Shown in pieces: positions 1-64,000 of a stretch of 64,000 bases of DNA. Source of the DNA: Erysipelotrichaceae bacterium (GTDB lineage Bacteria > Bacillota_I > Bacilli_A > Erysipelotrichales > Erysipelotrichaceae); contig JAFULQ010000006.1 of assembly GCA_017473265.1 (NCBI GenBank), positions 1 through 64,000 of the forward strand, written 5' to 3'. The notes below the pieces were generated by a model, which ran no database searches, was not told the origin of the DNA, and saw only the letters and a list, made by a program, of their open reading frames with translations. How positions within the stretch are numbered: the stretch's first letter is position 1; each line of letters opens with the position of its first letter. The position numbers and the translations under genes are program-made.

Positions 1-413
1 ATATTATAACGAGTTCCGTGAGATAACAGTAATCCGTGTGTTAGTTCAATTCGCAAAATGCATGTATTCACATCGTCAAAATTATTATGTCCGTTATCAA
101 TCCATTCAGCAAACATGGTACGCATCAAATTGGCAATTTCTCTGTTCTCTTCTTTGCCGAAATATCCCAGATTCACACCTTGTCCATGGGCAGTGAACCA
201 ATCACCTGCGATTGCCACCACGGGATTTTCTGCAATCTGTTTCATCTTGTTTGACAAGCCATAAGTAAGCACATAAAATGCGCCATCAAAATAAAAGGCA
301 TTTACGTTGCGCACATAGGGCGTTCCATCAGCTGTTGTTGCTAATGCAATAATGCTGTCTTTTCCAAAACGTTCAATCAGTATCGCTTCTACTTCTTTTG
401 TTAACTTCTTCAT
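1..413 (-). CDS. pyridoxamine 5'-phosphate oxidase family protein (3' end outside window)
   Basis: Read by hand on the minus strand: ATG at 413-411 lies 7 nt behind a GGAGGA site (421-426), and the frame stays open to the window edge (about 137 codons). The protein starts MKKLTKEVEAILIERFGK and has the beta-barrel pattern of small FMN-binding split-barrel proteins: 'IALATTADGTPYVRNVNAF', then 'VLTYGLSNKMKQIAENPVVA', then 'GYFGKEENREIA'. Such proteins bind FMN or related cofactors and reduce small substrates; the substrate cannot be told from sequence. Codon choice (CTG, GTG, CGC, GGC) is less AT-rich than in the next genes, which may point to a different origin. Fold assignment is fairly sure, function is not. 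Confidence 0.75.
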   Translation of the reverse strand, partial: MKKLTKEVEAILIERFGKDSIIALATTADGTPYVRNVNAFYFDGAFYVLTYGLSNKMKQIAENPVVAIAGDWFTAHGQGVNLGYFGKEENREIANLMRTMFAEWIDNGHNNFDDVNTCILRIELTHGLLLSHGTRYN

Positions 414-446
414 TTTTCGTTCCTCCGTCAAATTCAAGCTTGTCGG

Positions 447-1835
447 TCAGTTCGAGTTTGTTTGCAAATCCTTCGTATGAACGGAAATACGGACATAATC
501 GTCGGCCTTTTCCCTACTCAAACAAACAATACTCTCCACATGATACGTTTGTGGAAACATATCCACTGGTTGCACTACTTGTGTTTTGTAATTTCTATCT
601 TCTAAATAACGCAAATCACGTGCTAATGTACTTGGATTACAAGATACATAAACAATACGCTTAGGATTCATTTCAATTAAAGAATCCAGTGTAGTTGTAT
701 CACAACCCTTACGAGGTGGATCTACTACCGCAACATCAATTTTATAATTTTGTTTCGCTAATTGTACTGTACAATGTTTTGCATCCCCACACATAAAAGA
801 CACATTGGTAATGCCATTATTTCTAGCATTTTCCTTTGCATTTTCAATGGCTTGTGGAACAATTTCAATTCCTACTACTTCTTTAGCATATTTCGCTAAG
901 AACATTGAAATAGTACCTACTCCACAATACACATCTGCCACTTTGCAAGTATTATCAATTTCAGCTAAACGAATTGCTGTTTCATATAACAATTCTGTTT
1001 GTACTGGATTGATTTGGAAAAATGAACGAGATGCAATTTGGAATTTAAATTCTTGTAATTTACCTACTACATAATTTTTACCATATAATACATATTCTTC
1101 ATCCGATAAGATAACATTGGTATCTTTACCATTTACATTTTGTAAAATAGAACAAATACTATCATATTCTTCATGTAATGCTCTAGCCATTTTATCCAAA
1201 TTTGGAACATTCTTTTGATTAGTCACAAAAACAACCATAATCTCATTAGTTTTTTCTTGTGTTTTTAATAACAAATGACGAAAATAAGACGCATTACCAT
1301 AGCTATCCATTAACATTTGAATGCTTTTTACAATACGATTCGCTATATCACTTTGAATTTCACAATAGGTCAAAGGTAAAATCACATGAGAATGTGTACG
1401 ATAAAAGCCAATCACACTCTTACCATCATTATCAACTTGTACAGGTACTTGCATCTTATTACGATATTTCCATGGATCATCCATAGATAAAACATCATTC
1501 ACTTCAATATCTAATTTACCAATATGAGAAATTGCTTGTTGTACCATCTTACGTTTAAACTCTGCTTGATGTTTTGCACTAAAATGTTGCAGTTGACAAC
1601 CACCACATTGTGGAAACAAAGAACATTTAGGAGTAACACGTTCATCACTTGTTTTTAATAATTTTAATACTTTACCATATCCATAATCTTTTTGTAATTT
1701 TGTCACAACAATTTCTGCTTCTTCATCTAACAATAAATTCTTAACAAACAAACAAAAACCATCTACTTTTACAATACCCATACCATCATAGGTATAGTCT
1801 ATACACTTAGCAATTACTTTATCATTCTTTTTCAT
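447..1835 (-). CDS. rlmD: 23S rRNA (uracil-C5)-methyltransferase, RlmD/RlmCD type
   Basis: A 462-residue RumA/TrmA-family enzyme that methylates C5 of a uracil in 23S rRNA using S-adenosylmethionine. Residues 1-58 form a TRAM RNA-binding domain. The iron-sulfur cluster motif C71-x5-C77-GG-C80 follows, with a fourth Cys in 'LPLTYC'. The C-terminal half holds the SAM fold ('VADVYCGVGTISMFLAKYA'), the 'DPPRKG' motif and the nucleophile Cys in 'YVSCNPSTLARDL'. Bacillota usually carry one such enzyme (RlmCD) that modifies two sites, so double specificity is possible. The start is odd: no clear ribosome site precedes ATG 1835, because the terminator of the upstream gene ends just before it. The TRAM domain nevertheless begins at this Met. 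Confidence 0.92.
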   Translation of the reverse strand: MKKNDKVIAKCIDYTYDGMGIVKVDGFCLFVKNLLLDEEAEIVVTKLQKDYGYGKVLKLLKTSDERVTPKCSLFPQCGGCQLQHFSAKHQAEFKRKMVQQAISHIGKLDIEVNDVLSMDDPWKYRNKMQVPVQVDNDGKSVIGFYRTHSHVILPLTYCEIQSDIANRIVKSIQMLMDSYGNASYFRHLLLKTQEKTNEIMVVFVTNQKNVPNLDKMARALHEEYDSICSILQNVNGKDTNVILSDEEYVLYGKNYVVGKLQEFKFQIASRSFFQINPVQTELLYETAIRLAEIDNTCKVADVYCGVGTISMFLAKYAKEVVGIEIVPQAIENAKENARNNGITNVSFMCGDAKHCTVQLAKQNYKIDVAVVDPPRKGCDTTTLDSLIEMNPKRIVYVSCNPSTLARDLRYLEDRNYKTQVVQPVDMFPQTYHVESIVCLSREKADDYVRISVHTKDLQTNSN

Positions 1836-1841
1836 ACGAAC

Positions 1842-1865
1842 AAAAAAGGGTGAAAACCACCCTTT
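1842..1865 (-). terminator. Rho-independent terminator after the 1871-2599 gene
   Basis: On the minus strand AAAGGGTG pairs with CACCCTTT around a short loop, followed by a run of T. It lies between the membrane-protein gene and rlmD and ends only 6 nt before the rlmD start codon. Confidence 0.8.
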
Positions 1866-1870
1866 GCCTC

Positions 1871-2599
1871 CTATTCTGTTGTAGTTTCATCACCTGATGT
1901 ATCATCAGTTTCTTGTTTAGGTTTATCACGTTCAATTACGTAATCACGTAATGCTTGTGCTAACTCCGCATCAATAGGAGTTGATACATCATGAATAAGA
2001 TATGTTTCCATTGGAGAATTTTTCACCACATTAAACATAACGAAATCTTCATCCAAATCTAAATTGTTATATACATTGATTTCCAAGTCATATTGTTGTT
2101 GACCATCAAATTGAGAGAAATATGTTTCAACTGGTAACACTTCAGTTACAGCACTATACACATTCATAGAAAGAGCTTGCATTTCATCATATGTTAATGC
2201 ATCATTCGCGTCAACATGAATACGTAAAGTTGCTACAATTAAATTTACTTCACAACCTTCAACTCCATCTAAGCCTTCAATCTTTTGATCAATTTGTTCT
2301 ACTTGCGCTGTTTGAATTGCTGGATTTAAATCACTTAAGAAACGGTTACCCAAAATAGGAGTACCTGTATCTTCTAAAGCAGATAAAATAATCCATAAGA
2401 ACAAACCACAAGGGATAGCAATAATAACCATACAAACAAACAATACCCAGTTAAAACCTAACTTTTCTTGTTTCTTTGCTTTCTTCTTTGATTTATCTAC
2501 TTGTTTAATTTCTTGTATATTCATATTACGTGTTTCAACAGGAACTACGTTAGTTTCTTTCGCTTTAACAACTTCATTTTTCTTTTTGCCTAATTTCAT
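1871..2599 (-). CDS. single-pass membrane protein of unknown function
   Basis: About 242 residues. A Lys-rich N-terminal tail (roughly 1-45) is followed by one membrane helix ('WVLFVCMVIIAIPCGLFLWI') and an acidic extracellular part with a mixed alpha/beta pattern. The C-terminal tail is rich in D, E and T. By the positive-inside rule the N-terminus should be cytoplasmic. Start chosen at ATG 2599, 9 nt from AAGGAG (2609-2614); a TTG two codons earlier would be only 3 nt from that site. It sits between gatB and rlmD and ends at a terminator, so it may be co-transcribed with gatCAB. I do not recognise the family. Confidence 0.7.
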   Translation of the reverse strand: MKLGKKKNEVVKAKETNVVPVETRNMNIQEIKQVDKSKKKAKKQEKLGFNWVLFVCMVIIAIPCGLFLWIILSALEDTGTPILGNRFLSDLNPAIQTAQVEQIDQKIEGLDGVEGCEVNLIVATLRIHVDANDALTYDEMQALSMNVYSAVTEVLPVETYFSQFDGQQQYDLEINVYNNLDLDEDFVMFNVVKNSPMETYLIHDVSTPIDAELAQALRDYVIERDKPKQETDDTSGDETTTE

Positions 2600-2652
2600 T
2601 GTCAATCACTCCTTACGCACCTATTTTACTAGATTCTTTATAAGAATGCAAA

Positions 2653-4077
2653 CTAGCGTTTCGCAATCTCTTGTAATAATAATTGGTTCGTCATCTTAGG
2701 ATTTGCTTGTCCCTTAGATTTTTTCATAACTTGACCAACTAAGAATCCAATCGCACGGTCTTTACCATTCTTATAGTCTTGAATAGATTGTGGTTGTTCA
2801 TCTAATACACTATTGATGATTGCTAATAAAGCACTAGAATCAGATACTTGTTTCATACCCTTCGCTTCAATAACCGCTTTAGGATCTTTACCTTCAACTA
2901 CATCCACAAATACTTCTTTTGCTTGTTTACCACTAATTTCATCTTTCGCAATCATATCTACCATACTTGCTAAATGAACCGGTTGAATTTTTGCATTCGT
3001 GATATCTACATTGTTTTTATTTAAGATTGATAACAATTCTGTAATCACCCAGTTAGCAGCCAATTTCGCATTTGTTGTATGTTTCATAACAGCATCATAG
3101 AAATCAGATACATCTTTATTAGCAATTAATACGGAAATATCATATTCACTTAAACCATATTCCTTTTCATAACGAGCTTTACGTTGCTCAGGAACTTCAG
3201 GCATTTCTTCTTGAATTTTCTTAATCCAATTTAAATCTAATTGAATAGGGAAAATATTTGGTTCAGGGAAATACTTATAATCCACTGCCCCTTCTTTTTT
3301 ACGCATCATCACTGTTTTACGAGTTGCTTCATCAAAACGGTATGTTGCTTGAATAATTTCTCTACCAGCTTCAATTTCTTCTTTTTGACGTTCTACTTCA
3401 ACTTCAATCGCTTTTTGCACATTGCTAATAGAGTTTAAGTTCTTAATTTCTGTTTTTGTACCAAACTTTTCAGAACCCACTGGACGGATAGATACGTTAA
3501 CATCACAACGCATAGAACCTTCTTCCATTTTTCCATCACTTACACCTAAGTAATAAAGAATGTTACGCATTTTTTCTACATAAGCAGCTGCTTCTTTACC
3601 ACTACGCATATCTGCTTCAGTAACGATTTCAATCAAAGGAATACCAGAACGGTTATAATCTACATAAGTCCCATCTGAATAGTGGAATTGTTTTGCTGTA
3701 TCTTCTTCCATATGAATACGATTTAAGCGAACTTTCTTTTGTTCACCTTCTACATCAATGATTACATAACCATTTGATCCAATAGGATGGAATTGTTGTG
3801 TAATTTGGAAACCTTTAGGTAAATCTGTATAGTAATAATTCTTACGGTCAAATTTAACTAAAGAATCAATTGTACAATTTGTTGCAGTACAAGCACGAAT
3901 CGCTAATTCTACTGCCTTTTTATTTAAACAAGGTAATGTACCTGGGTGTCCTAAATCAATTTCATTAACACAGCTATTACTTCTAGCACCAAAACTAACA
4001 GGAGCACTAGAGAACATTTTTGTTTTTGTTTTCAATTCACAGTGTAACTCAATCCCAATAACTGTTTCGAAATTCAT
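2653..4077 (-). CDS. gatB: aspartyl/glutamyl-tRNA amidotransferase subunit B
   Basis: 474 residues, the usual length. GatB activates mischarged Glu-tRNA(Gln) or Asp-tRNA(Asn) with ATP so that ammonia from GatA can amidate it. The family start 'ETVIGIELHCELKTKTKMFS' is clear, as are 'FDRKNYYYTDLPKGFQITQ' and 'YFPEPNIFP' (core), and the C-terminal YqeY-like tail ending 'GQVMKKSKGQANPKM'. Its start overlaps the gatA stop region (gatA ends at 4077), so the order gatC-gatA-gatB is one translationally coupled operon. The presence of asnA elsewhere in the window means asparagine can be made freely, so the main need is probably Gln-tRNA(Gln). Confidence 0.97.
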   Translation of the reverse strand: MNFETVIGIELHCELKTKTKMFSSAPVSFGARSNSCVNEIDLGHPGTLPCLNKKAVELAIRACTATNCTIDSLVKFDRKNYYYTDLPKGFQITQQFHPIGSNGYVIIDVEGEQKKVRLNRIHMEEDTAKQFHYSDGTYVDYNRSGIPLIEIVTEADMRSGKEAAAYVEKMRNILYYLGVSDGKMEEGSMRCDVNVSIRPVGSEKFGTKTEIKNLNSISNVQKAIEVEVERQKEEIEAGREIIQATYRFDEATRKTVMMRKKEGAVDYKYFPEPNIFPIQLDLNWIKKIQEEMPEVPEQRKARYEKEYGLSEYDISVLIANKDVSDFYDAVMKHTTNAKLAANWVITELLSILNKNNVDITNAKIQPVHLASMVDMIAKDEISGKQAKEVFVDVVEGKDPKAVIEAKGMKQVSDSSALLAIINSVLDEQPQSIQDYKNGKDRAIGFLVGQVMKKSKGQANPKMTNQLLLQEIAKR

Positions 4078-5495
4078 TATAACACCTCCTTAACTACATC
4101 ACATAAACCAGTAACATCTTCAATTGCTTTCGCTAAATTAAACATACCAGCTTCATTAAATGCACTACAAGTAATATTCAATCCTACAGGTAAACCTTCA
4201 ACTGTCGCATAAGGAATAGTCATAGAAGGATCACCAGAGAAGTTAGCCATACACATATAGTTTTCCGCAATTAAATATTCTAATGATAATTGATCACTTG
4301 TCGCATCTAATAATGGAGCACCATGTAAACTAGCTGGAGCCACAATCGCATCAAATTCACCTAATACTCTATGCATTTCTTCAACAATCAATCTTCTTAC
4401 CTTTTGCGCTTTACGCAATAAACGTTCTTGGTTTTCATCAGCTAAACCAAAGCTACCAATCACAAAACGCTTACGAATTAAAGTAGAGAAACCGGCTGTA
4501 CGAGATTTTGTCATGATATCTTCATAACTATTTTCTCCATATTGCACACCAAAACGAATACCATCTAAATTAGAATGGTTCGCTGTTGCTTCACAGTTAG
4601 AAATAACAAAATATACAGCTAAACAAGCTTTCAATAAGTCTTCGTTCATAGTCACTTCTTCAACAACAGCACCTTTAGCACGTAATTGTTCCATTAATGT
4701 ATTTGTTTGCGTTTTTAACTCATCACTAGCCATATCCATAATATTTTTAATAACCGCAACTTTCACACCACTTACTTCACCAGTCGCTTTTGCAGTATAT
4801 TCTTCAACTGGTAAATAACTACTTGTCATATCACGATCATCACGACCTGCTAAAACTTCTAAAGCTAAAGCCGCATCACGAACACTACGAGTAAAATAAC
4901 CTACATGGTCTAAACTTGATGCATAAGGAATCACACCATAACGAGAAATACGACCATATGTTGGTTTTACCCCAATAATATTGTTATAACTAGCAGGCTT
5001 ACGAACAGAATCTCCAGTATCTGTACCCAACGCAAAAGGTACAACACCACTAGAAACCATAACAGCACTTCCACCACTTGATCCACCAGAAATACGGTTT
5101 AAATCATATGGATTATAAACAGGACCAGTAGCCGCAGATAAGTTTGTACCACCCATACCTAATTCATCCATACTTGTTTTACCGATTACAATCGCACCAG
5201 CAGCTTGTAATTTATCAACAATATGTGCATTATACACAGGAATATAATTCCCTAAAATGTTACTAGATGCTGTTGTAAGAATACCTTTTGTATTAATGTT
5301 ATCTTTTAATACAATTGGCATACCATACAATTTCGCATTCGTATCGATATTCTTTAAATTCTCTAGTTGTTCATCCACTTCACAGAATGTTACCATAGCA
5401 TTTAACTTTGGTTGAACCGCTTTTGCTTTTTCTAAAGCTTCACGTGCATGCATTTCAGTAGCCACACGACTCATTTTCATCATATGCATATCCAT
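4077..5495 (-). CDS. gatA: aspartyl/glutamyl-tRNA amidotransferase subunit A
   Basis: 472 residues of the amidase-signature family. It hydrolyses glutamine and channels ammonia to GatB. The Lys-cisSer-Ser triad is visible as K64 ('IVLKDNI'), S139 ('SGGSSGGSA') and S163 ('TDTGDSVRKPASY'), with the same spacing as in characterised GatA proteins. The residue just before the nucleophile is Asp, where most GatA proteins have Gly (GGS); this variant is worth noting but the triad is complete. Several Met codons crowd the start (MDMHMMKM); ATG 5495 lies just behind the gatC stop with a GGGTGGTG stretch as a plausible ribosome site. Confidence 0.96.
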   Translation of the reverse strand: MDMHMMKMSRVATEMHAREALEKAKAVQPKLNAMVTFCEVDEQLENLKNIDTNAKLYGMPIVLKDNINTKGILTTASSNILGNYIPVYNAHIVDKLQAAGAIVIGKTSMDELGMGGTNLSAATGPVYNPYDLNRISGGSSGGSAVMVSSGVVPFALGTDTGDSVRKPASYNNIIGVKPTYGRISRYGVIPYASSLDHVGYFTRSVRDAALALEVLAGRDDRDMTSSYLPVEEYTAKATGEVSGVKVAVIKNIMDMASDELKTQTNTLMEQLRAKGAVVEEVTMNEDLLKACLAVYFVISNCEATANHSNLDGIRFGVQYGENSYEDIMTKSRTAGFSTLIRKRFVIGSFGLADENQERLLRKAQKVRRLIVEEMHRVLGEFDAIVAPASLHGAPLLDATSDQLSLEYLIAENYMCMANFSGDPSMTIPYATVEGLPVGLNITCSAFNEAGMFNLAKAIEDVTGLCDVVKEVL

Positions 5496-5496
5496 A

Positions 5497-5790
5497 CTAC
5501 TTCACCACCCTTGGTAAAACAATGAAATCTTGACGAGCAGTTTTCGCATTCTTTAATGCATCTTCTACACTCAACACATTGTCCACTTCATCTTCACGCA
5601 TAAAACTTGTAGGCGCTTCAAATGGATAAATCATTTCTTCCACACCATCTGTATTAATTGCTTCTAATAATTCTAATTGTTTTTCTAAAACAACAAATTC
5701 AGCTTGTACATTTTCTAATTCTTCGTCAGTCATATCAAACATTAATTGGTTTGCTAACTTACGAAGAAATTCTTTGTCATATTTATTCAT
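5497..5790 (-). CDS. gatC: aspartyl/glutamyl-tRNA amidotransferase subunit C
   Basis: 97 residues, the small belt subunit that wraps GatA and GatB together. It shows the family pattern 'LANQLMFDMTDEELENVQAE' and a C-terminal stretch 'MREDEVDNV...A...F.VPRVV'-like ending 'FIVLPRVVK'. It is the first gene of gatCAB; gatA begins directly at its stop codon. Confidence 0.93.
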   Translation of the reverse strand: MNKYDKEFLRKLANQLMFDMTDEELENVQAEFVVLEKQLELLEAINTDGVEEMIYPFEAPTSFMREDEVDNVLSVEDALKNAKTARQDFIVLPRVVK

Positions 5791-5826
5791 AACATAACCT
5801 CACTTATATTCGCTTTATTATAGCAC

Positions 5827-7830
<2,004 letters not shown>

Positions 7831-9963
7831 CTATTTCTTCGTAATGGATGGATGATTCACCATAATGGTTTTAATGCCATGAGGAAAACTAAAGACAACA
7901 TCCATCATATTCCCTTTCACTTGTATCACTTGTCCATCTCCAAAGACTGTATGCACAACCTTATCTCCAGTTTTGAATGCTCCAGGTTTACGTTTTTGCA
8001 CTGGTTGAGCAACAGGCTCTTTAATACTAAAGGTACTTCTTTGGAAATCTTTATTACTAAAATTAAATCCTGCATGTTCAATATATTGCTCATCAATTTC
8101 ATTAATAAAACGAGACGCCGTACGAGCACGACTTAGTACATAGGAATACCCTTGTGGTTCTGTTAAATATAACTTATTCTTCGCACGAGTATAGGCTACA
8201 TAAGCTAGACGTCTTTCTTCTTCCAAACCTTTAGTACCTTCCATTAGTGTACGTTCACTTGGGAATACTCCATCACTTAAACCACAAACAAAGACATAAT
8301 CAAACTCTAATCCTTTTGATGCATGCACCGTCATTAATTGTACAAAATCCGCATCTTTATCCATATCATTTTTATCCATATACAAATTAATCATTTGTAA
8401 ATATTCACTTAAATCACTATCTGGATAATTCAACATAAAATCATGTAAATCATTCATCAATTCCTTAATATTAGAAATACGGTCTTCATCTTTACCATCT
8501 TCCAACATCTTACGATAGCCACTCTCTTCAAATACCATCTCTAATATTTTGTCTAATGGCATCGCAACCATACGCTTTTTCCAATCTTCAATCAAATCAC
8601 ATAACTTACGTAATTCATTTTCCGTTTTTCCTTTAAATAATCCAGGACGTTTCATGACATCATACATAAAGACGCGTTCTTTACGTGCAATTTCTAATAA
8701 GGTATCCGTTGTTTTGTTACCTAAACCACGTTTTGGAACATTGATAATACGTTTAAGTGCTAAATCATCGCCACCAACTAATACACGTAAATAACTTAAA
8801 ATATCCTTAACTTCTGCACGATCATAGAATCGAATACCACCATAAATAACATATGGTACATGGAAATCCAATAATCCTTTTTCAACAGAACGTGAAATAT
8901 AGTTTGCACGATACAATACCGCAATCTTACTATAGTTTACCCCACGCTTATGTAAATCCACAATTTGTTGGGCAATCCATAAAGCTTCCGCATCTTCACT
9001 AACGGCTGTATAATGCGTAATCTTTTCTCCTGGATCTTTACGAGAGAACAAATCCTTCTTTACACGTTCTCTATTGTTTTTAATTAAACTATTAGCACCA
9101 TTTAGAATCATTGGTGTACTACGATAGTTTTCATCCAATACAATCGTTTCACATGGTGAAAAATCACGCTCAAAATGCATGATAATTTCTACATTCGCAC
9201 CACGCCAAGTATAAATCGTTTGGTCAGGATCACCTACTACATACACTTGATTATGAGCACCAGCTAATTGTTGAATCAATTCATATTGTACATTATCAAT
9301 ATCTTGGAACTCGTCCACTAAGATGTATTGAAAACGATATTGCCATTTAGCTAATACATTTTCATGTAACTTAAACATGCGCACTGTCCACAATAACAAA
9401 TCATCAAAATCCAATGCATACATCGATTGTAAACGTTCTACATAATACTTATAGACTTCCGCTTTATCCATTTCCTTACGTAAGCCATTAGCCATTTTCA
9501 TTGCTTGTTCATAGCTAATTTCAGCTGATTTATTATTAGAAATATAATCTAAAGCAGCACTATAACTTAAATTCTTAACATCAATTTCTAATTCCTTATA
9601 TGCCTCTTTTAAGACACTCTTTTGATCATCCGCATCCAAAACTGTAAAATTCTTGGGCATATTCATACACATAATATCTTCACGCAAAATACGTACACAC
9701 AAAGCATGAATCGTAGAAATATGAACACCAAAGCCTTTAACACCTAACATTGTTTCCACACGTTGTTTCATTTCTCTAGCAGCCTTATTAGTAAAAGTAA
9801 TTGCACAAATTTTCTTAGGATCTGCGCCAATTTCTTCCACTAAAAAAGCAATACGCGTCGTTAAAACACGCGTCTTACCACTTCCAGCCCCAGCAATAAT
9901 ACGTACATAGGGACTACTAGAAGTAACCGCTCTTTTTTGATTTTCATTTAAATTAGTCAACAT
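7831..9963 (-). CDS. pcrA: ATP-dependent DNA helicase PcrA
   Basis: 710 residues, a superfamily 1A 3'-5' helicase of the UvrD/PcrA branch, used in repair and plasmid or fork processing. Walker A 'AGAGSGKT' is at 24-31, the Walker B/motif II reads 'YILVDEFQDID', motif III 'VVGDPDQTIYTWRGA', and motifs V and VI are 'LMTVHASKGLEFDYVFV' and 'EEERRLAYVAYTRAKNKLYL'. The C-terminal Tudor-like domain ends with 'GDKVVHTVFGDGQVI', typical of PcrA. It is the first gene of the pcrA-ligA pair. Confidence 0.97.
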   Translation of the reverse strand: MLTNLNENQKRAVTSSSPYVRIIAGAGSGKTRVLTTRIAFLVEEIGADPKKICAITFTNKAAREMKQRVETMLGVKGFGVHISTIHALCVRILREDIMCMNMPKNFTVLDADDQKSVLKEAYKELEIDVKNLSYSAALDYISNNKSAEISYEQAMKMANGLRKEMDKAEVYKYYVERLQSMYALDFDDLLLWTVRMFKLHENVLAKWQYRFQYILVDEFQDIDNVQYELIQQLAGAHNQVYVVGDPDQTIYTWRGANVEIIMHFERDFSPCETIVLDENYRSTPMILNGANSLIKNNRERVKKDLFSRKDPGEKITHYTAVSEDAEALWIAQQIVDLHKRGVNYSKIAVLYRANYISRSVEKGLLDFHVPYVIYGGIRFYDRAEVKDILSYLRVLVGGDDLALKRIINVPKRGLGNKTTDTLLEIARKERVFMYDVMKRPGLFKGKTENELRKLCDLIEDWKKRMVAMPLDKILEMVFEESGYRKMLEDGKDEDRISNIKELMNDLHDFMLNYPDSDLSEYLQMINLYMDKNDMDKDADFVQLMTVHASKGLEFDYVFVCGLSDGVFPSERTLMEGTKGLEEERRLAYVAYTRAKNKLYLTEPQGYSYVLSRARTASRFINEIDEQYIEHAGFNFSNKDFQRSTFSIKEPVAQPVQKRKPGAFKTGDKVVHTVFGDGQVIQVKGNMMDVVFSFPHGIKTIMVNHPSITKK

Positions 9964-10039
9964 CGAAAATCACCTCGCATAACATTATACCAAACTTCTT
10001 AAACATCCGCATATCAACTTACCATAATTCTTTACGTTG

Positions 10040-10068
10040 TCAAAAAAAGATGACAATAGTCATCTTAT
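10040..10068. repeat. 29-nt direct repeat, copy 1 (terminator of the PBECR-like gene)
   Basis: The 29 bases here are repeated at 10950-10978. Each copy contains the hairpin AAGATGAC-tatt-GTCATCTT (minus strand) followed by seven T, so each is a minus-strand Rho-independent terminator (10042-10066 here). The two copies bracket the RNA plus nuclease cassette. Confidence 0.9.
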
Positions 10069-10074
10069 GTCTCA

Positions 10075-10452
10075 TTACAATTTATATGTAAAACTCTTCT
10101 TTTTCAATTTATCCTTTTTAATGTCATTTATCGGATAGAGCGTTTTCACCTTTAATTCCAAACAATCAGCCACTCGAACTGCTACCAATGTATTATCTAA
10201 CAGTTTCTTAACAAATTCTAATGAATTATTTTTACTATCATAGACAATAAACTCTGGATTTTGAATAATATCATCCAAACTTTTTACTGAATAATCATAG
10301 GAACTATAATTTAAAAACTCAGATTGATGCTTAGCAAAATGTGCATATCTTTCTTTATAAACCACAATCATTTTACCTAAATATTCATTTGGTAAATTGT
10401 GTTTTCTAATATAATTCTCATCCATAGTCATTATTTTCCTTTTAGTTTTCAT
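10075..10452 (-). CDS. small PBECR-like nuclease (barnase/EndoU/colicin E5-D/RelE-like), putative
   Basis: About 125 residues, basic. Visible pattern: 'VYKERYAHFAKHQSEF', then 'LDDIIQNPEFIVYDSKNNSL', then 'FVKKLLDNTLVAVRVADCLE' and 'KVKTLYPI'. This His-rich start, the 'NPxFI' turn and the final strand with T-x-YP match my memory of PBECR3/PBECR4-type domains, a group of small RNase-like folds found in mobile elements; the call is by pattern only. ATG 10452 is chosen because GAGGTG (10459-10464) lies 6 nt before it. The gene stands alone between a terminator upstream (10507-10536) and one downstream (10042-10066), behind a structured RNA, an arrangement like type III toxin-antitoxin loci or a riboswitch-controlled gene. 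Confidence 0.5.
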   Translation of the reverse strand: MKTKRKIMTMDENYIRKHNLPNEYLGKMIVVYKERYAHFAKHQSEFLNYSSYDYSVKSLDDIIQNPEFIVYDSKNNSLEFVKKLLDNTLVAVRVADCLELKVKTLYPINDIKKDKLKKKSFTYKL

Positions 10453-10506
10453 CATCAGCACCTCATACAACTTTTGCAAAAACAAACATTATCTTCAATG
10501 CCAATT

Positions 10507-10536
10507 GATAAAAATAGCCCCAATTATTATTGGGGC
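10507..10536 (-). terminator. terminator between the 99-nt RNA and the PBECR-like gene
   Basis: On the minus strand GCCCCAAT-aata-ATTGGGGC (10536-10517) is followed by TATTTTTATC. The strong GC stem and T-run sit between the RNA element and the gene start, so read-through or release would set gene expression. Confidence 0.8.
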
Positions 10537-10550
10537 ATGAATACTAAACA

Positions 10551-10649
10551 AAGTACATTTGGTGGGGCGATAGTTCCCACATCTCATCGGTTACCCTACA
10601 CTTGACACTTTCATGCGCGATAGCCATCTTTCTATCCTCAAATGTACTT
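10551..10649 (-). ncRNA. 99-nt stem-closed structured RNA of unknown class
   Basis: The ends form a perfect 10-bp stem (AAGTACATTT with AAATGTACTT). Inside, on the minus strand, GATAG pairs with CTATC and GTGGG with CCCAC, separated by a well-mixed, unusually GC-rich stretch ('GGGTAACCGATGAGATG') in an otherwise AT-rich gap. A promoter (10660-10688) lies just upstream and a terminator 14 nt downstream. It has no long open frame. I checked it by eye against the riboswitch cores I know (SAM, TPP, purine, c-di-GMP, guanidine, T-box) and found no match. It could be an aptamer, an RNA antitoxin or a free-standing small RNA. Confidence 0.65.
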
Positions 10650-10659
10650 ATATACTTAT

Positions 10660-10688
10660 TTTATATCATTTTTCCAAAATAAGTTCAA
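10660..10688 (-). promoter_or_regulatory. sigma-A-type promoter for the 99-nt RNA
   Basis: On the minus strand TTGAAC (10688-10683), a 17-nt spacer and TATAAA (10665-10660). The start of transcription would fall within about 10 nt of the closing stem of the RNA. Confidence 0.7.
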
Positions 10689-10949
10689 CTTCAATAAGGT
10701 AGATATATATCATCAACTGACAAATATATTCTAACAAATTTCCTGATGTTATTTGTCTCAAGTTTGTATCTAAATTTTCCACAAATTCACATAAATGAAA
10801 TTTATATTTCCTGTGTTCCAGCACATAATTAAAAAGCTAACTTTTACCATTCGTACATATACAACATGTTAATTATGTACGATTGTAAACAACTATAAAG
10901 TCAACTTCACCTTTTAAAGATTATCAACTTAATATAAACCTTTAAGTTA
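10689..10949. other. AT-rich gap without a recognised gene
   Basis: About 260 bases between the small-RNA promoter and the terminator of the next gene. I see no open frame with a ribosome site and no further strong hairpin followed by T. Confidence 0.5.
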
Positions 10950-10978
10950 TCAAAAAAAGATGACAATAGTCATCTTAT
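10950..10978. repeat. 29-nt direct repeat, copy 2 (terminator of the 10975-11844 gene)
   Basis: Identical over 29 bases to 10040-10068. The minus-strand hairpin AAGATGAC-tatt-GTCATCTT with a T-run terminates the membrane-protein gene; its stop codon (10975-10977) lies in the stem. Confidence 0.9.
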
Positions 10979-11844
10979 AATTTCGAAACATCTATATTTA
11001 GTTGTAACATTTCATTTAATACTTGAATCGCACCCATATAACTTTCATCTGCATATCTTCTTTTATCCGGTCCAATATAGATAAATTCTGGTTTATCTTC
11101 ATATATTAAAACAAACAAAACATGCTGTTCATGTCCCTCTTCTAATAACCATTGTTCCCAATTTGACTGATTTTTCTCTTTAGGATCAATCATAACAACA
11201 AAAATCTTATTAATTGGTTTAGGTGGCAAAGAAAGATCTCTTTTCAAATACTTATCTTCTTTTTTACCACAAAATAAATTAATAACAGGTGCGCATTGTG
11301 CATTCACATTTTTTACATTCGACAAACGAATTTCTTTTTTGATTCCATAACGTGTATACCCAATATTTTCAGCATAATACATATTCGAATAATAAACACC
11401 AATCACTTCTATAGGATTTGAATCATTTGTGTACATCGTAAAATATTCATCATTTCTCGTATCATTCAAATACAACTCCTGTTTATGATAACGATGATTA
11501 CTCGCATATTGATTCACTTTACATAACAAATCATTATAATCATCAATACCAGATACAAGTTGAATCGGCGCAGGCAATTCACTTTCTTCTATACCAGTTT
11601 TATACATTATGTCCATACCTATACTAAATACACCAAAAAATAGTACAAGCCAAGCAATCTCTGAATAAGCTACCATACCTTCAAATAATACTTTAGTCAA
11701 AAATGGTTCAATAACTGAATAAAGACATAGAATCACAAACGATAGAATAATAAAACTTATACCTAAAAAATATCGATTTCTATAACGTCGAAATTTTTGT
11801 ACTCTTTCTCTATTTATATCCTTAATTTTCTCATAATTACTCAT
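10975..11844 (-). CDS. membrane protein of unknown function, two N-terminal helices
   Basis: 289 residues. A basic N-terminus is followed by two membrane helices (about 27-46, 'FLGISFIILSFVILCLYSVI', and 62-81) and a cytoplasmic part of about 200 residues with strands such as 'KIFVVMIDPKE' and 'HVLFVLIYEDKPEFIYIG'. No catalytic motif is visible. The gene is divergent from the methyltransferase gene at 11982 and ends in its own terminator, so it is probably a single-gene unit. Confidence 0.65.
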   Translation of the reverse strand: MSNYEKIKDINRERVQKFRRYRNRYFLGISFIILSFVILCLYSVIEPFLTKVLFEGMVAYSEIAWLVLFFGVFSIGMDIMYKTGIEESELPAPIQLVSGIDDYNDLLCKVNQYASNHRYHKQELYLNDTRNDEYFTMYTNDSNPIEVIGVYYSNMYYAENIGYTRYGIKKEIRLSNVKNVNAQCAPVINLFCGKKEDKYLKRDLSLPPKPINKIFVVMIDPKEKNQSNWEQWLLEEGHEQHVLFVLIYEDKPEFIYIGPDKRRYADESYMGAIQVLNEMLQLNIDVSKL

Positions 11845-11952
11845 ATTAGATTCCTTTTCCTATCAATATACGTACATAGAAAGTTTAAAAAAATTATATC
11901 ACACAGACTTAAGTGAATCTATCATAGATATATCCACCTTATAATTTTTATA

Positions 11953-11961
11953 TGCTATAAT
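11953..11961 (+). promoter_or_regulatory. extended -10 promoter for the 11982 operon
   Basis: TGC-TATAAT with no good -35 box 17 nt upstream, typical of extended -10 promoters. It lies 20 nt before the start codon of the methyltransferase gene. Confidence 0.6.
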
Positions 11962-11981
11962 AAGAACTAGGAGTTGATAGT

Positions 11982-12860
11982 ATGAGACAAATCGCAAAAG
12001 ACTGGCAAGATTATGAATTAATTGATGCTGGTGATTCTGAGAAATTAGAGCGCTGGGGAAATGTAGTATTACGTCGCCCAGATCCTCAAGCTGCTTGGAG
12101 TAAAGACAATACACAAAAATTATGGAATAAACCAGATGCTTTCTATCATCGTAGTAAAAAAGGTGGAGGAAGTTGGGAATATAAACAACAAGTTCCAGAA
12201 TATTGGACAATCAATTATAAAGAATTAACTTTTAAAGTATCACCTACTGGATTTAAACATACAGGATTATTCCCAGAACAAGCTGTTAACTGGGATTGGA
12301 TGATGAATAAAATCCGTAATGATAAACGTGAAGTTAAGATTTTAAATCTATTTGCTTATACAGGTGGCGCAACAATGGCTTGTTCTGCCGCAGGTGCTAA
12401 AGAAGTTGTACACGTAGATGCTTCTAAAGGTATGGTTGCTTGGGCTAAAGAAAATATGGAATTAAGCAACTTACAAGGCAATACGATTCGTTTTATGGTT
12501 GATGATGTCTTAAAGTTTGTACAAAGAGAACAACGTCGTGGTCATAAGTATCATGGAATCGTTATGGATCCACCAAGTTATGGAAGAGGTCCTAATGGCG
12601 AAATGTGGAAATTGGAAGAACAATTACCTCAATTAATTGATGCTTGTATGCAAATTTTAGATGATGAACCACTATTCTTCTTAATCAATGCCTATACAAC
12701 AGGATTCTCTAATATTGTGTTAGAAAACATTTTAAAAACAACATTATTAAAGAAATATCCAAATGGTAAAGTTGAAGCTGGTGAAATCGGATTACCTGTT
12801 CGTAATAACCAATTAATTTTACCTTGTGGTATCTATGGTAAATTCCACTATGAAGATTAA
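11982..12860 (+). CDS. class I SAM-dependent methyltransferase (RlmI/RlmK-like)
   Basis: 292 residues. The SAM site reads 'LNLFAYTGGATMACSAAGA' with the acidic loop 'VVHVDASKGMVAWAKEN', and the catalytic motif is 'IVMDPPSYGRGPNGEMW', the NPPY-like DPPS form seen in rRNA methyltransferases related to RlmI and RlmK. The N-terminal about 100 residues probably help bind RNA. AGGAG lies 7 nt before ATG 11982. The next gene, a pseudouridine synthase, starts inside its last codons, so an RNA-modification role fits the context. Confidence 0.85.
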   Translation: MRQIAKDWQDYELIDAGDSEKLERWGNVVLRRPDPQAAWSKDNTQKLWNKPDAFYHRSKKGGGSWEYKQQVPEYWTINYKELTFKVSPTGFKHTGLFPEQAVNWDWMMNKIRNDKREVKILNLFAYTGGATMACSAAGAKEVVHVDASKGMVAWAKENMELSNLQGNTIRFMVDDVLKFVQREQRRGHKYHGIVMDPPSYGRGPNGEMWKLEEQLPQLIDACMQILDDEPLFFLINAYTTGFSNIVLENILKTTLLKKYPNGKVEAGEIGLPVRNNQLILPCGIYGKFHYED

Positions 12861-13521
12861 TGTTATCTATGAAGATAATCATGTATTGGTCGTTGAAAAA
12901 CCTGTCAATGTACCTGTACAAGAAGATGAATCCAAAGATGAAGATTTATTAACGATTTTAAAACAATATCTAAAAGACAAATACCAAAAGCCTGGCAATG
13001 TCTATTTAGGTTTAGTCCATCGTTTAGATCGCCCAGTTGGTGGAGTTATGGTATTTGCCAAAACTTCAAAAGCTGCTTCTAGATTATCAAAACAAGTGCA
13101 AGATCGTACATTAGATAAGATTTATCGTGCAGTTGTATTACACAAACCAAAACAACCACAAGATACCTTTATTGATTATTTATATAAGAATAAGAAAACC
13201 AATCGAGTACAAGTAGTAAATAAATCACATCCAGAAGGAAAGTTTGCGAAATTATCGTTTGAACAATTGGCTACGAAAAATGATTTAACACTGGTTCAAA
13301 TTCAATTAGAAACTGGTCGTTCACATCAAATTCGAGTACAGTTCTCAAGTCGCAATTTACCTTTATGGGGTGATCAAAGATATAATGCCAATGCAAAAGT
13401 TGGACAACAAATTGCGTTATGGGCATATCAATTATCCTTCGAACATCCTACCACAAAAGAACAATTGACTTTTGTATGCAATCCTCCAAGTCAATTTCCT
13501 TGGAATCAATATGAAATATAA
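12850..13521 (+). CDS. RluA-family pseudouridine synthase
   Basis: About 223 residues. The catalytic motif 'GLVHRLDRPVGGVMVFAKT' contains the active Asp of RluA-type enzymes, followed by 'KIYRAVV' and 'LETGRSHQIRVQFSSRNLPLWGDQRY'. There is no S4 domain, and the protein is at the short end of the family. I chose ATG 12850 because the domain begins 'MKINVIYEDNHVLVVEKP'; an earlier in-frame ATG at 12826 would lie deeper in the upstream gene. Overlap with the methyltransferase is 11 nt. Substrate (23S rRNA or tRNA) cannot be told. Confidence 0.88.
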   Translation: MKINVIYEDNHVLVVEKPVNVPVQEDESKDEDLLTILKQYLKDKYQKPGNVYLGLVHRLDRPVGGVMVFAKTSKAASRLSKQVQDRTLDKIYRAVVLHKPKQPQDTFIDYLYKNKKTNRVQVVNKSHPEGKFAKLSFEQLATKNDLTLVQIQLETGRSHQIRVQFSSRNLPLWGDQRYNANAKVGQQIALWAYQLSFEHPTTKEQLTFVCNPPSQFPWNQYEI

Positions 13522-14389
13522 ACATGCAGTAATGATGGTAGTACTTACCATCATTTCTTCTTTTTATAAGCCAAATACACCAGCATTACCTCTTATACTT
13601 GAACTTTATGATACAAATACAATCCAAGAAATTATAAAACTAGATAAGCAAGATATCGAATTACTCTCTAAAATGCGTTATATCCCCTATTTATCCTTAT
13701 ATTTACAAGATTCAAACTTCCAATTAAAGAAATTGGCACGCTACATTTGGTGGCAAAATCAATACCCTTACTATGACCTTTATCAAATCATAATCGAAGT
13801 CAATCAAGACAAAGATTTACTATTGACTAAAACGTATGCCGATTTCTATCAAGGCGCAAAACCAGCCACAAATATCAATACTATCGATGTCTTAGTCAAC
13901 AAGCAACACTATTTACCTTCTGAATATCAACCAACTCTCCATAACGATTTACAACAAGGCTGTTATAATGCGATACAAGAATTATTACTGGTAGCTAAAA
14001 CAAATAACTATTTCTTTGATGTCAAAAGTAAATATCGTAGTTATGATTATCAAAAATGGTTATACAGCTATTATCAACAAATATCTGACGATGCTGATCG
14101 TATTAGTTGCAAACCAGGATTTAGCGAACATCAAACAGGATTAGTGGTTGATATTGCACCTCAAGGAAAGGAAATCAATGCAATTGTAGATTATGAAGGT
14201 TATGCATGGTTAGCTGAAAACGCACATTCCTTTGGTTTTATTCTACGTTATCCTGAAAATAAGGATATGATCACTGGCATCCAATATGAACCCTGGCATT
14301 TTCGTTATGTAGGCAAAGAAATAGCCACTGTCATCTACAAAAACCAATGGACATTGGAGGAATATCACGAATTATGTAAAGACAAGTAA
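13511..14389 (+). CDS. D-alanyl-D-alanine carboxypeptidase, M15B (VanY/DacB type)
   Basis: About 292 residues with one N-terminal membrane anchor or signal ('HAVMMVVLTIISSFY'). A helical region of about 100 residues comes first. The peptidase domain shows 'SKYRSYDYQKWLYSYY', 'GFSEHQTGLVVDIAP' (zinc His and Asp) and 'GIQYEPWHFRYVG' (catalytic Glu, zinc His). It trims D-Ala from peptidoglycan stem peptides outside the membrane. ATG 13511 overlaps the stop of the pseudouridine synthase gene by 11 nt, so it is coupled to it. Confidence 0.9.
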   Translation: MKYKHAVMMVVLTIISSFYKPNTPALPLILELYDTNTIQEIIKLDKQDIELLSKMRYIPYLSLYLQDSNFQLKKLARYIWWQNQYPYYDLYQIIIEVNQDKDLLLTKTYADFYQGAKPATNINTIDVLVNKQHYLPSEYQPTLHNDLQQGCYNAIQELLLVAKTNNYFFDVKSKYRSYDYQKWLYSYYQQISDDADRISCKPGFSEHQTGLVVDIAPQGKEINAIVDYEGYAWLAENAHSFGFILRYPENKDMITGIQYEPWHFRYVGKEIATVIYKNQWTLEEYHELCKDK

Positions 14390-14438
14390 AAAGTTTTATG
14401 CTAAAATGAATACGCATTGTATTTAGAAAGGATTCTTT

Positions 14439-14645
14439 ATGGAACAATTTAATAACTTTTTTATGAAAGTTGGTAGATGGATTGTTATGGGTATCTGCAT
14501 ACTTGCTTATTTTATGAAAGATTCATATTTACCTACTCTTTCAAAAGATATGGAAACATTAGTTACTGCAGTAATCGCTATCCCTTTCATCTTATGTATT
14601 CTAACAATCAAACCTGAAAACTTAAAAGGTGGACAAAAAAAATAA
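14439..14645 (+). CDS. small membrane protein of unknown function
   Basis: 68 residues with two short hydrophobic segments ('RWIVMGICILAYFM' and 'LVTAVIAIPFILCILTI') and a Lys-rich end. AGAAAGGA precedes ATG 14439. It ends at a strong terminator and may be the last gene of the 11982 operon. Confidence 0.6.
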   Translation: MEQFNNFFMKVGRWIVMGICILAYFMKDSYLPTLSKDMETLVTAVIAIPFILCILTIKPENLKGGQKK

Positions 14646-14678
14646 GATCCTTAACTTTCGTTAAAGATCTTTTTTTTA
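14644..14678. terminator. bidirectional terminator between convergent genes
   Basis: AAGATCCTTAAC and GTTAAAGATCTT form a stem with loop TTTC, followed by eight T on the plus strand and, on the minus strand, TTATTTTTTTT. It serves both the small membrane gene and the DUF2207 gene. Confidence 0.85.
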
Positions 14679-17054
14679 CCAACCGCGACTTCCGCCTCCG
14701 CCGCTTCCGCCACCACTGCTTCCACCGCCAGAGAATCCGCCGTCTCCACCGCTATAACCACCAGAACTAGAACCGCCACTAGAATCTGAACTACTTACTG
14801 GTGCCGACATGCTACGACGCATTGATTTTTGTACATCATTTGTAAAGGTTGTAAAGGTACGATGATTGTAATACTCGCCTTCATAATAACTAGGTGGTAT
14901 CATCGCAATATCCTTAAATTTATCTTGCCATACTTTCGTTACATGCAACGCTTGTGCATACGGTAAAATATGATAATAATACTCCGGGTTTTCCTCAATT
15001 AACATTTCCAATTGTTCTTTTTCTGCATGTACCAAGAATTCTTTAAAGCCTTTAATATCACCAATTAATTCTAAACCGGTTTCCGTATAACGTTTCATAT
15101 TGCTAACTAATAAAATTGCTAATAGACTACAGCCCCATACAATCAATAATGGTAGTTGATACATTTCCAACATCATAATAAATACAAATAAAATAAAGTA
15201 TGCAACACCCATCATAATCAAACTAGTAGCCATAAAAACACTAGACATAAAGGATAATACTGAAAATACGATGACCAATATAAACACTGGAAGTAAAGCA
15301 ATTGGTAATACTGGTATTCCCATCTCAGCTGTAAATGCTAAAGCACAACAAGCCATAAGAACACATAGAGATACAATATTTACTACTACTTTTATCCATT
15401 GTACTTTGTGTTCACGCAACGGTACTGTTTTCTTATATTTAGCTTGAATGCTTGCTTTTGCACTACTAATATCTCGATAGAACTTTTCTTTCAATTCCCC
15501 TTCACTTACAAAATTGTTTGTACCATAGCTAAACATCGCATCAAATAAATATCGTTCATAGCTTGGACAATCATTTGGTAACTCTTTTACCTTTTCTAAA
15601 AGAAAGTCCTTTTTATCAATACCATGAATCTTCAAACATCCTAAATGCGCCCAATAGAAAATCATCGATGTCATATCTACATCCGATAGTTTTTCATCTA
15701 TTAAATACCCTGCTTCGGCACTATTTACCCCCGTAGGAGGATAAAAATGAATAGGTGTAACCATAACTTGTTTATTCTTTAAACGTACAAAGAATGCACC
15801 AATCGCAACTACTCCACCTAATAATGGTAATAGATATACCCATAATGGCGTTGGACGATAATAATCCTCTTTACAAACCTCCAAAGAAACCTCTAACTCC
15901 TCTGCAGGTTGAATAGGCATGGTTGAAACAATTTGTAAAGACTGTTCATCAATCGTTGTCGTATAACGTTCAACTTCTTGTACATCCCCATAACGCCCAA
16001 AACGAATCTTATAATCTCTTAGTTTTGGCATCGTAATCATGATTGACATATTTTCTGTAATAACATCATCATAACCATTTACAAAAATAAAATATAATGT
16101 TTCATCTATTAGAATTGGTGTATGAATGGTATATTCTAAATCCACATGATAAACGCCTGGATTCTCCATTTCTAAATACTCACCATCAATGCTAGTAATA
16201 CGTCCAGAATCACTCGTCATTGATGCATTAAAATTTTCAACTTCTGCTCGAGTTGACCAAAAAGCATCAAATTCTGGATAAATTGAATAAAAGCAATATG
16301 GATCATGCACATCAAAATCAATGCTTTGTTTTACATGCCAATCTTGACTCTCATCTACTACAATATCAATTTCCTTATTGGTAATTGTATAAGGAAAATG
16401 ATATTCAGGTGCATCTACAAACGTATTTTGCGGAAATGCTATTTGTACTGTCGCCGCTTCATATTCATCAATACGACTTGTTGAACGAATGGAAAGCCCA
16501 TTATCCAACATTTCGTACTTTAATTTGCGACTTTCACGATTTCCATAATACCCATCCGTCAACGTTACTTTTTGCACTTCAAAGTTTTCAGGCCAAACAA
16601 TTTTCGCTGTCAATTGATTGGTATAGGTATCAAAATCATTACCAATCAAGTTTAAATAAATATAATCATACAATTGGTCATAGTCTTGATAATGAGATAA
16701 CGTATAACGTAACGTATATTGTTTTAAACCTTTAACATATACATCCGCATCACCAATTCTCACATCATAACTACTATGTGTATCTTCTACCACATATGGT
16801 GCGCCATCCACATGAATATCACTTACCATATACCCTTCAACATCACTACTAGTAGGAATGCTGCGAATAATACCATGCATTTCCTCTTCATAGTACACAT
16901 TCAAAGTTTCGGTAATCATATATTCACGCGCACTATTTACTTCTACTTGCACATCAATACTTTCATAATAATAACCAGCATCAGATGCATGTACTTTCAT
17001 AGGTAATAATGGAATAATCAATAATGCAACAACTATTGCAATCCATTTTTTCAT
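14676..17054 (-). CDS. DUF2207 domain membrane protein with Gly/Ser-rich tail
   Basis: About 792 residues. A signal peptide ('WIAIVVALLIIPLLPMKVHA') is followed by an extracellular DUF2207 region (about 25-400), one helix ('VYLLPLLGGVVAIGAFF'), a cytoplasmic domain and a cluster of three or four helices, then a soluble part and a Gly/Ser-rich tail ending GSRGW. This is the normal DUF2207 layout; no enzymatic role is established. ATG 17054 is chosen because AGGAGG lies 8 nt before it and the signal peptide starts there. It follows the exonuclease III gene by 11 nt. Confidence 0.8.
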   Translation of the reverse strand: MKKWIAIVVALLIIPLLPMKVHASDAGYYYESIDVQVEVNSAREYMITETLNVYYEEEMHGIIRSIPTSSDVEGYMVSDIHVDGAPYVVEDTHSSYDVRIGDADVYVKGLKQYTLRYTLSHYQDYDQLYDYIYLNLIGNDFDTYTNQLTAKIVWPENFEVQKVTLTDGYYGNRESRKLKYEMLDNGLSIRSTSRIDEYEAATVQIAFPQNTFVDAPEYHFPYTITNKEIDIVVDESQDWHVKQSIDFDVHDPYCFYSIYPEFDAFWSTRAEVENFNASMTSDSGRITSIDGEYLEMENPGVYHVDLEYTIHTPILIDETLYFIFVNGYDDVITENMSIMITMPKLRDYKIRFGRYGDVQEVERYTTTIDEQSLQIVSTMPIQPAEELEVSLEVCKEDYYRPTPLWVYLLPLLGGVVAIGAFFVRLKNKQVMVTPIHFYPPTGVNSAEAGYLIDEKLSDVDMTSMIFYWAHLGCLKIHGIDKKDFLLEKVKELPNDCPSYERYLFDAMFSYGTNNFVSEGELKEKFYRDISSAKASIQAKYKKTVPLREHKVQWIKVVVNIVSLCVLMACCALAFTAEMGIPVLPIALLPVFILVIVFSVLSFMSSVFMATSLIMMGVAYFILFVFIMMLEMYQLPLLIVWGCSLLAILLVSNMKRYTETGLELIGDIKGFKEFLVHAEKEQLEMLIEENPEYYYHILPYAQALHVTKVWQDKFKDIAMIPPSYYEGEYYNHRTFTTFTNDVQKSMRRSMSAPVSSSDSSGGSSSGGYSGGDGGFSGGGSSGGGSGGGGSRGW

Positions 17055-17065
17055 AGAATAACCTC

Positions 17066-17818
17066 CTATTGAATCTCTAATACTACTGGACAATGATCAG
17101 AACCCATAACATCCATTAAGATTTTCGCATCTACTAAAGTATCCTTAGCACTATCACTAGCTAAGAAATAATCAATTCTCCATCCAATATTCTTTTCTCT
17201 AGATTTAAACATATAACTCCACCAAGAATATACATCTTTTACATCTGGATAGAAATAACGATAGGTATCAATATACCCACGATTTAAGAATTGAGTCATT
17301 TTTGCACGCTCTTCATCACTAAATCCAGCATTCATACGATTGCTTTTTGGATTCTTTAAATCAATTTCATTATGAGCGACGTTCAAATCCCCACAAACGT
17401 AGACTTTCTTCTTTGCTTTTAAGGTATCAATATAATCTTGGAAAGCATCTTCCCATTGCATACGATACGCAAGTCTCGCCAATTCCTTTTGTGAATTCGG
17501 TGTATAACAAGTCACGAAATAGAAATCTTCATACTCTAATGTAATTACTCTTCCTTCTTGATCATGTTCTTCTATACCAATACCATAATAGACATTCATT
17601 GGTACTTGTTTAGTATAAATAGCTACACCAGAATACCCTTTTTTAACAGCACTATTAAAGTACGATGTATACCCTTCAAATTGTAAATCCAATTGATCTG
17701 GTTGCATCTTCGTTTCTTGAATCGCAAAAATATCTGCATTCACTTCTTCAAAGAACTCTTTAAATCCTTTATTTACACAAGCTCTTAAGCCATTCACATT
17801 CCACGAAACAAATTTCAT
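17066..17818 (-). CDS. xth: exodeoxyribonuclease III (AP endonuclease)
   Basis: About 250 residues. It cuts DNA at abasic sites and removes 3' blocks during base excision repair. Motifs: 'FVSWNVNGLRA' at the start, 'FAIQETKMQ' (metal-binding Glu), 'VYVCGDLNVAHNEIDL' (Asp and Asn of the active site) and the final 'GSDHCPVVLEI' (catalytic Asp-His). ATG 17818 stands 7 nt from AAGGAGGG, so the longer hydrophobic extension upstream is not coding. Confidence 0.95.
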   Translation of the reverse strand: MKFVSWNVNGLRACVNKGFKEFFEEVNADIFAIQETKMQPDQLDLQFEGYTSYFNSAVKKGYSGVAIYTKQVPMNVYYGIGIEEHDQEGRVITLEYEDFYFVTCYTPNSQKELARLAYRMQWEDAFQDYIDTLKAKKKVYVCGDLNVAHNEIDLKNPKSNRMNAGFSDEERAKMTQFLNRGYIDTYRYFYPDVKDVYSWWSYMFKSREKNIGWRIDYFLASDSAKDTLVDAKILMDVMGSDHCPVVLEIQ

Positions 17819-17858
17819 AATTCCCTCCTTAAAAAAGAAAATAATCATCCGAAGATGA

Positions 17859-18803
17859 TTATTTCAAATATCCTAGTAACATACTGCTGATATCATTCAT
17901 AACTTCCTCATCCCAAGTCATATCCTTCTTACTACCTGTATGAGATACATACACATCGTTACCATCAAATTCACCAGCAGTCACAACTACCGCTCTAGGC
18001 ACAAAATACGCACCAGTGTATACTGCACGTTTTTCATCCATAAGCATAACTTTGGTTTCTTTATTGCCTTTATAAGCACTCATTAATTTTCTAGCTTCAC
18101 GTTCATTGTTATCACGATAACCAACCGCAACACAACTTCCCTTAGCCACACAATCCACAAAAATGAATTGATGCTTATCCAATGTTTTAGGCATTGCTTG
18201 CGCTACCATATTCATACCAGAACCATCAGTAGTTCCTCTATCGAATAACAAGAATGCAACTTTCTTTCTTTGTTCTTCATTTAATTTACTAGCCACATCC
18301 AATAATGTCATAATACCAGATGTATTACGGTTAATATTACATGGATTCGCAAAACCACGAGAAACTGCACTTGTAATAATGAATGCTATAATAGCAGCTA
18401 CGAATAATAAGACTGTACGGAAATCTCCACCAAGTTCTTTATTCATAAATAATGCCGCAAAACCAGCACCAACCAATCCCAATACCACGAAAATTGGTAA
18501 ATATGTAGGCCATAATGAAGTTTTCATACTCAATGTACCATTTAAAGGGTAATACTTAACATTTCCCCATAAATATCTTGCAGGAGTATCATAATATGCA
18601 GTATATACAGTTGTCGCATTGGCAATATCACCAACAATTAAGTTTGTTACTGCATTTTTACGCTTTTCATCATCCTTCATCAAACGAACTGTATAGCCCA
18701 TTTGTGCAAATTCATTACCTAATCCATTAATAAATCTTTCTTTTTGTTTTGGCTTAAATCGTTTTCCCATAAAAACGCCATAAGCCATAATCTTGTCTTC
18801 CAT
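17859..18803 (-). CDS. degenerate M28-peptidase-like membrane protein
   Basis: 314 residues. Two membrane helices (about 97-115 and 127-147) lie inside what looks like an M28 aminopeptidase fold: 'TVYTAYYDTPA' stands where M28 enzymes have HxDS, 'NTSGIMTLLDVASKL' matches the NxSG helix, and 'KVAFLLFDRGTTDGSGM' stands where they have the EE-G-GS motif. The zinc His and the catalytic Glu pair are replaced, so it is probably not a peptidase. AAGGAGAG lies 8 nt before ATG 18803. A role in binding peptides or in membrane scaffolding would be a guess. Confidence 0.6.
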   Translation of the reverse strand: MEDKIMAYGVFMGKRFKPKQKERFINGLGNEFAQMGYTVRLMKDDEKRKNAVTNLIVGDIANATTVYTAYYDTPARYLWGNVKYYPLNGTLSMKTSLWPTYLPIFVVLGLVGAGFAALFMNKELGGDFRTVLLFVAAIIAFIITSAVSRGFANPCNINRNTSGIMTLLDVASKLNEEQRKKVAFLLFDRGTTDGSGMNMVAQAMPKTLDKHQFIFVDCVAKGSCVAVGYRDNNEREARKLMSAYKGNKETKVMLMDEKRAVYTGAYFVPRAVVVTAGEFDGNDVYVSHTGSKKDMTWDEEVMNDISSMLLGYLK

Positions 18804-18822
18804 TATAAACTCTCCTTAAAAA

Positions 18823-19806
18823 CTACTTCTCATCTGCTGGATATACAACACCCATTTGTCTACGACATTCAGTAATAATTTCATGAATATCAATTGACAA
18901 TTGATGAGGAACCTTCTTAGACTCAATACGTCCTTCTTTAACATTATCAATTAAATCTTGGATTTCCCAACTCATACCATGAGGCCAAGGCTTAGAAATC
19001 ATTTCTTTTTCATGAGTCTTACGATCTACAAACCAAACTTCATTGAAACGACTTAATAAATCAATATAAATATTACCTTCTTCACCTTGAATTTCAGGAA
19101 TCATAATTGTATCAGTAACTTTAGAATGCATAATTACTACTTCAAAATCATCATAAGTAAAAATAGCAGTACCTAAAGCATCTACACCGCTTTCCAATAA
19201 AATACCAGAAGCATACACTTTATTAGGCTTACCAAATAAAGCAATCGCATCACTAATAGCATATACACCTAAATCCATTGTAGAACCATTTGATAATTCT
19301 CTACGGAATGTTGTTGGATTTTCTCCACGTAAATACGCATCATAACGACTAGAATATTTACCATAACAAATAATTGCACGACGTAAACGACCAATCTTAG
19401 GTAACGCTTCTTTTGTACGCCAGAAATTCTCTGTATACAATGGTACGATTGCATCTTCTAGATACGTATTATTTTTTCTTGCACATTCTACCATTTCTTT
19501 AACTTCGTCCGCATTAGAACCAAAAGGCTTTTCACAAATTACTGGAATTTTACGATCCAAGAAATAACAACTCAATTCTTTATGTAAACCATTTGGAACT
19601 GCTAAATATACAGCATCAATTGTATTTGATTCATACATTTCTTGATAACTACCATATGCATTAGGAATATTATATTTATCCGCAAAAGCTCTTGCTTTTT
19701 CTAATGTTAAATCACAAACAGAAACGACTTCACACTCTTCTACTAATTGCTGTGCTTCCATAAAAAAGTCAGACACAAAATTTGTTCCTACAATACCAAA
19801 CTTCAT
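18823..19806 (-). CDS. Gfo/Idh/MocA family oxidoreductase
   Basis: 327 residues. N-terminal Rossmann fold 'FGIVGTNFVSDFFMEAQQ' for NAD(P), then the family motif 'ICEKPFG' (Lys of the active site), and a C-terminal alpha/beta dimer domain. Members oxidise or reduce sugars and cyclitols; the substrate is unknown. AAGGAGGA precedes ATG 19806. Confidence 0.88.
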   Translation of the reverse strand: MKFGIVGTNFVSDFFMEAQQLVEECEVVSVCDLTLEKARAFADKYNIPNAYGSYQEMYESNTIDAVYLAVPNGLHKELSCYFLDRKIPVICEKPFGSNADEVKEMVECARKNNTYLEDAIVPLYTENFWRTKEALPKIGRLRRAIICYGKYSSRYDAYLRGENPTTFRRELSNGSTMDLGVYAISDAIALFGKPNKVYASGILLESGVDALGTAIFTYDDFEVVIMHSKVTDTIMIPEIQGEEGNIYIDLLSRFNEVWFVDRKTHEKEMISKPWPHGMSWEIQDLIDNVKEGRIESKKVPHQLSIDIHEIITECRRQMGVVYPADEK

Positions 19807-19846
19807 AAGTTTTCCTCCTTGATAGTGCTTACATTATAACATAATA

Positions 19847-20278
19847 CTATAAAATATCATATCGATAAATACATTTGATTTTTTCACCTTGTAAATGCAT
19901 TGGATGCGATAAAGGCACTTTCTTTTCACCAATATACTTACCGCCCAATTTTTCTAGTGTTTTTTTAGACGCAACATTATCTGGACTACAAGTAATAATC
20001 AAATACGGTATTTGTAAATCCTTAGCACACGCAAACAACAATTGACATGCTTGGTATGCATAATGATTGCCTCGATACTCTTCATAAATCCGATAACCAA
20101 CATTTCCTAAATAATATAAAAACTCAGAATACCCCATACGCAAATCAATATAACCAACCCTAGTACGCGTACCCTTCAACAAAATATCAAAGTAATACGT
20201 TTCATAGCGATTGATCCAACCACTTTTAAAACGCGAAGCCAAACGAATTTCTATAACATCATTACTGTAACTCTTCAT
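19847..20278 (-). CDS. GNAT-family N-acetyltransferase (RimJ/RimL-like)
   Basis: 143 residues. The acetyl-CoA pyrophosphate loop appears as 'YRIYEEYRGNHYAYQACQLL' and the C-terminal motif as 'SPDNVASKKTLEKLGGKYIG'. The first part is short compared with RimJ. It starts 17 nt inside the end of the upstream methyltransferase gene, so the two are coupled. Confidence 0.82.
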   Translation of the reverse strand: MKSYSNDVIEIRLASRFKSGWINRYETYYFDILLKGTRTRVGYIDLRMGYSEFLYYLGNVGYRIYEEYRGNHYAYQACQLLFACAKDLQIPYLIITCSPDNVASKKTLEKLGGKYIGEKKVPLSHPMHLQGEKIKCIYRYDIL

Positions 20279-21404
20279 ACAAACCCATACGCGCCAATTC
20301 TTTTAATAATGTTGGTTGTAAATGCATAGAAGCTAACCAACCCTTAAATTCATTTGACAACTGTACTTGTTTTGCCTCTTGTAAACGGCAACGTAATAAA
20401 ATATTTTTAGGAGAATGCATCATATCCACAAATTCCAATACTTGTACTTGATATCCACAAGCTTCTAGTACTTGTGAGCGAATCGTATCCGTAACTAGTG
20501 CACTATAACGTTCTTTCAATAATCCATAATTTAAAATTGGATTGTATTCTTCTTTAATGGTACGATTCACTTCTTTTTGACAACATGGAACCGATAAAAT
20601 ATATTTAGACTTCCATTGAATCGCATTTGCTAAAGCAAAATCGGTAGCCACATCACATGCATGCAATGAAATGACCATATCTACCTCAAAATTTGGTTGA
20701 TATCCATGGATATCCCCTAATTCAAAGGATAGGTTTTCATAACCATAACGATCTTTAATCGCATTACAATGCTTAATCACTTCTTTTTTCAAATCTAAGC
20801 CCACAATATTCACTGACATCTTACGAATCTCTACTAAATAGTAATAAAGAATAAATGTTAAATAACTCTTACCACAACCAAAATCAATAATATTCAAATG
20901 CTTACGATTTTCACCTTGTAATACATCATCTACCATCTCAATAAAACGATTGATTTGTTTAAACTTATCATATTTCGCTTTAATAATGGTTCCATCTTGA
21001 TTCATAATACCTAAATCCACAAAAGCTGGAATCACAATACCTTCTTGTAAAATATATTGTTTTTGACGATTATGCATAACATCCGCTTTTTTATTTATTT
21101 GCTTATGCGAATGTTCCATGATTTTGCCTTTTTTCGTACGTTTAATCGTTTTTACTTCATCTACCATAAAGGCATCCATTTGTTTCATGGATTCCATAAT
21201 CTCTAAAACTAACTCTTTTGCTTGTTTATCATCTACATTTTGATGAAATGCCTGCGTTTTCGTAAACATCTCAAATTGATACATGTGTTTATTCTTAATC
21301 ATAATCGGACGCATAACAACTTTATGAAATTCTTTATACGTTCCATTACTCATAATCGCTTTCACTAATTTATCATTTACAACTTTATTAATAATATCCA
21401 TCAT
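20262..21404 (-). CDS. class I SAM-dependent methyltransferase (Methyltransf_32 type)
   Basis: About 380 residues. A long N-terminal region is followed by the SAM motif 'LNIIDFGCGKSYLTFILYYY', the acidic loop 'NIVGLDLKKEVIKHCN' and 'VDMVISLHACDVATDFALA', ending 'ILSVPCCQKEVN', a signature of the Methyltransf_32 group, whose substrates in bacteria are not well known. ATG 21404 stands 7 nt behind AGAGGTG; a TTG two codons earlier is less likely. Confidence 0.82.
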   Translation of the reverse strand: MMDIINKVVNDKLVKAIMSNGTYKEFHKVVMRPIMIKNKHMYQFEMFTKTQAFHQNVDDKQAKELVLEIMESMKQMDAFMVDEVKTIKRTKKGKIMEHSHKQINKKADVMHNRQKQYILQEGIVIPAFVDLGIMNQDGTIIKAKYDKFKQINRFIEMVDDVLQGENRKHLNIIDFGCGKSYLTFILYYYLVEIRKMSVNIVGLDLKKEVIKHCNAIKDRYGYENLSFELGDIHGYQPNFEVDMVISLHACDVATDFALANAIQWKSKYILSVPCCQKEVNRTIKEEYNPILNYGLLKERYSALVTDTIRSQVLEACGYQVQVLEFVDMMHSPKNILLRCRLQEAKQVQLSNEFKGWLASMHLQPTLLKELARMGLYEELQ

Positions 21405-21431
21405 ACGCAAACACCTCTTATCTATTATAAC

Positions 21432-21454
21432 AAAAAAAACGGCATTTCTGCCGT
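21432..21454 (-). terminator. terminator after the 21457-22383 gene
   Basis: Minus strand ACGGCA-gaaa-TGCCGT followed by eight T, between the membrane-protein gene and the methyltransferase gene. Confidence 0.85.
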
Positions 21455-21456
21455 AA

Positions 21457-22383
21457 TTAGATAATTGTGATAATAAATAAGATGATCGCTACACCATAGA
21501 ACAATGCCATACTTACAGCAGCTACCAACACGATAATATCGGCCGCAATTGCATTACTCTTCATCAATACTCTTTTAGCATATGCAATAACTGCTAAAGC
21601 AATATGACCACAAACCAAGAAAATAATATAAATCGTTTCTAATTGAGAATATTCAAATAAAGTAAATGTTTTTGATGCATCCCATAATGTAGGTAAAGCA
21701 GGAACTAATAATGATAATCCCATGAATACTGCCACAACAAGTACTGTAAAGATAAATGACGCAATTGATTTAGACGCAATATTCTTTGTTTGTTTTGCTT
21801 CAACAAATCCACTAGCTTTTTTATTAGAGTTATATTCAATAACATAGAATAAATATTCAATTTGTTCTGTTGTAAAGATTGAATCTTCATAAACATAACT
21901 ATCTTTATACTTAGTAACGAATGCTAAAGGATTACCAAGCTTCAACATACCCACTGGAACTTCGATATCTCCTTCTTTAACCGTAATAATATCAAAAGGT
22001 TCTCTTTGTCCTTTTTTACGATTCGCTAATTTAACATTCTTAACATATAAATCTGTATAAACACCATAGAATTCTAAGTCTTTTAATAAAATCTTTTCTG
22101 TATAGAACTTAGGTAAACTCAACATAGAAGAATGTGCTTGTTCTACATTAAAGATTAAACGTTCATCTTCAACACGAATATAACGATTCCCAATTAAATA
22201 GGCCATTCTCACTAAAGGCCAAATGAATAAAATTGGAACCATTTGCCATAATGAACCACCATTTAAAATATAAGTAATGGCACTAAAAATACACACCGCA
22301 ATTAATGCAATATTTGTAACTAATTGTAATAAGTTCCATGCACTTAAAGCACGCATGGTATACGTTAATTTTTTCTTTTCCAT
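21457..22383 (-). CDS. multi-pass membrane protein of unknown function
   Basis: About 308 residues. Two N-terminal helices ('LLQLVTNIALIAVCIFSAI', 'VPILFIWPLVRMAYLIG') precede a soluble stretch of about 110 residues rich in strands, then three C-terminal helices. No motif is recognised. AAAGGAG lies 7 nt before ATG 22383. It starts shortly after the acetyltransferase gene upstream and is likely co-transcribed with it. Confidence 0.65.
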   Translation of the reverse strand: MEKKKLTYTMRALSAWNLLQLVTNIALIAVCIFSAITYILNGGSLWQMVPILFIWPLVRMAYLIGNRYIRVEDERLIFNVEQAHSSMLSLPKFYTEKILLKDLEFYGVYTDLYVKNVKLANRKKGQREPFDIITVKEGDIEVPVGMLKLGNPLAFVTKYKDSYVYEDSIFTTEQIEYLFYVIEYNSNKKASGFVEAKQTKNIASKSIASFIFTVLVVAVFMGLSLLVPALPTLWDASKTFTLFEYSQLETIYIIFLVCGHIALAVIAYAKRVLMKSNAIAADIIVLVAAVSMALFYGVAIILFIITII

Positions 22384-22394
22384 AATATTCTCCT

Positions 22395-22943
22395 TTAACG
22401 AATGATTTGAACCCATTCATCTTTTAAAATTGCAAATAAAGCAATATCCCACCAAACTGGTTTATTGTACTTATTCATACGATAGGTAAATGCCTTTTGA
22501 AAAACTGCTTCCTTACGCATTTGTAATTTACCATATTCTTTATTTGTCATCGTATCCTGTAAACAAGATACCCCAACTACGCGATGTGCAGACATCTCTT
22601 CAAAAGCATATTGTAACATACGCTCATTAGCTTCTTTTACAAAACCATTAAGTAAATAGTTTTCATCAAAGTTAAAATGTAATTTAAATGTACGACTGTT
22701 CATTGGCTCTACTTGCTGTAAAGTAATAAATCCAATCGCCATATTATTAGACTTTAAACAAACTGTCCAGTTAATATTAAATTGAGACATTTGATAAATC
22801 TCATCAATACATTCTTTTTTCGTATACGCACCTTTATTTTGATATTTTTGTGATTCAGGATCTGATAGATATTTAAACAAATCCGACCAATCTTCAGGAC
22901 GCATTCTACGAATATTCAAATGTTCCGTTTGCATGAATTCCAT
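22395..22943 (-). CDS. GNAT-family acetyltransferase
   Basis: 182 residues. 'LNIRRMRPEDWSDLFKYLSD' and 'MAIGFITLQQVEP' match the first strands of RimJ/RimL-type acetyltransferases, and 'NGFVKEANERMLQYAFEEMS' the acetyl-CoA helix, although the usual Q/R-x-x-G-x-G/A loop is not clear. GAGGAG lies 8 nt before ATG 22943. Substrate unknown. Confidence 0.72.
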   Translation of the reverse strand: MEFMQTEHLNIRRMRPEDWSDLFKYLSDPESQKYQNKGAYTKKECIDEIYQMSQFNINWTVCLKSNNMAIGFITLQQVEPMNSRTFKLHFNFDENYLLNGFVKEANERMLQYAFEEMSAHRVVGVSCLQDTMTNKEYGKLQMRKEAVFQKAFTYRMNKYNKPVWWDIALFAILKDEWVQIIR

Positions 22944-23083
22944 AGTAAAAATCTCCTCGGGTATTATTATAACGAATCCTTTTGCAAAAATCTACTTTTT
23001 CCTTATTATAGAATAGCAATTGTACAATCTTCATTCACAATTCATCAATTTAAGCAAAGAAATACGAATTACAAATTTAGGTA

Positions 23084-23112
23084 TTGCACAAAAATAATCT
23101 TTATGCTATTAT
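23084..23112 (+). promoter_or_regulatory. promoter of tRNA unit 1
   Basis: TTGCAC, 17-nt spacer, TATTAT; 23 nt before tRNA-Ser. The same -35 form (TTGCA-N) and spacer length recur before units 2 and 3. Confidence 0.8.
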
Positions 23113-23135
23113 ATTTAACGCTAATGATTAGCTAT

Positions 23136-23226
23136 GGAGTAGTACTCAAGAGGCTGAAGAGGTGCCCCTGCTAAGGGTATAGGCCGGGAAACTGGTGCGA
23201 GAGTTCAAATCTCTCCTACTCCGCCA
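23136..23226 (+). tRNA. tRNA-Ser(GCU)
   Basis: Acceptor GGAGTAG pairs with CTACTCC, discriminator G, encoded CCA. Anticodon stem CCC/GGG-type arm with loop carrying GCT (serine AGC/AGU codons). A long variable arm (AGGCCGGGAAACTGGT region) is present, as required for class II tRNA-Ser. First of six tRNA genes in the cluster. Confidence 0.95.
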
Positions 23227-23233
23227 TTCTTTT

Positions 23234-23309
23234 GGTCCAGTGGTGTAGTGGTTAACATGCCTCCCTGTCACGGAGGAGATCGCGAGTTCGATCCTCGTCT
23301 GGACCGCCA
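23234..23309 (+). tRNA. tRNA-Asp(GUC), copy 1
   Basis: Acceptor GGTCCAG/CTGGACC, discriminator G, encoded CCA. Anticodon arm CCTCC-CTGTCAC-GGAGG gives GTC. Identical by eye to the copies at 23492 and 23744. Confidence 0.97.
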
Positions 23310-23315
23310 TTTTTT

Positions 23316-23389
23316 GCAGGTGTAGTTTAATGGTAGAACATGACCTTGCCAAGGTCAATGCGGGAGTTCGATTCTCCTCACCTGCTCCA
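23316..23389 (+). tRNA. tRNA-Gly(GCC), copy 1
   Basis: Acceptor GCAGGTG/CACCTGC, discriminator T, encoded CCA. Anticodon arm TGACC-TTGCCAA-GGTCA gives GCC. Identical by eye to the copy at 23573. Ends unit 1. Confidence 0.96.
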
Positions 23390-23400
23390 TGAGATAGTTA

Positions 23401-23430
23401 AAGTCATCAAATTGATGACTTTTTTATTTT
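23401..23430 (+). terminator. terminator of tRNA unit 1
   Basis: AAGTCATC and GATGACTT form a stem followed by TTTTTATTTTTT. Confidence 0.85.
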
Positions 23431-23452
23431 TTAAAAAATTTTAAAAATATAC

Positions 23453-23481
23453 TTGCAATTATATATTACCTATGCTAATAT
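23453..23481 (+). promoter_or_regulatory. promoter of tRNA unit 2
   Basis: TTGCAA, 17-nt spacer, TAATAT, 10 nt before tRNA-Asp copy 2. Confidence 0.8.
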
Positions 23482-23491
23482 ATTACAGCAC

Positions 23492-23567
23492 GGTCCAGTG
23501 GTGTAGTGGTTAACATGCCTCCCTGTCACGGAGGAGATCGCGAGTTCGATCCTCGTCTGGACCGCCA
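23492..23567 (+). tRNA. tRNA-Asp(GUC), copy 2
   Basis: Same sequence by eye as copy 1, with GTC anticodon and encoded CCA; first gene of unit 2. Confidence 0.97.
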
Positions 23568-23572
23568 TTCAT

Positions 23573-23646
23573 GCAGGTGTAGTTTAATGGTAGAACATGA
23601 CCTTGCCAAGGTCAATGCGGGAGTTCGATTCTCCTCACCTGCTCCA
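23573..23646 (+). tRNA. tRNA-Gly(GCC), copy 2
   Basis: Same sequence by eye as copy 1, GCC anticodon, encoded CCA; second gene of unit 2, 5 nt after tRNA-Asp. Confidence 0.96.
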
Positions 23647-23669
23647 TTCAAATTACTGACATAGCTATG

Positions 23670-23695
23670 GAATCATCGAAAGATGATTCTTTTTT
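23670..23695 (+). terminator. terminator of tRNA unit 2
   Basis: GAATCATC-gaaa-GATGATTC followed by six T. Confidence 0.88.
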
Positions 23696-23704
23696 AAAAA
23701 AATG

Positions 23705-23733
23705 TTGCATTTATATGCTTCATATGTTAATAT
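23705..23733 (+). promoter_or_regulatory. promoter of tRNA unit 3
   Basis: TTGCAT, 17-nt spacer, TAATAT, 10 nt before tRNA-Asp copy 3. Confidence 0.8.
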
Positions 23734-23743
23734 TTTTTAGCAC

Positions 23744-23819
23744 GGTCCAGTGGTGTAGTGGTTAACATGCCTCCCTGTCACGGAGGAGATCGCGAGTTCG
23801 ATCCTCGTCTGGACCGCCA
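23744..23819 (+). tRNA. tRNA-Asp(GUC), copy 3
   Basis: Third copy of the same tRNA-Asp, alone in unit 3, GTC anticodon and encoded CCA. Confidence 0.97.
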
Positions 23820-23832
23820 TTTTTATAACTAG

Positions 23833-23855
23833 CGAATCGAAAGATTCGTTTTTTT
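23833..23855 (+). terminator. terminator of tRNA unit 3
   Basis: CGAATC-gaaa-GATTCG followed by seven T. Confidence 0.87.
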
Positions 23856-23885
23856 ATTATCCAAAAGAAAAAGGACTTTCGTCCT

Positions 23886-25139
23886 TTACTCTCTATGCAT
23901 CCAATATTTCAGTTCATTTACACTCGAATTATTACTAAATGTATATCGAGAAATCTTAAATGGATCATCACCAACATGCACTAAACCTTCATCCCCCATA
24001 AACGCCATCGTAAAGCCAGCTTCCTTAAGCGTCTTAATGATACTCTTATTATATTCATAATATGGATAACAGAAGGCATATGCACCATTTAGTACTTCAC
24101 GACTCTTAATTAAATCCGCCAATACTTCTTCCTTATCCTTACAAAGAATCGCACTACCTCTAGGACTCAAACTACAATGACCATAAGTATGCATATTATA
24201 CGTATGCGAATGCAATTCCAAATGATCAGAAATCATATAATCCTTCAATTTATAAGCAATTAAAAATAGCGTCGCATGTAAATCATATTCTTCCAACATT
24301 TTAATAACTAGTTTTGTATTCACCCCACCATCATCAAATGTCAAACAAACACTCTTATATGGCATATTTACTTTACCAGCCACATACCATTGCATATCTT
24401 GCATGGTCATCGTATAATACCCCGCATCACGAATGTATTTAAAATGACTATGCATTTGCGATAATGGATGACAAATAATCTTATTACAACTTGTTTTACT
24501 TTCATCATACAACTGATGATAACAATACACACGAATACCTGTCGAAATTTTAGCCGTACTATTTTCTTGCTTAATTACTTCTTTTACATCTTCTTTACGA
24601 ATCCACAATAAACGATCTTGATAATCCACTCCATAATACGCATCTTCCTTAACCAAAATTGGTAAAGTCATACCTGTATATAAAGAAAGAACCAATTCCT
24701 CATTTTCATCATAGAAAATCGTATTCTTATCCAAGACAACACTTTCATTAAATGGAATATAATTCTTATGACGTAAACTATACGTAATCTCTTCTGTAAT
24801 TGGTAATACATCTTGATATTTTACATATAAATCATATTCCTCACACAAGAAATATGCAGTATCATAAGTAATCTCTTGTTCTACAAGCGATATTACTTCA
24901 TCCTTACCAATACTACCAGCTACTACATACTTATCTTCGATTTTATTAAACAACAACGTAACACGTTGTGTTTGTACCTTTTCTGAAAAATGTGACTTTA
25001 CTTCTTCAAGTTGTTGTTCCTGTTGTTGTAACAAGGCCAAACGTTCTTGTTCCTTCACATTTTCATAATGTACATACCCTAAAATAGCCATAATCACTAT
25101 CGCAATTACTATAGCTATAATTCCTAATTTCTTCTTCAT
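23886..25139 (-). CDS. polysaccharide deacetylase family protein (NodB domain)
   Basis: About 417 residues. One N-terminal membrane helix ('LGIIAIVIAIVIMAILGYV') and a coiled-coil stretch rich in Q, E and L anchor the protein, followed by a beta-rich region and a C-terminal NodB domain: 'VCLTFDDGGVNTKLVIKML' (catalytic and metal Asp pair) and 'HLELHSHTYNMHTYGH' (zinc His pair). It would remove acetyl groups from cell-wall or capsule sugars outside the cell. Start chosen at ATG 25139, where the membrane helix begins and GGTGATT precedes; the longer frame upstream lacks a ribosome site. Confidence 0.85.
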   Translation of the reverse strand: MKKKLGIIAIVIAIVIMAILGYVHYENVKEQERLALLQQQEQQLEEVKSHFSEKVQTQRVTLLFNKIEDKYVVAGSIGKDEVISLVEQEITYDTAYFLCEEYDLYVKYQDVLPITEEITYSLRHKNYIPFNESVVLDKNTIFYDENEELVLSLYTGMTLPILVKEDAYYGVDYQDRLLWIRKEDVKEVIKQENSTAKISTGIRVYCYHQLYDESKTSCNKIICHPLSQMHSHFKYIRDAGYYTMTMQDMQWYVAGKVNMPYKSVCLTFDDGGVNTKLVIKMLEEYDLHATLFLIAYKLKDYMISDHLELHSHTYNMHTYGHCSLSPRGSAILCKDKEEVLADLIKSREVLNGAYAFCYPYYEYNKSIIKTLKEAGFTMAFMGDEGLVHVGDDPFKISRYTFSNNSSVNELKYWMHRE

Positions 25140-25185
25140 CTTAATCACCAAAACCATTGTACACAATACATTTATATCACGCAAC

Positions 25186-25413
25186 TTATTCTACAAACCA
25201 ACGATGATTTTCTTCTAAAAATAAATACCGTTTATGCGAATGAATAATACACGTATAACGCATACCCACTCCACCACTTTTCATCGATGCCGCAGGCATA
25301 ATATTTAAAATTTGATCAATAGAAAAACGACGACCATCATCCCATACAATCTCCAAAGGCTTAATATGACCATCTTTAAAATGCACACACACGACATCCA
25401 CTCTAGTTTTCAT
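25186..25413 (-). CDS. small protein of unknown function next to dinB
   Basis: About 75 residues: 'TRVDVVCVHFKDGHIKPLEI', then 'RFSIDQILNIMPAAS', then 'RYTCIIHSHKRYLFLEENHR'. All strands, no membrane helix. It looks like the small Bacillota proteins often found beside dinB, whose role is unknown. AAGGAGGG precedes ATG 25413; a GTG two codons earlier is too close to that site. It follows dinB by 11 nt and is co-transcribed. Confidence 0.75.
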   Translation of the reverse strand: MKTRVDVVCVHFKDGHIKPLEIVWDDGRRFSIDQILNIMPAASMKSGGVGMRYTCIIHSHKRYLFLEENHRWFVE

Positions 25414-25424
25414 ACACACCCTCC

Positions 25425-26621
25425 TTAATCAAACAAATCCGTCTTCTCCATCATACTTCCACGTTTAATACTAGTAAAACCATAACGTTTTCGTATTAAA
25501 TCCACCGTTTTCTCCAATTGTTCACCCTTTTCATCATGTATTGCATCCTCAAACAAAGACAATTGGCGACCACTTTCTTCACTTTCAAAATCCATCACTC
25601 GAATGCCAATACTCCGTAATGGAATCTCAAAATCATAATGCTTCGACAATAACTTCATAACTGCATCTAAAATATCACTGGCACACTGCGTCTTCTTTGG
25701 TAATACACACTGTCTTTGAAATACCCGTAAATTCACATCACGCATAAACAAACACACTTTCTTACATACTACCTTTTGTATACGCATATCACTTGTTACT
25801 TCTTCCGCCATCAAAGATAACACCATCTTCGCATCCATTACATTACGAATATCACGTTTCGTTGTCATACCATGACTAATACTTTTCGCATCCTCTTTAT
25901 AACCCCAAGGCTTCACTTCAGAAGTATCCAAACCATTGGCATAACACCATAACATTTTGCCCATTTTACCTAATACTTTTTCCAAATACGCACAATCCGT
26001 ATTCGCTAATTGTCCAATGGTATAAATACCACATGCATGTAACGCTTTCGTCGCACTTTTACCCACAAACAACAAATCCTCTACTGGTAAAGGATCTACA
26101 ATCAAATGCTTATTCTCACGCGTAATCACTGTAGTCGCATCCGGCTTTTTATAATCCGAACCCAATTTCGCAAAGATTTTATTAAAACTAACACCCACCG
26201 AAGCTGTTATACCCAATTCCTCTTTAATACGCATACGCAAAGTATCCGCAATGCATTTCCCATCACCAAATAACATTTGACTACCCGTTACATCCAACCA
26301 TGCTTCATCAATACCAAATGGTTCAATTAAATCTGTATACTCTTGAAAAATCTCACGTACACGATTGGAAAAATAGACATACTTATCAAAAGATGGTGGC
26401 ACAACTACCAAATTTGGACACTTTTGTTTTGCTTGCCAAATTGGTTCTGCTGTTTGAATCTTATATTTTTTAGCCAATTGATTTTTAGCTAAAATAATGC
26501 CATGACGTGCTTGTTCACTACCACCAACAGCTAATGGTACATTCTTATATTCCGGATGATACAATTCTTCCACAGAGGCATAAAAACTATTCAAATCACA
26601 ATGTAATATCACTCTATCCAT
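25425..26621 (-). CDS. dinB: DNA polymerase IV (Y family)
   Basis: 398 residues. A translesion polymerase. 'VILHCDLNSFYASVEELYHP' carries the first metal Asp, and 'LIEPFGIDEAWLDVTG' the Asp-Glu pair (SxDE form as GIDE). The little-finger domain is complete, and 'LSLFEDAIHDE' near the end resembles the beta-clamp binding motif QLxLF ('RQLSLFEDA'). Confidence 0.93.
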   Translation of the reverse strand: MDRVILHCDLNSFYASVEELYHPEYKNVPLAVGGSEQARHGIILAKNQLAKKYKIQTAEPIWQAKQKCPNLVVVPPSFDKYVYFSNRVREIFQEYTDLIEPFGIDEAWLDVTGSQMLFGDGKCIADTLRMRIKEELGITASVGVSFNKIFAKLGSDYKKPDATTVITRENKHLIVDPLPVEDLLFVGKSATKALHACGIYTIGQLANTDCAYLEKVLGKMGKMLWCYANGLDTSEVKPWGYKEDAKSISHGMTTKRDIRNVMDAKMVLSLMAEEVTSDMRIQKVVCKKVCLFMRDVNLRVFQRQCVLPKKTQCASDILDAVMKLLSKHYDFEIPLRSIGIRVMDFESEESGRQLSLFEDAIHDEKGEQLEKTVDLIRKRYGFTSIKRGSMMEKTDLFD

Positions 26622-26740
26622 AGCTATACCTCCTGTATAGTCATTATACTATTACTTGAATTATTTTCAAGTAGATTTCTAAAAAAGAAAATTTCCATAT
26701 ACATCACTTAATTATTTGTTATAATACCTTTGGTGATAAA

Positions 26741-27493
26741 ATGAAAATTAAAAAAATATTATTAGATATATGTATTTTACTATGTATTGGTACTTTTATG
26801 TTTAGTACCTTTAAAATATTCGAATTCCAAATGGAAATGCGTAAAATTGAACAAGAACAAAAAGAAATTGAACAACTATTAGAAACAACTCCTAGTACAA
26901 ATGAAGAAGTTGAAGAACCAAGATTCACACCAGAATCTTTTGATAAATTAAAAGAAGTTAATAAAGACTATGTTTTCTATTTAGAATTTGATAGCGGTAT
27001 TATTTCTTTACCAATTGTACAATCTTATGATAATGACTACTATTTACGTCGTTCTTTCAAAAGAAAAAGCAGCCTACAAGGAACACCTTTTGTCGATTAT
27101 CGCAATTTACTAAATGATGATAATATCACGATGTATGGACACTATGTATATGCGGATGCCTCTAAAATGTTTACGCCTCTTACAAAACTTAAGAAACAAG
27201 AAAACTACGAAACAAACAAAATCGTACGTTTACATTTTAGAGATGAAACAAGAACCTATGTAGTCGCTTATGTCTATGAGTTTGATTACACAAAAACCCA
27301 ATATGATTACACGATTCGTAATTTTGCTAGCCAAGAAGCTTTAGATGATTTCTTCGCTTATCCAAAAAAGCATCAATATTATGATACGAATGTAGATATT
27401 GAACTTGGTGATTCCTTCATCACTTTCCAAACTTGTGTTCGTAATCAAGATACTAAACGTTTAATTGTAGTCGCAAAGCAAATTGAAGAATAA
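26741..27493 (+). CDS. class B sortase
   Basis: 250 residues. An N-terminal membrane helix (about 8-25) and an acidic linker precede the catalytic domain. Catalytic His134 is in 'NITMYGHYVYADASKMF', Cys232 in 'FITFQTCVRNQ' and Arg240 in 'DTKRLIVVAKQI', the spacing of class B enzymes. It would link proteins with a C-terminal sorting signal to peptidoglycan or pili. No substrate gene with an LPxTG-like or NPxTx-like tail is seen in the window. The gene stands alone on the plus strand. Confidence 0.9.
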   Translation: MKIKKILLDICILLCIGTFMFSTFKIFEFQMEMRKIEQEQKEIEQLLETTPSTNEEVEEPRFTPESFDKLKEVNKDYVFYLEFDSGIISLPIVQSYDNDYYLRRSFKRKSSLQGTPFVDYRNLLNDDNITMYGHYVYADASKMFTPLTKLKKQENYETNKIVRLHFRDETRTYVVAYVYEFDYTKTQYDYTIRNFASQEALDDFFAYPKKHQYYDTNVDIELGDSFITFQTCVRNQDTKRLIVVAKQIEE

Positions 27494-27497
27494 CAAA

Positions 27498-27524
27498 AAA
27501 GGTAACTGATTGCAGTTACCTTTT
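27498..27524. terminator. bidirectional terminator between sortase gene and 27532 gene
   Basis: AAAGGTAACTG pairs with CAGTTACCTTT; T-runs lie on both sides (TTTT on plus, TTTTTTG on minus). Confidence 0.85.
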
Positions 27525-27531
27525 CAATTGA

Positions 27532-27828
27532 CTATAATACTTCGCCGTTATATTTTTGTCTAGATTCATGTAGGTTGTCTACATAGTAACGAACTGTTAA
27601 AGCAACACCCATACCTGTTTTTGTTTCAGGTTTTACTAAAATGCTGTCACCTTCTAATAAAGCATCATAGATTGCTTTACATACAGCGTTAATATTTTTA
27701 GCACCTGGTTCCATTTCGTTCATTAATTCTTTCGCATTAACTTCGATATATAACCATTGTTTATTGTGAGCTTCCCACTTCATTTCTAGAAGTTTTTGGC
27801 TGTAGTCGTTTGTTGTTAATTTAGCCAT
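27532..27828 (-). CDS. conserved-looking small protein of unknown function
   Basis: 98 residues, no membrane helix. 'NKQWLYIEVNAKELMNEMEP' and 'NAVCKAIYDALLEGDSILVK' and 'GMGVALTVRYYVDNL' suggest a compact alpha/beta fold. A strong AGGAGG precedes ATG 27828, so it is well translated. I do not recognise the family. Confidence 0.72.
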   Translation of the reverse strand: MAKLTTNDYSQKLLEMKWEAHNKQWLYIEVNAKELMNEMEPGAKNINAVCKAIYDALLEGDSILVKPETKTGMGVALTVRYYVDNLHESRQKYNGEVL

Positions 27829-27907
27829 TGTATATACCTCCTAAATTTATACGTCCCTTATAATACCATATCTAATTCAAAAGATAAACCCAATGTAAAC
27901 CGTTTCA

Positions 27908-28249
27908 TTAGTCAAAAAACGCCCATCCACAATAAATATACAATAAATCAAAGCCAAAAGATGCCAATCCTAAGAAGTTTACGATTCCCTTAATTCCTGG
28001 GAATACAAAATATCCCATTTCCCAACACATTAAGAAAAACACAAAGAAAGCAATGATTAACTTCTTCACCCAAGTATTTTGATTACGTCTTTTTCTTTGG
28101 CATAAACTCATACCAAAGGCAAATACCACCATTACTCTTAACACTGTGCAAATTTCATAAGCACCTTGGAAATTAAGAAAACGATTTGCTAGATTCACTA
28201 AAAATGAACCAATAATAATAATCAATAAAGGTAAACCATACTTTTTCAT
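27908..28249 (-). CDS. small membrane protein of unknown function
   Basis: 113 residues with three or four hydrophobic segments ('GLPLLIIIIGSFLVNLA', 'VLRVMVVFAFGMSL', 'LIIAFFVFFLMCWEMGYFVF', 'FLGLASFGFDLLYIYCGW'). It starts where the cyclophilin gene ends (ATG and stop share base 28249), so it is translationally coupled to it. Confidence 0.7.
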   Translation of the reverse strand: MKKYGLPLLIIIIGSFLVNLANRFLNFQGAYEICTVLRVMVVFAFGMSLCQRKRRNQNTWVKKLIIAFFVFFLMCWEMGYFVFPGIKGIVNFLGLASFGFDLLYIYCGWAFFD

Positions 28250-28680
28250 TATTCACAAATCTCAACTTTCGTCATAACATCGCCATTACGCATAGCACGT
28301 ACAGCCTTCATATTATCAGTTACTTGACCGAATACTGTATGTACACCATCTAAATGTGGTTGAGGATCATGAACGATGAAGAATTGACAACTACCAGTAT
28401 CCTTACCACGATGCGCCATACTCATAGCACCTACAACGTGTTTTAAAGGATTACCAGCTGTTTCACACTTAATTGTATAACTCAATTCACCTGTACCATT
28501 TCCTCTAGGACAACCTCCTTGAGATACGAAATGAGGAATCACACGATGGAATGTCAAACCATCATAGAACTTATCATTAACTAATTTAACAAAGTTTTCA
28601 ACTGTTTTTGGGGCATGTTCTGGATATAATTCAAATGGAATTACTTCACCATTTGCCATAGTAATTTTACCTTTAATCAT
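28249..28680 (-). CDS. peptidyl-prolyl cis-trans isomerase, cyclophilin type
   Basis: About 143 residues, without signal peptide, so cytoplasmic. Core motifs are present: '[20 protein letters not shown]', '[19 protein letters not shown]', '[20 protein letters not shown]' and '[10 protein letters not shown]'. It speeds proline isomerisation during folding. ATG 28680 is chosen: AAAAGGAG lies 9 nt upstream, and the in-frame TTG three codons earlier touches the ribosome site. Confidence 0.93.
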
Positions 28681-28778
28681 AAATAACAACTCCTTTTCAA
28701 TATTTACATTATATCAAATTTATAAATGTATGAAAACCTAAATTCATGATACAATACTTCTAGAAAGAAGGGATATAC

Positions 28779-30068
28779 ATGAAACGTGCTTTAGTTTTAT
28801 GTGGTGGCGGAAGCCGTGGAGCTTATGAAGTTGGTGCTTATCAAGCGTTACTAGAAGCTGGATATACGTTTGATATTATTGTTGGAACTTCTATTGGTGC
28901 ACTGAATGGTGCTTTAATCGCTCAAGGAGAATTTGAATTTTTAAAAGACTTATGGAAAAACATGGACATAACACAGGTAGTTAATTATTTACCAGACATG
29001 AGTTTTTCTTTAGATAATATTATGACTAATAAAACCAAAATCGCATCATTTTTAAAAAGCTATGTAAAAGATTTTGGTGCAGATACCACACCTTTACAAA
29101 ACTTAGTAAGAACAAAAGCAGATGCTAATAAAATAAGAGAAAATAACATCACCTATGGTTGTGTATGTACTTCTTATCCTTCATTACATGGTGTAGAAAT
29201 CACTTTAGATGAAATGGAAGAAGGAACTTTTCCTGAATACTTACTAGCAACCTCTGCTTGTTTTCCAGCATTTCCTGTACAAACGATTTTAGGAAAAGAA
29301 TACATTGATGGCGGCTATTATGATAATACCCCTATTCAATTTGCATTGCGTTTAGGTGCCGAAGAACTTGTCGTTGTAGATTTGAACTATCCAAAAATTG
29401 ATCATCCAGAATATGAATATCAACCAAATATTTTAACCATTCGTCCATCACAAGACATTGGTATCATGTTCAACTTCAACAATGACCATTTACAACGTAT
29501 TCGTCAAATTGGTTATTTAGATACTTTAAGAGCTTTGCAATTACGTAAAGGAACCTACTATACCTTTATGCCAAATACCAATAAAGAATTGGTAAAAGAA
29601 ATAAGCACAACACTAGCACTTAAATTACAACATGCGGATATTATCAATCCATCAAAAAAAGTATTATCTATTAAGTCAAAATCACCATTTACGGACGCAA
29701 TGAATAATCTAGTGAAATATACAAATGATGAAGACTATATCCTAGCATTACTAGAAAAATGTGCGAAATATTTCAATATTGATTCTTTACAAGAATACAC
29801 CATTGAAGAAATGATACAAATTCTATTAGAACCATATCAAACATTAGATACCTATGATATTAAAGAATATTTACCAACTTTATTATCTAAACTAACAACC
29901 ATCAAGGATGAATTATCCAATATTGATATGCATTACTTATTTGGCATCTTACTACACAAAATTACCAATAAAGAGGAACAGGATCTATTACCATTATTAC
30001 CATTCATTGGTGATCAAATTGCTTGTGCATTCTTTGTGAGTACTTTATACACAAAAATAAGAGGTTAA
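28779..30068 (+). CDS. patatin-like phospholipase
   Basis: 429 residues. The Ser-Asp dyad is S38 in 'IVGTSIGALNG' and D177 in 'YIDGGYYDNTP', and the oxyanion loop 'GGGSRGAYEVG' lies at 9-19. The C-terminal about 150 residues are helical and of unknown role. Such enzymes hydrolyse acyl chains from phospholipids. AGAAGGGA precedes ATG 28779. Single-gene unit ending in a terminator. Patatin-like proteins also serve as effectors in some defence systems, but here no partner gene is nearby. Confidence 0.92.
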   Translation: MKRALVLCGGGSRGAYEVGAYQALLEAGYTFDIIVGTSIGALNGALIAQGEFEFLKDLWKNMDITQVVNYLPDMSFSLDNIMTNKTKIASFLKSYVKDFGADTTPLQNLVRTKADANKIRENNITYGCVCTSYPSLHGVEITLDEMEEGTFPEYLLATSACFPAFPVQTILGKEYIDGGYYDNTPIQFALRLGAEELVVVDLNYPKIDHPEYEYQPNILTIRPSQDIGIMFNFNNDHLQRIRQIGYLDTLRALQLRKGTYYTFMPNTNKELVKEISTTLALKLQHADIINPSKKVLSIKSKSPFTDAMNNLVKYTNDEDYILALLEKCAKYFNIDSLQEYTIEEMIQILLEPYQTLDTYDIKEYLPTLLSKLTTIKDELSNIDMHYLFGILLHKITNKEEQDLLPLLPFIGDQIACAFFVSTLYTKIRG

Positions 30069-30092
30069 TCATTTGATTAGCCTCTTTTTATA
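30060..30092. terminator. bidirectional terminator between patatin gene and asnA
   Basis: GAGGTTAATC-attt-GATTAGCCTC followed by TTTTT; the patatin stop codon is in the stem and the asnA stop codon in the T-run. Confidence 0.85.
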
Positions 30093-31095
30093 ATAAGATA
30101 ATATGATTGTCTTCCGCTTCTTTCATAACCTCTTTCGGCCATAAAGAACATTGTACTTCTCCAATATGGACTTTACGTAAATAGAACATACAAATACGAG
30201 ATTGTCCAATACCGCCACCAATCGTATATGGTAACTCTTTATTCAACACTGCTTGATGATATGGCATGTCCAAGCGTTCCATACATCCTGCTTTTTCTAA
30301 TTGTTCAACCAAAGAATGTTCATCCACACGGATTCCCATACTAGATAATTCTAAAGCAATATCCAAGACTGGATAATATACAATAATATCTCCATTTAAT
30401 TTCCAATCATCATAGTCAGGAGAACGACTATCATGTTTTTGACCAGAACCCAAGGTATCCCCTATTTGCATAATAAAGACAGCTTTCATTTCTTTCGCAA
30501 TCTTATATTCACGCATCTTAGGCGTATCAAATGGATACATATTTTCTAATTGTTGTGTCGTAACAAAATAAATATCATTTGGTAAGATTGGTTCAATATC
30601 ATATTTATTATCTACATACTTTTCCGTTACTTTTAACGCTTCATATACAGCACTCACTGTTTTCTTTAACGTTTCTTCCGTGCGATCTTCTTTCGCAATA
30701 ATCTTTTCCCAGTCCCATTGATCGACATAGACAGAATGGATGTTATCCACTTCTTCATCTTTACGAATGGCATTCATATCCGTATATAAACCTTCACCAT
30801 TTTTGAAGCCATAACGCCCTAAAGCCGAACGTTTCCATTTTGCTAAAGAATGTACAATTTCCGCTTCTTGATTATTTTGACCCGTTAATTTAAAATTAAC
30901 CGCTTTTTCTACACCACTTAAATTATCATTTAACCCTGATTCAGGTGTAACAAACAACGGTGCAGAAACACGTACTAAATTTAATTGTACTGTTAATTCT
31001 CTTTCAAAGAAATCCTTCACATGCTTAATCGCAAGCTCTGTTTTCTTTAAATTTAAATATGAATGATATCCTTCTGGAATAATAAAACCCTTCAT
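30088..31095 (-). CDS. asnA: aspartate-ammonia ligase
   Basis: 335 residues, normal AsnA length. It makes asparagine from aspartate and ammonia with ATP. Family stretches are clear: 'TELAIKHVKDFFERELTVQL', 'LVRVSAPLFVTPESGLNDNL', 'VEKAVNFKL', 'VYVDQWDWEKII' and 'TIGGGIGQSRICMFYLRKVH'. The phosphopantetheinyl transferase gene lies 3 nt upstream, in the same transcript. Confidence 0.97.
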   Translation of the reverse strand: MKGFIIPEGYHSYLNLKKTELAIKHVKDFFERELTVQLNLVRVSAPLFVTPESGLNDNLSGVEKAVNFKLTGQNNQEAEIVHSLAKWKRSALGRYGFKNGEGLYTDMNAIRKDEEVDNIHSVYVDQWDWEKIIAKEDRTEETLKKTVSAVYEALKVTEKYVDNKYDIEPILPNDIYFVTTQQLENMYPFDTPKMREYKIAKEMKAVFIMQIGDTLGSGQKHDSRSPDYDDWKLNGDIIVYYPVLDIALELSSMGIRVDEHSLVEQLEKAGCMERLDMPYHQAVLNKELPYTIGGGIGQSRICMFYLRKVHIGEVQCSLWPKEVMKEAEDNHIILL

Positions 31096-31098
31096 ATT

Positions 31099-31590
31099 CT
31101 ATCCCCCTATACAAACATACTGTATTGTATCATCATTTGTACAACTGGTACAAATAAAATCATCAATTTCCTTTACACAAAAGAATTTCTTATCATATAT
31201 AAACAACTCATCATGCATATATTTTGAAAAATCGGTCTTAAGAATTTCTTTGGTTAAACCACACCCCAAACACTTCCCATAACTCTCTTTCATGGTCCAT
31301 AAACGCGTAAACAATGTCATAGACTCTACGAGTTCATTAGCCACAAACAAACGCAAAATCTTTTCCCTATAACAAATTCTTTGAATATCAACGCCAATAT
31401 GACTATCCGCAAGAGCAACCACCACATATTCATCACTATGCGAAATACTAATAAATTTATTACAATCTTTTAAGTATGGTTTTCCCTTTACATCTTTACA
31501 CAACACAGGAGGATTACCAAATTCCATGCGTAATACTGCATCTACTAACGCATCTCTACTCATGGTTTTACTATAAAATATCGTGGCCAT
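31099..31590 (-). CDS. 4'-phosphopantetheinyl transferase superfamily protein
   Basis: 163 residues, at the short end of the Sfp/HetI group. Metal-binding Asp68 is in 'HIGVDIQR', preceded by 'FISISHSDEYVVVAL', and the second motif is 'LWTMKESYGKCLG' (W-x-x-KES). It transfers phosphopantetheine from CoA to a carrier protein. No polyketide or peptide synthetase is in the window; the target may be the fatty-acid acyl carrier protein. Confidence 0.88.
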   Translation of the reverse strand: MATIFYSKTMSRDALVDAVLRMEFGNPPVLCKDVKGKPYLKDCNKFISISHSDEYVVVALADSHIGVDIQRICYREKILRLFVANELVESMTLFTRLWTMKESYGKCLGCGLTKEILKTDFSKYMHDELFIYDKKFFCVKEIDDFICTSCTNDDTIQYVCIGG

Positions 31591-31691
31591 AACGTATTCC
31601 TCCTAACTCGTGTATCATTTTACCACATTTTATAATTGTTATCTTAAGAAAGATTTCTTATAATAGATATATTAAGTTGGGGGTATTTCTT

Positions 31692-33032
31692 ATGGAAATC
31701 AAAAATCTTGTAAAAACATATGAAAATCAAATCATTGAAAACTTAACAACATTAGTATCTTATCCTAGTGTTTTAGATACAAGTGATGCTAAGTATCCAT
31801 TTGGTAAAGCCAATGCGGATTGTTTAGAAGCTGCATTAAATCTTTGTGAACAATATGGCTTCAAAACAAAAAACTTAGATAATTATTGTGGTTATGCCGA
31901 AATTGGTGAAGGTGAAGAATTAATTGGAGTTATTGGACACTTAGATGTTGTACCAGTATCTGATGGTTGGAAAACAGATCCATTCACATTAACACGTGAT
32001 GGAAACAAATTATATGGTCGTGGTAGTAGCGATGATAAAGGGCCTGTTTGTTGTTCTATGGCCGCTTTACAAATCGTTAAACAATTGCGTCCAAATTTAA
32101 ACAAACGTATTCGTTTAATCATGGGATGTAATGAAGAAACAGGTTCTAAATGCTTAGACTACTATGTTAAAAAAGAAGGACATGTAGATTGGGGCTTTAC
32201 ACCTGATGGAAGCTTCCCTGGTGTACATGGTGAAAAAGGAATGGTTGGAGGTACATTTACTTGTGTATCTAACGTTATTACCAATATGTATTCTGGTATT
32301 GCTGGTAATATCGTTCCTAATAAAGTAACTTTAGATTTACTAGCTGATTCTTATAACAAAGAATTATTAGAAAACTACTACAAAGATAACAACATTCAAT
32401 ATGAATTAGAAAACAATCATTTAACAGTATATGGACAAAGTGCACATGCTTCTACTCCTGAAGAAGGTGTAAATGCTGTAAACAAAGCAATCTTAGGATT
32501 ATACCATGCGGAATGCAAAGATCCATTTGTAGAATTCTACTACAACACATTTGCTCAAAGTACAGATGGTGCCGGTTTAGGCATTAACTTTACAGATGCA
32601 TATGGTGCTTTAACATTAAATATTGGTGTGATTCGTCAAGAAGGCAACCAAATTACTGGTTCAATCGATATTCGTTTCCCAGTAACAATGCATTCTGAAG
32701 ACATCACAAAACCAATGTTAGAAAATTGCAAAGGTGCTACATTAAACTTAGCTAGAGGCGTAGAACCACTATTCTTCGCACCAGATTCTACATTAATCAA
32801 AACATTAGTAGATGCTTATGTTAAAGTAACTGGTGATACTGTAAATAAACCTATTACTATGGGTGGTGGAACTTATGCAAAAGGCATTAAGAATACCATT
32901 GCCTTTGGTGGTATGTTCCCAGATGCTGAAAATGCACATATGCATGACAATGATGAATTTGCAAAAATTGATGAATTATTAATGCAAACAGAAATTTATG
33001 TACATGCATTATTAAAACTTTTAGATATCTAA
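31692..33032 (+). CDS. pepV: M20 family dipeptidase, PepV-like
   Basis: About 446 residues. Zinc-binding motif 'IGVIGHLDVVPVSDGWKTDP' and 'LYGRGSSDDKGPVCCSMAAL', then 'IMGCNEETGSKC' with the catalytic Glu, match PepV/Sapep dipeptidases that cleave short peptides in the cytoplasm. ATG 31692 is preceded by a run of five G (GGGGG) as ribosome site; the in-frame TTG five codons earlier overlaps that run. Confidence 0.92.
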   Translation: MEIKNLVKTYENQIIENLTTLVSYPSVLDTSDAKYPFGKANADCLEAALNLCEQYGFKTKNLDNYCGYAEIGEGEELIGVIGHLDVVPVSDGWKTDPFTLTRDGNKLYGRGSSDDKGPVCCSMAALQIVKQLRPNLNKRIRLIMGCNEETGSKCLDYYVKKEGHVDWGFTPDGSFPGVHGEKGMVGGTFTCVSNVITNMYSGIAGNIVPNKVTLDLLADSYNKELLENYYKDNNIQYELENNHLTVYGQSAHASTPEEGVNAVNKAILGLYHAECKDPFVEFYYNTFAQSTDGAGLGINFTDAYGALTLNIGVIRQEGNQITGSIDIRFPVTMHSEDITKPMLENCKGATLNLARGVEPLFFAPDSTLIKTLVDAYVKVTGDTVNKPITMGGGTYAKGIKNTIAFGGMFPDAENAHMHDNDEFAKIDELLMQTEIYVHALLKLLDI

Positions 33033-33039
33033 CAAAAAT

Positions 33040-33064
33040 GGGTGTTATCTATTCGATAACACCC
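33040..33064. terminator. bidirectional terminator between pepV and the 33064 gene
   Basis: GGGTGTTATC pairs with GATAACACCC around a 5-nt loop; short T-rich flanks on both strands. Confidence 0.8.
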
Positions 33065-33645
33065 TATTTCTTTCTAACAATACTATTTAACCACAATTGT
33101 TTCACATCTTTACGCGCATCTTCACTAATCCATTGCTCCACAAGTTCAAACTTACCAGCTATAAACTTCATAAATTCTTGTTCATCCAAATCCGTAAAAT
33201 ACCGTTCATTACGATATCCTTGATAATCACCATATTTAAATGAACAATAGAAAATACCATCCTCTTTTAATGCTCTATACACTCTCGCAAACACATCATC
33301 CAATTCATCATAGGCACAATGTAATAACGATGCGCTGGCCCAAATCGCATCATAACTATCGACTACATCGAAATCCTCAAAAAACATTTGCTTAACTTCA
33401 ATCCCTGTTAACGCACTTGCATATTTACAAAGTTCAATACTTCCATCAATCGCATCCACTCGATACCCTTTATCCAAGAAATACTTTGTATCTCGACCAC
33501 TTCCACATCCAAAATCCAATAAATAACTACCCTCTTTTACATATTGTAAAAAACGATCTTGCACTTCATGAAAATCAACCGTTACTGTACCATCTACAAA
33601 ATCTTGGGTATGTTCATTATAGAAAGCTAATGTCTTATTGTTCAT
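33064..33645 (-). CDS. class I SAM-dependent methyltransferase
   Basis: About 193 residues. SAM motif 'GSYLLDFGCGSGRDTKYFLD', acidic loop 'RVDAIDGSIELCKYA', 'YDAIWASASLLHCAYDELDD' and 'ALKEDGIFYCSFKYG'. It resembles small TehB/UbiE-like methyltransferases for small molecules; substrate unknown. GGTGAT precedes ATG 33645; the longer frame begins without a ribosome site. Confidence 0.85.
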   Translation of the reverse strand: MNNKTLAFYNEHTQDFVDGTVTVDFHEVQDRFLQYVKEGSYLLDFGCGSGRDTKYFLDKGYRVDAIDGSIELCKYASALTGIEVKQMFFEDFDVVDSYDAIWASASLLHCAYDELDDVFARVYRALKEDGIFYCSFKYGDYQGYRNERYFTDLDEQEFMKFIAGKFELVEQWISEDARKDVKQLWLNSIVRKK

Positions 33646-33681
33646 ATGTATCACCAGTATGTATTTTATCATATTTGAAAA

Positions 33682-34140
33682 TTATGTATGCAATTTCTCT
33701 AGAATTTTAAGAATATCAGGTTGTGTTTCAGTAAATTTGACTCCATGTTTTAATAACCGAATTACTTTCCTTGCCTTTTTCTCAATTAATCTTGCACTTT
33801 TTTCACTTGTTAGCATTAAATGATTTCCATGCAATAGATACTCTCGCTCAATATATTTTTCAGTTATAGGAAAAATATCTTGAATGAGAAATACACTTTT
33901 TCGATTATCATCCAAAGTAAGAATATGCAATATATCACAGGACATATCTCTTTGCTTTCTTTTATTTATTATTCGTTCATACTTTTCTATTTGACTAGAA
34001 AGAGGTATCATCCAAATTACACCATCATCTTCAAAACAGTAATAATGAGGTCTACATTCATTCTTATTTCCTTTCAAAAATGGCTCATTCATTCTTACAA
34101 AAAATTCATCTTTAATAATATAAAAGCCTCTTTCTCTCAT
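33682..34140 (-). CDS. cptN: type III toxin-antitoxin system toxin, CptN/TenpN type
   Basis: About 152 residues. The pattern 'GFYIIKDEFFVRMNEPFLKG', 'RPHYYCFEDDGVIWMIPLSS', 'SVFLIQDIFPITEKYIEREY' and 'LIEKKARKVIRLLKHGVKFT' followed by 'QPDILKILEKL' matches my memory of CptIN-family endoribonuclease toxins. Such toxins cleave RNA and are held inactive by their own repeat RNA. The context agrees fully: GGAGG lies 4 nt before ATG 34140, a terminator precedes it, and two 45-nt tandem repeats precede the terminator. Read-through of that terminator would supply toxin mRNA. No downstream gene belongs to the unit. Confidence 0.88.
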   Translation of the reverse strand: MRERGFYIIKDEFFVRMNEPFLKGNKNECRPHYYCFEDDGVIWMIPLSSQIEKYERIINKRKQRDMSCDILHILTLDDNRKSVFLIQDIFPITEKYIEREYLLHGNHLMLTSEKSARLIEKKARKVIRLLKHGVKFTETQPDILKILEKLHT

Positions 34141-34157
34141 GATTCCTCCATCACAAC

Positions 34158-34187
34158 AAAAAAGTCCTTCATGAATCATGAAGGACT
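34158..34187 (-). terminator. internal terminator between antitoxin RNA and toxin gene
   Basis: Minus strand AGTCCTTCATGA pairs with TCATGAAGGACT and is followed by six T. In type III loci this partial terminator sets the excess of antitoxin RNA over toxin mRNA. Confidence 0.88.
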
Positions 34188-34189
34188 AG

Positions 34190-34285
34190 ACTTTCAACCC
34201 AACCATTTATAACCCGCATATTGGTCAGCGGTAAACTTTCAACCCAACCATTTATAACCCGCATATTGGTCAGCGGTAAACTTAC
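34190..34285 (-). ncRNA. type III antitoxin RNA with two 45-nt tandem repeats (CptI-like)
   Basis: Two identical 45-nt units at 34190-34234 and 34235-34279, plus a 4-nt start of a third. On the minus strand each begins TTACCGCTGACC and contains GCGGGTTATAAATGG and GGGTTGAAAGT. The toxin would cut the precursor into single units that bind it, as in other type III systems. About two repeats agrees with CptI loci as I remember them. Confidence 0.88.
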
Positions 34286-34291
34286 ACATAT

Positions 34292-34320
34292 ACTTTATCA
34301 ATTCCTTAATCGAAAGTCAA
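34292..34320 (-). promoter_or_regulatory. promoter of the type III toxin-antitoxin locus
   Basis: Minus strand TTGACT (34320-34315), 17-nt spacer, TAAAGT (34297-34292). Transcription would begin about 7 nt later, at the first repeat. Confidence 0.8.
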
Positions 34321-34509
34321 CTTGCTGTTCTTTATCCTTACACTATTATATACGTCAAATTATCAAATAATTCCTACCTATTTTTCAAAAAAATTCATTT
34401 TTCTTACAAATTCCATAATTTACAATGTTTTTAAAATGTACTAATGTAGTAACGGATTCTATTTAGAACGTTATTATTTAACTTTATTATGTAGAATTGG
34501 AGGTAAATT

Positions 34510-34977
34510 ATGAAAATTATTGCAGATTCTTCTAGCTTATATTCATCAAAAGAAGCCAAAGAAAAAGAATTTACCATTCTTCCTGTTTCTATAACGATGA
34601 ATGGAAAAAGCTATAAAGACTATGATGAAATCTTACCTGATGCTTTATTATCTTTTATGATGCAAGGAGCTATTCCAAAATCATCGCAACCGGCAATTGG
34701 GGAAATATTAGAAGCCTATACTTCAACAAATGAAGATATTTTAGTATTAACAGTAGGAGATGGATTAAGCGGTACCTATAGTAATGCTGTTGGTGCCAAA
34801 CAAAGTTTAGAAAACAATGAGCATATTCATATTATCGATACTCAAACATTAGCTGGAGCCTTTCATTATTTAGTAGATAAAGCAACGATACTATTAACCA
34901 TATTGATGATCTATCGTCATCGTGCAAATCTAGAACGTATCAAAAACGGTACCGAAAACAAAATCACGTGGATGTAA
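34510..34977 (+). CDS. truncated DegV-family fatty-acid-binding protein
   Basis: 155 residues against about 280 in the family. The N-terminal domain is clear: 'MKIIADSSSLYSSKEAKEKE' opening, 'KSSQPAIGEILEAY', 'LTVGDGLSGTYSNAVGAK' and 'IHIIDTQTLAGAFHYLVDKA'. After this point the sequence leaves the family pattern and stops, so the C-terminal domain, which closes the fatty-acid pocket, is missing. GGAGGT precedes ATG 34510 and the stop codon lies within a terminator, so it may still be expressed, but I think it is a decayed gene with a deletion. Confidence 0.7.
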   Translation: MKIIADSSSLYSSKEAKEKEFTILPVSITMNGKSYKDYDEILPDALLSFMMQGAIPKSSQPAIGEILEAYTSTNEDILVLTVGDGLSGTYSNAVGAKQSLENNEHIHIIDTQTLAGAFHYLVDKATILLTILMIYRHRANLERIKNGTENKITWM

Positions 34978-34994
34978 AACTTACATCCACTTTT
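34968..34994 (+). terminator. terminator of the truncated degV gene
   Basis: GTGGATGTAA-aac-TTACATCCAC followed by TTTT; the stop codon lies in the first arm. Confidence 0.82.
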
Positions 34995-35030
34995 CTTATG
35001 CTATAATAATAAAAAATCGAGGTACTATTT

Positions 35031-35642
35031 ATGCTAGAACATATTCCCATGCACACAATCAATATAAATCCCTTTTCCACAATCACTAGAGCTACAGCCA
35101 TGCCCTATACTCATATATCCAGCTCCATTCCTGATATTACTGACTTTGTTGTTGTCGATACTGAAACAACAGGATTAAATGGAGAATATGATCGCATAGT
35201 TGAACTTTCAGCCGTGAAATTCAAAAACAATCAACCAATTGCCATTTTTGAAACATTAATCAATCCAAAATGCAATATACCCTACAATACAATCAGAGTA
35301 CATGGCATTACCAATGAAATGGTAAAGGATGCGCCTACAATTGCACAAGTCATCGAAGACTTTGACCAATTCCTAGAAGATTTACCAATTATTGGTCATA
35401 ATCTCTTATTTGACTTAAAATTTATCCATTATAGCGGAAGTACCATCTTACAAAATCATACATTCTATTGTACCTACCGCATAGCATCTAAACGGATACC
35501 TAAGCCTTATCCAATTCAAAACCACAAACTAGGTACTCTATGCAATTATTACAACATTCAAAACAACAACCAACATAGAGCCTACGCTGATGCCTATGCT
35601 ACAGGTATCCTATTTAAAAAACTACAAAAGGACTGTTTCTAA
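35031..35642 (+). CDS. DEDDh 3'-5' exonuclease (DNA polymerase III epsilon-like)
   Basis: 203 residues. ExoI motif 'FVVVDTETTGLNGEYDRIVE', ExoII 'PIIGHNLLFDLKFI' and ExoIII 'NNNQHRAYADAYAT' give the D-E-D-D and His residues. An unusual tail of about 38 residues precedes the domain. It could act as a proofreading-like or repair exonuclease. GAGGTA lies 7 nt before ATG 35031. Confidence 0.88.
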   Translation: MLEHIPMHTININPFSTITRATAMPYTHISSSIPDITDFVVVDTETTGLNGEYDRIVELSAVKFKNNQPIAIFETLINPKCNIPYNTIRVHGITNEMVKDAPTIAQVIEDFDQFLEDLPIIGHNLLFDLKFIHYSGSTILQNHTFYCTYRIASKRIPKPYPIQNHKLGTLCNYYNIQNNNQHRAYADAYATGILFKKLQKDCF

Positions 35643-35650
35643 CAGTCCTT
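35628..35650. terminator. hairpin shared by two convergent gene ends
   Basis: AAGGACTGTT pairs with AACAGTCCTT. The exonuclease stop (35642) and the stop of the minus-strand gene (35639) both lie in it. T-runs are short, so termination strength is uncertain. Confidence 0.6.
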
Positions 35651-35899
35651 AACTATTTCCATAATCTCATCAATCGATATATTCGTAACCCTAGAAATTT
35701 CCTCTATACTTAATCCATTACTTCTCATTGATGATATAACTTTCTGAATCCCACTTTCTTCACCATCTTCAAACCCATCTTCATAGGCCAACTCTTCTAA
35801 ATGATCTTCTATCTCTTTATCAAAAGCAGCTCTAGCTTTGGCTATATCAAATGCAATCTCTCTATAAACTTCATCTTTATCATCTAACATATTATTCAC
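35639..35899 (-). CDS. duplicated C-terminal module of the adjacent Rpn-family nuclease
   Basis: 86 residues without a nuclease domain. Its segment from 'DIAKARAAFDKEIEDHLEEL' to 'SGIQK' is identical, over 36 residues, to the C-terminal region of the protein encoded just upstream, and both end in a short helix-turn-helix-like tail ('ISSMRSNGLSIEEISRVTNI'). The coding DNA copies are at 35741-35848 and 36003-36110. Its start overlaps the end of the larger gene by 8 nt, so it is translated after it. It may be a tail-swap remnant or a partner subunit. Confidence 0.7.
   Translation of the reverse strand: MNNMLDDKDEVYREIAFDIAKARAAFDKEIEDHLEELAYEDGFEDGEESGIQKVISSMRSNGLSIEEISRVTNISIDEIMEIVKDC
35741..35848. 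repeat. 108-bp direct repeat, copy 1
   Basis: Nearly identical to 36003-36110, with only a few third-position differences; codes for the shared C-terminal module. Confidence 0.9.
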
Positions 35900-36842
35900 C
35901 TAACACTTTCGTTACTTCTTCGATTGATAAGTTTGTTGTAGCTGAAATATCATTTATATTCACTCCATTTTTAAACATAGCTGAAATAATTTGATATCTC
36001 TCTTTCTGAATCCCACTTTCTTCACCATCTTCAAACCCATCTTCATAGGCTAACTCTTCTAAATGATCTTCTATCTCTTTATCAAAAGCCGCTCTTGCTT
36101 TGGCTATATCTAATGATACTGTTCTAAAATATTCTTCTTTTTTATCGTACATCATAGCCACAACCTCTTCTTCCTCTTTTAACAATTTAATTATATCATA
36201 TCGATTTTCGTCTTGAGAGTACTTTAGTATGTAACTAAGTTTTTCTAGTAAGCTCCAATTTGCAATTGGTATACTGTCCAATTTTACTAATTTACCTAAT
36301 TCTATGTAAATGATTACCATTTTATTATGTGCCATTTCATAATTATTTATTTGATGTTTCAAAACAAACGTATTACAAAAATGAGATTCCTTTTTTAAAC
36401 TTTTTATTTTGTTACAAATCATAATTTGATATGACTTATTCATATTTTGATAATGATCTTTGCATTGTTCGCTAATCATTCTTGATAAATAGTATTGCGA
36501 ACGAATTTCATTTTCTATAGCAGCTCCATAATTTTGCATTTCTAAATTAATCACTTTCGTATTTTGATTATGGTCTATTATTTCTACTAATACATCCATT
36601 CGAATTCCTTTTTGTTCAACATTACTTACTTTTTCGATATTTTTATGAGTAACATTTATTACATCCACATCTAATAAACAAGACAAAAATGTTTTTAATA
36701 TTGTTTTTGATACCTTGTCTTCGGAACCAAAAACATATTTAAAAACATAGTCATTGGTAAAGCCAACCTTTTGATTTAATCTTTTACGTTCTTTCATTGA
36801 TAATTCTCTATTTTCATCCGCTACACCTAAAAAAGTTGACAT
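35892..36842 (-). CDS. Rpn-family recombination-promoting nuclease (PD-(D/E)XK)
   Basis: 316 residues. Typical start 'NQKVGFTNDYVFKYVFGSED', then the nuclease core 'KGIRMDVLVEIIDHNQNTKV' and 'INLEMQNYGA' (E-x-Q), and 'IRSQYYLSRMISEQ'. Rpn proteins cut DNA with low specificity and promote RecA-independent recombination; many are linked to phage defence, and their C-terminal tails are known to be variable. The tail here (residues about 250-316) is the module duplicated downstream. Start at ATG 36842. Confidence 0.87.
   Translation of the reverse strand: MSTFLGVADENRELSMKERKRLNQKVGFTNDYVFKYVFGSEDKVSKTILKTFLSCLLDVDVINVTHKNIEKVSNVEQKGIRMDVLVEIIDHNQNTKVINLEMQNYGAAIENEIRSQYYLSRMISEQCKDHYQNMNKSYQIMICNKIKSLKKESHFCNTFVLKHQINNYEMAHNKMVIIYIELGKLVKLDSIPIANWSLLEKLSYILKYSQDENRYDIIKLLKEEEEVVAMMYDKKEEYFRTVSLDIAKARAAFDKEIEDHLEELAYEDGFEDGEESGIQKERYQIISAMFKNGVNINDISATTNLSIEEVTKVLGE
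36003..36110. repeat. 108-bp direct repeat, copy 2
   Basis: Partner of 35741-35848, inside the 3' end of the Rpn-family gene. Confidence 0.9.
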
Positions 36843-36987
36843 ATTTCATCCCTCCTACTTATATATACGTCAACAATTTTAATTTTCCCTACCATATCAG
36901 ACATATTTTTACAAATGTCGCCTGTTATTCGACCTTATATAACATATATTTAATATACTTAACATGCAATAAATAGGAGGTACATGT

Positions 36988-37908
36988 ATGAATCATTATA
37001 AAAATGGAATTATGGGACTTGTTGTTGCGGATGCACTAGGAGTACCCTATGAATTTAAAAGTAGAGAGAAAATTAAACAAAATCCTTGTGTAGATATGAT
37101 AGGACATGGAACTTTTAATGTAGAAGCAGGATGTTGGTCTGATGATTCAAGTATGACACTTGCTACTCTAGATTCTTTACAAAATGGTTATAACCCTATA
37201 GATATCATGAATAAGTTTATTGATTGGTATAAGAAAGATGCCTATACACCATTTGGAGAAGTGTTTGATATGGGTATAGCTACTGGGGATGCAATGGACA
37301 ATTACCTAAATACAAAAGATATTACGACTTGTGGTTTAACGAGTGAATATAGTAATGGTAATGGTTCTTTGATGCGTATTTTACCAATTTGCATCTATGC
37401 GGTATTGCATCAATTACCACAAGAAGAAGCTATACAAATGGTACATGAAGCATCTAGTTTAACTCATGCACATATGCGTTCTAAAATGGCTTGTGGCATC
37501 TATTATTTCCTTGTGAAAGAGATTATAGATACTAATGAAACTTTATACATTCGCATACAAACTGCCCTTAGAAACGCTTTTACCTACTATAAAAACCATC
37601 CAGAATTAGCACACTATCAACGACTACAATGCATAGATACATTCGCAAAATTACCTGAATCTGCTATTAAAAGTGGTGGCTATGTAGTCGAATCATTAGA
37701 AGCAAGTATCTATTGTTTATTAAACAACAATACCTATAAAGATACAGTATTGCATGCTGTCAATCTTGGTTTTGATACCGATACAACTGCAGCGATTGCG
37801 GGTGGTTTAGCAGGTCTTTATTATACGTATGAAAACATACCTCAAACATGGTTAGATACAATTAAGAAAAGAGAATATATTGAACAACTATGTGAAAAGG
37901 CAGGATAG
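36988..37908 (+). CDS. ADP-ribosylglycohydrolase family protein
   Basis: 306 residues, all-helical fold. Metal-binding motifs 'CWSDDSSMTLATLDSL' near residue 50 and 'LGFDTDTTAAIAGGLAGLYY' near 260 match DraG/ARH enzymes that remove ADP-ribose from proteins or nucleic acids. AGGAGGT precedes ATG 36988. No ADP-ribosyltransferase gene is recognised nearby. Confidence 0.9.
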   Translation: MNHYKNGIMGLVVADALGVPYEFKSREKIKQNPCVDMIGHGTFNVEAGCWSDDSSMTLATLDSLQNGYNPIDIMNKFIDWYKKDAYTPFGEVFDMGIATGDAMDNYLNTKDITTCGLTSEYSNGNGSLMRILPICIYAVLHQLPQEEAIQMVHEASSLTHAHMRSKMACGIYYFLVKEIIDTNETLYIRIQTALRNAFTYYKNHPELAHYQRLQCIDTFAKLPESAIKSGGYVVESLEASIYCLLNNNTYKDTVLHAVNLGFDTDTTAAIAGGLAGLYYTYENIPQTWLDTIKKREYIEQLCEKAG

Positions 37909-37924
37909 AAAACTATCCTGCCTT
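37897..37924. terminator. bidirectional terminator between convergent genes
   Basis: AAGGCAGGATAG-aaaa-CTATCCTGCCTT; both stop codons lie in the arms. T-runs are weak. Confidence 0.7.
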
Positions 37925-38644
37925 ACCTGTTACTTTACGCTTAATTTGACATGTCTTATCTTTACAATTTGCACACTGTAAACGTTTATTCGATCCATAA
38001 TAGAAACGTTCTGGATGCTTAGCATATACCAATTCCCATTGAATCAACACAATACACGCCATAAAAAACAAGCTCCATGTATAAAAACTTTTAATCATAA
38101 TCATCGGTGTAAACATCATAAAATGACCCCAATCATAAATGCGACAATTAATACAACAACGATTCTTCATAATATGACTTTGAAATGGACAATAAAACAA
38201 AATACAAATATAATCACACAAGAAATAAAAAACGGTTAATAAAAATAATTCTGCTTTTCCAATCCAGTTCATCGAATAAACCAATCCAACTAAACCATTA
38301 CCAATTAACCATACCAACATCACTTTCCATGCTTTTTGATTTTGATCTTGTACAAACTCCAATAATTCTAGTTTAGAATATCCTTCAACCTCAACATACT
38401 TCTTCTCTTCACGTTTTAATAATGCCATTGTAATCCTTCCCTTAGGAAACAAATGCTTCAACATCATTAACATAAATACCAACCACAATACATGCATAAA
38501 CGTAAAACCCATATACAATGGTTGCATCGCCAAAGAAATCAACAATTCCTTATCATAAATATACATTCCAAATACTATTACAAACACACTAATACGAAGA
38601 AACAATTTAACCAAATAGTTCTTCATCATCTTTGTCATAATCAT
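37913..38644 (-). CDS. multi-pass membrane protein with Cys-rich motifs
   Basis: 243 residues with about six helices. Two Cys motifs stand out: 'NRCCINCRIYDWGHFMMFTP' in the membrane part and the C-terminal 'CANCKDKTCQIKRK'. They could bind metal or an iron-sulfur cluster. GAGGTG precedes ATG 38644. I do not recognise a named family. Confidence 0.7.
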   Translation of the reverse strand: MIMTKMMKNYLVKLFLRISVFVIVFGMYIYDKELLISLAMQPLYMGFTFMHVLWLVFMLMMLKHLFPKGRITMALLKREEKKYVEVEGYSKLELLEFVQDQNQKAWKVMLVWLIGNGLVGLVYSMNWIGKAELFLLTVFYFLCDYICILFYCPFQSHIMKNRCCINCRIYDWGHFMMFTPMIMIKSFYTWSLFFMACIVLIQWELVYAKHPERFYYGSNKRLQCANCKDKTCQIKRKVTGKAG

Positions 38645-38692
38645 ATGTTCACCTCAAATTAAACATATGTATTATATCAAAAAAGTGATGGA

Positions 38693-39595
38693 TTACTCCA
38701 CCACTAATTCACTACTAACTTTTTTATTCGCAAGCTTTCTACCAAAAATAAAGACAATTAAGCAAACAACAGCTACACCAATCATAGCTAATGCCGCAAC
38801 CATTAACTTACTACCAAACACTTCCATAGCTGGCATTAATACCATTTCAAGTTCATCTAGCGTACTACTTACTGGAAGAGAATTCAAAGAATTACCAAGT
38901 CCAAATACCATACCACCAGTAATAAAATACACCACCGCTAACCAAATAAAACCTTCAAACTTTTCATAGCGACACAAAGCAATTAAACCAGAAAGAATAA
39001 CTGCCACAACAATAAATGGTACTACCCAAATACCAGAAAGCATCATACGAATAGCCGTCAAAGTATCTAAATCCTCTTCTGTCATATTTGGACCACGAAG
39101 ACCTAAAGCCTCTGCATTTGGTAAAGATTCCGCTGTAGACACCATAAATTCACGAGTATATTCTTTAATTAAAGACATATCCGTACCTTCTGGTACTTGC
39201 AAAATACCACATACATAAGGCACATACGCATCCAAATTTTCATCTACAATCTTCTCAATATTTTCCTTCGTAAAAGAACTTTCAATGGCTGTTTCATCTA
39301 ATACACTAAACAAATCATGAACCCATAATTCATACAATTCATCCATTGCATCATCATTTAATAAAGCAGTTAAGGCTACAGGATCCACTCCTTGATTTTC
39401 AAGTTCAACATATGCTTCAGAACCCGGTTCAAACATTTCATTAAAATCCATAGAAGTAAACACAGTCGCCACAACATCTTCCTTAACAAATGCTGTTACA
39501 GAACTTCCAATAGATCCCCCAATCAAAGTACCAAACAACAGAAAACATAGAATCAATGCTAAAATACCACGTAATATATTAAATACAATTTTCAT
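38693..39595 (-). CDS. multi-pass membrane protein of unknown function
   Basis: About 300 residues. An N-terminal helix ('IVFNILRGILALILCFLLFG'), an acidic extracellular part of about 150 residues, then three helices ('VVPFIVVAVILSGLIALC', 'IWLAVVYFITGGMVFGL', 'LMVAALAMIGVAVVCLIVFI'). ATG 39595 lies 6 nt behind GGGGAG; the earlier ATG at 39601 touches that site. Confidence 0.65.
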   Translation of the reverse strand: MKIVFNILRGILALILCFLLFGTLIGGSIGSSVTAFVKEDVVATVFTSMDFNEMFEPGSEAYVELENQGVDPVALTALLNDDAMDELYELWVHDLFSVLDETAIESSFTKENIEKIVDENLDAYVPYVCGILQVPEGTDMSLIKEYTREFMVSTAESLPNAEALGLRGPNMTEEDLDTLTAIRMMLSGIWVVPFIVVAVILSGLIALCRYEKFEGFIWLAVVYFITGGMVFGLGNSLNSLPVSSTLDELEMVLMPAMEVFGSKLMVAALAMIGVAVVCLIVFIFGRKLANKKVSSELVVE

Positions 39596-39655
39596 ATACA
39601 TCTCCCCTTTTTTATATTTTATAAATAATTATAGAAATAGTAAAGATTATTACAT

Positions 39656-39680
39656 AAAAAGAGTCACCCTTCTCGGTGAC
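39656..39680 (-). terminator. terminator of the HigB/HigA-type operon
   Basis: Minus strand GTCACC-gagaag-GGTGAC followed by TCTTTTTATG. Confidence 0.78.
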
Positions 39681-39696
39681 AATATTATGATATATA

Positions 39697-40065
39697 TCAT
39701 TTATTCAAAGATAACAAATCCCTATTGAGAATACTTGTATTTATATTTTCATTTCCTATAACATCTACGCTTGAAGAAACCATAGAATCTCGTTTTCTAA
39801 ATTCAATAACAAGATCACAATTCAATGCATCTGCAATTTTCTTAAGAACCTTAATCGTAGGACTAACCTTTCCTTTTTCCAAACGACTTATATTACTTTG
39901 TTTAATACCACACATTTGTGCTAATTCGCTTTGTGTTAGTTTCAATTCATTTCTTGCTTTAATTAGCTCTTTAATTACTTCATATTCAGGCTGAAGTGCA
40001 TCATATTCTTTTTTTAATTCCACATCTTTCTCTAACTCATTTTTTAAATATTCATTAAATTTCAT
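39697..40065 (-). CDS. XRE-family antitoxin (HigA-type)
   Basis: 122 residues. A helical start, then a Cro/C1 helix-turn-helix 'TQSELAQMCGIKQSNISRLE' and 'VSPTIKVLKKIADALNCDLV'. It would neutralise the toxin encoded just upstream and repress the operon. Its start overlaps the toxin gene by 11 nt. Toxin-before-antitoxin order is the rule for HigBA. Confidence 0.9.
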   Translation of the reverse strand: MKFNEYLKNELEKDVELKKEYDALQPEYEVIKELIKARNELKLTQSELAQMCGIKQSNISRLEKGKVSPTIKVLKKIADALNCDLVIEFRKRDSMVSSSVDVIGNENINTSILNRDLLSLNK

Positions 40066-40420
40066 GTTTGTACCTCCTTATGTAATCATCACGACATTTT
40101 TTAGCATTAACAATTTCACTTCTAGGTGTTTTCATTGTCTTTTTAATAAATCCACTTAATAATACAAGTTTTCCATTTAAGAACGAAAAATATAAAATTC
40201 TGCAAATATTAGTAGATTGTTTTGTTCGCAATTCCCAAATACCATCTTCTAAATACCTAGTATGAGGTAAACTCAATTCAGTTCCCATTAATTCTAACAA
40301 TCCAATATCTCGCAATACTTTTGCTTTCAATTTTTTATCTAAAATACCATCTAAAAAATTCTTTACTTTGCTTATTCCATTCTCATCCACATAAAATTCA
40401 ATTTCCCAATTCAAGTGCAT
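40055..40420 (-). CDS. RelE/HigB-family toxin (Gp49-like)
   Basis: 121 residues. 'DGIWELRTKQSTNICRILYF', 'VLLSGFIKKTMKTPRSEIVN' and 'AKKCRDDY' match HigB/Gp49-type ribosome-dependent mRNA interferases. The start is unclear: AAAGGAG lies only 1 nt before ATG 40420 but 7 nt before an in-frame TTG (40414), and the family often begins with the sequence following that TTG, so 40414 may be the true start. Confidence 0.88.
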   Translation of the reverse strand: MHLNWEIEFYVDENGISKVKNFLDGILDKKLKAKVLRDIGLLELMGTELSLPHTRYLEDGIWELRTKQSTNICRILYFSFLNGKLVLLSGFIKKTMKTPRSEIVNAKKCRDDYIRRYKHEI

Positions 40421-40594
40421 ACTCCTTTACTAATAATATGCACTTTTCATTCATATTATATCATATATGATATATTAAACAATCATTATATTTATATAAA
40501 TATTCTACAAAAATATATCTTTAGGTTCATCTCGAATACGTCTCAACTTTTTCCACATGTCCACATTTTTTATGAAATACGTTTTACAAAAAAT
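40421..40594. other. AT-rich gap upstream of the HigB/HigA-type operon
   Basis: No gene is seen. An imperfect ATATGATATATTA stretch about 40-60 nt upstream of the toxin start may hold the operon's promoter and operator. Confidence 0.4.
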
Positions 40595-40616
40595 AGTGTA
40601 TGGTTACCCATACACT
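40588..40616 (-). terminator. terminator behind the 40615-40809 remnant
   Basis: Minus strand AGTGTATGG-gtaa-CCATACACT followed by ATTTTTTG. It remains intact although the gene in front of it has lost its 5' end. Confidence 0.8.
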
Positions 40617-40809
40617 ACTCTTTAATACCCTTTATTTTCGCTTCTAAGCGATATCCAACACAATCCTCTAGCTTAACACCATCTACACTTATCCACTCAC
40701 TAGAACCCGTAAAACATTCTTTTGAAACATTTACCGCCAATTCATATCCACTACTTTTTATGGAACTAAAGAAAACTTCTATAAATCTTTCATTTTTCTT
40801 TGAGTATCT
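40615..40809 (-). pseudogene. 3' remnant of an unidentified gene
   Basis: An open frame of 64 codons with no start codon: it reads 'RFIEVFFSSIKSSGYELAVN', 'VSKECFTGSSEWISVDGVKL' and 'EDCVGYRLEAKIKGIKE' and ends in the stem of a good terminator. Amino-acid composition looks like real protein, with a stop directly before the frame. It seems to be the C-terminal end of a gene whose front was lost. Confidence 0.6.
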
Positions 40810-40867
40810 TTACCAATATCTATTCATTTTTTTGGTATACTAAAATCAAGAAAATGGAGGATACGCT

Positions 40868-41551
40868 ATGAAAGATGGTAAAAACTACATTCTAGTCGCT
40901 GATGATGATCATCAAATTCGTGAAATTACTCGTTTATTACTTACAGCAGAAGGCTATTTTGTCACTACTTGTGAAGATGGAAAACAAGTATTAGATACAA
41001 TGGATGAAACCGTTGATTTATATCTATTGGATGTCAACATGCCACATATGACTGGAATTGAGGTCGCAGAACACATTCGTAAACAATCGCAAACTCCAAT
41101 CATCTTTTTAACGGCATACTCTAGTGAATCTGATAAAGTGATAGGCTTTTCTGTTGGTGCAGATGACTATATTGTAAAGCCATTTTCCAATGTAGAGCTT
41201 ATTATGCGCATACGTGCCATTTTACGTAGAAGTCAAGTAATTGATGTATCTAAACACAATCAAATCATGATTTGTGACCTTATTCTAGATACAGATAAAC
41301 AGCTAGTATTGCGTAATGAACAAATCATCAATCTTACCTATACAGAGTATAAAATACTAGAATTACTCGCTACAAATAAAAAGAAAATCTTTTCTTTAGA
41401 ACATATTTATCAGAACATTTGGAATGAACAAGCCATTGGTAATGATGCCATTATGGTACACATTAAAAATCTACGTAAAAAACTAGGTGATTCTTCTAAA
41501 AATCCTTTATATATTAAAACCGCCTGGGGAAAGGGGTATTACATTGACTAA
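40868..41551 (+). CDS. OmpR/PhoB-family response regulator
   Basis: 227 residues. Receiver domain with D12-D13-D14, phospho-acceptor D55 ('LYLLDVNMPHMTG') and K in 'DDYIVKPFSNVEL', then a winged-helix DNA-binding domain ('LTYTEYKILELLATN', 'VMVHIKNLRKKL'-like 'MVHIKNLRKKLGD'). GGAGGATA precedes ATG 40868. The kinase gene overlaps its stop. Confidence 0.95.
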   Translation: MKDGKNYILVADDDHQIREITRLLLTAEGYFVTTCEDGKQVLDTMDETVDLYLLDVNMPHMTGIEVAEHIRKQSQTPIIFLTAYSSESDKVIGFSVGADDYIVKPFSNVELIMRIRAILRRSQVIDVSKHNQIMICDLILDTDKQLVLRNEQIINLTYTEYKILELLATNKKKIFSLEHIYQNIWNEQAIGNDAIMVHIKNLRKKLGDSSKNPLYIKTAWGKGYYID

Positions 41552-42563
41552 GAAACCATATAAAACACTTTCTCAAGAAATACTAAAACAAGTTATCATT
41601 AGTGCTATAGTATCCACCATTCTATTTCTTATTTTATCCATTGGTACAACTACCATTATCGGTACCTATAGTTATGATAACCATATTGCCATCGATGACT
41701 TACAATGGATACACTTAGAAAACTTGATAGTTATCATTTCCCTTGTTTTAGCACTAATCGCATTTGTTATTTTATTCATACTACAATTCAAAGAGCATAT
41801 TGCCTATATTCATACCCTAACAACAGGTATTAAAAACTTACAAAACAATCAAGAACATAGTATGGTTCCTTTAGAAGGAAACAATGAATTAACGCTACTA
41901 GCGACTACACTCAATGATGTTGTGACTGCTCAACAACAACTTAGACAAAAAGAAAAAGAATTAACACTAGAAAAAGAAAACTTTATTCGTTCTTTAGGAC
42001 ATGATATTCGTACACCTTTGACTTCTATTTTGGCGTATTCCAACTATTTAACAACACAACCTACATTACCTATAGAAGAACAAAAAAACTACTTAGAACT
42101 TATTCAAAAGAAAGCCCAACAAATACAAGATTTAACAAATCTTTTATTAGATGGACACAAACGCAATGTACAATACTTTGAAGATGGAAAACTATTATTC
42201 ATGCAAATAATAGAAGAATTTGTAGAAGAAATAGAAAATACACTACAAATTCAAACAAATATTCATACATGTCCTTTATTTTCAGGACATTTTGATGTAC
42301 AAGAAATACGCCGTATCTTTGATAATCTAGCATCCAATATCCTAAAATATGCAGATACTACACAACCTGTAACTTTAGATATCACTGTGAATGAACATAT
42401 TTTATGCATTAAACAAAGCAATGCTAAAAAACAGATACAAACAAACGATGGTTATCAAATTGGATTACTTAGCATCCAAAGACTTGCACAAATGTATAAT
42501 GGAACCATCCAAATTGATAACAATGACACAAACTTTACTATTATTATTTCTTTACATCTTTAG
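41544..42563 (+). CDS. sensor histidine kinase with reduced ATPase motifs, TTG start
   Basis: About 339 residues. Two membrane helices (about 16-40 and 60-81), a HAMP-like linker and the phospho-acceptor H153 in 'IRSLGHDIRTPLTSILAYSN'. The N-box is 'RRIFDNLASNILKYAD', but the usual DxGxG and F-box motifs are not seen, only 'NDGYQIGLLSIQRLAQMYNG' at the G2 position. The start is inferred as TTG 41544, 7 nt behind AAAGGGG, overlapping the regulator stop by 8 nt. Phosphorelay with the upstream regulator is expected; the signal is unknown. Confidence 0.85.
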   Translation: MTKKPYKTLSQEILKQVIISAIVSTILFLILSIGTTTIIGTYSYDNHIAIDDLQWIHLENLIVIISLVLALIAFVILFILQFKEHIAYIHTLTTGIKNLQNNQEHSMVPLEGNNELTLLATTLNDVVTAQQQLRQKEKELTLEKENFIRSLGHDIRTPLTSILAYSNYLTTQPTLPIEEQKNYLELIQKKAQQIQDLTNLLLDGHKRNVQYFEDGKLLFMQIIEEFVEEIENTLQIQTNIHTCPLFSGHFDVQEIRRIFDNLASNILKYADTTQPVTLDITVNEHILCIKQSNAKKQIQTNDGYQIGLLSIQRLAQMYNGTIQIDNNDTNFTIIISLHL

Positions 42564-42645
42564 AATTCTTTAGAATTCACTACCAAAATTCTTTATTTTT
42601 ACATGATATTCTATCCTCACAAAGAAGAAAGAGAGGATATTATAT

Positions 42646-42969
42646 ATGTTAACATTCTTTGATTTAATTATTATTATAGCGATGGCATTAATCGCAAGTG
42701 GTCTATTAGCAATTGCTCTAATGTTTTTATCTAAAAACGAAAAAACGAAAAAAATTTGTTTCTATATTACATCAATTCTAGGAATTTATATGGGAACCGT
42801 TGGATTACGCATCCTATGGCCTGGATTTGTAGGACAATGTGCTTTAGCTATAGCAATGATGTTACTATCTATAGCAGCAATCATCGTATTTAAAAAGAAA
42901 ATGCAATATGCACAAATTATGACCACTGTTGCCCTTGTTATTGGCACATGTAATGCATTCTTTATTTAG
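42646..42969 (+). CDS. small membrane protein after the two-component system
   Basis: 107 residues with four hydrophobic segments ('FDLIIIIAMALIASGLLAIA', 'ICFYITSILGIYMGTVG', 'CALAIAMMLLSIAAIIVF', 'IMTTVALVIGTCNAFFI'). Family unknown. It could be the output or a sensor helper of the kinase just upstream. Confidence 0.65.
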   Translation: MLTFFDLIIIIAMALIASGLLAIALMFLSKNEKTKKICFYITSILGIYMGTVGLRILWPGFVGQCALAIAMMLLSIAAIIVFKKKMQYAQIMTTVALVIGTCNAFFI

Positions 42970-42979
42970 TATCAAAACA

Positions 42980-43011
42980 TTAGCGCATAAGACACCTTAT
43001 GCGCTAATTTT
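42980..43011 (+). terminator. terminator of the two-component operon
   Basis: TTAGCGCATAAG-acac-CTTATGCGCTAA followed by TTTT. Confidence 0.87.
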
Positions 43012-43029
43012 ATCACTCATCATCAACTT

Positions 43030-43062
43030 CACATAAAAAGATGTACATCACTGTACATCCTT
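43030..43062. repeat. island terminator repeat, copy A
   Basis: 33 bases shared with copies B and C (45098-45130, 49544-49576). On the minus strand it holds AAGGATGTACAGTGA, which encodes K-D-V-Q-stop for the 43048 gene, and the hairpin GATGTACA-gtga-TGTACATC followed by five T. The stop codon falls in the tetraloop. Confidence 0.92.
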
Positions 43063-43569
43063 TCTAGTCAAATACTTATCTAGCACCTTAAATAAGTTAC
43101 TTCCTTCAATATATCTATTTTCTTTTTCTACCATTTTAACATTCAAATGGACATATGATTTCTTTCTTACATAATCAATTGCATATGTGGCTTTTTCCGA
43201 ATTGGAAACACCCTTTCCCAATAAAACATTTTCAATATCTCTATTAAACCACACCAAATCAAACACATTTCTCAAGCAATACTCTTCTACTTCTTTCATA
43301 AAACTCAATGCTTTTGGAGAATTAACAATATCATCTGTATCAAAACAGTATATAACATATGTATTATCTCCTGTAAACATATTACGAAATTCTTTAATTC
43401 CGTTAATTACACTTTTTTGTTTATATTTATTTTTACCATCCATATATACGACTGACAATTTAACACTCGAATCAATTCTATAAAATTGATGAATTACAGA
43501 ACTCAAATAATACCAATCCGAATTTGTTTTCTTATTTGTTTCAACGCAAAAGATTAATTGAATACTCAT
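43048..43569 (-). CDS. RloB/Toprim-like small protein, partner of the upstream AAA ATPase
   Basis: 173 residues. 'IQLIFCVETNKKTNSDWYYL' places a Glu (E10) and 'YVIYCFDTDDIVNSP' an Asp cluster (D77, D79, D80) as in the Toprim fold of RloB, AbiL-type and OLD-family nucleases; 'LVWFNRDIENVLLG' follows where RloB has its Asn/Glu helix. Probably a metal-dependent nuclease subunit. AAAGGAG precedes ATG 43569, 4 nt after the ATPase stop, so both are one operon. The last residues, RKDVQ, are encoded by the shared island repeat. Confidence 0.65.
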   Translation of the reverse strand: MSIQLIFCVETNKKTNSDWYYLSSVIHQFYRIDSSVKLSVVYMDGKNKYKQKSVINGIKEFRNMFTGDNTYVIYCFDTDDIVNSPKALSFMKEVEEYCLRNVFDLVWFNRDIENVLLGKGVSNSEKATYAIDYVRKKSYVHLNVKMVEKENRYIEGSNLFKVLDKYLTRKDVQ

Positions 43570-43573
43570 TCAC

Positions 43574-44893
43574 TCACTCCTTTCCTTGAAACATTCCCAA
43601 AAAGGAAAAACTCTCAAGATTGAAAGGAGACTTTTCAATCATACCTTTACTATATAAAGCCTTCACACTATAGTTACCGTTCTTAATCCAAGGAACAATT
43701 GTACAATCTCTAGACAAAAAATCAATCGATTTTTTAGAAGACTCTAACACTTCCATAGGGCCTAAATTATGCGTAGTAAAACACAATTGTCCTTTACCAA
43801 ATTTTATAAAATATTCCAACAATTTACACAAGTAAACATCATGAATATTTGCATCCAACTCATCAATAAACACAATATCGCCATTTTCAACATGACACAA
43901 AGCTTTATACAATCTCACTAACTTTTTAATACCTGTACTTTCAAACTCACCATGCAATTGATAATCATCATAAGCAAATACCAAATCACAAAGATAGCTA
44001 TCCTTAAGCTCTTTTCTATCAATATAAATATCTTTTAAATCAGGCTTAAACACCTTAATAAAATCCTTCAAATTACTAACAATATTCTCATATGAAATAA
44101 ACGTTTGTTTCGGAATAATCATATTAGAAACACGCAAATGATTAACACTAAACAAATCAGAAGAATCAATCCTTTGATTTTCTTCTAAATACTCCAATAA
44201 AACATTAAATACATAGTCATCATGAGAATCTTCTTTATCTAAAAATGAATAAACCTTTAAAGAGAATATAATCATCGCAAAAATAGCCTCAGTAAAACTT
44301 GAATCTTTATTCATATCCATCATTACTGCATTCGAAATAAAGCTATCTTTTAAAAGTACAATCAAAGATTGCGTTAACAATAAATTCTTTGTGCTCTCTG
44401 TAATAAAGTCACTCAATTTCTTAGAACTTACACTCAAAGATAAAACTCCATTTTGAGAACAAATAATATTACTCCACTTAGCACTTGAAGAACGCTGCAT
44501 CTCAAGTTTTTCTTCACTAATAATAATCTTACGATCACTAACACGCTTTAAAACTACACTATACTTATAAATACCAAAAACATTTGTTTGATACACAAAT
44601 TCACAAGAAATAGATAACTCATTCGTTTTCTTATTAATCAATTCATTCAACAAAACCAATGACTCTGAATTCGATAAATAATTAGGGTTATTCAACAAAT
44701 TTGTCAAAACACTTACTGCAGTAATTATAGCCGTCTTACCAACACCATTCTCACCATAGATGGCTTTTACTTTGTAATTCGTTGGATCAAAATTATTTTT
44801 AGAAACAACCTTCTTATAAAACTCTAATTCAATTTCCTTATCAATATTTTTAATCCCACACAACCTCAAGCTCAATAAAAATATCTGTTTCAT
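43574..44893 (-). CDS. AAA family ATPase (AAA15/RloA/AbiLi-like), defence-associated
   Basis: 439 residues. Walker A 'YGENGVGKTAI' lies at 46-56 and Walker B 'DIVFIDELDANIHDVYL' near 340, followed by 'GQLCFTTHNLGPME' (switch His). This is the SMC/OLD-like fold of AAA15 ATPases such as RloA, AbiLi and AriA, which guard a nuclease or toxin partner. The neighbouring Toprim-like gene fits this. GGGAGG precedes ATG 44893. It is the first gene of its unit. Confidence 0.78.
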   Translation of the reverse strand: MKQIFLLSLRLCGIKNIDKEIELEFYKKVVSKNNFDPTNYKVKAIYGENGVGKTAIITAVSVLTNLLNNPNYLSNSESLVLLNELINKKTNELSISCEFVYQTNVFGIYKYSVVLKRVSDRKIIISEEKLEMQRSSSAKWSNIICSQNGVLSLSVSSKKLSDFITESTKNLLLTQSLIVLLKDSFISNAVMMDMNKDSSFTEAIFAMIIFSLKVYSFLDKEDSHDDYVFNVLLEYLEENQRIDSSDLFSVNHLRVSNMIIPKQTFISYENIVSNLKDFIKVFKPDLKDIYIDRKELKDSYLCDLVFAYDDYQLHGEFESTGIKKLVRLYKALCHVENGDIVFIDELDANIHDVYLCKLLEYFIKFGKGQLCFTTHNLGPMEVLESSKKSIDFLSRDCTIVPWIKNGNYSVKALYSKGMIEKSPFNLESFSFLGMFQGKE

Positions 44894-45097
44894 AACATCA
44901 TTTCCTCCCGCAGATATTATATCACAATTTTAATAAAATATACATAATGTATATTTTTTATTATAATTTGGTATAAATATTATGATTTTTGAATAATTTA
45001 TATGAATTATTAATAAATTTTCATCATACAAGAACATAACAAGTTTCCTGAATTATTTGATATAAGAATAAAATACTCATTAATACCTACTTCATTA

Positions 45098-45130
45098 CAC
45101 ATAAAAAGATGTACATCACTGTACATCCTT
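45098..45130. repeat. island terminator repeat, copy B, with leftover gene tail
   Basis: Same 33 bases as copies A and C. On the minus strand the bases just before it read VVLDHVEKKDVQ-stop (up to about 45155), close to the MazG-like tail FLKCVEKKDVQ at 63.4 kb, although the helicase gene here already stopped at 45158. It is thus a residual 3' end of another gene plus terminator. Confidence 0.88.
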
Positions 45131-45157
45131 CTTCTCTACATGATCTAAAACAACATC

Positions 45158-54044: not shown

Positions 54045-55148
54045 TCATTCAATCACATACTTATTTCTTAAACTATTTAAAGAACTATTATAATTTACAT
54101 AATTATCTTTTTGTAATCTACCTACAATAATACCTGGTAGAACACGAATTTTACTTGCAAATGAAAGTATTGTATCTATAGTAAAGCCCTCACCACTTGC
54201 AATAAACTCATCATAATCCTTCTTAGGAATTAGCGTATTTCTAGAGAATTCATCCGCATCACATTCAAGTTTATACATTACATCATTCATATCTAGTGCT
54301 TCTTTATTATTCTCACTTACTAACAATACTTTTATACGTTGTTGTAACACATGCCCTAATTCATGAAATAAAGCAAACCAAAAGACATCAGCAAACTTTC
54401 TTCTATCATTTAGCGCTAAAACAACTTTTTCTTTATTTATCCACTTTACCGCCCCATTGATACCACAATTCTTTAAATTAGGCAATAAAACCAAAACAAC
54501 TCCACAATCAGCTAATAATTGAACAAGTTTAGGCATAAAAACATCGGTATTTTGAATAGTCATTTCACGAATAACAGGAATCGCCTTAAGCAATTTTTTC
54601 CTATTATACGAATTAACAATTCGACTTTTACCAATATTTATAGCTGTTTGTACCCACGCATTAGCATTTATTACATTCACATCACTTATATTAGAAATAC
54701 TCGTACGATACTGTACTAAAAAGTCTCTTTGATTCAAAACACTAAGAGAAGCAACTTGAAAAAACTTTTGAAGTTCTTCTACTTTTTCAGTTAATACTTT
54801 AGTATCTTTGACCAAACCTAAATTCTTCCAAAATCTATAGTCAATCTGTTTCGCAATCTCACATTCATCATCAATTTTCATCTTTTTCTCAATTTCAAGT
54901 TTCTTCTCAATATACTTTTGATTTAAATTTAACCACAATTTTGTAGAAGTACCAAAAACCGTACTAAGTCTTAAAACCATATCATCCGTTAATGATATTC
55001 TACCATTCACCAAATCACTCACATATTTACTAGATACTTGAAGACGTTTCGCCAACTCATCTTGAGAAATTTGTTGATCATCAATATAATCCTTAACATA
55101 ATATCCAGGATGAAAAGCCAGCAATTCTTTATATTCAATTTTACTCAT
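54045..55148 (-). CDS. HigA-like antitoxin fused to ImmA/IrrE metallopeptidase domain
   Basis: 367 residues. N-terminal addiction-module helix-turn-helix ('LAFHPGYYVKDYIDDQQISQ', 'DELAKRLQVSSKYVSDLVNG') followed by a helical linker and a zinc peptidase domain 'WFALFHELGHVLQQRI' with the HExxH motif and 'ECDADEFSRNTLIP'. It neutralises the toxin encoded just upstream (8-nt overlap), represses the operon, and may be cut or regulated by its peptidase part, as in other ImmA-containing antitoxins. Confidence 0.88.
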   Translation of the reverse strand: MSKIEYKELLAFHPGYYVKDYIDDQQISQDELAKRLQVSSKYVSDLVNGRISLTDDMVLRLSTVFGTSTKLWLNLNQKYIEKKLEIEKKMKIDDECEIAKQIDYRFWKNLGLVKDTKVLTEKVEELQKFFQVASLSVLNQRDFLVQYRTSISNISDVNVINANAWVQTAINIGKSRIVNSYNRKKLLKAIPVIREMTIQNTDVFMPKLVQLLADCGVVLVLLPNLKNCGINGAVKWINKEKVVLALNDRRKFADVFWFALFHELGHVLQQRIKVLLVSENNKEALDMNDVMYKLECDADEFSRNTLIPKKDYDEFIASGEGFTIDTILSFASKIRVLPGIIVGRLQKDNYVNYNSSLNSLRNKYVIE

Positions 55149-55521
55149 AATGCTTCGTTACCTCCCATGCTATTATTACTTTTGTCATTTTATATATACT
55201 ACTCAAATTCTTTTCTTTCCATTCATGACCATTTTCATCCAATGGAATAATAATTAAACGATATGAGGATGTTCTACCAGCAATATCCAATGCATATTGT
55301 CCTTCCCTATTACCTAATAACGGATGTAAATGATACTGTTTCATTTGGGCTATATCTTGAAGAGTATCAGCACTTTCTATTAAGTTAATTAAAGCATGTA
55401 ACTTTTCTGCTACAATAGAATTTAACTCTTTTCTAGCCTTCTTGTAATTTGTGCACAAATCTTCAACCTTTTTATTTCTATACTCAATCTCGATAATAAT
55501 CACCTCATTTTTTCTTACCAT
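55141..55521 (-). CDS. HigB/RelE-superfamily toxin
   Basis: 126 residues. 'EIEYRNKKVEDLCTNYKKAR', 'HPLLGNREGQYALDIAGRTS' and 'YRLIIIPLD' match HigB-like killer proteins of the RelE fold. Start uncertain: ATG 55521 has no ribosome site and lies in an operator-like palindrome (55515-55529) close to the predicted transcription start. A good GAGGTG follows five codons later, in front of ATT-ATT-ATC codons, at the place where relatives usually begin, so initiation at a rare start codon is possible. Confidence 0.85.
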   Translation of the reverse strand: MVRKNEVIIIEIEYRNKKVEDLCTNYKKARKELNSIVAEKLHALINLIESADTLQDIAQMKQYHLHPLLGNREGQYALDIAGRTSSYRLIIIPLDENGHEWKEKNLSSIYKMTKVIIAWEVTKHYE

Positions 55522-55529
55522 TTTGGTAA
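55515..55529. promoter_or_regulatory. operator-like palindrome over the toxin start
   Basis: TTACCA-ttt-TGGTAA, centred about 20 nt downstream of the predicted -10 box. Similar sites at 55910-55945. Likely bound by the HTH antitoxin. Confidence 0.65.
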
Positions 55530-55540
55530 TTTTTTTCTTA

Positions 55541-55569
55541 ATTATACAACACTAGAGCAAGCAATACAA
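55541..55569 (-). promoter_or_regulatory. promoter of the HigB-HigA/ImmA operon
   Basis: Minus strand TTGTAT (55569-55564), 17-nt spacer, TATAAT (55546-55541). Confidence 0.7.
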
Positions 55570-56011
55570 TCCATTTAATAATATCATTTTCAATAACATC
55601 TATATTCTAACAAAAAGGAACGATTAATTTGTCCCAAGTACATACTCGTTTTCCACATCTTTTGTATATTATAACCGCTTGTAAAACAAATGGTTATGAT
55701 ACTCTCATTAAATTATATACAAGGTACTAGTTATTTACCATTTACAAAATAATCTTATCATCACTAATTTCATAAGTAGAGTTATTACCATTTAATACTT
55801 ATAATACATTAACATTTTGTACTAATATGTCTATCAAGCGTCATTATGTATCTTTTAACAAGAAAGAGTATCACAAATAGAAAAAAGATGAACCATGATT
55901 CAATAAGTGTTACCATTTTTGGTAATTCTAATTGCGCCATTTTGGTCATCTTTATTGTGACATCATTAAAAATAGTTGTATAAAACTTAAACAAAGTGAT
56001 CTGAATATTTT
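55570..56011. other. AT-rich gap with hairpin and further TTACCA palindromes
   Basis: No convincing gene. A hairpin ATAACC...GGTTAT lies near 55668-55694. TTACCA-tttt-TGGTAA (55910-55925) and CCATTTTGG (55937-55945) repeat the toxin operator. A minus-strand frame of 61 codons (55809-55994) has one hydrophobic stretch but no ribosome site and runs through these palindromes, so I do not call it. Confidence 0.5.
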
Positions 56012-59000
56012 CTAATCAATTTCTAATACAGTATTTTTGCCAAGATGATAATTTGAAAAATCCATTAATGAATTTATACTATCATTAACAAACAATTCAT
56101 AAGATGTCATATTTGTAATACCACATGATGTTAACCAATCCCAATGTGTTTCTAATTTAGCATTATAAAGATTGGTCAACTTATGGGAATTTGTTCCTCG
56201 AAAATAATATAAACATAAAATTTCAATATCGTTACTAACATAATAAAACTCTTCAACATTTGATAATGAAGGAGAATCTATTATATTTATAAACAATTTC
56301 ATCCAATCATCTTGTGTAAAAAACATGTAATACCTTTCTATTAATTCGTCTAATCCTTCAAAGTGGTATCCATATTTCCTTTTTCTAATTATATATTCAA
56401 CAACACAATTCGAAACAAATTTATTATTATCCAAATTAATTATATTTCCAATAGTCAATAATAATTGTACTTGACTACAATACACATTAGAAAAAGTAGA
56501 AACTATCTTTTTCTCTATTTGATCATCATAACCATTTTTACATATTTCATCAAGAAACAATTTATCATTTTCACTATATTTTTTAACTTCACCATCACTT
56601 TCTTTGTTTATTTTTGAAAAATGTTTATGATAAGATTTTAGTTTTTCATAAAGTTTTATATCTTTAATATTTTCAATTATTTTGTAATTATACTTTCGCA
56701 AATAATCCGTTCGATTATCTCCATAACGGTTGCTACATTCAATATTTTCATTAATCCATGCATTTACAATTTCATATAATGCTAAGAGTTCACAATCCAT
56801 AAGTTCCTCATTAATCAACTTTTTATAATAAGCATCCAAAAAGCATTGTCTCCAATGGTAGAATTCCTTAGGATTATTCTTAAATTCATATAAAGCATTT
56901 ATATGTTTAACTCCCAAATCAATAGCCGTATCAAAAAGAGCACTTTCAATCCTACTAGACATACGATTATCTCCTATTGAACAAGCCTTATCTGAAATTG
57001 CTAGCAAAGACATTCCATATTTGTGTAATTTAGTTTCAGATTGAGGCAGACACTCATAACATTTCAACAATCCATTTAAAGAATAATCTTTATGATTGAC
57101 ATAGCCAAGAAGTTTAAATAAAATACATTTTTCTATTACATTAGCACGTTCTTTTTTGTTAAATTTCAATAAAATATTAACAATATTTCTGCCTATATAT
57201 TCAACATTATCATATGAGTTATACCAAAGGATTCCTTCTGATCCACACCAGTATTCTGCAATATCTAAAAAGTCTTTTTCATCTTTAGATAAATAAAACA
57301 ACTCACTTAATTCACATATATAGCATGCATTTGCGAATAAAAACAAATCTTTTATTTTTCGGCATAAATTTAACAAATCTTTCTCAGTTTTTCTTGCATA
57401 TGTATAATATAAAATACTTTTCAAAAACTTCATAATACTTATAGCATTACAGTCGATACATGCTCCTACTCCATATTGGCGATCAAAATAAACAGTGCGG
57501 TATATCATTTCTATCTGAATATCATTATCTAAATTCCCTTCGAAATAATCTTTACATATTATCTTAAAAAGCTTAAATTGTTCAATTGCTGGAGTATATC
57601 CTCTATCTTTATCTTTTATATGGTTTTGCTCTAAAATATCTAAATAAAGTTGAGGTATATTATCATAATGTTTGTATTTTTCATATAAACAAAAACAGCA
57701 TTTTACCCAATAGATTATTTTATCAACCTTAATTTCAAATTCATCTGATTCTAGTATTTCAAATTCTCTTAATGAAATCATTTGTTGAAGTTTTTCAACA
57801 TTATAACCATTAAACAATCCATACACACACAAATCAATAATTGATGAGATTGTTATATTATGACTTCCATTTACATATATTTCACTTAACACATCAAAAG
57901 ATTTCTTATTTAATCTTTTCTCACCACAAACTCTTTTTGTATAGTTATTCAAAAAATCATATTGATAATATTTAAAAGTGAACGTCTTGTATATTTCCTT
58001 TTCGTCAACAAAATGAGAACTGGCATCAAGCCACCCTTTAACATAATGAATATATTTATTATGACCCACTTCATCTTTTAGTTCCATAATATTTCGCGAA
58101 AAAAATCTACATATATATCCTACTTGTTCAATGCATTCATTCTTGATAGAATCCCAATTAAGAATTAAATAATCATCAAGTTTAATCAAACTCAGATATT
58201 CATCGTATACTTTCTTTGCACGCAATCTCTGTCCCTTTTTTAATAATACATATATATCTTTAACAATCGTATTCATTTTATCTTTAATAGATAATATATA
58301 TTTTTCAGATTCTGTTTTTCTCAAAATAAATTCCGCATCATAAATCAAATCATCTTTTTCATTATATTGAATATTATTTATATATTGTGAAATGGTTAAA
58401 GCAGCAAAGCTAATTTTATCTACATATTCTAAAGAATCATTTTCAATCATTAGCTTAGCCAATGAATTAAACTGTCGAATAAGTTTATTGACTGACACAT
58501 TATACTGAATAGATTTAATAATATATTTTGTAGAAAATAGTTCAAACACATGTTGCTTATCATGCATTATGTATAGCATATCAAAAGCAATATCATATTT
58601 GTATCTATCTAACTCTTCATATACCATAATATTATTGTAAATTGATAAAGCAAGTTGTTCATAATTACTGTGCGAAACCATCAATTCTTTAAAAAATAAT
58701 CTGACATCATTATGGAATACATAATATTCATCTGAATCACATGTAATAATAGGATATAATTGATTTAAAATATAAACAACTTCTTCCGATTTTTCCCCAC
58801 ACATTCTCGCAATATCACTTACTTTCGTTTTCTGTGAAGTGAACGCAAAAATAATTTTTATCTTTAATAATAGAATACCTCCATTAGTTACCGAAGACAC
58901 TATCCAATCATAGTATCTATCAATTTGATTATTTAGATTTCTTTCTTGAAGAAAAGAAATTATTGAATCAAAAGTATAGGATTCTTTAAATCTTTTAATT

Positions 59001-60475
59001 TCACGAATAGAAAATAATATATTTAATGCATTATTACCAACAACTTCAATTATACTTTTGGTCAAAGAGACCCTATCAACATTTGGAATATCAATAGATT
59101 CATTAAATAAAAGCATATTTACATCTAATTCATTAAGCACAGGCAAAACAATGTATTCAATTTGGTTATTGTTAATTAGACCACTAGGATATTTATCGTT
59201 AACAGGCTGACCTACTAAAATAAATTTAACATTTCCATTTATTTCATTTGGAAATGGTAGTTGATATAAAAATGAGTTTCGCGAGTTATATGATCTTGCA
59301 GCATGATCTAATCCGTCAATGAATAAATAGCATGTCCTACCCAAAACTTCTGCATATTTAGGTAAAAAGCTTAAAACTTTTTCTCTCATTTCTGTTATTG
59401 ATAAATAATCAAAAATCAAAGGAAAATCAAATTTATATAAAAGGTTATGTTTTTCAAAACCTTCTTTTAATTGATGTAATAAACTTCTCCAAAGCAAATC
59501 ACCTGTGTAATATCCTTCATCATCACTAAAAGTTGGATATTCCTTAGAAACAGGTAAATATGTGTAAAACCTAAAATCAACTATAGAATCAGTTAGTTGT
59601 GCTAAATAACTTACAAAATTTGTTTTTCCAGATCCAGGCAATCCTTGTAAGAAAATTATTTTTTCATGACTGTTCTTTATTTTTTCTATAAATTCCCTAG
59701 CAAATGTTTCTCTAGATGGAAAAATCGGTTTTTCTGGATATAATTCATAGTTAGGAATTATTTTAGAAGCAACACAAAGAGCATTGTATATGTCTTCTCT
59801 AAATATTTCTTGTTGTTTTCTTTGTGATGTAGACCACAAGCTTAATTTAGCCAAAAGACTATTTGTCGCTCTATCTATGGCTTCTTTTTTGTCTGTTCCT
59901 AATAATTTCGAAACACATTTTCGTATTTCGAGTTCAACATCTGATAAATCCATTTCCTGATAAAAGTTTAATATCTTAACAAATTCAAAAGAATCTTGAT
60001 TTAAACACTTAATTTGTTTTTTAAACCAATCTAATGCTTCGTTTTCACTTTTTACCTTACTTTGATATCTATAATCAAGTTGAAATTTTGGCCATACATC
60101 TTCTATAAATTGTTTGAACGAACATTTTGTTCCACTTATCCTATTCCCCCACTTTCGATTAGTAACAATTCGAATTTCTCTAATATTATGTGTTTTTCTA
60201 ATTTCACTCCATTCTTTAATCCATTTCTCTAACATAGGCTTATCACCATTTGTTAATGTTGAATAAGTGAAATTGTCTTCTACATCTGTATGCTTTACTT
60301 GGATATTAGTTATTGTTCCATCTATATAATTAACAACAACATCATCTAATGAAACAAAATCCTCTGATTGCAAAATAACTGATTGTATATTTGAATCTCT
60401 CATCATTTTTAAACATTCTAATAATCCTATTTCCCATTCATACCAATATGGCGTTCCGCTTCCAGCGATATTCAT
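56012..60475 (-). CDS. Avs-like STAND/NACHT NTPase with DUF4297/Cap4-like nuclease domain
   Basis: About 1487 residues. The N-terminus matches DUF4297/Cap4-type dsDNA nucleases: 'GTPYWYEWEIGLLECLKMM', 'SVILQSEDFVSLDDVVV' and 'ITNIQVKHTD' (D...QxK, PD-(D/E)XK core, about residues 30-62). The NTPase follows: Walker A 'GLPGSGKT' at 278-285 and Walker B 'YLFIDGLDHAAR' at 383-394, then winged-helix-like parts and about 900 residues of helical repeats as the sensor. This is the plan of Avs proteins, which bind a phage protein, assemble and cut DNA. Start at ATG 60475, 8 nt behind AAGGTGG, in TAATG with the upstream stop. Confidence 0.82.
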   Translation of the reverse strand: MNIAGSGTPYWYEWEIGLLECLKMMRDSNIQSVILQSEDFVSLDDVVVNYIDGTITNIQVKHTDVEDNFTYSTLTNGDKPMLEKWIKEWSEIRKTHNIREIRIVTNRKWGNRISGTKCSFKQFIEDVWPKFQLDYRYQSKVKSENEALDWFKKQIKCLNQDSFEFVKILNFYQEMDLSDVELEIRKCVSKLLGTDKKEAIDRATNSLLAKLSLWSTSQRKQQEIFREDIYNALCVASKIIPNYELYPEKPIFPSRETFAREFIEKIKNSHEKIIFLQGLPGSGKTNFVSYLAQLTDSIVDFRFYTYLPVSKEYPTFSDDEGYYTGDLLWRSLLHQLKEGFEKHNLLYKFDFPLIFDYLSITEMREKVLSFLPKYAEVLGRTCYLFIDGLDHAARSYNSRNSFLYQLPFPNEINGNVKFILVGQPVNDKYPSGLINNNQIEYIVLPVLNELDVNMLLFNESIDIPNVDRVSLTKSIIEVVGNNALNILFSIREIKRFKESYTFDSIISFLQERNLNNQIDRYYDWIVSSVTNGGILLLKIKIIFAFTSQKTKVSDIARMCGEKSEEVVYILNQLYPIITCDSDEYYVFHNDVRLFFKELMVSHSNYEQLALSIYNNIMVYEELDRYKYDIAFDMLYIMHDKQHVFELFSTKYIIKSIQYNVSVNKLIRQFNSLAKLMIENDSLEYVDKISFAALTISQYINNIQYNEKDDLIYDAEFILRKTESEKYILSIKDKMNTIVKDIYVLLKKGQRLRAKKVYDEYLSLIKLDDYLILNWDSIKNECIEQVGYICRFFSRNIMELKDEVGHNKYIHYVKGWLDASSHFVDEKEIYKTFTFKYYQYDFLNNYTKRVCGEKRLNKKSFDVLSEIYVNGSHNITISSIIDLCVYGLFNGYNVEKLQQMISLREFEILESDEFEIKVDKIIYWVKCCFCLYEKYKHYDNIPQLYLDILEQNHIKDKDRGYTPAIEQFKLFKIICKDYFEGNLDNDIQIEMIYRTVYFDRQYGVGACIDCNAISIMKFLKSILYYTYARKTEKDLLNLCRKIKDLFLFANACYICELSELFYLSKDEKDFLDIAEYWCGSEGILWYNSYDNVEYIGRNIVNILLKFNKKERANVIEKCILFKLLGYVNHKDYSLNGLLKCYECLPQSETKLHKYGMSLLAISDKACSIGDNRMSSRIESALFDTAIDLGVKHINALYEFKNNPKEFYHWRQCFLDAYYKKLINEELMDCELLALYEIVNAWINENIECSNRYGDNRTDYLRKYNYKIIENIKDIKLYEKLKSYHKHFSKINKESDGEVKKYSENDKLFLDEICKNGYDDQIEKKIVSTFSNVYCSQVQLLLTIGNIINLDNNKFVSNCVVEYIIRKRKYGYHFEGLDELIERYYMFFTQDDWMKLFINIIDSPSLSNVEEFYYVSNDIEILCLYYFRGTNSHKLTNLYNAKLETHWDWLTSCGITNMTSYELFVNDSINSLMDFSNYHLGKNTVLEID

Positions 60476-61146
60476 TACATATTCCACCTTTCATCTACAA
60501 GCATACAGATATTAAAGAAATATTCTTTTATATCATTCTTTGAGAAATTAATACGATACCCTTTTATCAATGAATCAATCAAATATTTTACTGACAATGT
60601 ATAATCATATTCATTTATATTCAAATCTGATAGTTTTAAAATGTTTTTAGTAAATTTACAAAGCTCTTCATAGTTTATAGGTTCATATAATACAATCTCG
60701 TTCATATCAAGCAGTCTATTTCTACGCATCGGCGAATCGATTATATTGTTGCACAATTCTATAAATGGATTACTTTTTTCGAAAACATCATCATCAAGAA
60801 GAAATTGCCATTTAATAAAAAAAGACGACCACAACTTACCCGTAAGAACTTTAATATTATAATTTACTAATGCGTCTTTTAGAGATGTTGGCATTTGATT
60901 ATATGTCCCTTCAAATATTACAACTTTGTCTTCTTGTATATCAATAGGAAAAAAACATTTAGTAATTTTCTCTATTAACACATAGCCGCACACGCAATAA
61001 TATTTACTTATTTCTATAATAGCATTACGTTCCAATAATACACATCCACATACTAAGTCATCGTCATAGTTTTCTTTATTTAAACGTCTGAAATTATTTA
61101 AAAATCCATCATATACTAACAATTCATTAACCATGCCTTTTACCAT
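60475..61146 (-). CDS. small partner gene of the Avs-like system, unknown
   Basis: 223 residues, mostly helical, with hydrophobic strands ('YYCVCGYVLIEKITKCFFPI', 'DKVVIFEGTYNQMPTSLKDA') and a C-terminal helical half. No membrane helix is certain. It ends in TAATG, sharing one base with the start of the NTPase gene, so the two proteins are made together. It could be an adaptor, a regulator or a second sensor. I know no family for it. Ribosome sites before both ATG 61146 and ATG 61134 are weak. Confidence 0.65.
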   Translation of the reverse strand: MVKGMVNELLVYDGFLNNFRRLNKENYDDDLVCGCVLLERNAIIEISKYYCVCGYVLIEKITKCFFPIDIQEDKVVIFEGTYNQMPTSLKDALVNYNIKVLTGKLWSSFFIKWQFLLDDDVFEKSNPFIELCNNIIDSPMRRNRLLDMNEIVLYEPINYEELCKFTKNILKLSDLNINEYDYTLSVKYLIDSLIKGYRINFSKNDIKEYFFNICMLVDERWNM

Positions 61147-61290
61147 TTCCTTTTAAAATAATGTTGCTGAAAAATATCATATATTATCATATTGTCGTTT
61201 ATTATCATTATTCTTCATAAATAACCAATTCATTTATAATGAAGCATCAAAAATATTGCACAAATTTTAATGTTTTTCTAACCAGCGGTA

Positions 61291-61650
61291 TCAGTTCAAC
61301 ATCAGCTGATAACCAATCAACACACTATACAATGTATCTTTAGTTAAACACTTAGCGCTCTCATGTTCTTTTAATACCAAATCACCTGAAACTAATTTAC
61401 ATACAAAACAATCTATACCTAAATGAAACTTAGGATAATCATACTCTACTGTATGTAATAGTTCATGTACTTCTACAATAACATTTAACTCTTCCACGAT
61501 TTCTCTTTTTAAAGCATCCTGTGGAGTTTCATTATCTTCTACTTTACCACCCAAAAACTCCCAATCACCTTTAAAATCACCATATCCTCTTTGAGTCGCA
61601 AATACTTTATTAGCATCTATAATGATAGCTGCTACAACTTTAACCATCAT
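61291..61650 (-). CDS. Nudix hydrolase (MutT-like), C-terminus frameshifted
   Basis: 119 residues as it stands. The Nudix box is complete ('GGKVEDNETPQDALKREIVE' then 'ELNV'), preceded by 'VVAAIIIDANKVFATQRGYG', like 8-oxo-dGTP or CTP pyrophosphohydrolases. At residue about 108 the frame slips: the usual end VDWLSADVELIPLV is present but two bases out of frame, behind a GTGTGT run (near 61320-61325). Removing one GT restores a protein ending at 61247. The catalytic part is intact, so partial activity is possible. Confidence 0.82.
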   Translation of the reverse strand: MMVKVVAAIIIDANKVFATQRGYGDFKGDWEFLGGKVEDNETPQDALKREIVEELNVIVEVHELLHTVEYDYPKFHLGIDCFVCKLVSGDLVLKEHESAKCLTKDTLYSVLIGYQLMLN

Positions 61651-61657
61651 AATTCCT

Positions 61658-61861
61658 CTATAAATGTACCTTATTTTTATTTACATTCCCGTTCTCATCT
61701 AATTCATATGAATAAATACTTTGACTAGTCATTTTAGAATATCCAACTTCACCACAATATGGACAATTAGCTGTTTCTAATTCCTTTGCACCAGGATATA
61801 CACTTCCTACCACTTCAAACACATATTCTTTTCCACACTTTTTACATTTTATATTTATCAT
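61658..61861 (-). CDS. small zinc-ribbon protein
   Basis: About 67 residues. Two CxxC pairs ('NIKCKKCGKEYVF' and 'ETANCPYCGEVGYSKM') form a zinc ribbon of the rubredoxin-like kind. GGGAGTG lies before ATG 61861; the longer frame has no ribosome site. It lies between the KAP NTPase and the Nudix genes and may be co-transcribed with them. Confidence 0.75.
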   Translation of the reverse strand: MINIKCKKCGKEYVFEVVGSVYPGAKELETANCPYCGEVGYSKMTSQSIYSYELDENGNVNKNKVHL

Positions 61862-61917
61862 ACTACACTCCCTTTTCATTTCATCATTACTTTAATTATT
61901 TATACTCATTATTATTA

Positions 61918-63237
61918 CTAAATACTCATCAATCTAGTATACCTTGCAAATTCCTTATAAAAATAAAATATTTCTTGTTTGTCTTTATTTTCATCAACTA
62001 TATATGGCATATTAGGTTTACCTATTAACTCAAGTCCTTCCAAAACAATATAGAGTATTACATCAATTGAACTATTAAGATTTAATTTCGTTTTTAGTAA
62101 TGATTTCTTCAAAAGTTTTTTAACATAAACACCTAGATTAGAAATAGGATTATTACCAGTATTAGGATAAATATTATGCCTATTTTTTTCTTTTTCACAT
62201 GCAATTTTACATGCAAACAATAAAATTTCACCAACAAGACACTCTTTTGAAAAAATAGAAGTATCTTGATTCACCAATCCATGACATATCATTGCATTAG
62301 TATATACTCTCTCAAAATCTCTTGCTGACATATTCTTGCAAAGATTTGAAAGGATATCATCACATAAACTTGCATCTCCCTCATTAGAGAATAAATCAAA
62401 ATAAGGTTTTAGTGTTATATTTATTGCTTCAATTTCTCCTTCACCGACACTTAATTTAAGGCGAAAATCAAAAAATTTTCTAACATATGACTCATATGAA
62501 ACTTCTTTTCCAAACATTTTTTCAACATTGTTTCTTAATTGTTTATCATTAACCGCAATTACAGTTACCGAATGTTGCACTTTACCAAAAATATGGTGTA
62601 ATCTTTCCAACGTTTTAATAGAATAATTTGGCAAGCATCTATCAATTTCATCCACAATAAACACTATAGGCATGCTTTTAGACACATTATTTAGAGCAGT
62701 AATCACGGTTTTAATATCCTTTTCAACATTTTCCAAATAATTTGCAGTAAGCTCTTTTTTTAAATTTCCTTTAAAATCTTCATATATTTCCTTACTACGT
62801 TTAGCAATTTCAATAACATCGATTCCAATTAGTTTTTTAGACATACTTTTTAAAGCGTCTTCTAAAATATCTTTAGTCTGGTTATACAACGTTTTGATTT
62901 CAGCAGTAATAATATCATTAAGCATTATTTCATCATTTATTTGATTAATTAAAGTAATCATAATTGCCAATAAAGGTTCTTCATAATAATCTTTTTCCCA
63001 TGCATTATATTTAATTACTAAATAATTCGAATCATATTTTTTAGGAGTTTTTTCTACAGATAGATTCATACCTTTAATACTTTTTTCAACTTTATCTAAA
63101 ATCCAAGTTTTGCCGCAGCCCCATTCACCTTCGATTGAAAATGAAGAGTTCTTGTCCATTGCAATACATGTTTTAATAATTTCAACTATGTCTTTAACCT
63201 CTTGGTTTCTTATTAAATAATCACCATATATTTTCAT
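61918..63237 (-). CDS. KAP family P-loop NTPase
   Basis: About 439 residues. Walker A 'SIEGEWGCGKTWILDKV', then 'LVIKYNAWEKDYYEEPLLAI', and Walker B 'PIVFIVDEIDRCLPNYSIKT' followed by 'VTVIAVNDKQLRNNVEKMFG', the KAP signature. KAP NTPases in bacteria occur in defence islands and often at the membrane, but no helix is inserted here. GAGGT precedes ATG 63237. Confidence 0.87.
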   Translation of the reverse strand: MKIYGDYLIRNQEVKDIVEIIKTCIAMDKNSSFSIEGEWGCGKTWILDKVEKSIKGMNLSVEKTPKKYDSNYLVIKYNAWEKDYYEEPLLAIMITLINQINDEIMLNDIITAEIKTLYNQTKDILEDALKSMSKKLIGIDVIEIAKRSKEIYEDFKGNLKKELTANYLENVEKDIKTVITALNNVSKSMPIVFIVDEIDRCLPNYSIKTLERLHHIFGKVQHSVTVIAVNDKQLRNNVEKMFGKEVSYESYVRKFFDFRLKLSVGEGEIEAINITLKPYFDLFSNEGDASLCDDILSNLCKNMSARDFERVYTNAMICHGLVNQDTSIFSKECLVGEILLFACKIACEKEKNRHNIYPNTGNNPISNLGVYVKKLLKKSLLKTKLNLNSSIDVILYIVLEGLELIGKPNMPYIVDENKDKQEIFYFYKEFARYTRLMSI

Positions 63238-63370
63238 AATATACCTCACTGACACACACATTATTTACATATAAATTGTAACATGTGATTCTACAATAAG
63301 GTATAAAATGAGCTATTAATATACAAAAATACAGTGAGAATATCTACTTTTTAATATACTCCATAAAACT

Positions 63371-63399
63371 AAAAAGAATGCACATCACTGTACATCCTT
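63371..63399. repeat. island terminator repeat, copy D (diverged)
   Basis: 29 bases related to copies A-C with two or three changes in the 3' arm; gives K-D-V-Q-stop and a weaker hairpin followed by T on the minus strand. Ends the MazG-like remnant. Confidence 0.85.

Positions 63400-64000: not shown

Follow-up and report, generated by a model that had tools for sequence, protein, structure and literature searches.

Does a large protein that joins a nuclease to a STAND NTPase act as an antiphage sensor of the Avs (antiviral STAND) type, and what would a small protein encoded directly upstream contribute to it? This question is raised by two genes on the minus strand of the window, i.e., the whole stretch of 64,000 nt of contig JAFULQ010000006.1 (assembly GCA_017473265.1, Erysipelotrichaceae bacterium) that was analysed. 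According to the available parts of PMC12931631 and PMC12198126, Avs1-4 recognise phage packaging proteins and their oligomerisation activates the nuclease; the scheme given there for Avs proteins runs from ligand binding through STAND oligomerisation to nuclease activation. Because of this scheme, the large protein is read here as a latent nuclease that would be released by infection. We put at about 0.6 the probability that the gene pair is a two-gene antiphage Avs system, composed of a latent Cap4-type dsDNA nuclease-STAND sensor and a dedicated partner subunit.

Gene pair and architecture of the large protein

The partner gene lies at 60475..61146 (minus strand) and encodes 223 aa, with Met5 at 61134 as an alternative start. 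The nuclease-STAND-helical-repeat gene follows on the same strand at 56012..60475, giving 1487 aa from its ATG. The list of open reading frames places the start of the large protein at a GTG at 60487. The ATG at 60475 is nonetheless the likely true start, because its methionine is invariant in 6/6 orthologues, a AAAGGTGG motif resembling a ribosome-binding site precedes it, and it forms a TAATG with the stop codon of the partner. In this TAATG (60473..60477), the last A of the partner's TAA is also the A of the ATG, and the two genes are thus likely to be translationally coupled. The junction is similar in the orthologues, as five of the six loci have an overlap of 1-8 nt and the sixth (L002) has a gap of 1 nt.

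The first 237 residues of the large protein (59765..60475) form a Cap4/DUF4297 nuclease domain. When residues 1-1200 were used as the query, Pfam Cap4_nuclease (PF14130) matched residues 10-208 with 39.3 bits against a gathering score of 26.2 (E 1e-9). The same family was not reported by hmmscan against Pfam with the full-length protein as the query, which is put down to the HMMER filters. The D ... (Q/E)xK active-site pattern of Cap4/DUF4297 PD-(D/E)xK nucleases can be read in the sequence, and the block D44-D45...Q59-V60-K61 (60293..60346) is the putative active site. E13 (60437-60439), D44, D45, Q59 and K61 are unchanged in all ten aligned sequences, V60 being the one position of the block that varies. 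Fold comparison by VIA agrees with this assignment, with Z scores of 15.1 for the HerA-DUF4297 structure 9c1m, 14.8 for Cap4 (7yib) and 14.4 for LmuA (9nxx).

A STAND NTPase and a winged-helix-like part occupy residues 241-610 (58646..59755). NPHP3_N, a STAND/NACHT type NTPase family, exceeds its Pfam gathering score over residues 262-401, both with the full-length protein and with residues 1-1200, and the predicted model of this region matches NLRs and STAND proteins in Foldseek and VIA. The Walker A motif GLPGSGKT spans residues 278-285 (59621..59644) and the Walker B motif DGLD spans D387-D390 (59306..59317). In 9/9 rows of the alignment, G278, P280, G281, G283, K284 and T285 of the former, and D387, G388 and D390 of the latter, are invariant.

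The remaining residues, 611-1487 (56015..58645), constitute a helical repeat region of about 880 mostly helical residues, in which helices are modelled up to residue 1200; this region is the likely sensor. It was modelled with AlphaFold2 as part of residues 1-1200 (five models, 8 sequences; pLDDT 73.8, pTM 0.46). The model consists of an alpha/beta nuclease, the NTPase and then helices, and from about residue 450 up to its end at residue 1200, it is all helical apart from one short hairpin. The nearest solved structure is 8dgc, Avs3 bound to terminase (Foldseek E 2.3e-16). By VIA, residues 2-1124 of the model align to residues 2-1150 of the 8dgc chain with a Z score of 15.8 over 736 residues, and since the rmsd is 39.9 (TM-score 0.20), the match is to be taken domain by domain and not as one rigid body. 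The large protein is thus predicted to be Avs3-like in its whole-chain fold, a resemblance at the level of fold only. An N-terminal effector, a central STAND NTPase and C-terminal helical repeats in a single chain are the Avs architecture, and all three are present.

These results bear on an original prediction made from the nucleotide sequence of this stretch. Both reading frames are present on the minus strand where it had placed them, and the TAATG through which it had coupled the 223-residue upstream protein to the large one can be read directly. The DUF4297/Cap4-like nuclease that it had named scores above the Pfam cut-off with its putative active-site residues aligned and invariant in 10/10 sequences, and the succession of nuclease, STAND NTPase and helical repeats is recovered by the Pfam matches to the first two parts and by the helical model up to residue 1200.

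A further protein may be of structural interest. PDB entries 9n00, 9n01 and 9yix describe a solved 1523-aa ‘AAA family ATPase’ with the same DDVV...QxK nuclease pattern before its P-loop; it is matched weakly (9n00, E 0.14) and is possibly a structural relative of the large protein. No paper on 9n00 turned up via its entry codes.

Relation to known defence systems

Avs3 (AVAST type 3, 8dgc) resembles the large protein in its N-terminal Cap4-like nuclease, STAND NTPase and long helical repeats. It differs in length, the 8dgc chain having 2028 aa against 1487 aa here, and in that the present protein has an upstream partner with no family match. At the level of sequence, 8dgc was not listed when the PDB sequences were searched by hmmsearch with two alignments of the large-protein family (E up to 1 and E up to 10). 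The PADLOC search of the large protein reported no Avs2-5 model, a result to be read with the models seen by name, which were Avs1b, Avs1c and Avs2 only. PADLOC-DB presumably contains an Avs3 model too. Among these profiles, Avs1b matched the NTPase stretch at residues 250-455 (PADLOC E 1.2e-8 with residues 1-1200; not listed for the full length), and the NCBIfam model NF041810 (Avs1b) reached E 3.4e-5 on this stretch, far under its cut-off. For the kinship with Avs proteins that had been predicted, the profiles give a weak Avs1b match within the NTPase and no reported Avs2-5 match.

AVAST type 1 shares with the present pair a similar NTPase (Avs1b) and, as described in the available part of PMC12799240, a separate upstream gene. 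However, its Avs1b starts with a trypsin-like protease, whereas the large protein starts with a Cap4 nuclease and no protease domain was reported in it by Pfam. Its upstream Avs1a is an MBL-fold nuclease, whereas none of the partners has an MBL match in Pfam and 0/6 has one in PADLOC. Because neither the protease nor the MBL partner is found, the pair is judged from its sequence not to be a member of AVAST type 1. The Avs1c model of PADLOC has just 86 positions.

The nuclease fold itself is common, being shared with HerA-DUF4297, LmuA of Lamassu and Cap4 of CBASS at VIA Z scores of 14-15 over about 185-208 residues. What sets these systems apart is the sensing part, which is an SMC protein in Lamassu and a SAVED domain in CBASS Cap4. 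In HerA-DUF4297, it is a HerA ATPase, and none was reported in or beside the large gene. Similarly, no SMC family (LmuB) was found among the seven proteins of the locus scanned with Pfam, and behind the nuclease there is a STAND NTPase, with no SAVED domain by Pfam.

The original prediction would have failed had the repeats led to a known family with the same partner. Instead, the fold is Avs3-like, the searches reported none of the Avs2-5 profiles, and the partner could be assigned to no known family or fold: the 223-residue protein, which had not been recognised earlier, has no convincing match in Pfam, PADLOC, NCBIfam, solved folds or viral folds. In the titles and abstract openings that the literature search returned, no Cap4-STAND protein with such a partner is described; as these cover the Avs papers incompletely, they are weak evidence of novelty. 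We place the pair in a clade of two-gene systems, in which a Cap4-STAND protein resembling Avs3 goes with a partner of unmatched fold; the resemblance to Avs3 is one of fold and is seen at that level only.

The partner protein and the clade that carries it

The AlphaFold2 model of the partner (pLDDT 80.9, pTM 0.79) predicts a beta-rich part at about residues 10-80, helices at 87-147 and C-terminal helices at 159-222. C53-G54, D69 and E79 are invariant in 6/6 partners. Membership of a known family was considered and rejected on a series of searches. No convincing family was found in Pfam (best E 0.3, SRA, for one of the six members), no model in PADLOC matched any of the six at E<=1, and NCBIfam gave no match to the window partner, which was the sole query. 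In PHROGs, the best match (E 0.0073) concerned one member of six and was not consistent between members. No PDB sequence matched at E<=5. Among PDB folds, the best E was 1.3 and the best VIA hit, to the RC3H2 ROQ domain, covered 93 residues in the helical part at a Z score of 4.2; as the VIA list covers mainly residues 126-223, an unmatched N-terminal part is no proof of a new fold. The search of viral folds gave no clear match (best E 0.75).

Five relatives of the large protein came from one contig scan, out of 18 pattern matches. They belong to Tyzzerella, Ruminococcus (two), Christensenellaceae and another Clostridiales genome, with 38-44% identity over the best segment. Since the scan needs exact short peptides, the partner-bearing clade is surely larger than the six members found. 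All five relatives carry an ORF of 215-225 aa directly upstream of the large gene, 33-43% identical to the window partner. The partner is thus directly upstream in 6/6 members from five separate lineages, with a different set of outer neighbours from locus to locus, and this linkage strongly suggests that the partner belongs to the machine.

Relatives of the nuclease-STAND protein that have no partner also exist. Four out of four lack it: L024 (1950 aa), L025, L033 (1527 aa) and L008 (1963 aa, on a Leptospira plasmid), on which the partner profile gave E 0.049 or worse. This count leaves out the fragments L026, L027, L028 and L032, remnants of 48-117 residues, as well as L009 of L. noguchii, in which the nuclease is missing and the partner profile hit the STAND protein itself at E 0.0058, judged to be noise. 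In L025, the 1950-aa type of protein is encoded by two ORFs (1018 and 948 aa) that overlap (5696-11579); the gene may truly be split, or a frameshift or an error of sequencing may have divided it. When a tree was built from residues 1-660 of 13 proteins, the six partner-bearing members fell into one branch (100/100) and the four partnerless ones outside it. The simplest history is that the ancestor of the clade acquired the partner once. The partner thus marks a clade, and the suggestion that it may define a subtype gains support.

The longer relatives, i.e., WP_000203570.1 (1963 aa, Leptospira plasmids) and L024 (a genome in the family of G650), show homology along almost all of the window protein (hhalign, 1372 columns, E 8.6e-95). 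They differ in having about 460 further C-terminal residues and no partner. Two explanations relate the partner to this extra C-terminus. That it is a split-off piece of the extra C-terminus was rejected at the sensitivity of hhalign, which gave a probability of at most 0.3%, and that outside the C-terminus in question. That it substitutes for the extra C-terminus is weakened by L033, which is short and yet without a partner; therefore, the partner and the missing C-terminus are not strictly exchangeable.

Few of the searched genomes have members of the family; the samples may overlap between searches. The window partner was found in 2/315 genomes, its own and G226, in a search of its own order; the second hit (E 3e-4, 96 aa of an 858-aa frame) is judged to be noise. 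The partner profile found 1/392 genomes of the phylum (its own) and 1/74 in the family of G654 (the seed). For the large protein, the searches gave 1/347 (the seed), 6/397 (the seed and five others, three being fragments), 1/46 (the seed) and 3/391 (the seed, G1651 and one fragment), and no match in viral contigs or phages. Away from the large gene, the partner was found in none of the genomes, plasmids, phages and viral contigs searched.

Conservation is uneven along the two proteins. Over the 10 pairs of five full-length members (L005, cut at a contig end, was left out), mean identity is 59% in the NTPase core, 49% in the nuclease, 44% in the winged-helix part, 30 and 36% in the repeats and 27% at the C-terminus; for the partner it is 35%. 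Within the partner (15 pairs), residues 156-223 average 42%, residues 6-60 39% and residues 101-155 25%. In the closest pair, L003 and L005, which come from Ruminococcus albus AR67 and a related Ruminococcus MAG, identity is 65% in the partner against 87% in the nuclease, 96% in the NTPase and 86% in the repeats. The partner divergence of this pair sits in residues 1-162, residues 163-189 and the promoter side being nearly identical. Its dN of 0.23 and dS of 0.93 indicate that the partner is under purifying selection. Synonymous divergence is raised in the same partner stretch (pS 0.47-0.83 vs 0.14), and residues 91-150 of the nuclease show a similar divergent patch. Because of these two features, allele exchange is held to account for a part of the divergence. 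At the DNA level, positions 451-900 and 1351-1500 of L003, in the partner and the nuclease gene, are 63-71% identical to L005 between flanks of 91-97%, in the manner of a mosaic. A fast-varying N-terminal part of the partner is suggestive, being seen in this one pair.

Role of the partner and genomic setting

In the mechanism proposed here, the large protein would combine in one chain a Cap4-type dsDNA nuclease that stays latent, a STAND NTPase and a sensor made of helical repeats. The 223-aa protein would be a subunit dedicated to it, whose synthesis would precede that of the large protein and be kept in step with it by the gene overlap. On infection, the repeats would bind a phage ligand, most likely jointly with the small protein; the NTPase would bind ATP and the large protein would oligomerise. 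The nuclease domains, thus brought together, would cut phage and host DNA, resulting in abortive infection. In the partner, the conserved C-terminal helices are probably what attaches it to the large protein; the other two thirds, N-terminal and variable, probably touch the ligand or control how the sensor is reached. For the role of the partner, we infer a preference for a recognition or adaptor subunit, with an inhibitor next and a second effector third. Recognition is favoured over inhibition because, in the closest pair, variability is highest in the first 160 or so residues, and because the C-terminal helices are conserved.

A more specific form of this idea is a split immune receptor: the nuclease-STAND engine would be conserved, and its aim would be set by an exchangeable, fast-changing 223-aa subunit of new fold, which would vary in its N-terminal part and dock by a conserved tail. 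It is put forward tentatively and is doubtful as a whole. PMC12931631 describes direct recognition of a phage protein by the known Avs proteins that carry a nuclease; a split receptor, if true, would mean that a part of recognition has moved into a separate small protein in this clade. Such a clade, in which the partner was never missing and, between the two closest members, varies more than the sensor, could reveal how these receptors acquire new specificities or are kept silent. The existence of partnerless relatives makes the role of the partner testable by simple genetics.

The partner could alternatively be a safety catch that keeps the nuclease-STAND protein inactive, like an antitoxin, and is displaced or destroyed on infection. 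An antitoxin gene usually precedes its toxin gene, and here also the partner is upstream, made first and coupled to a presumably toxic gene, while the longer partnerless relatives could inhibit themselves through their extra C-terminal residues. On the other hand, L033 has neither that C-terminus nor a partner, and a variability as high as that of two thirds of the partner would be surprising in an inhibitor that has to fit a conserved surface. This makes an inhibitor unlikely.

It is more unlikely still that the partner is a second effector or modifies the ligand or DNA enzymatically, in a place like that of the Avs1a nuclease upstream of Avs1b. This reading has a precedent in the upstream effectors of AVAST type 1 and Hachiman (as far as the available part of PMC12799240 describes them), and C53-G54, D69 and E79 could be functional residues. 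Against it, the partner matches no enzyme family or fold, its variable N-terminal part would be unlike an enzyme core, and the large protein has a nuclease already.

The surroundings bear on what the system would be directed at. Within about 40 kb of the same contig, Pfam and PADLOC identify a type I methyltransferase, McrBC, a type IV restriction-like protein and the candidates PDC-S53, PDC-S20 and PDC-S07. The island also holds an AbiLi-like ATPase (43574-44893) and a UvrD/GajB-like helicase (45158-48355). Close to the pair, all on the minus strand, are a HigB/HigA-like pair (54045..55521; PADLOC PD-Lambda-2_B, E 9.4e-29), whose HigA-like protein has a peptidase-like C-terminal part, a Nudix protein of type PDC-S07 (61291..61650), which is probably outside the system, and a KAP NTPase of type PDC-S20 (61918..63261). 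The gene pair is thus situated in a defence island, and the orthologous locus L006 adjoins an AbiLi/RloB pair. That the target is plasmids or other mobile elements and not phages is improbable, and ranks below a second effector. A conflict between elements would be plausible because relatives of the nuclease-STAND protein sit on Leptospira plasmids and beside recombinase-like genes (assigned by eye), but the island is one of phage defence and the closest fold is that of Avs3, solved bound to a phage terminase. Least probable of all is that the partner is a bystander, simply carried along with the nuclease-STAND gene. The rarity of the family would fit this, but adjacency is kept in 6/6 loci of five separate lineages with different outer genes and an overlap in five, and the partner is under purifying selection.

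Some further features of the contig and of related loci were observed. The PDC-S53 helicase candidate lies beside the window system (L036 2586-5306, contig 63586-66306; E 1.5e-290). In L024, what remains of another member of this family, its C-terminal part (6148-6531, E 3.9e-51), is found immediately upstream of the partnerless relative. A second, very similar Nudix gene of type PDC-S07, noticed by eye, is present about 7 kb from the first (G000:C25 68670-69053); from these two genes, the island may have grown by duplication. Inside the island, a gene with a TROVE domain (Ro60-like, Pfam E 1.2e-8) overlaps an RtcB RNA ligase gene (E 5.3e-66) at 51015-53847 on the plus strand, a pair of the RNA-repair type, and a WYL-domain protein (49562-50569, minus strand; PADLOC E 9.6e-12) is a possible regulator. 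At 23136-23819 on the plus strand, there are six tandem tRNA genes, in which the Asp and Gly copies are repeated.
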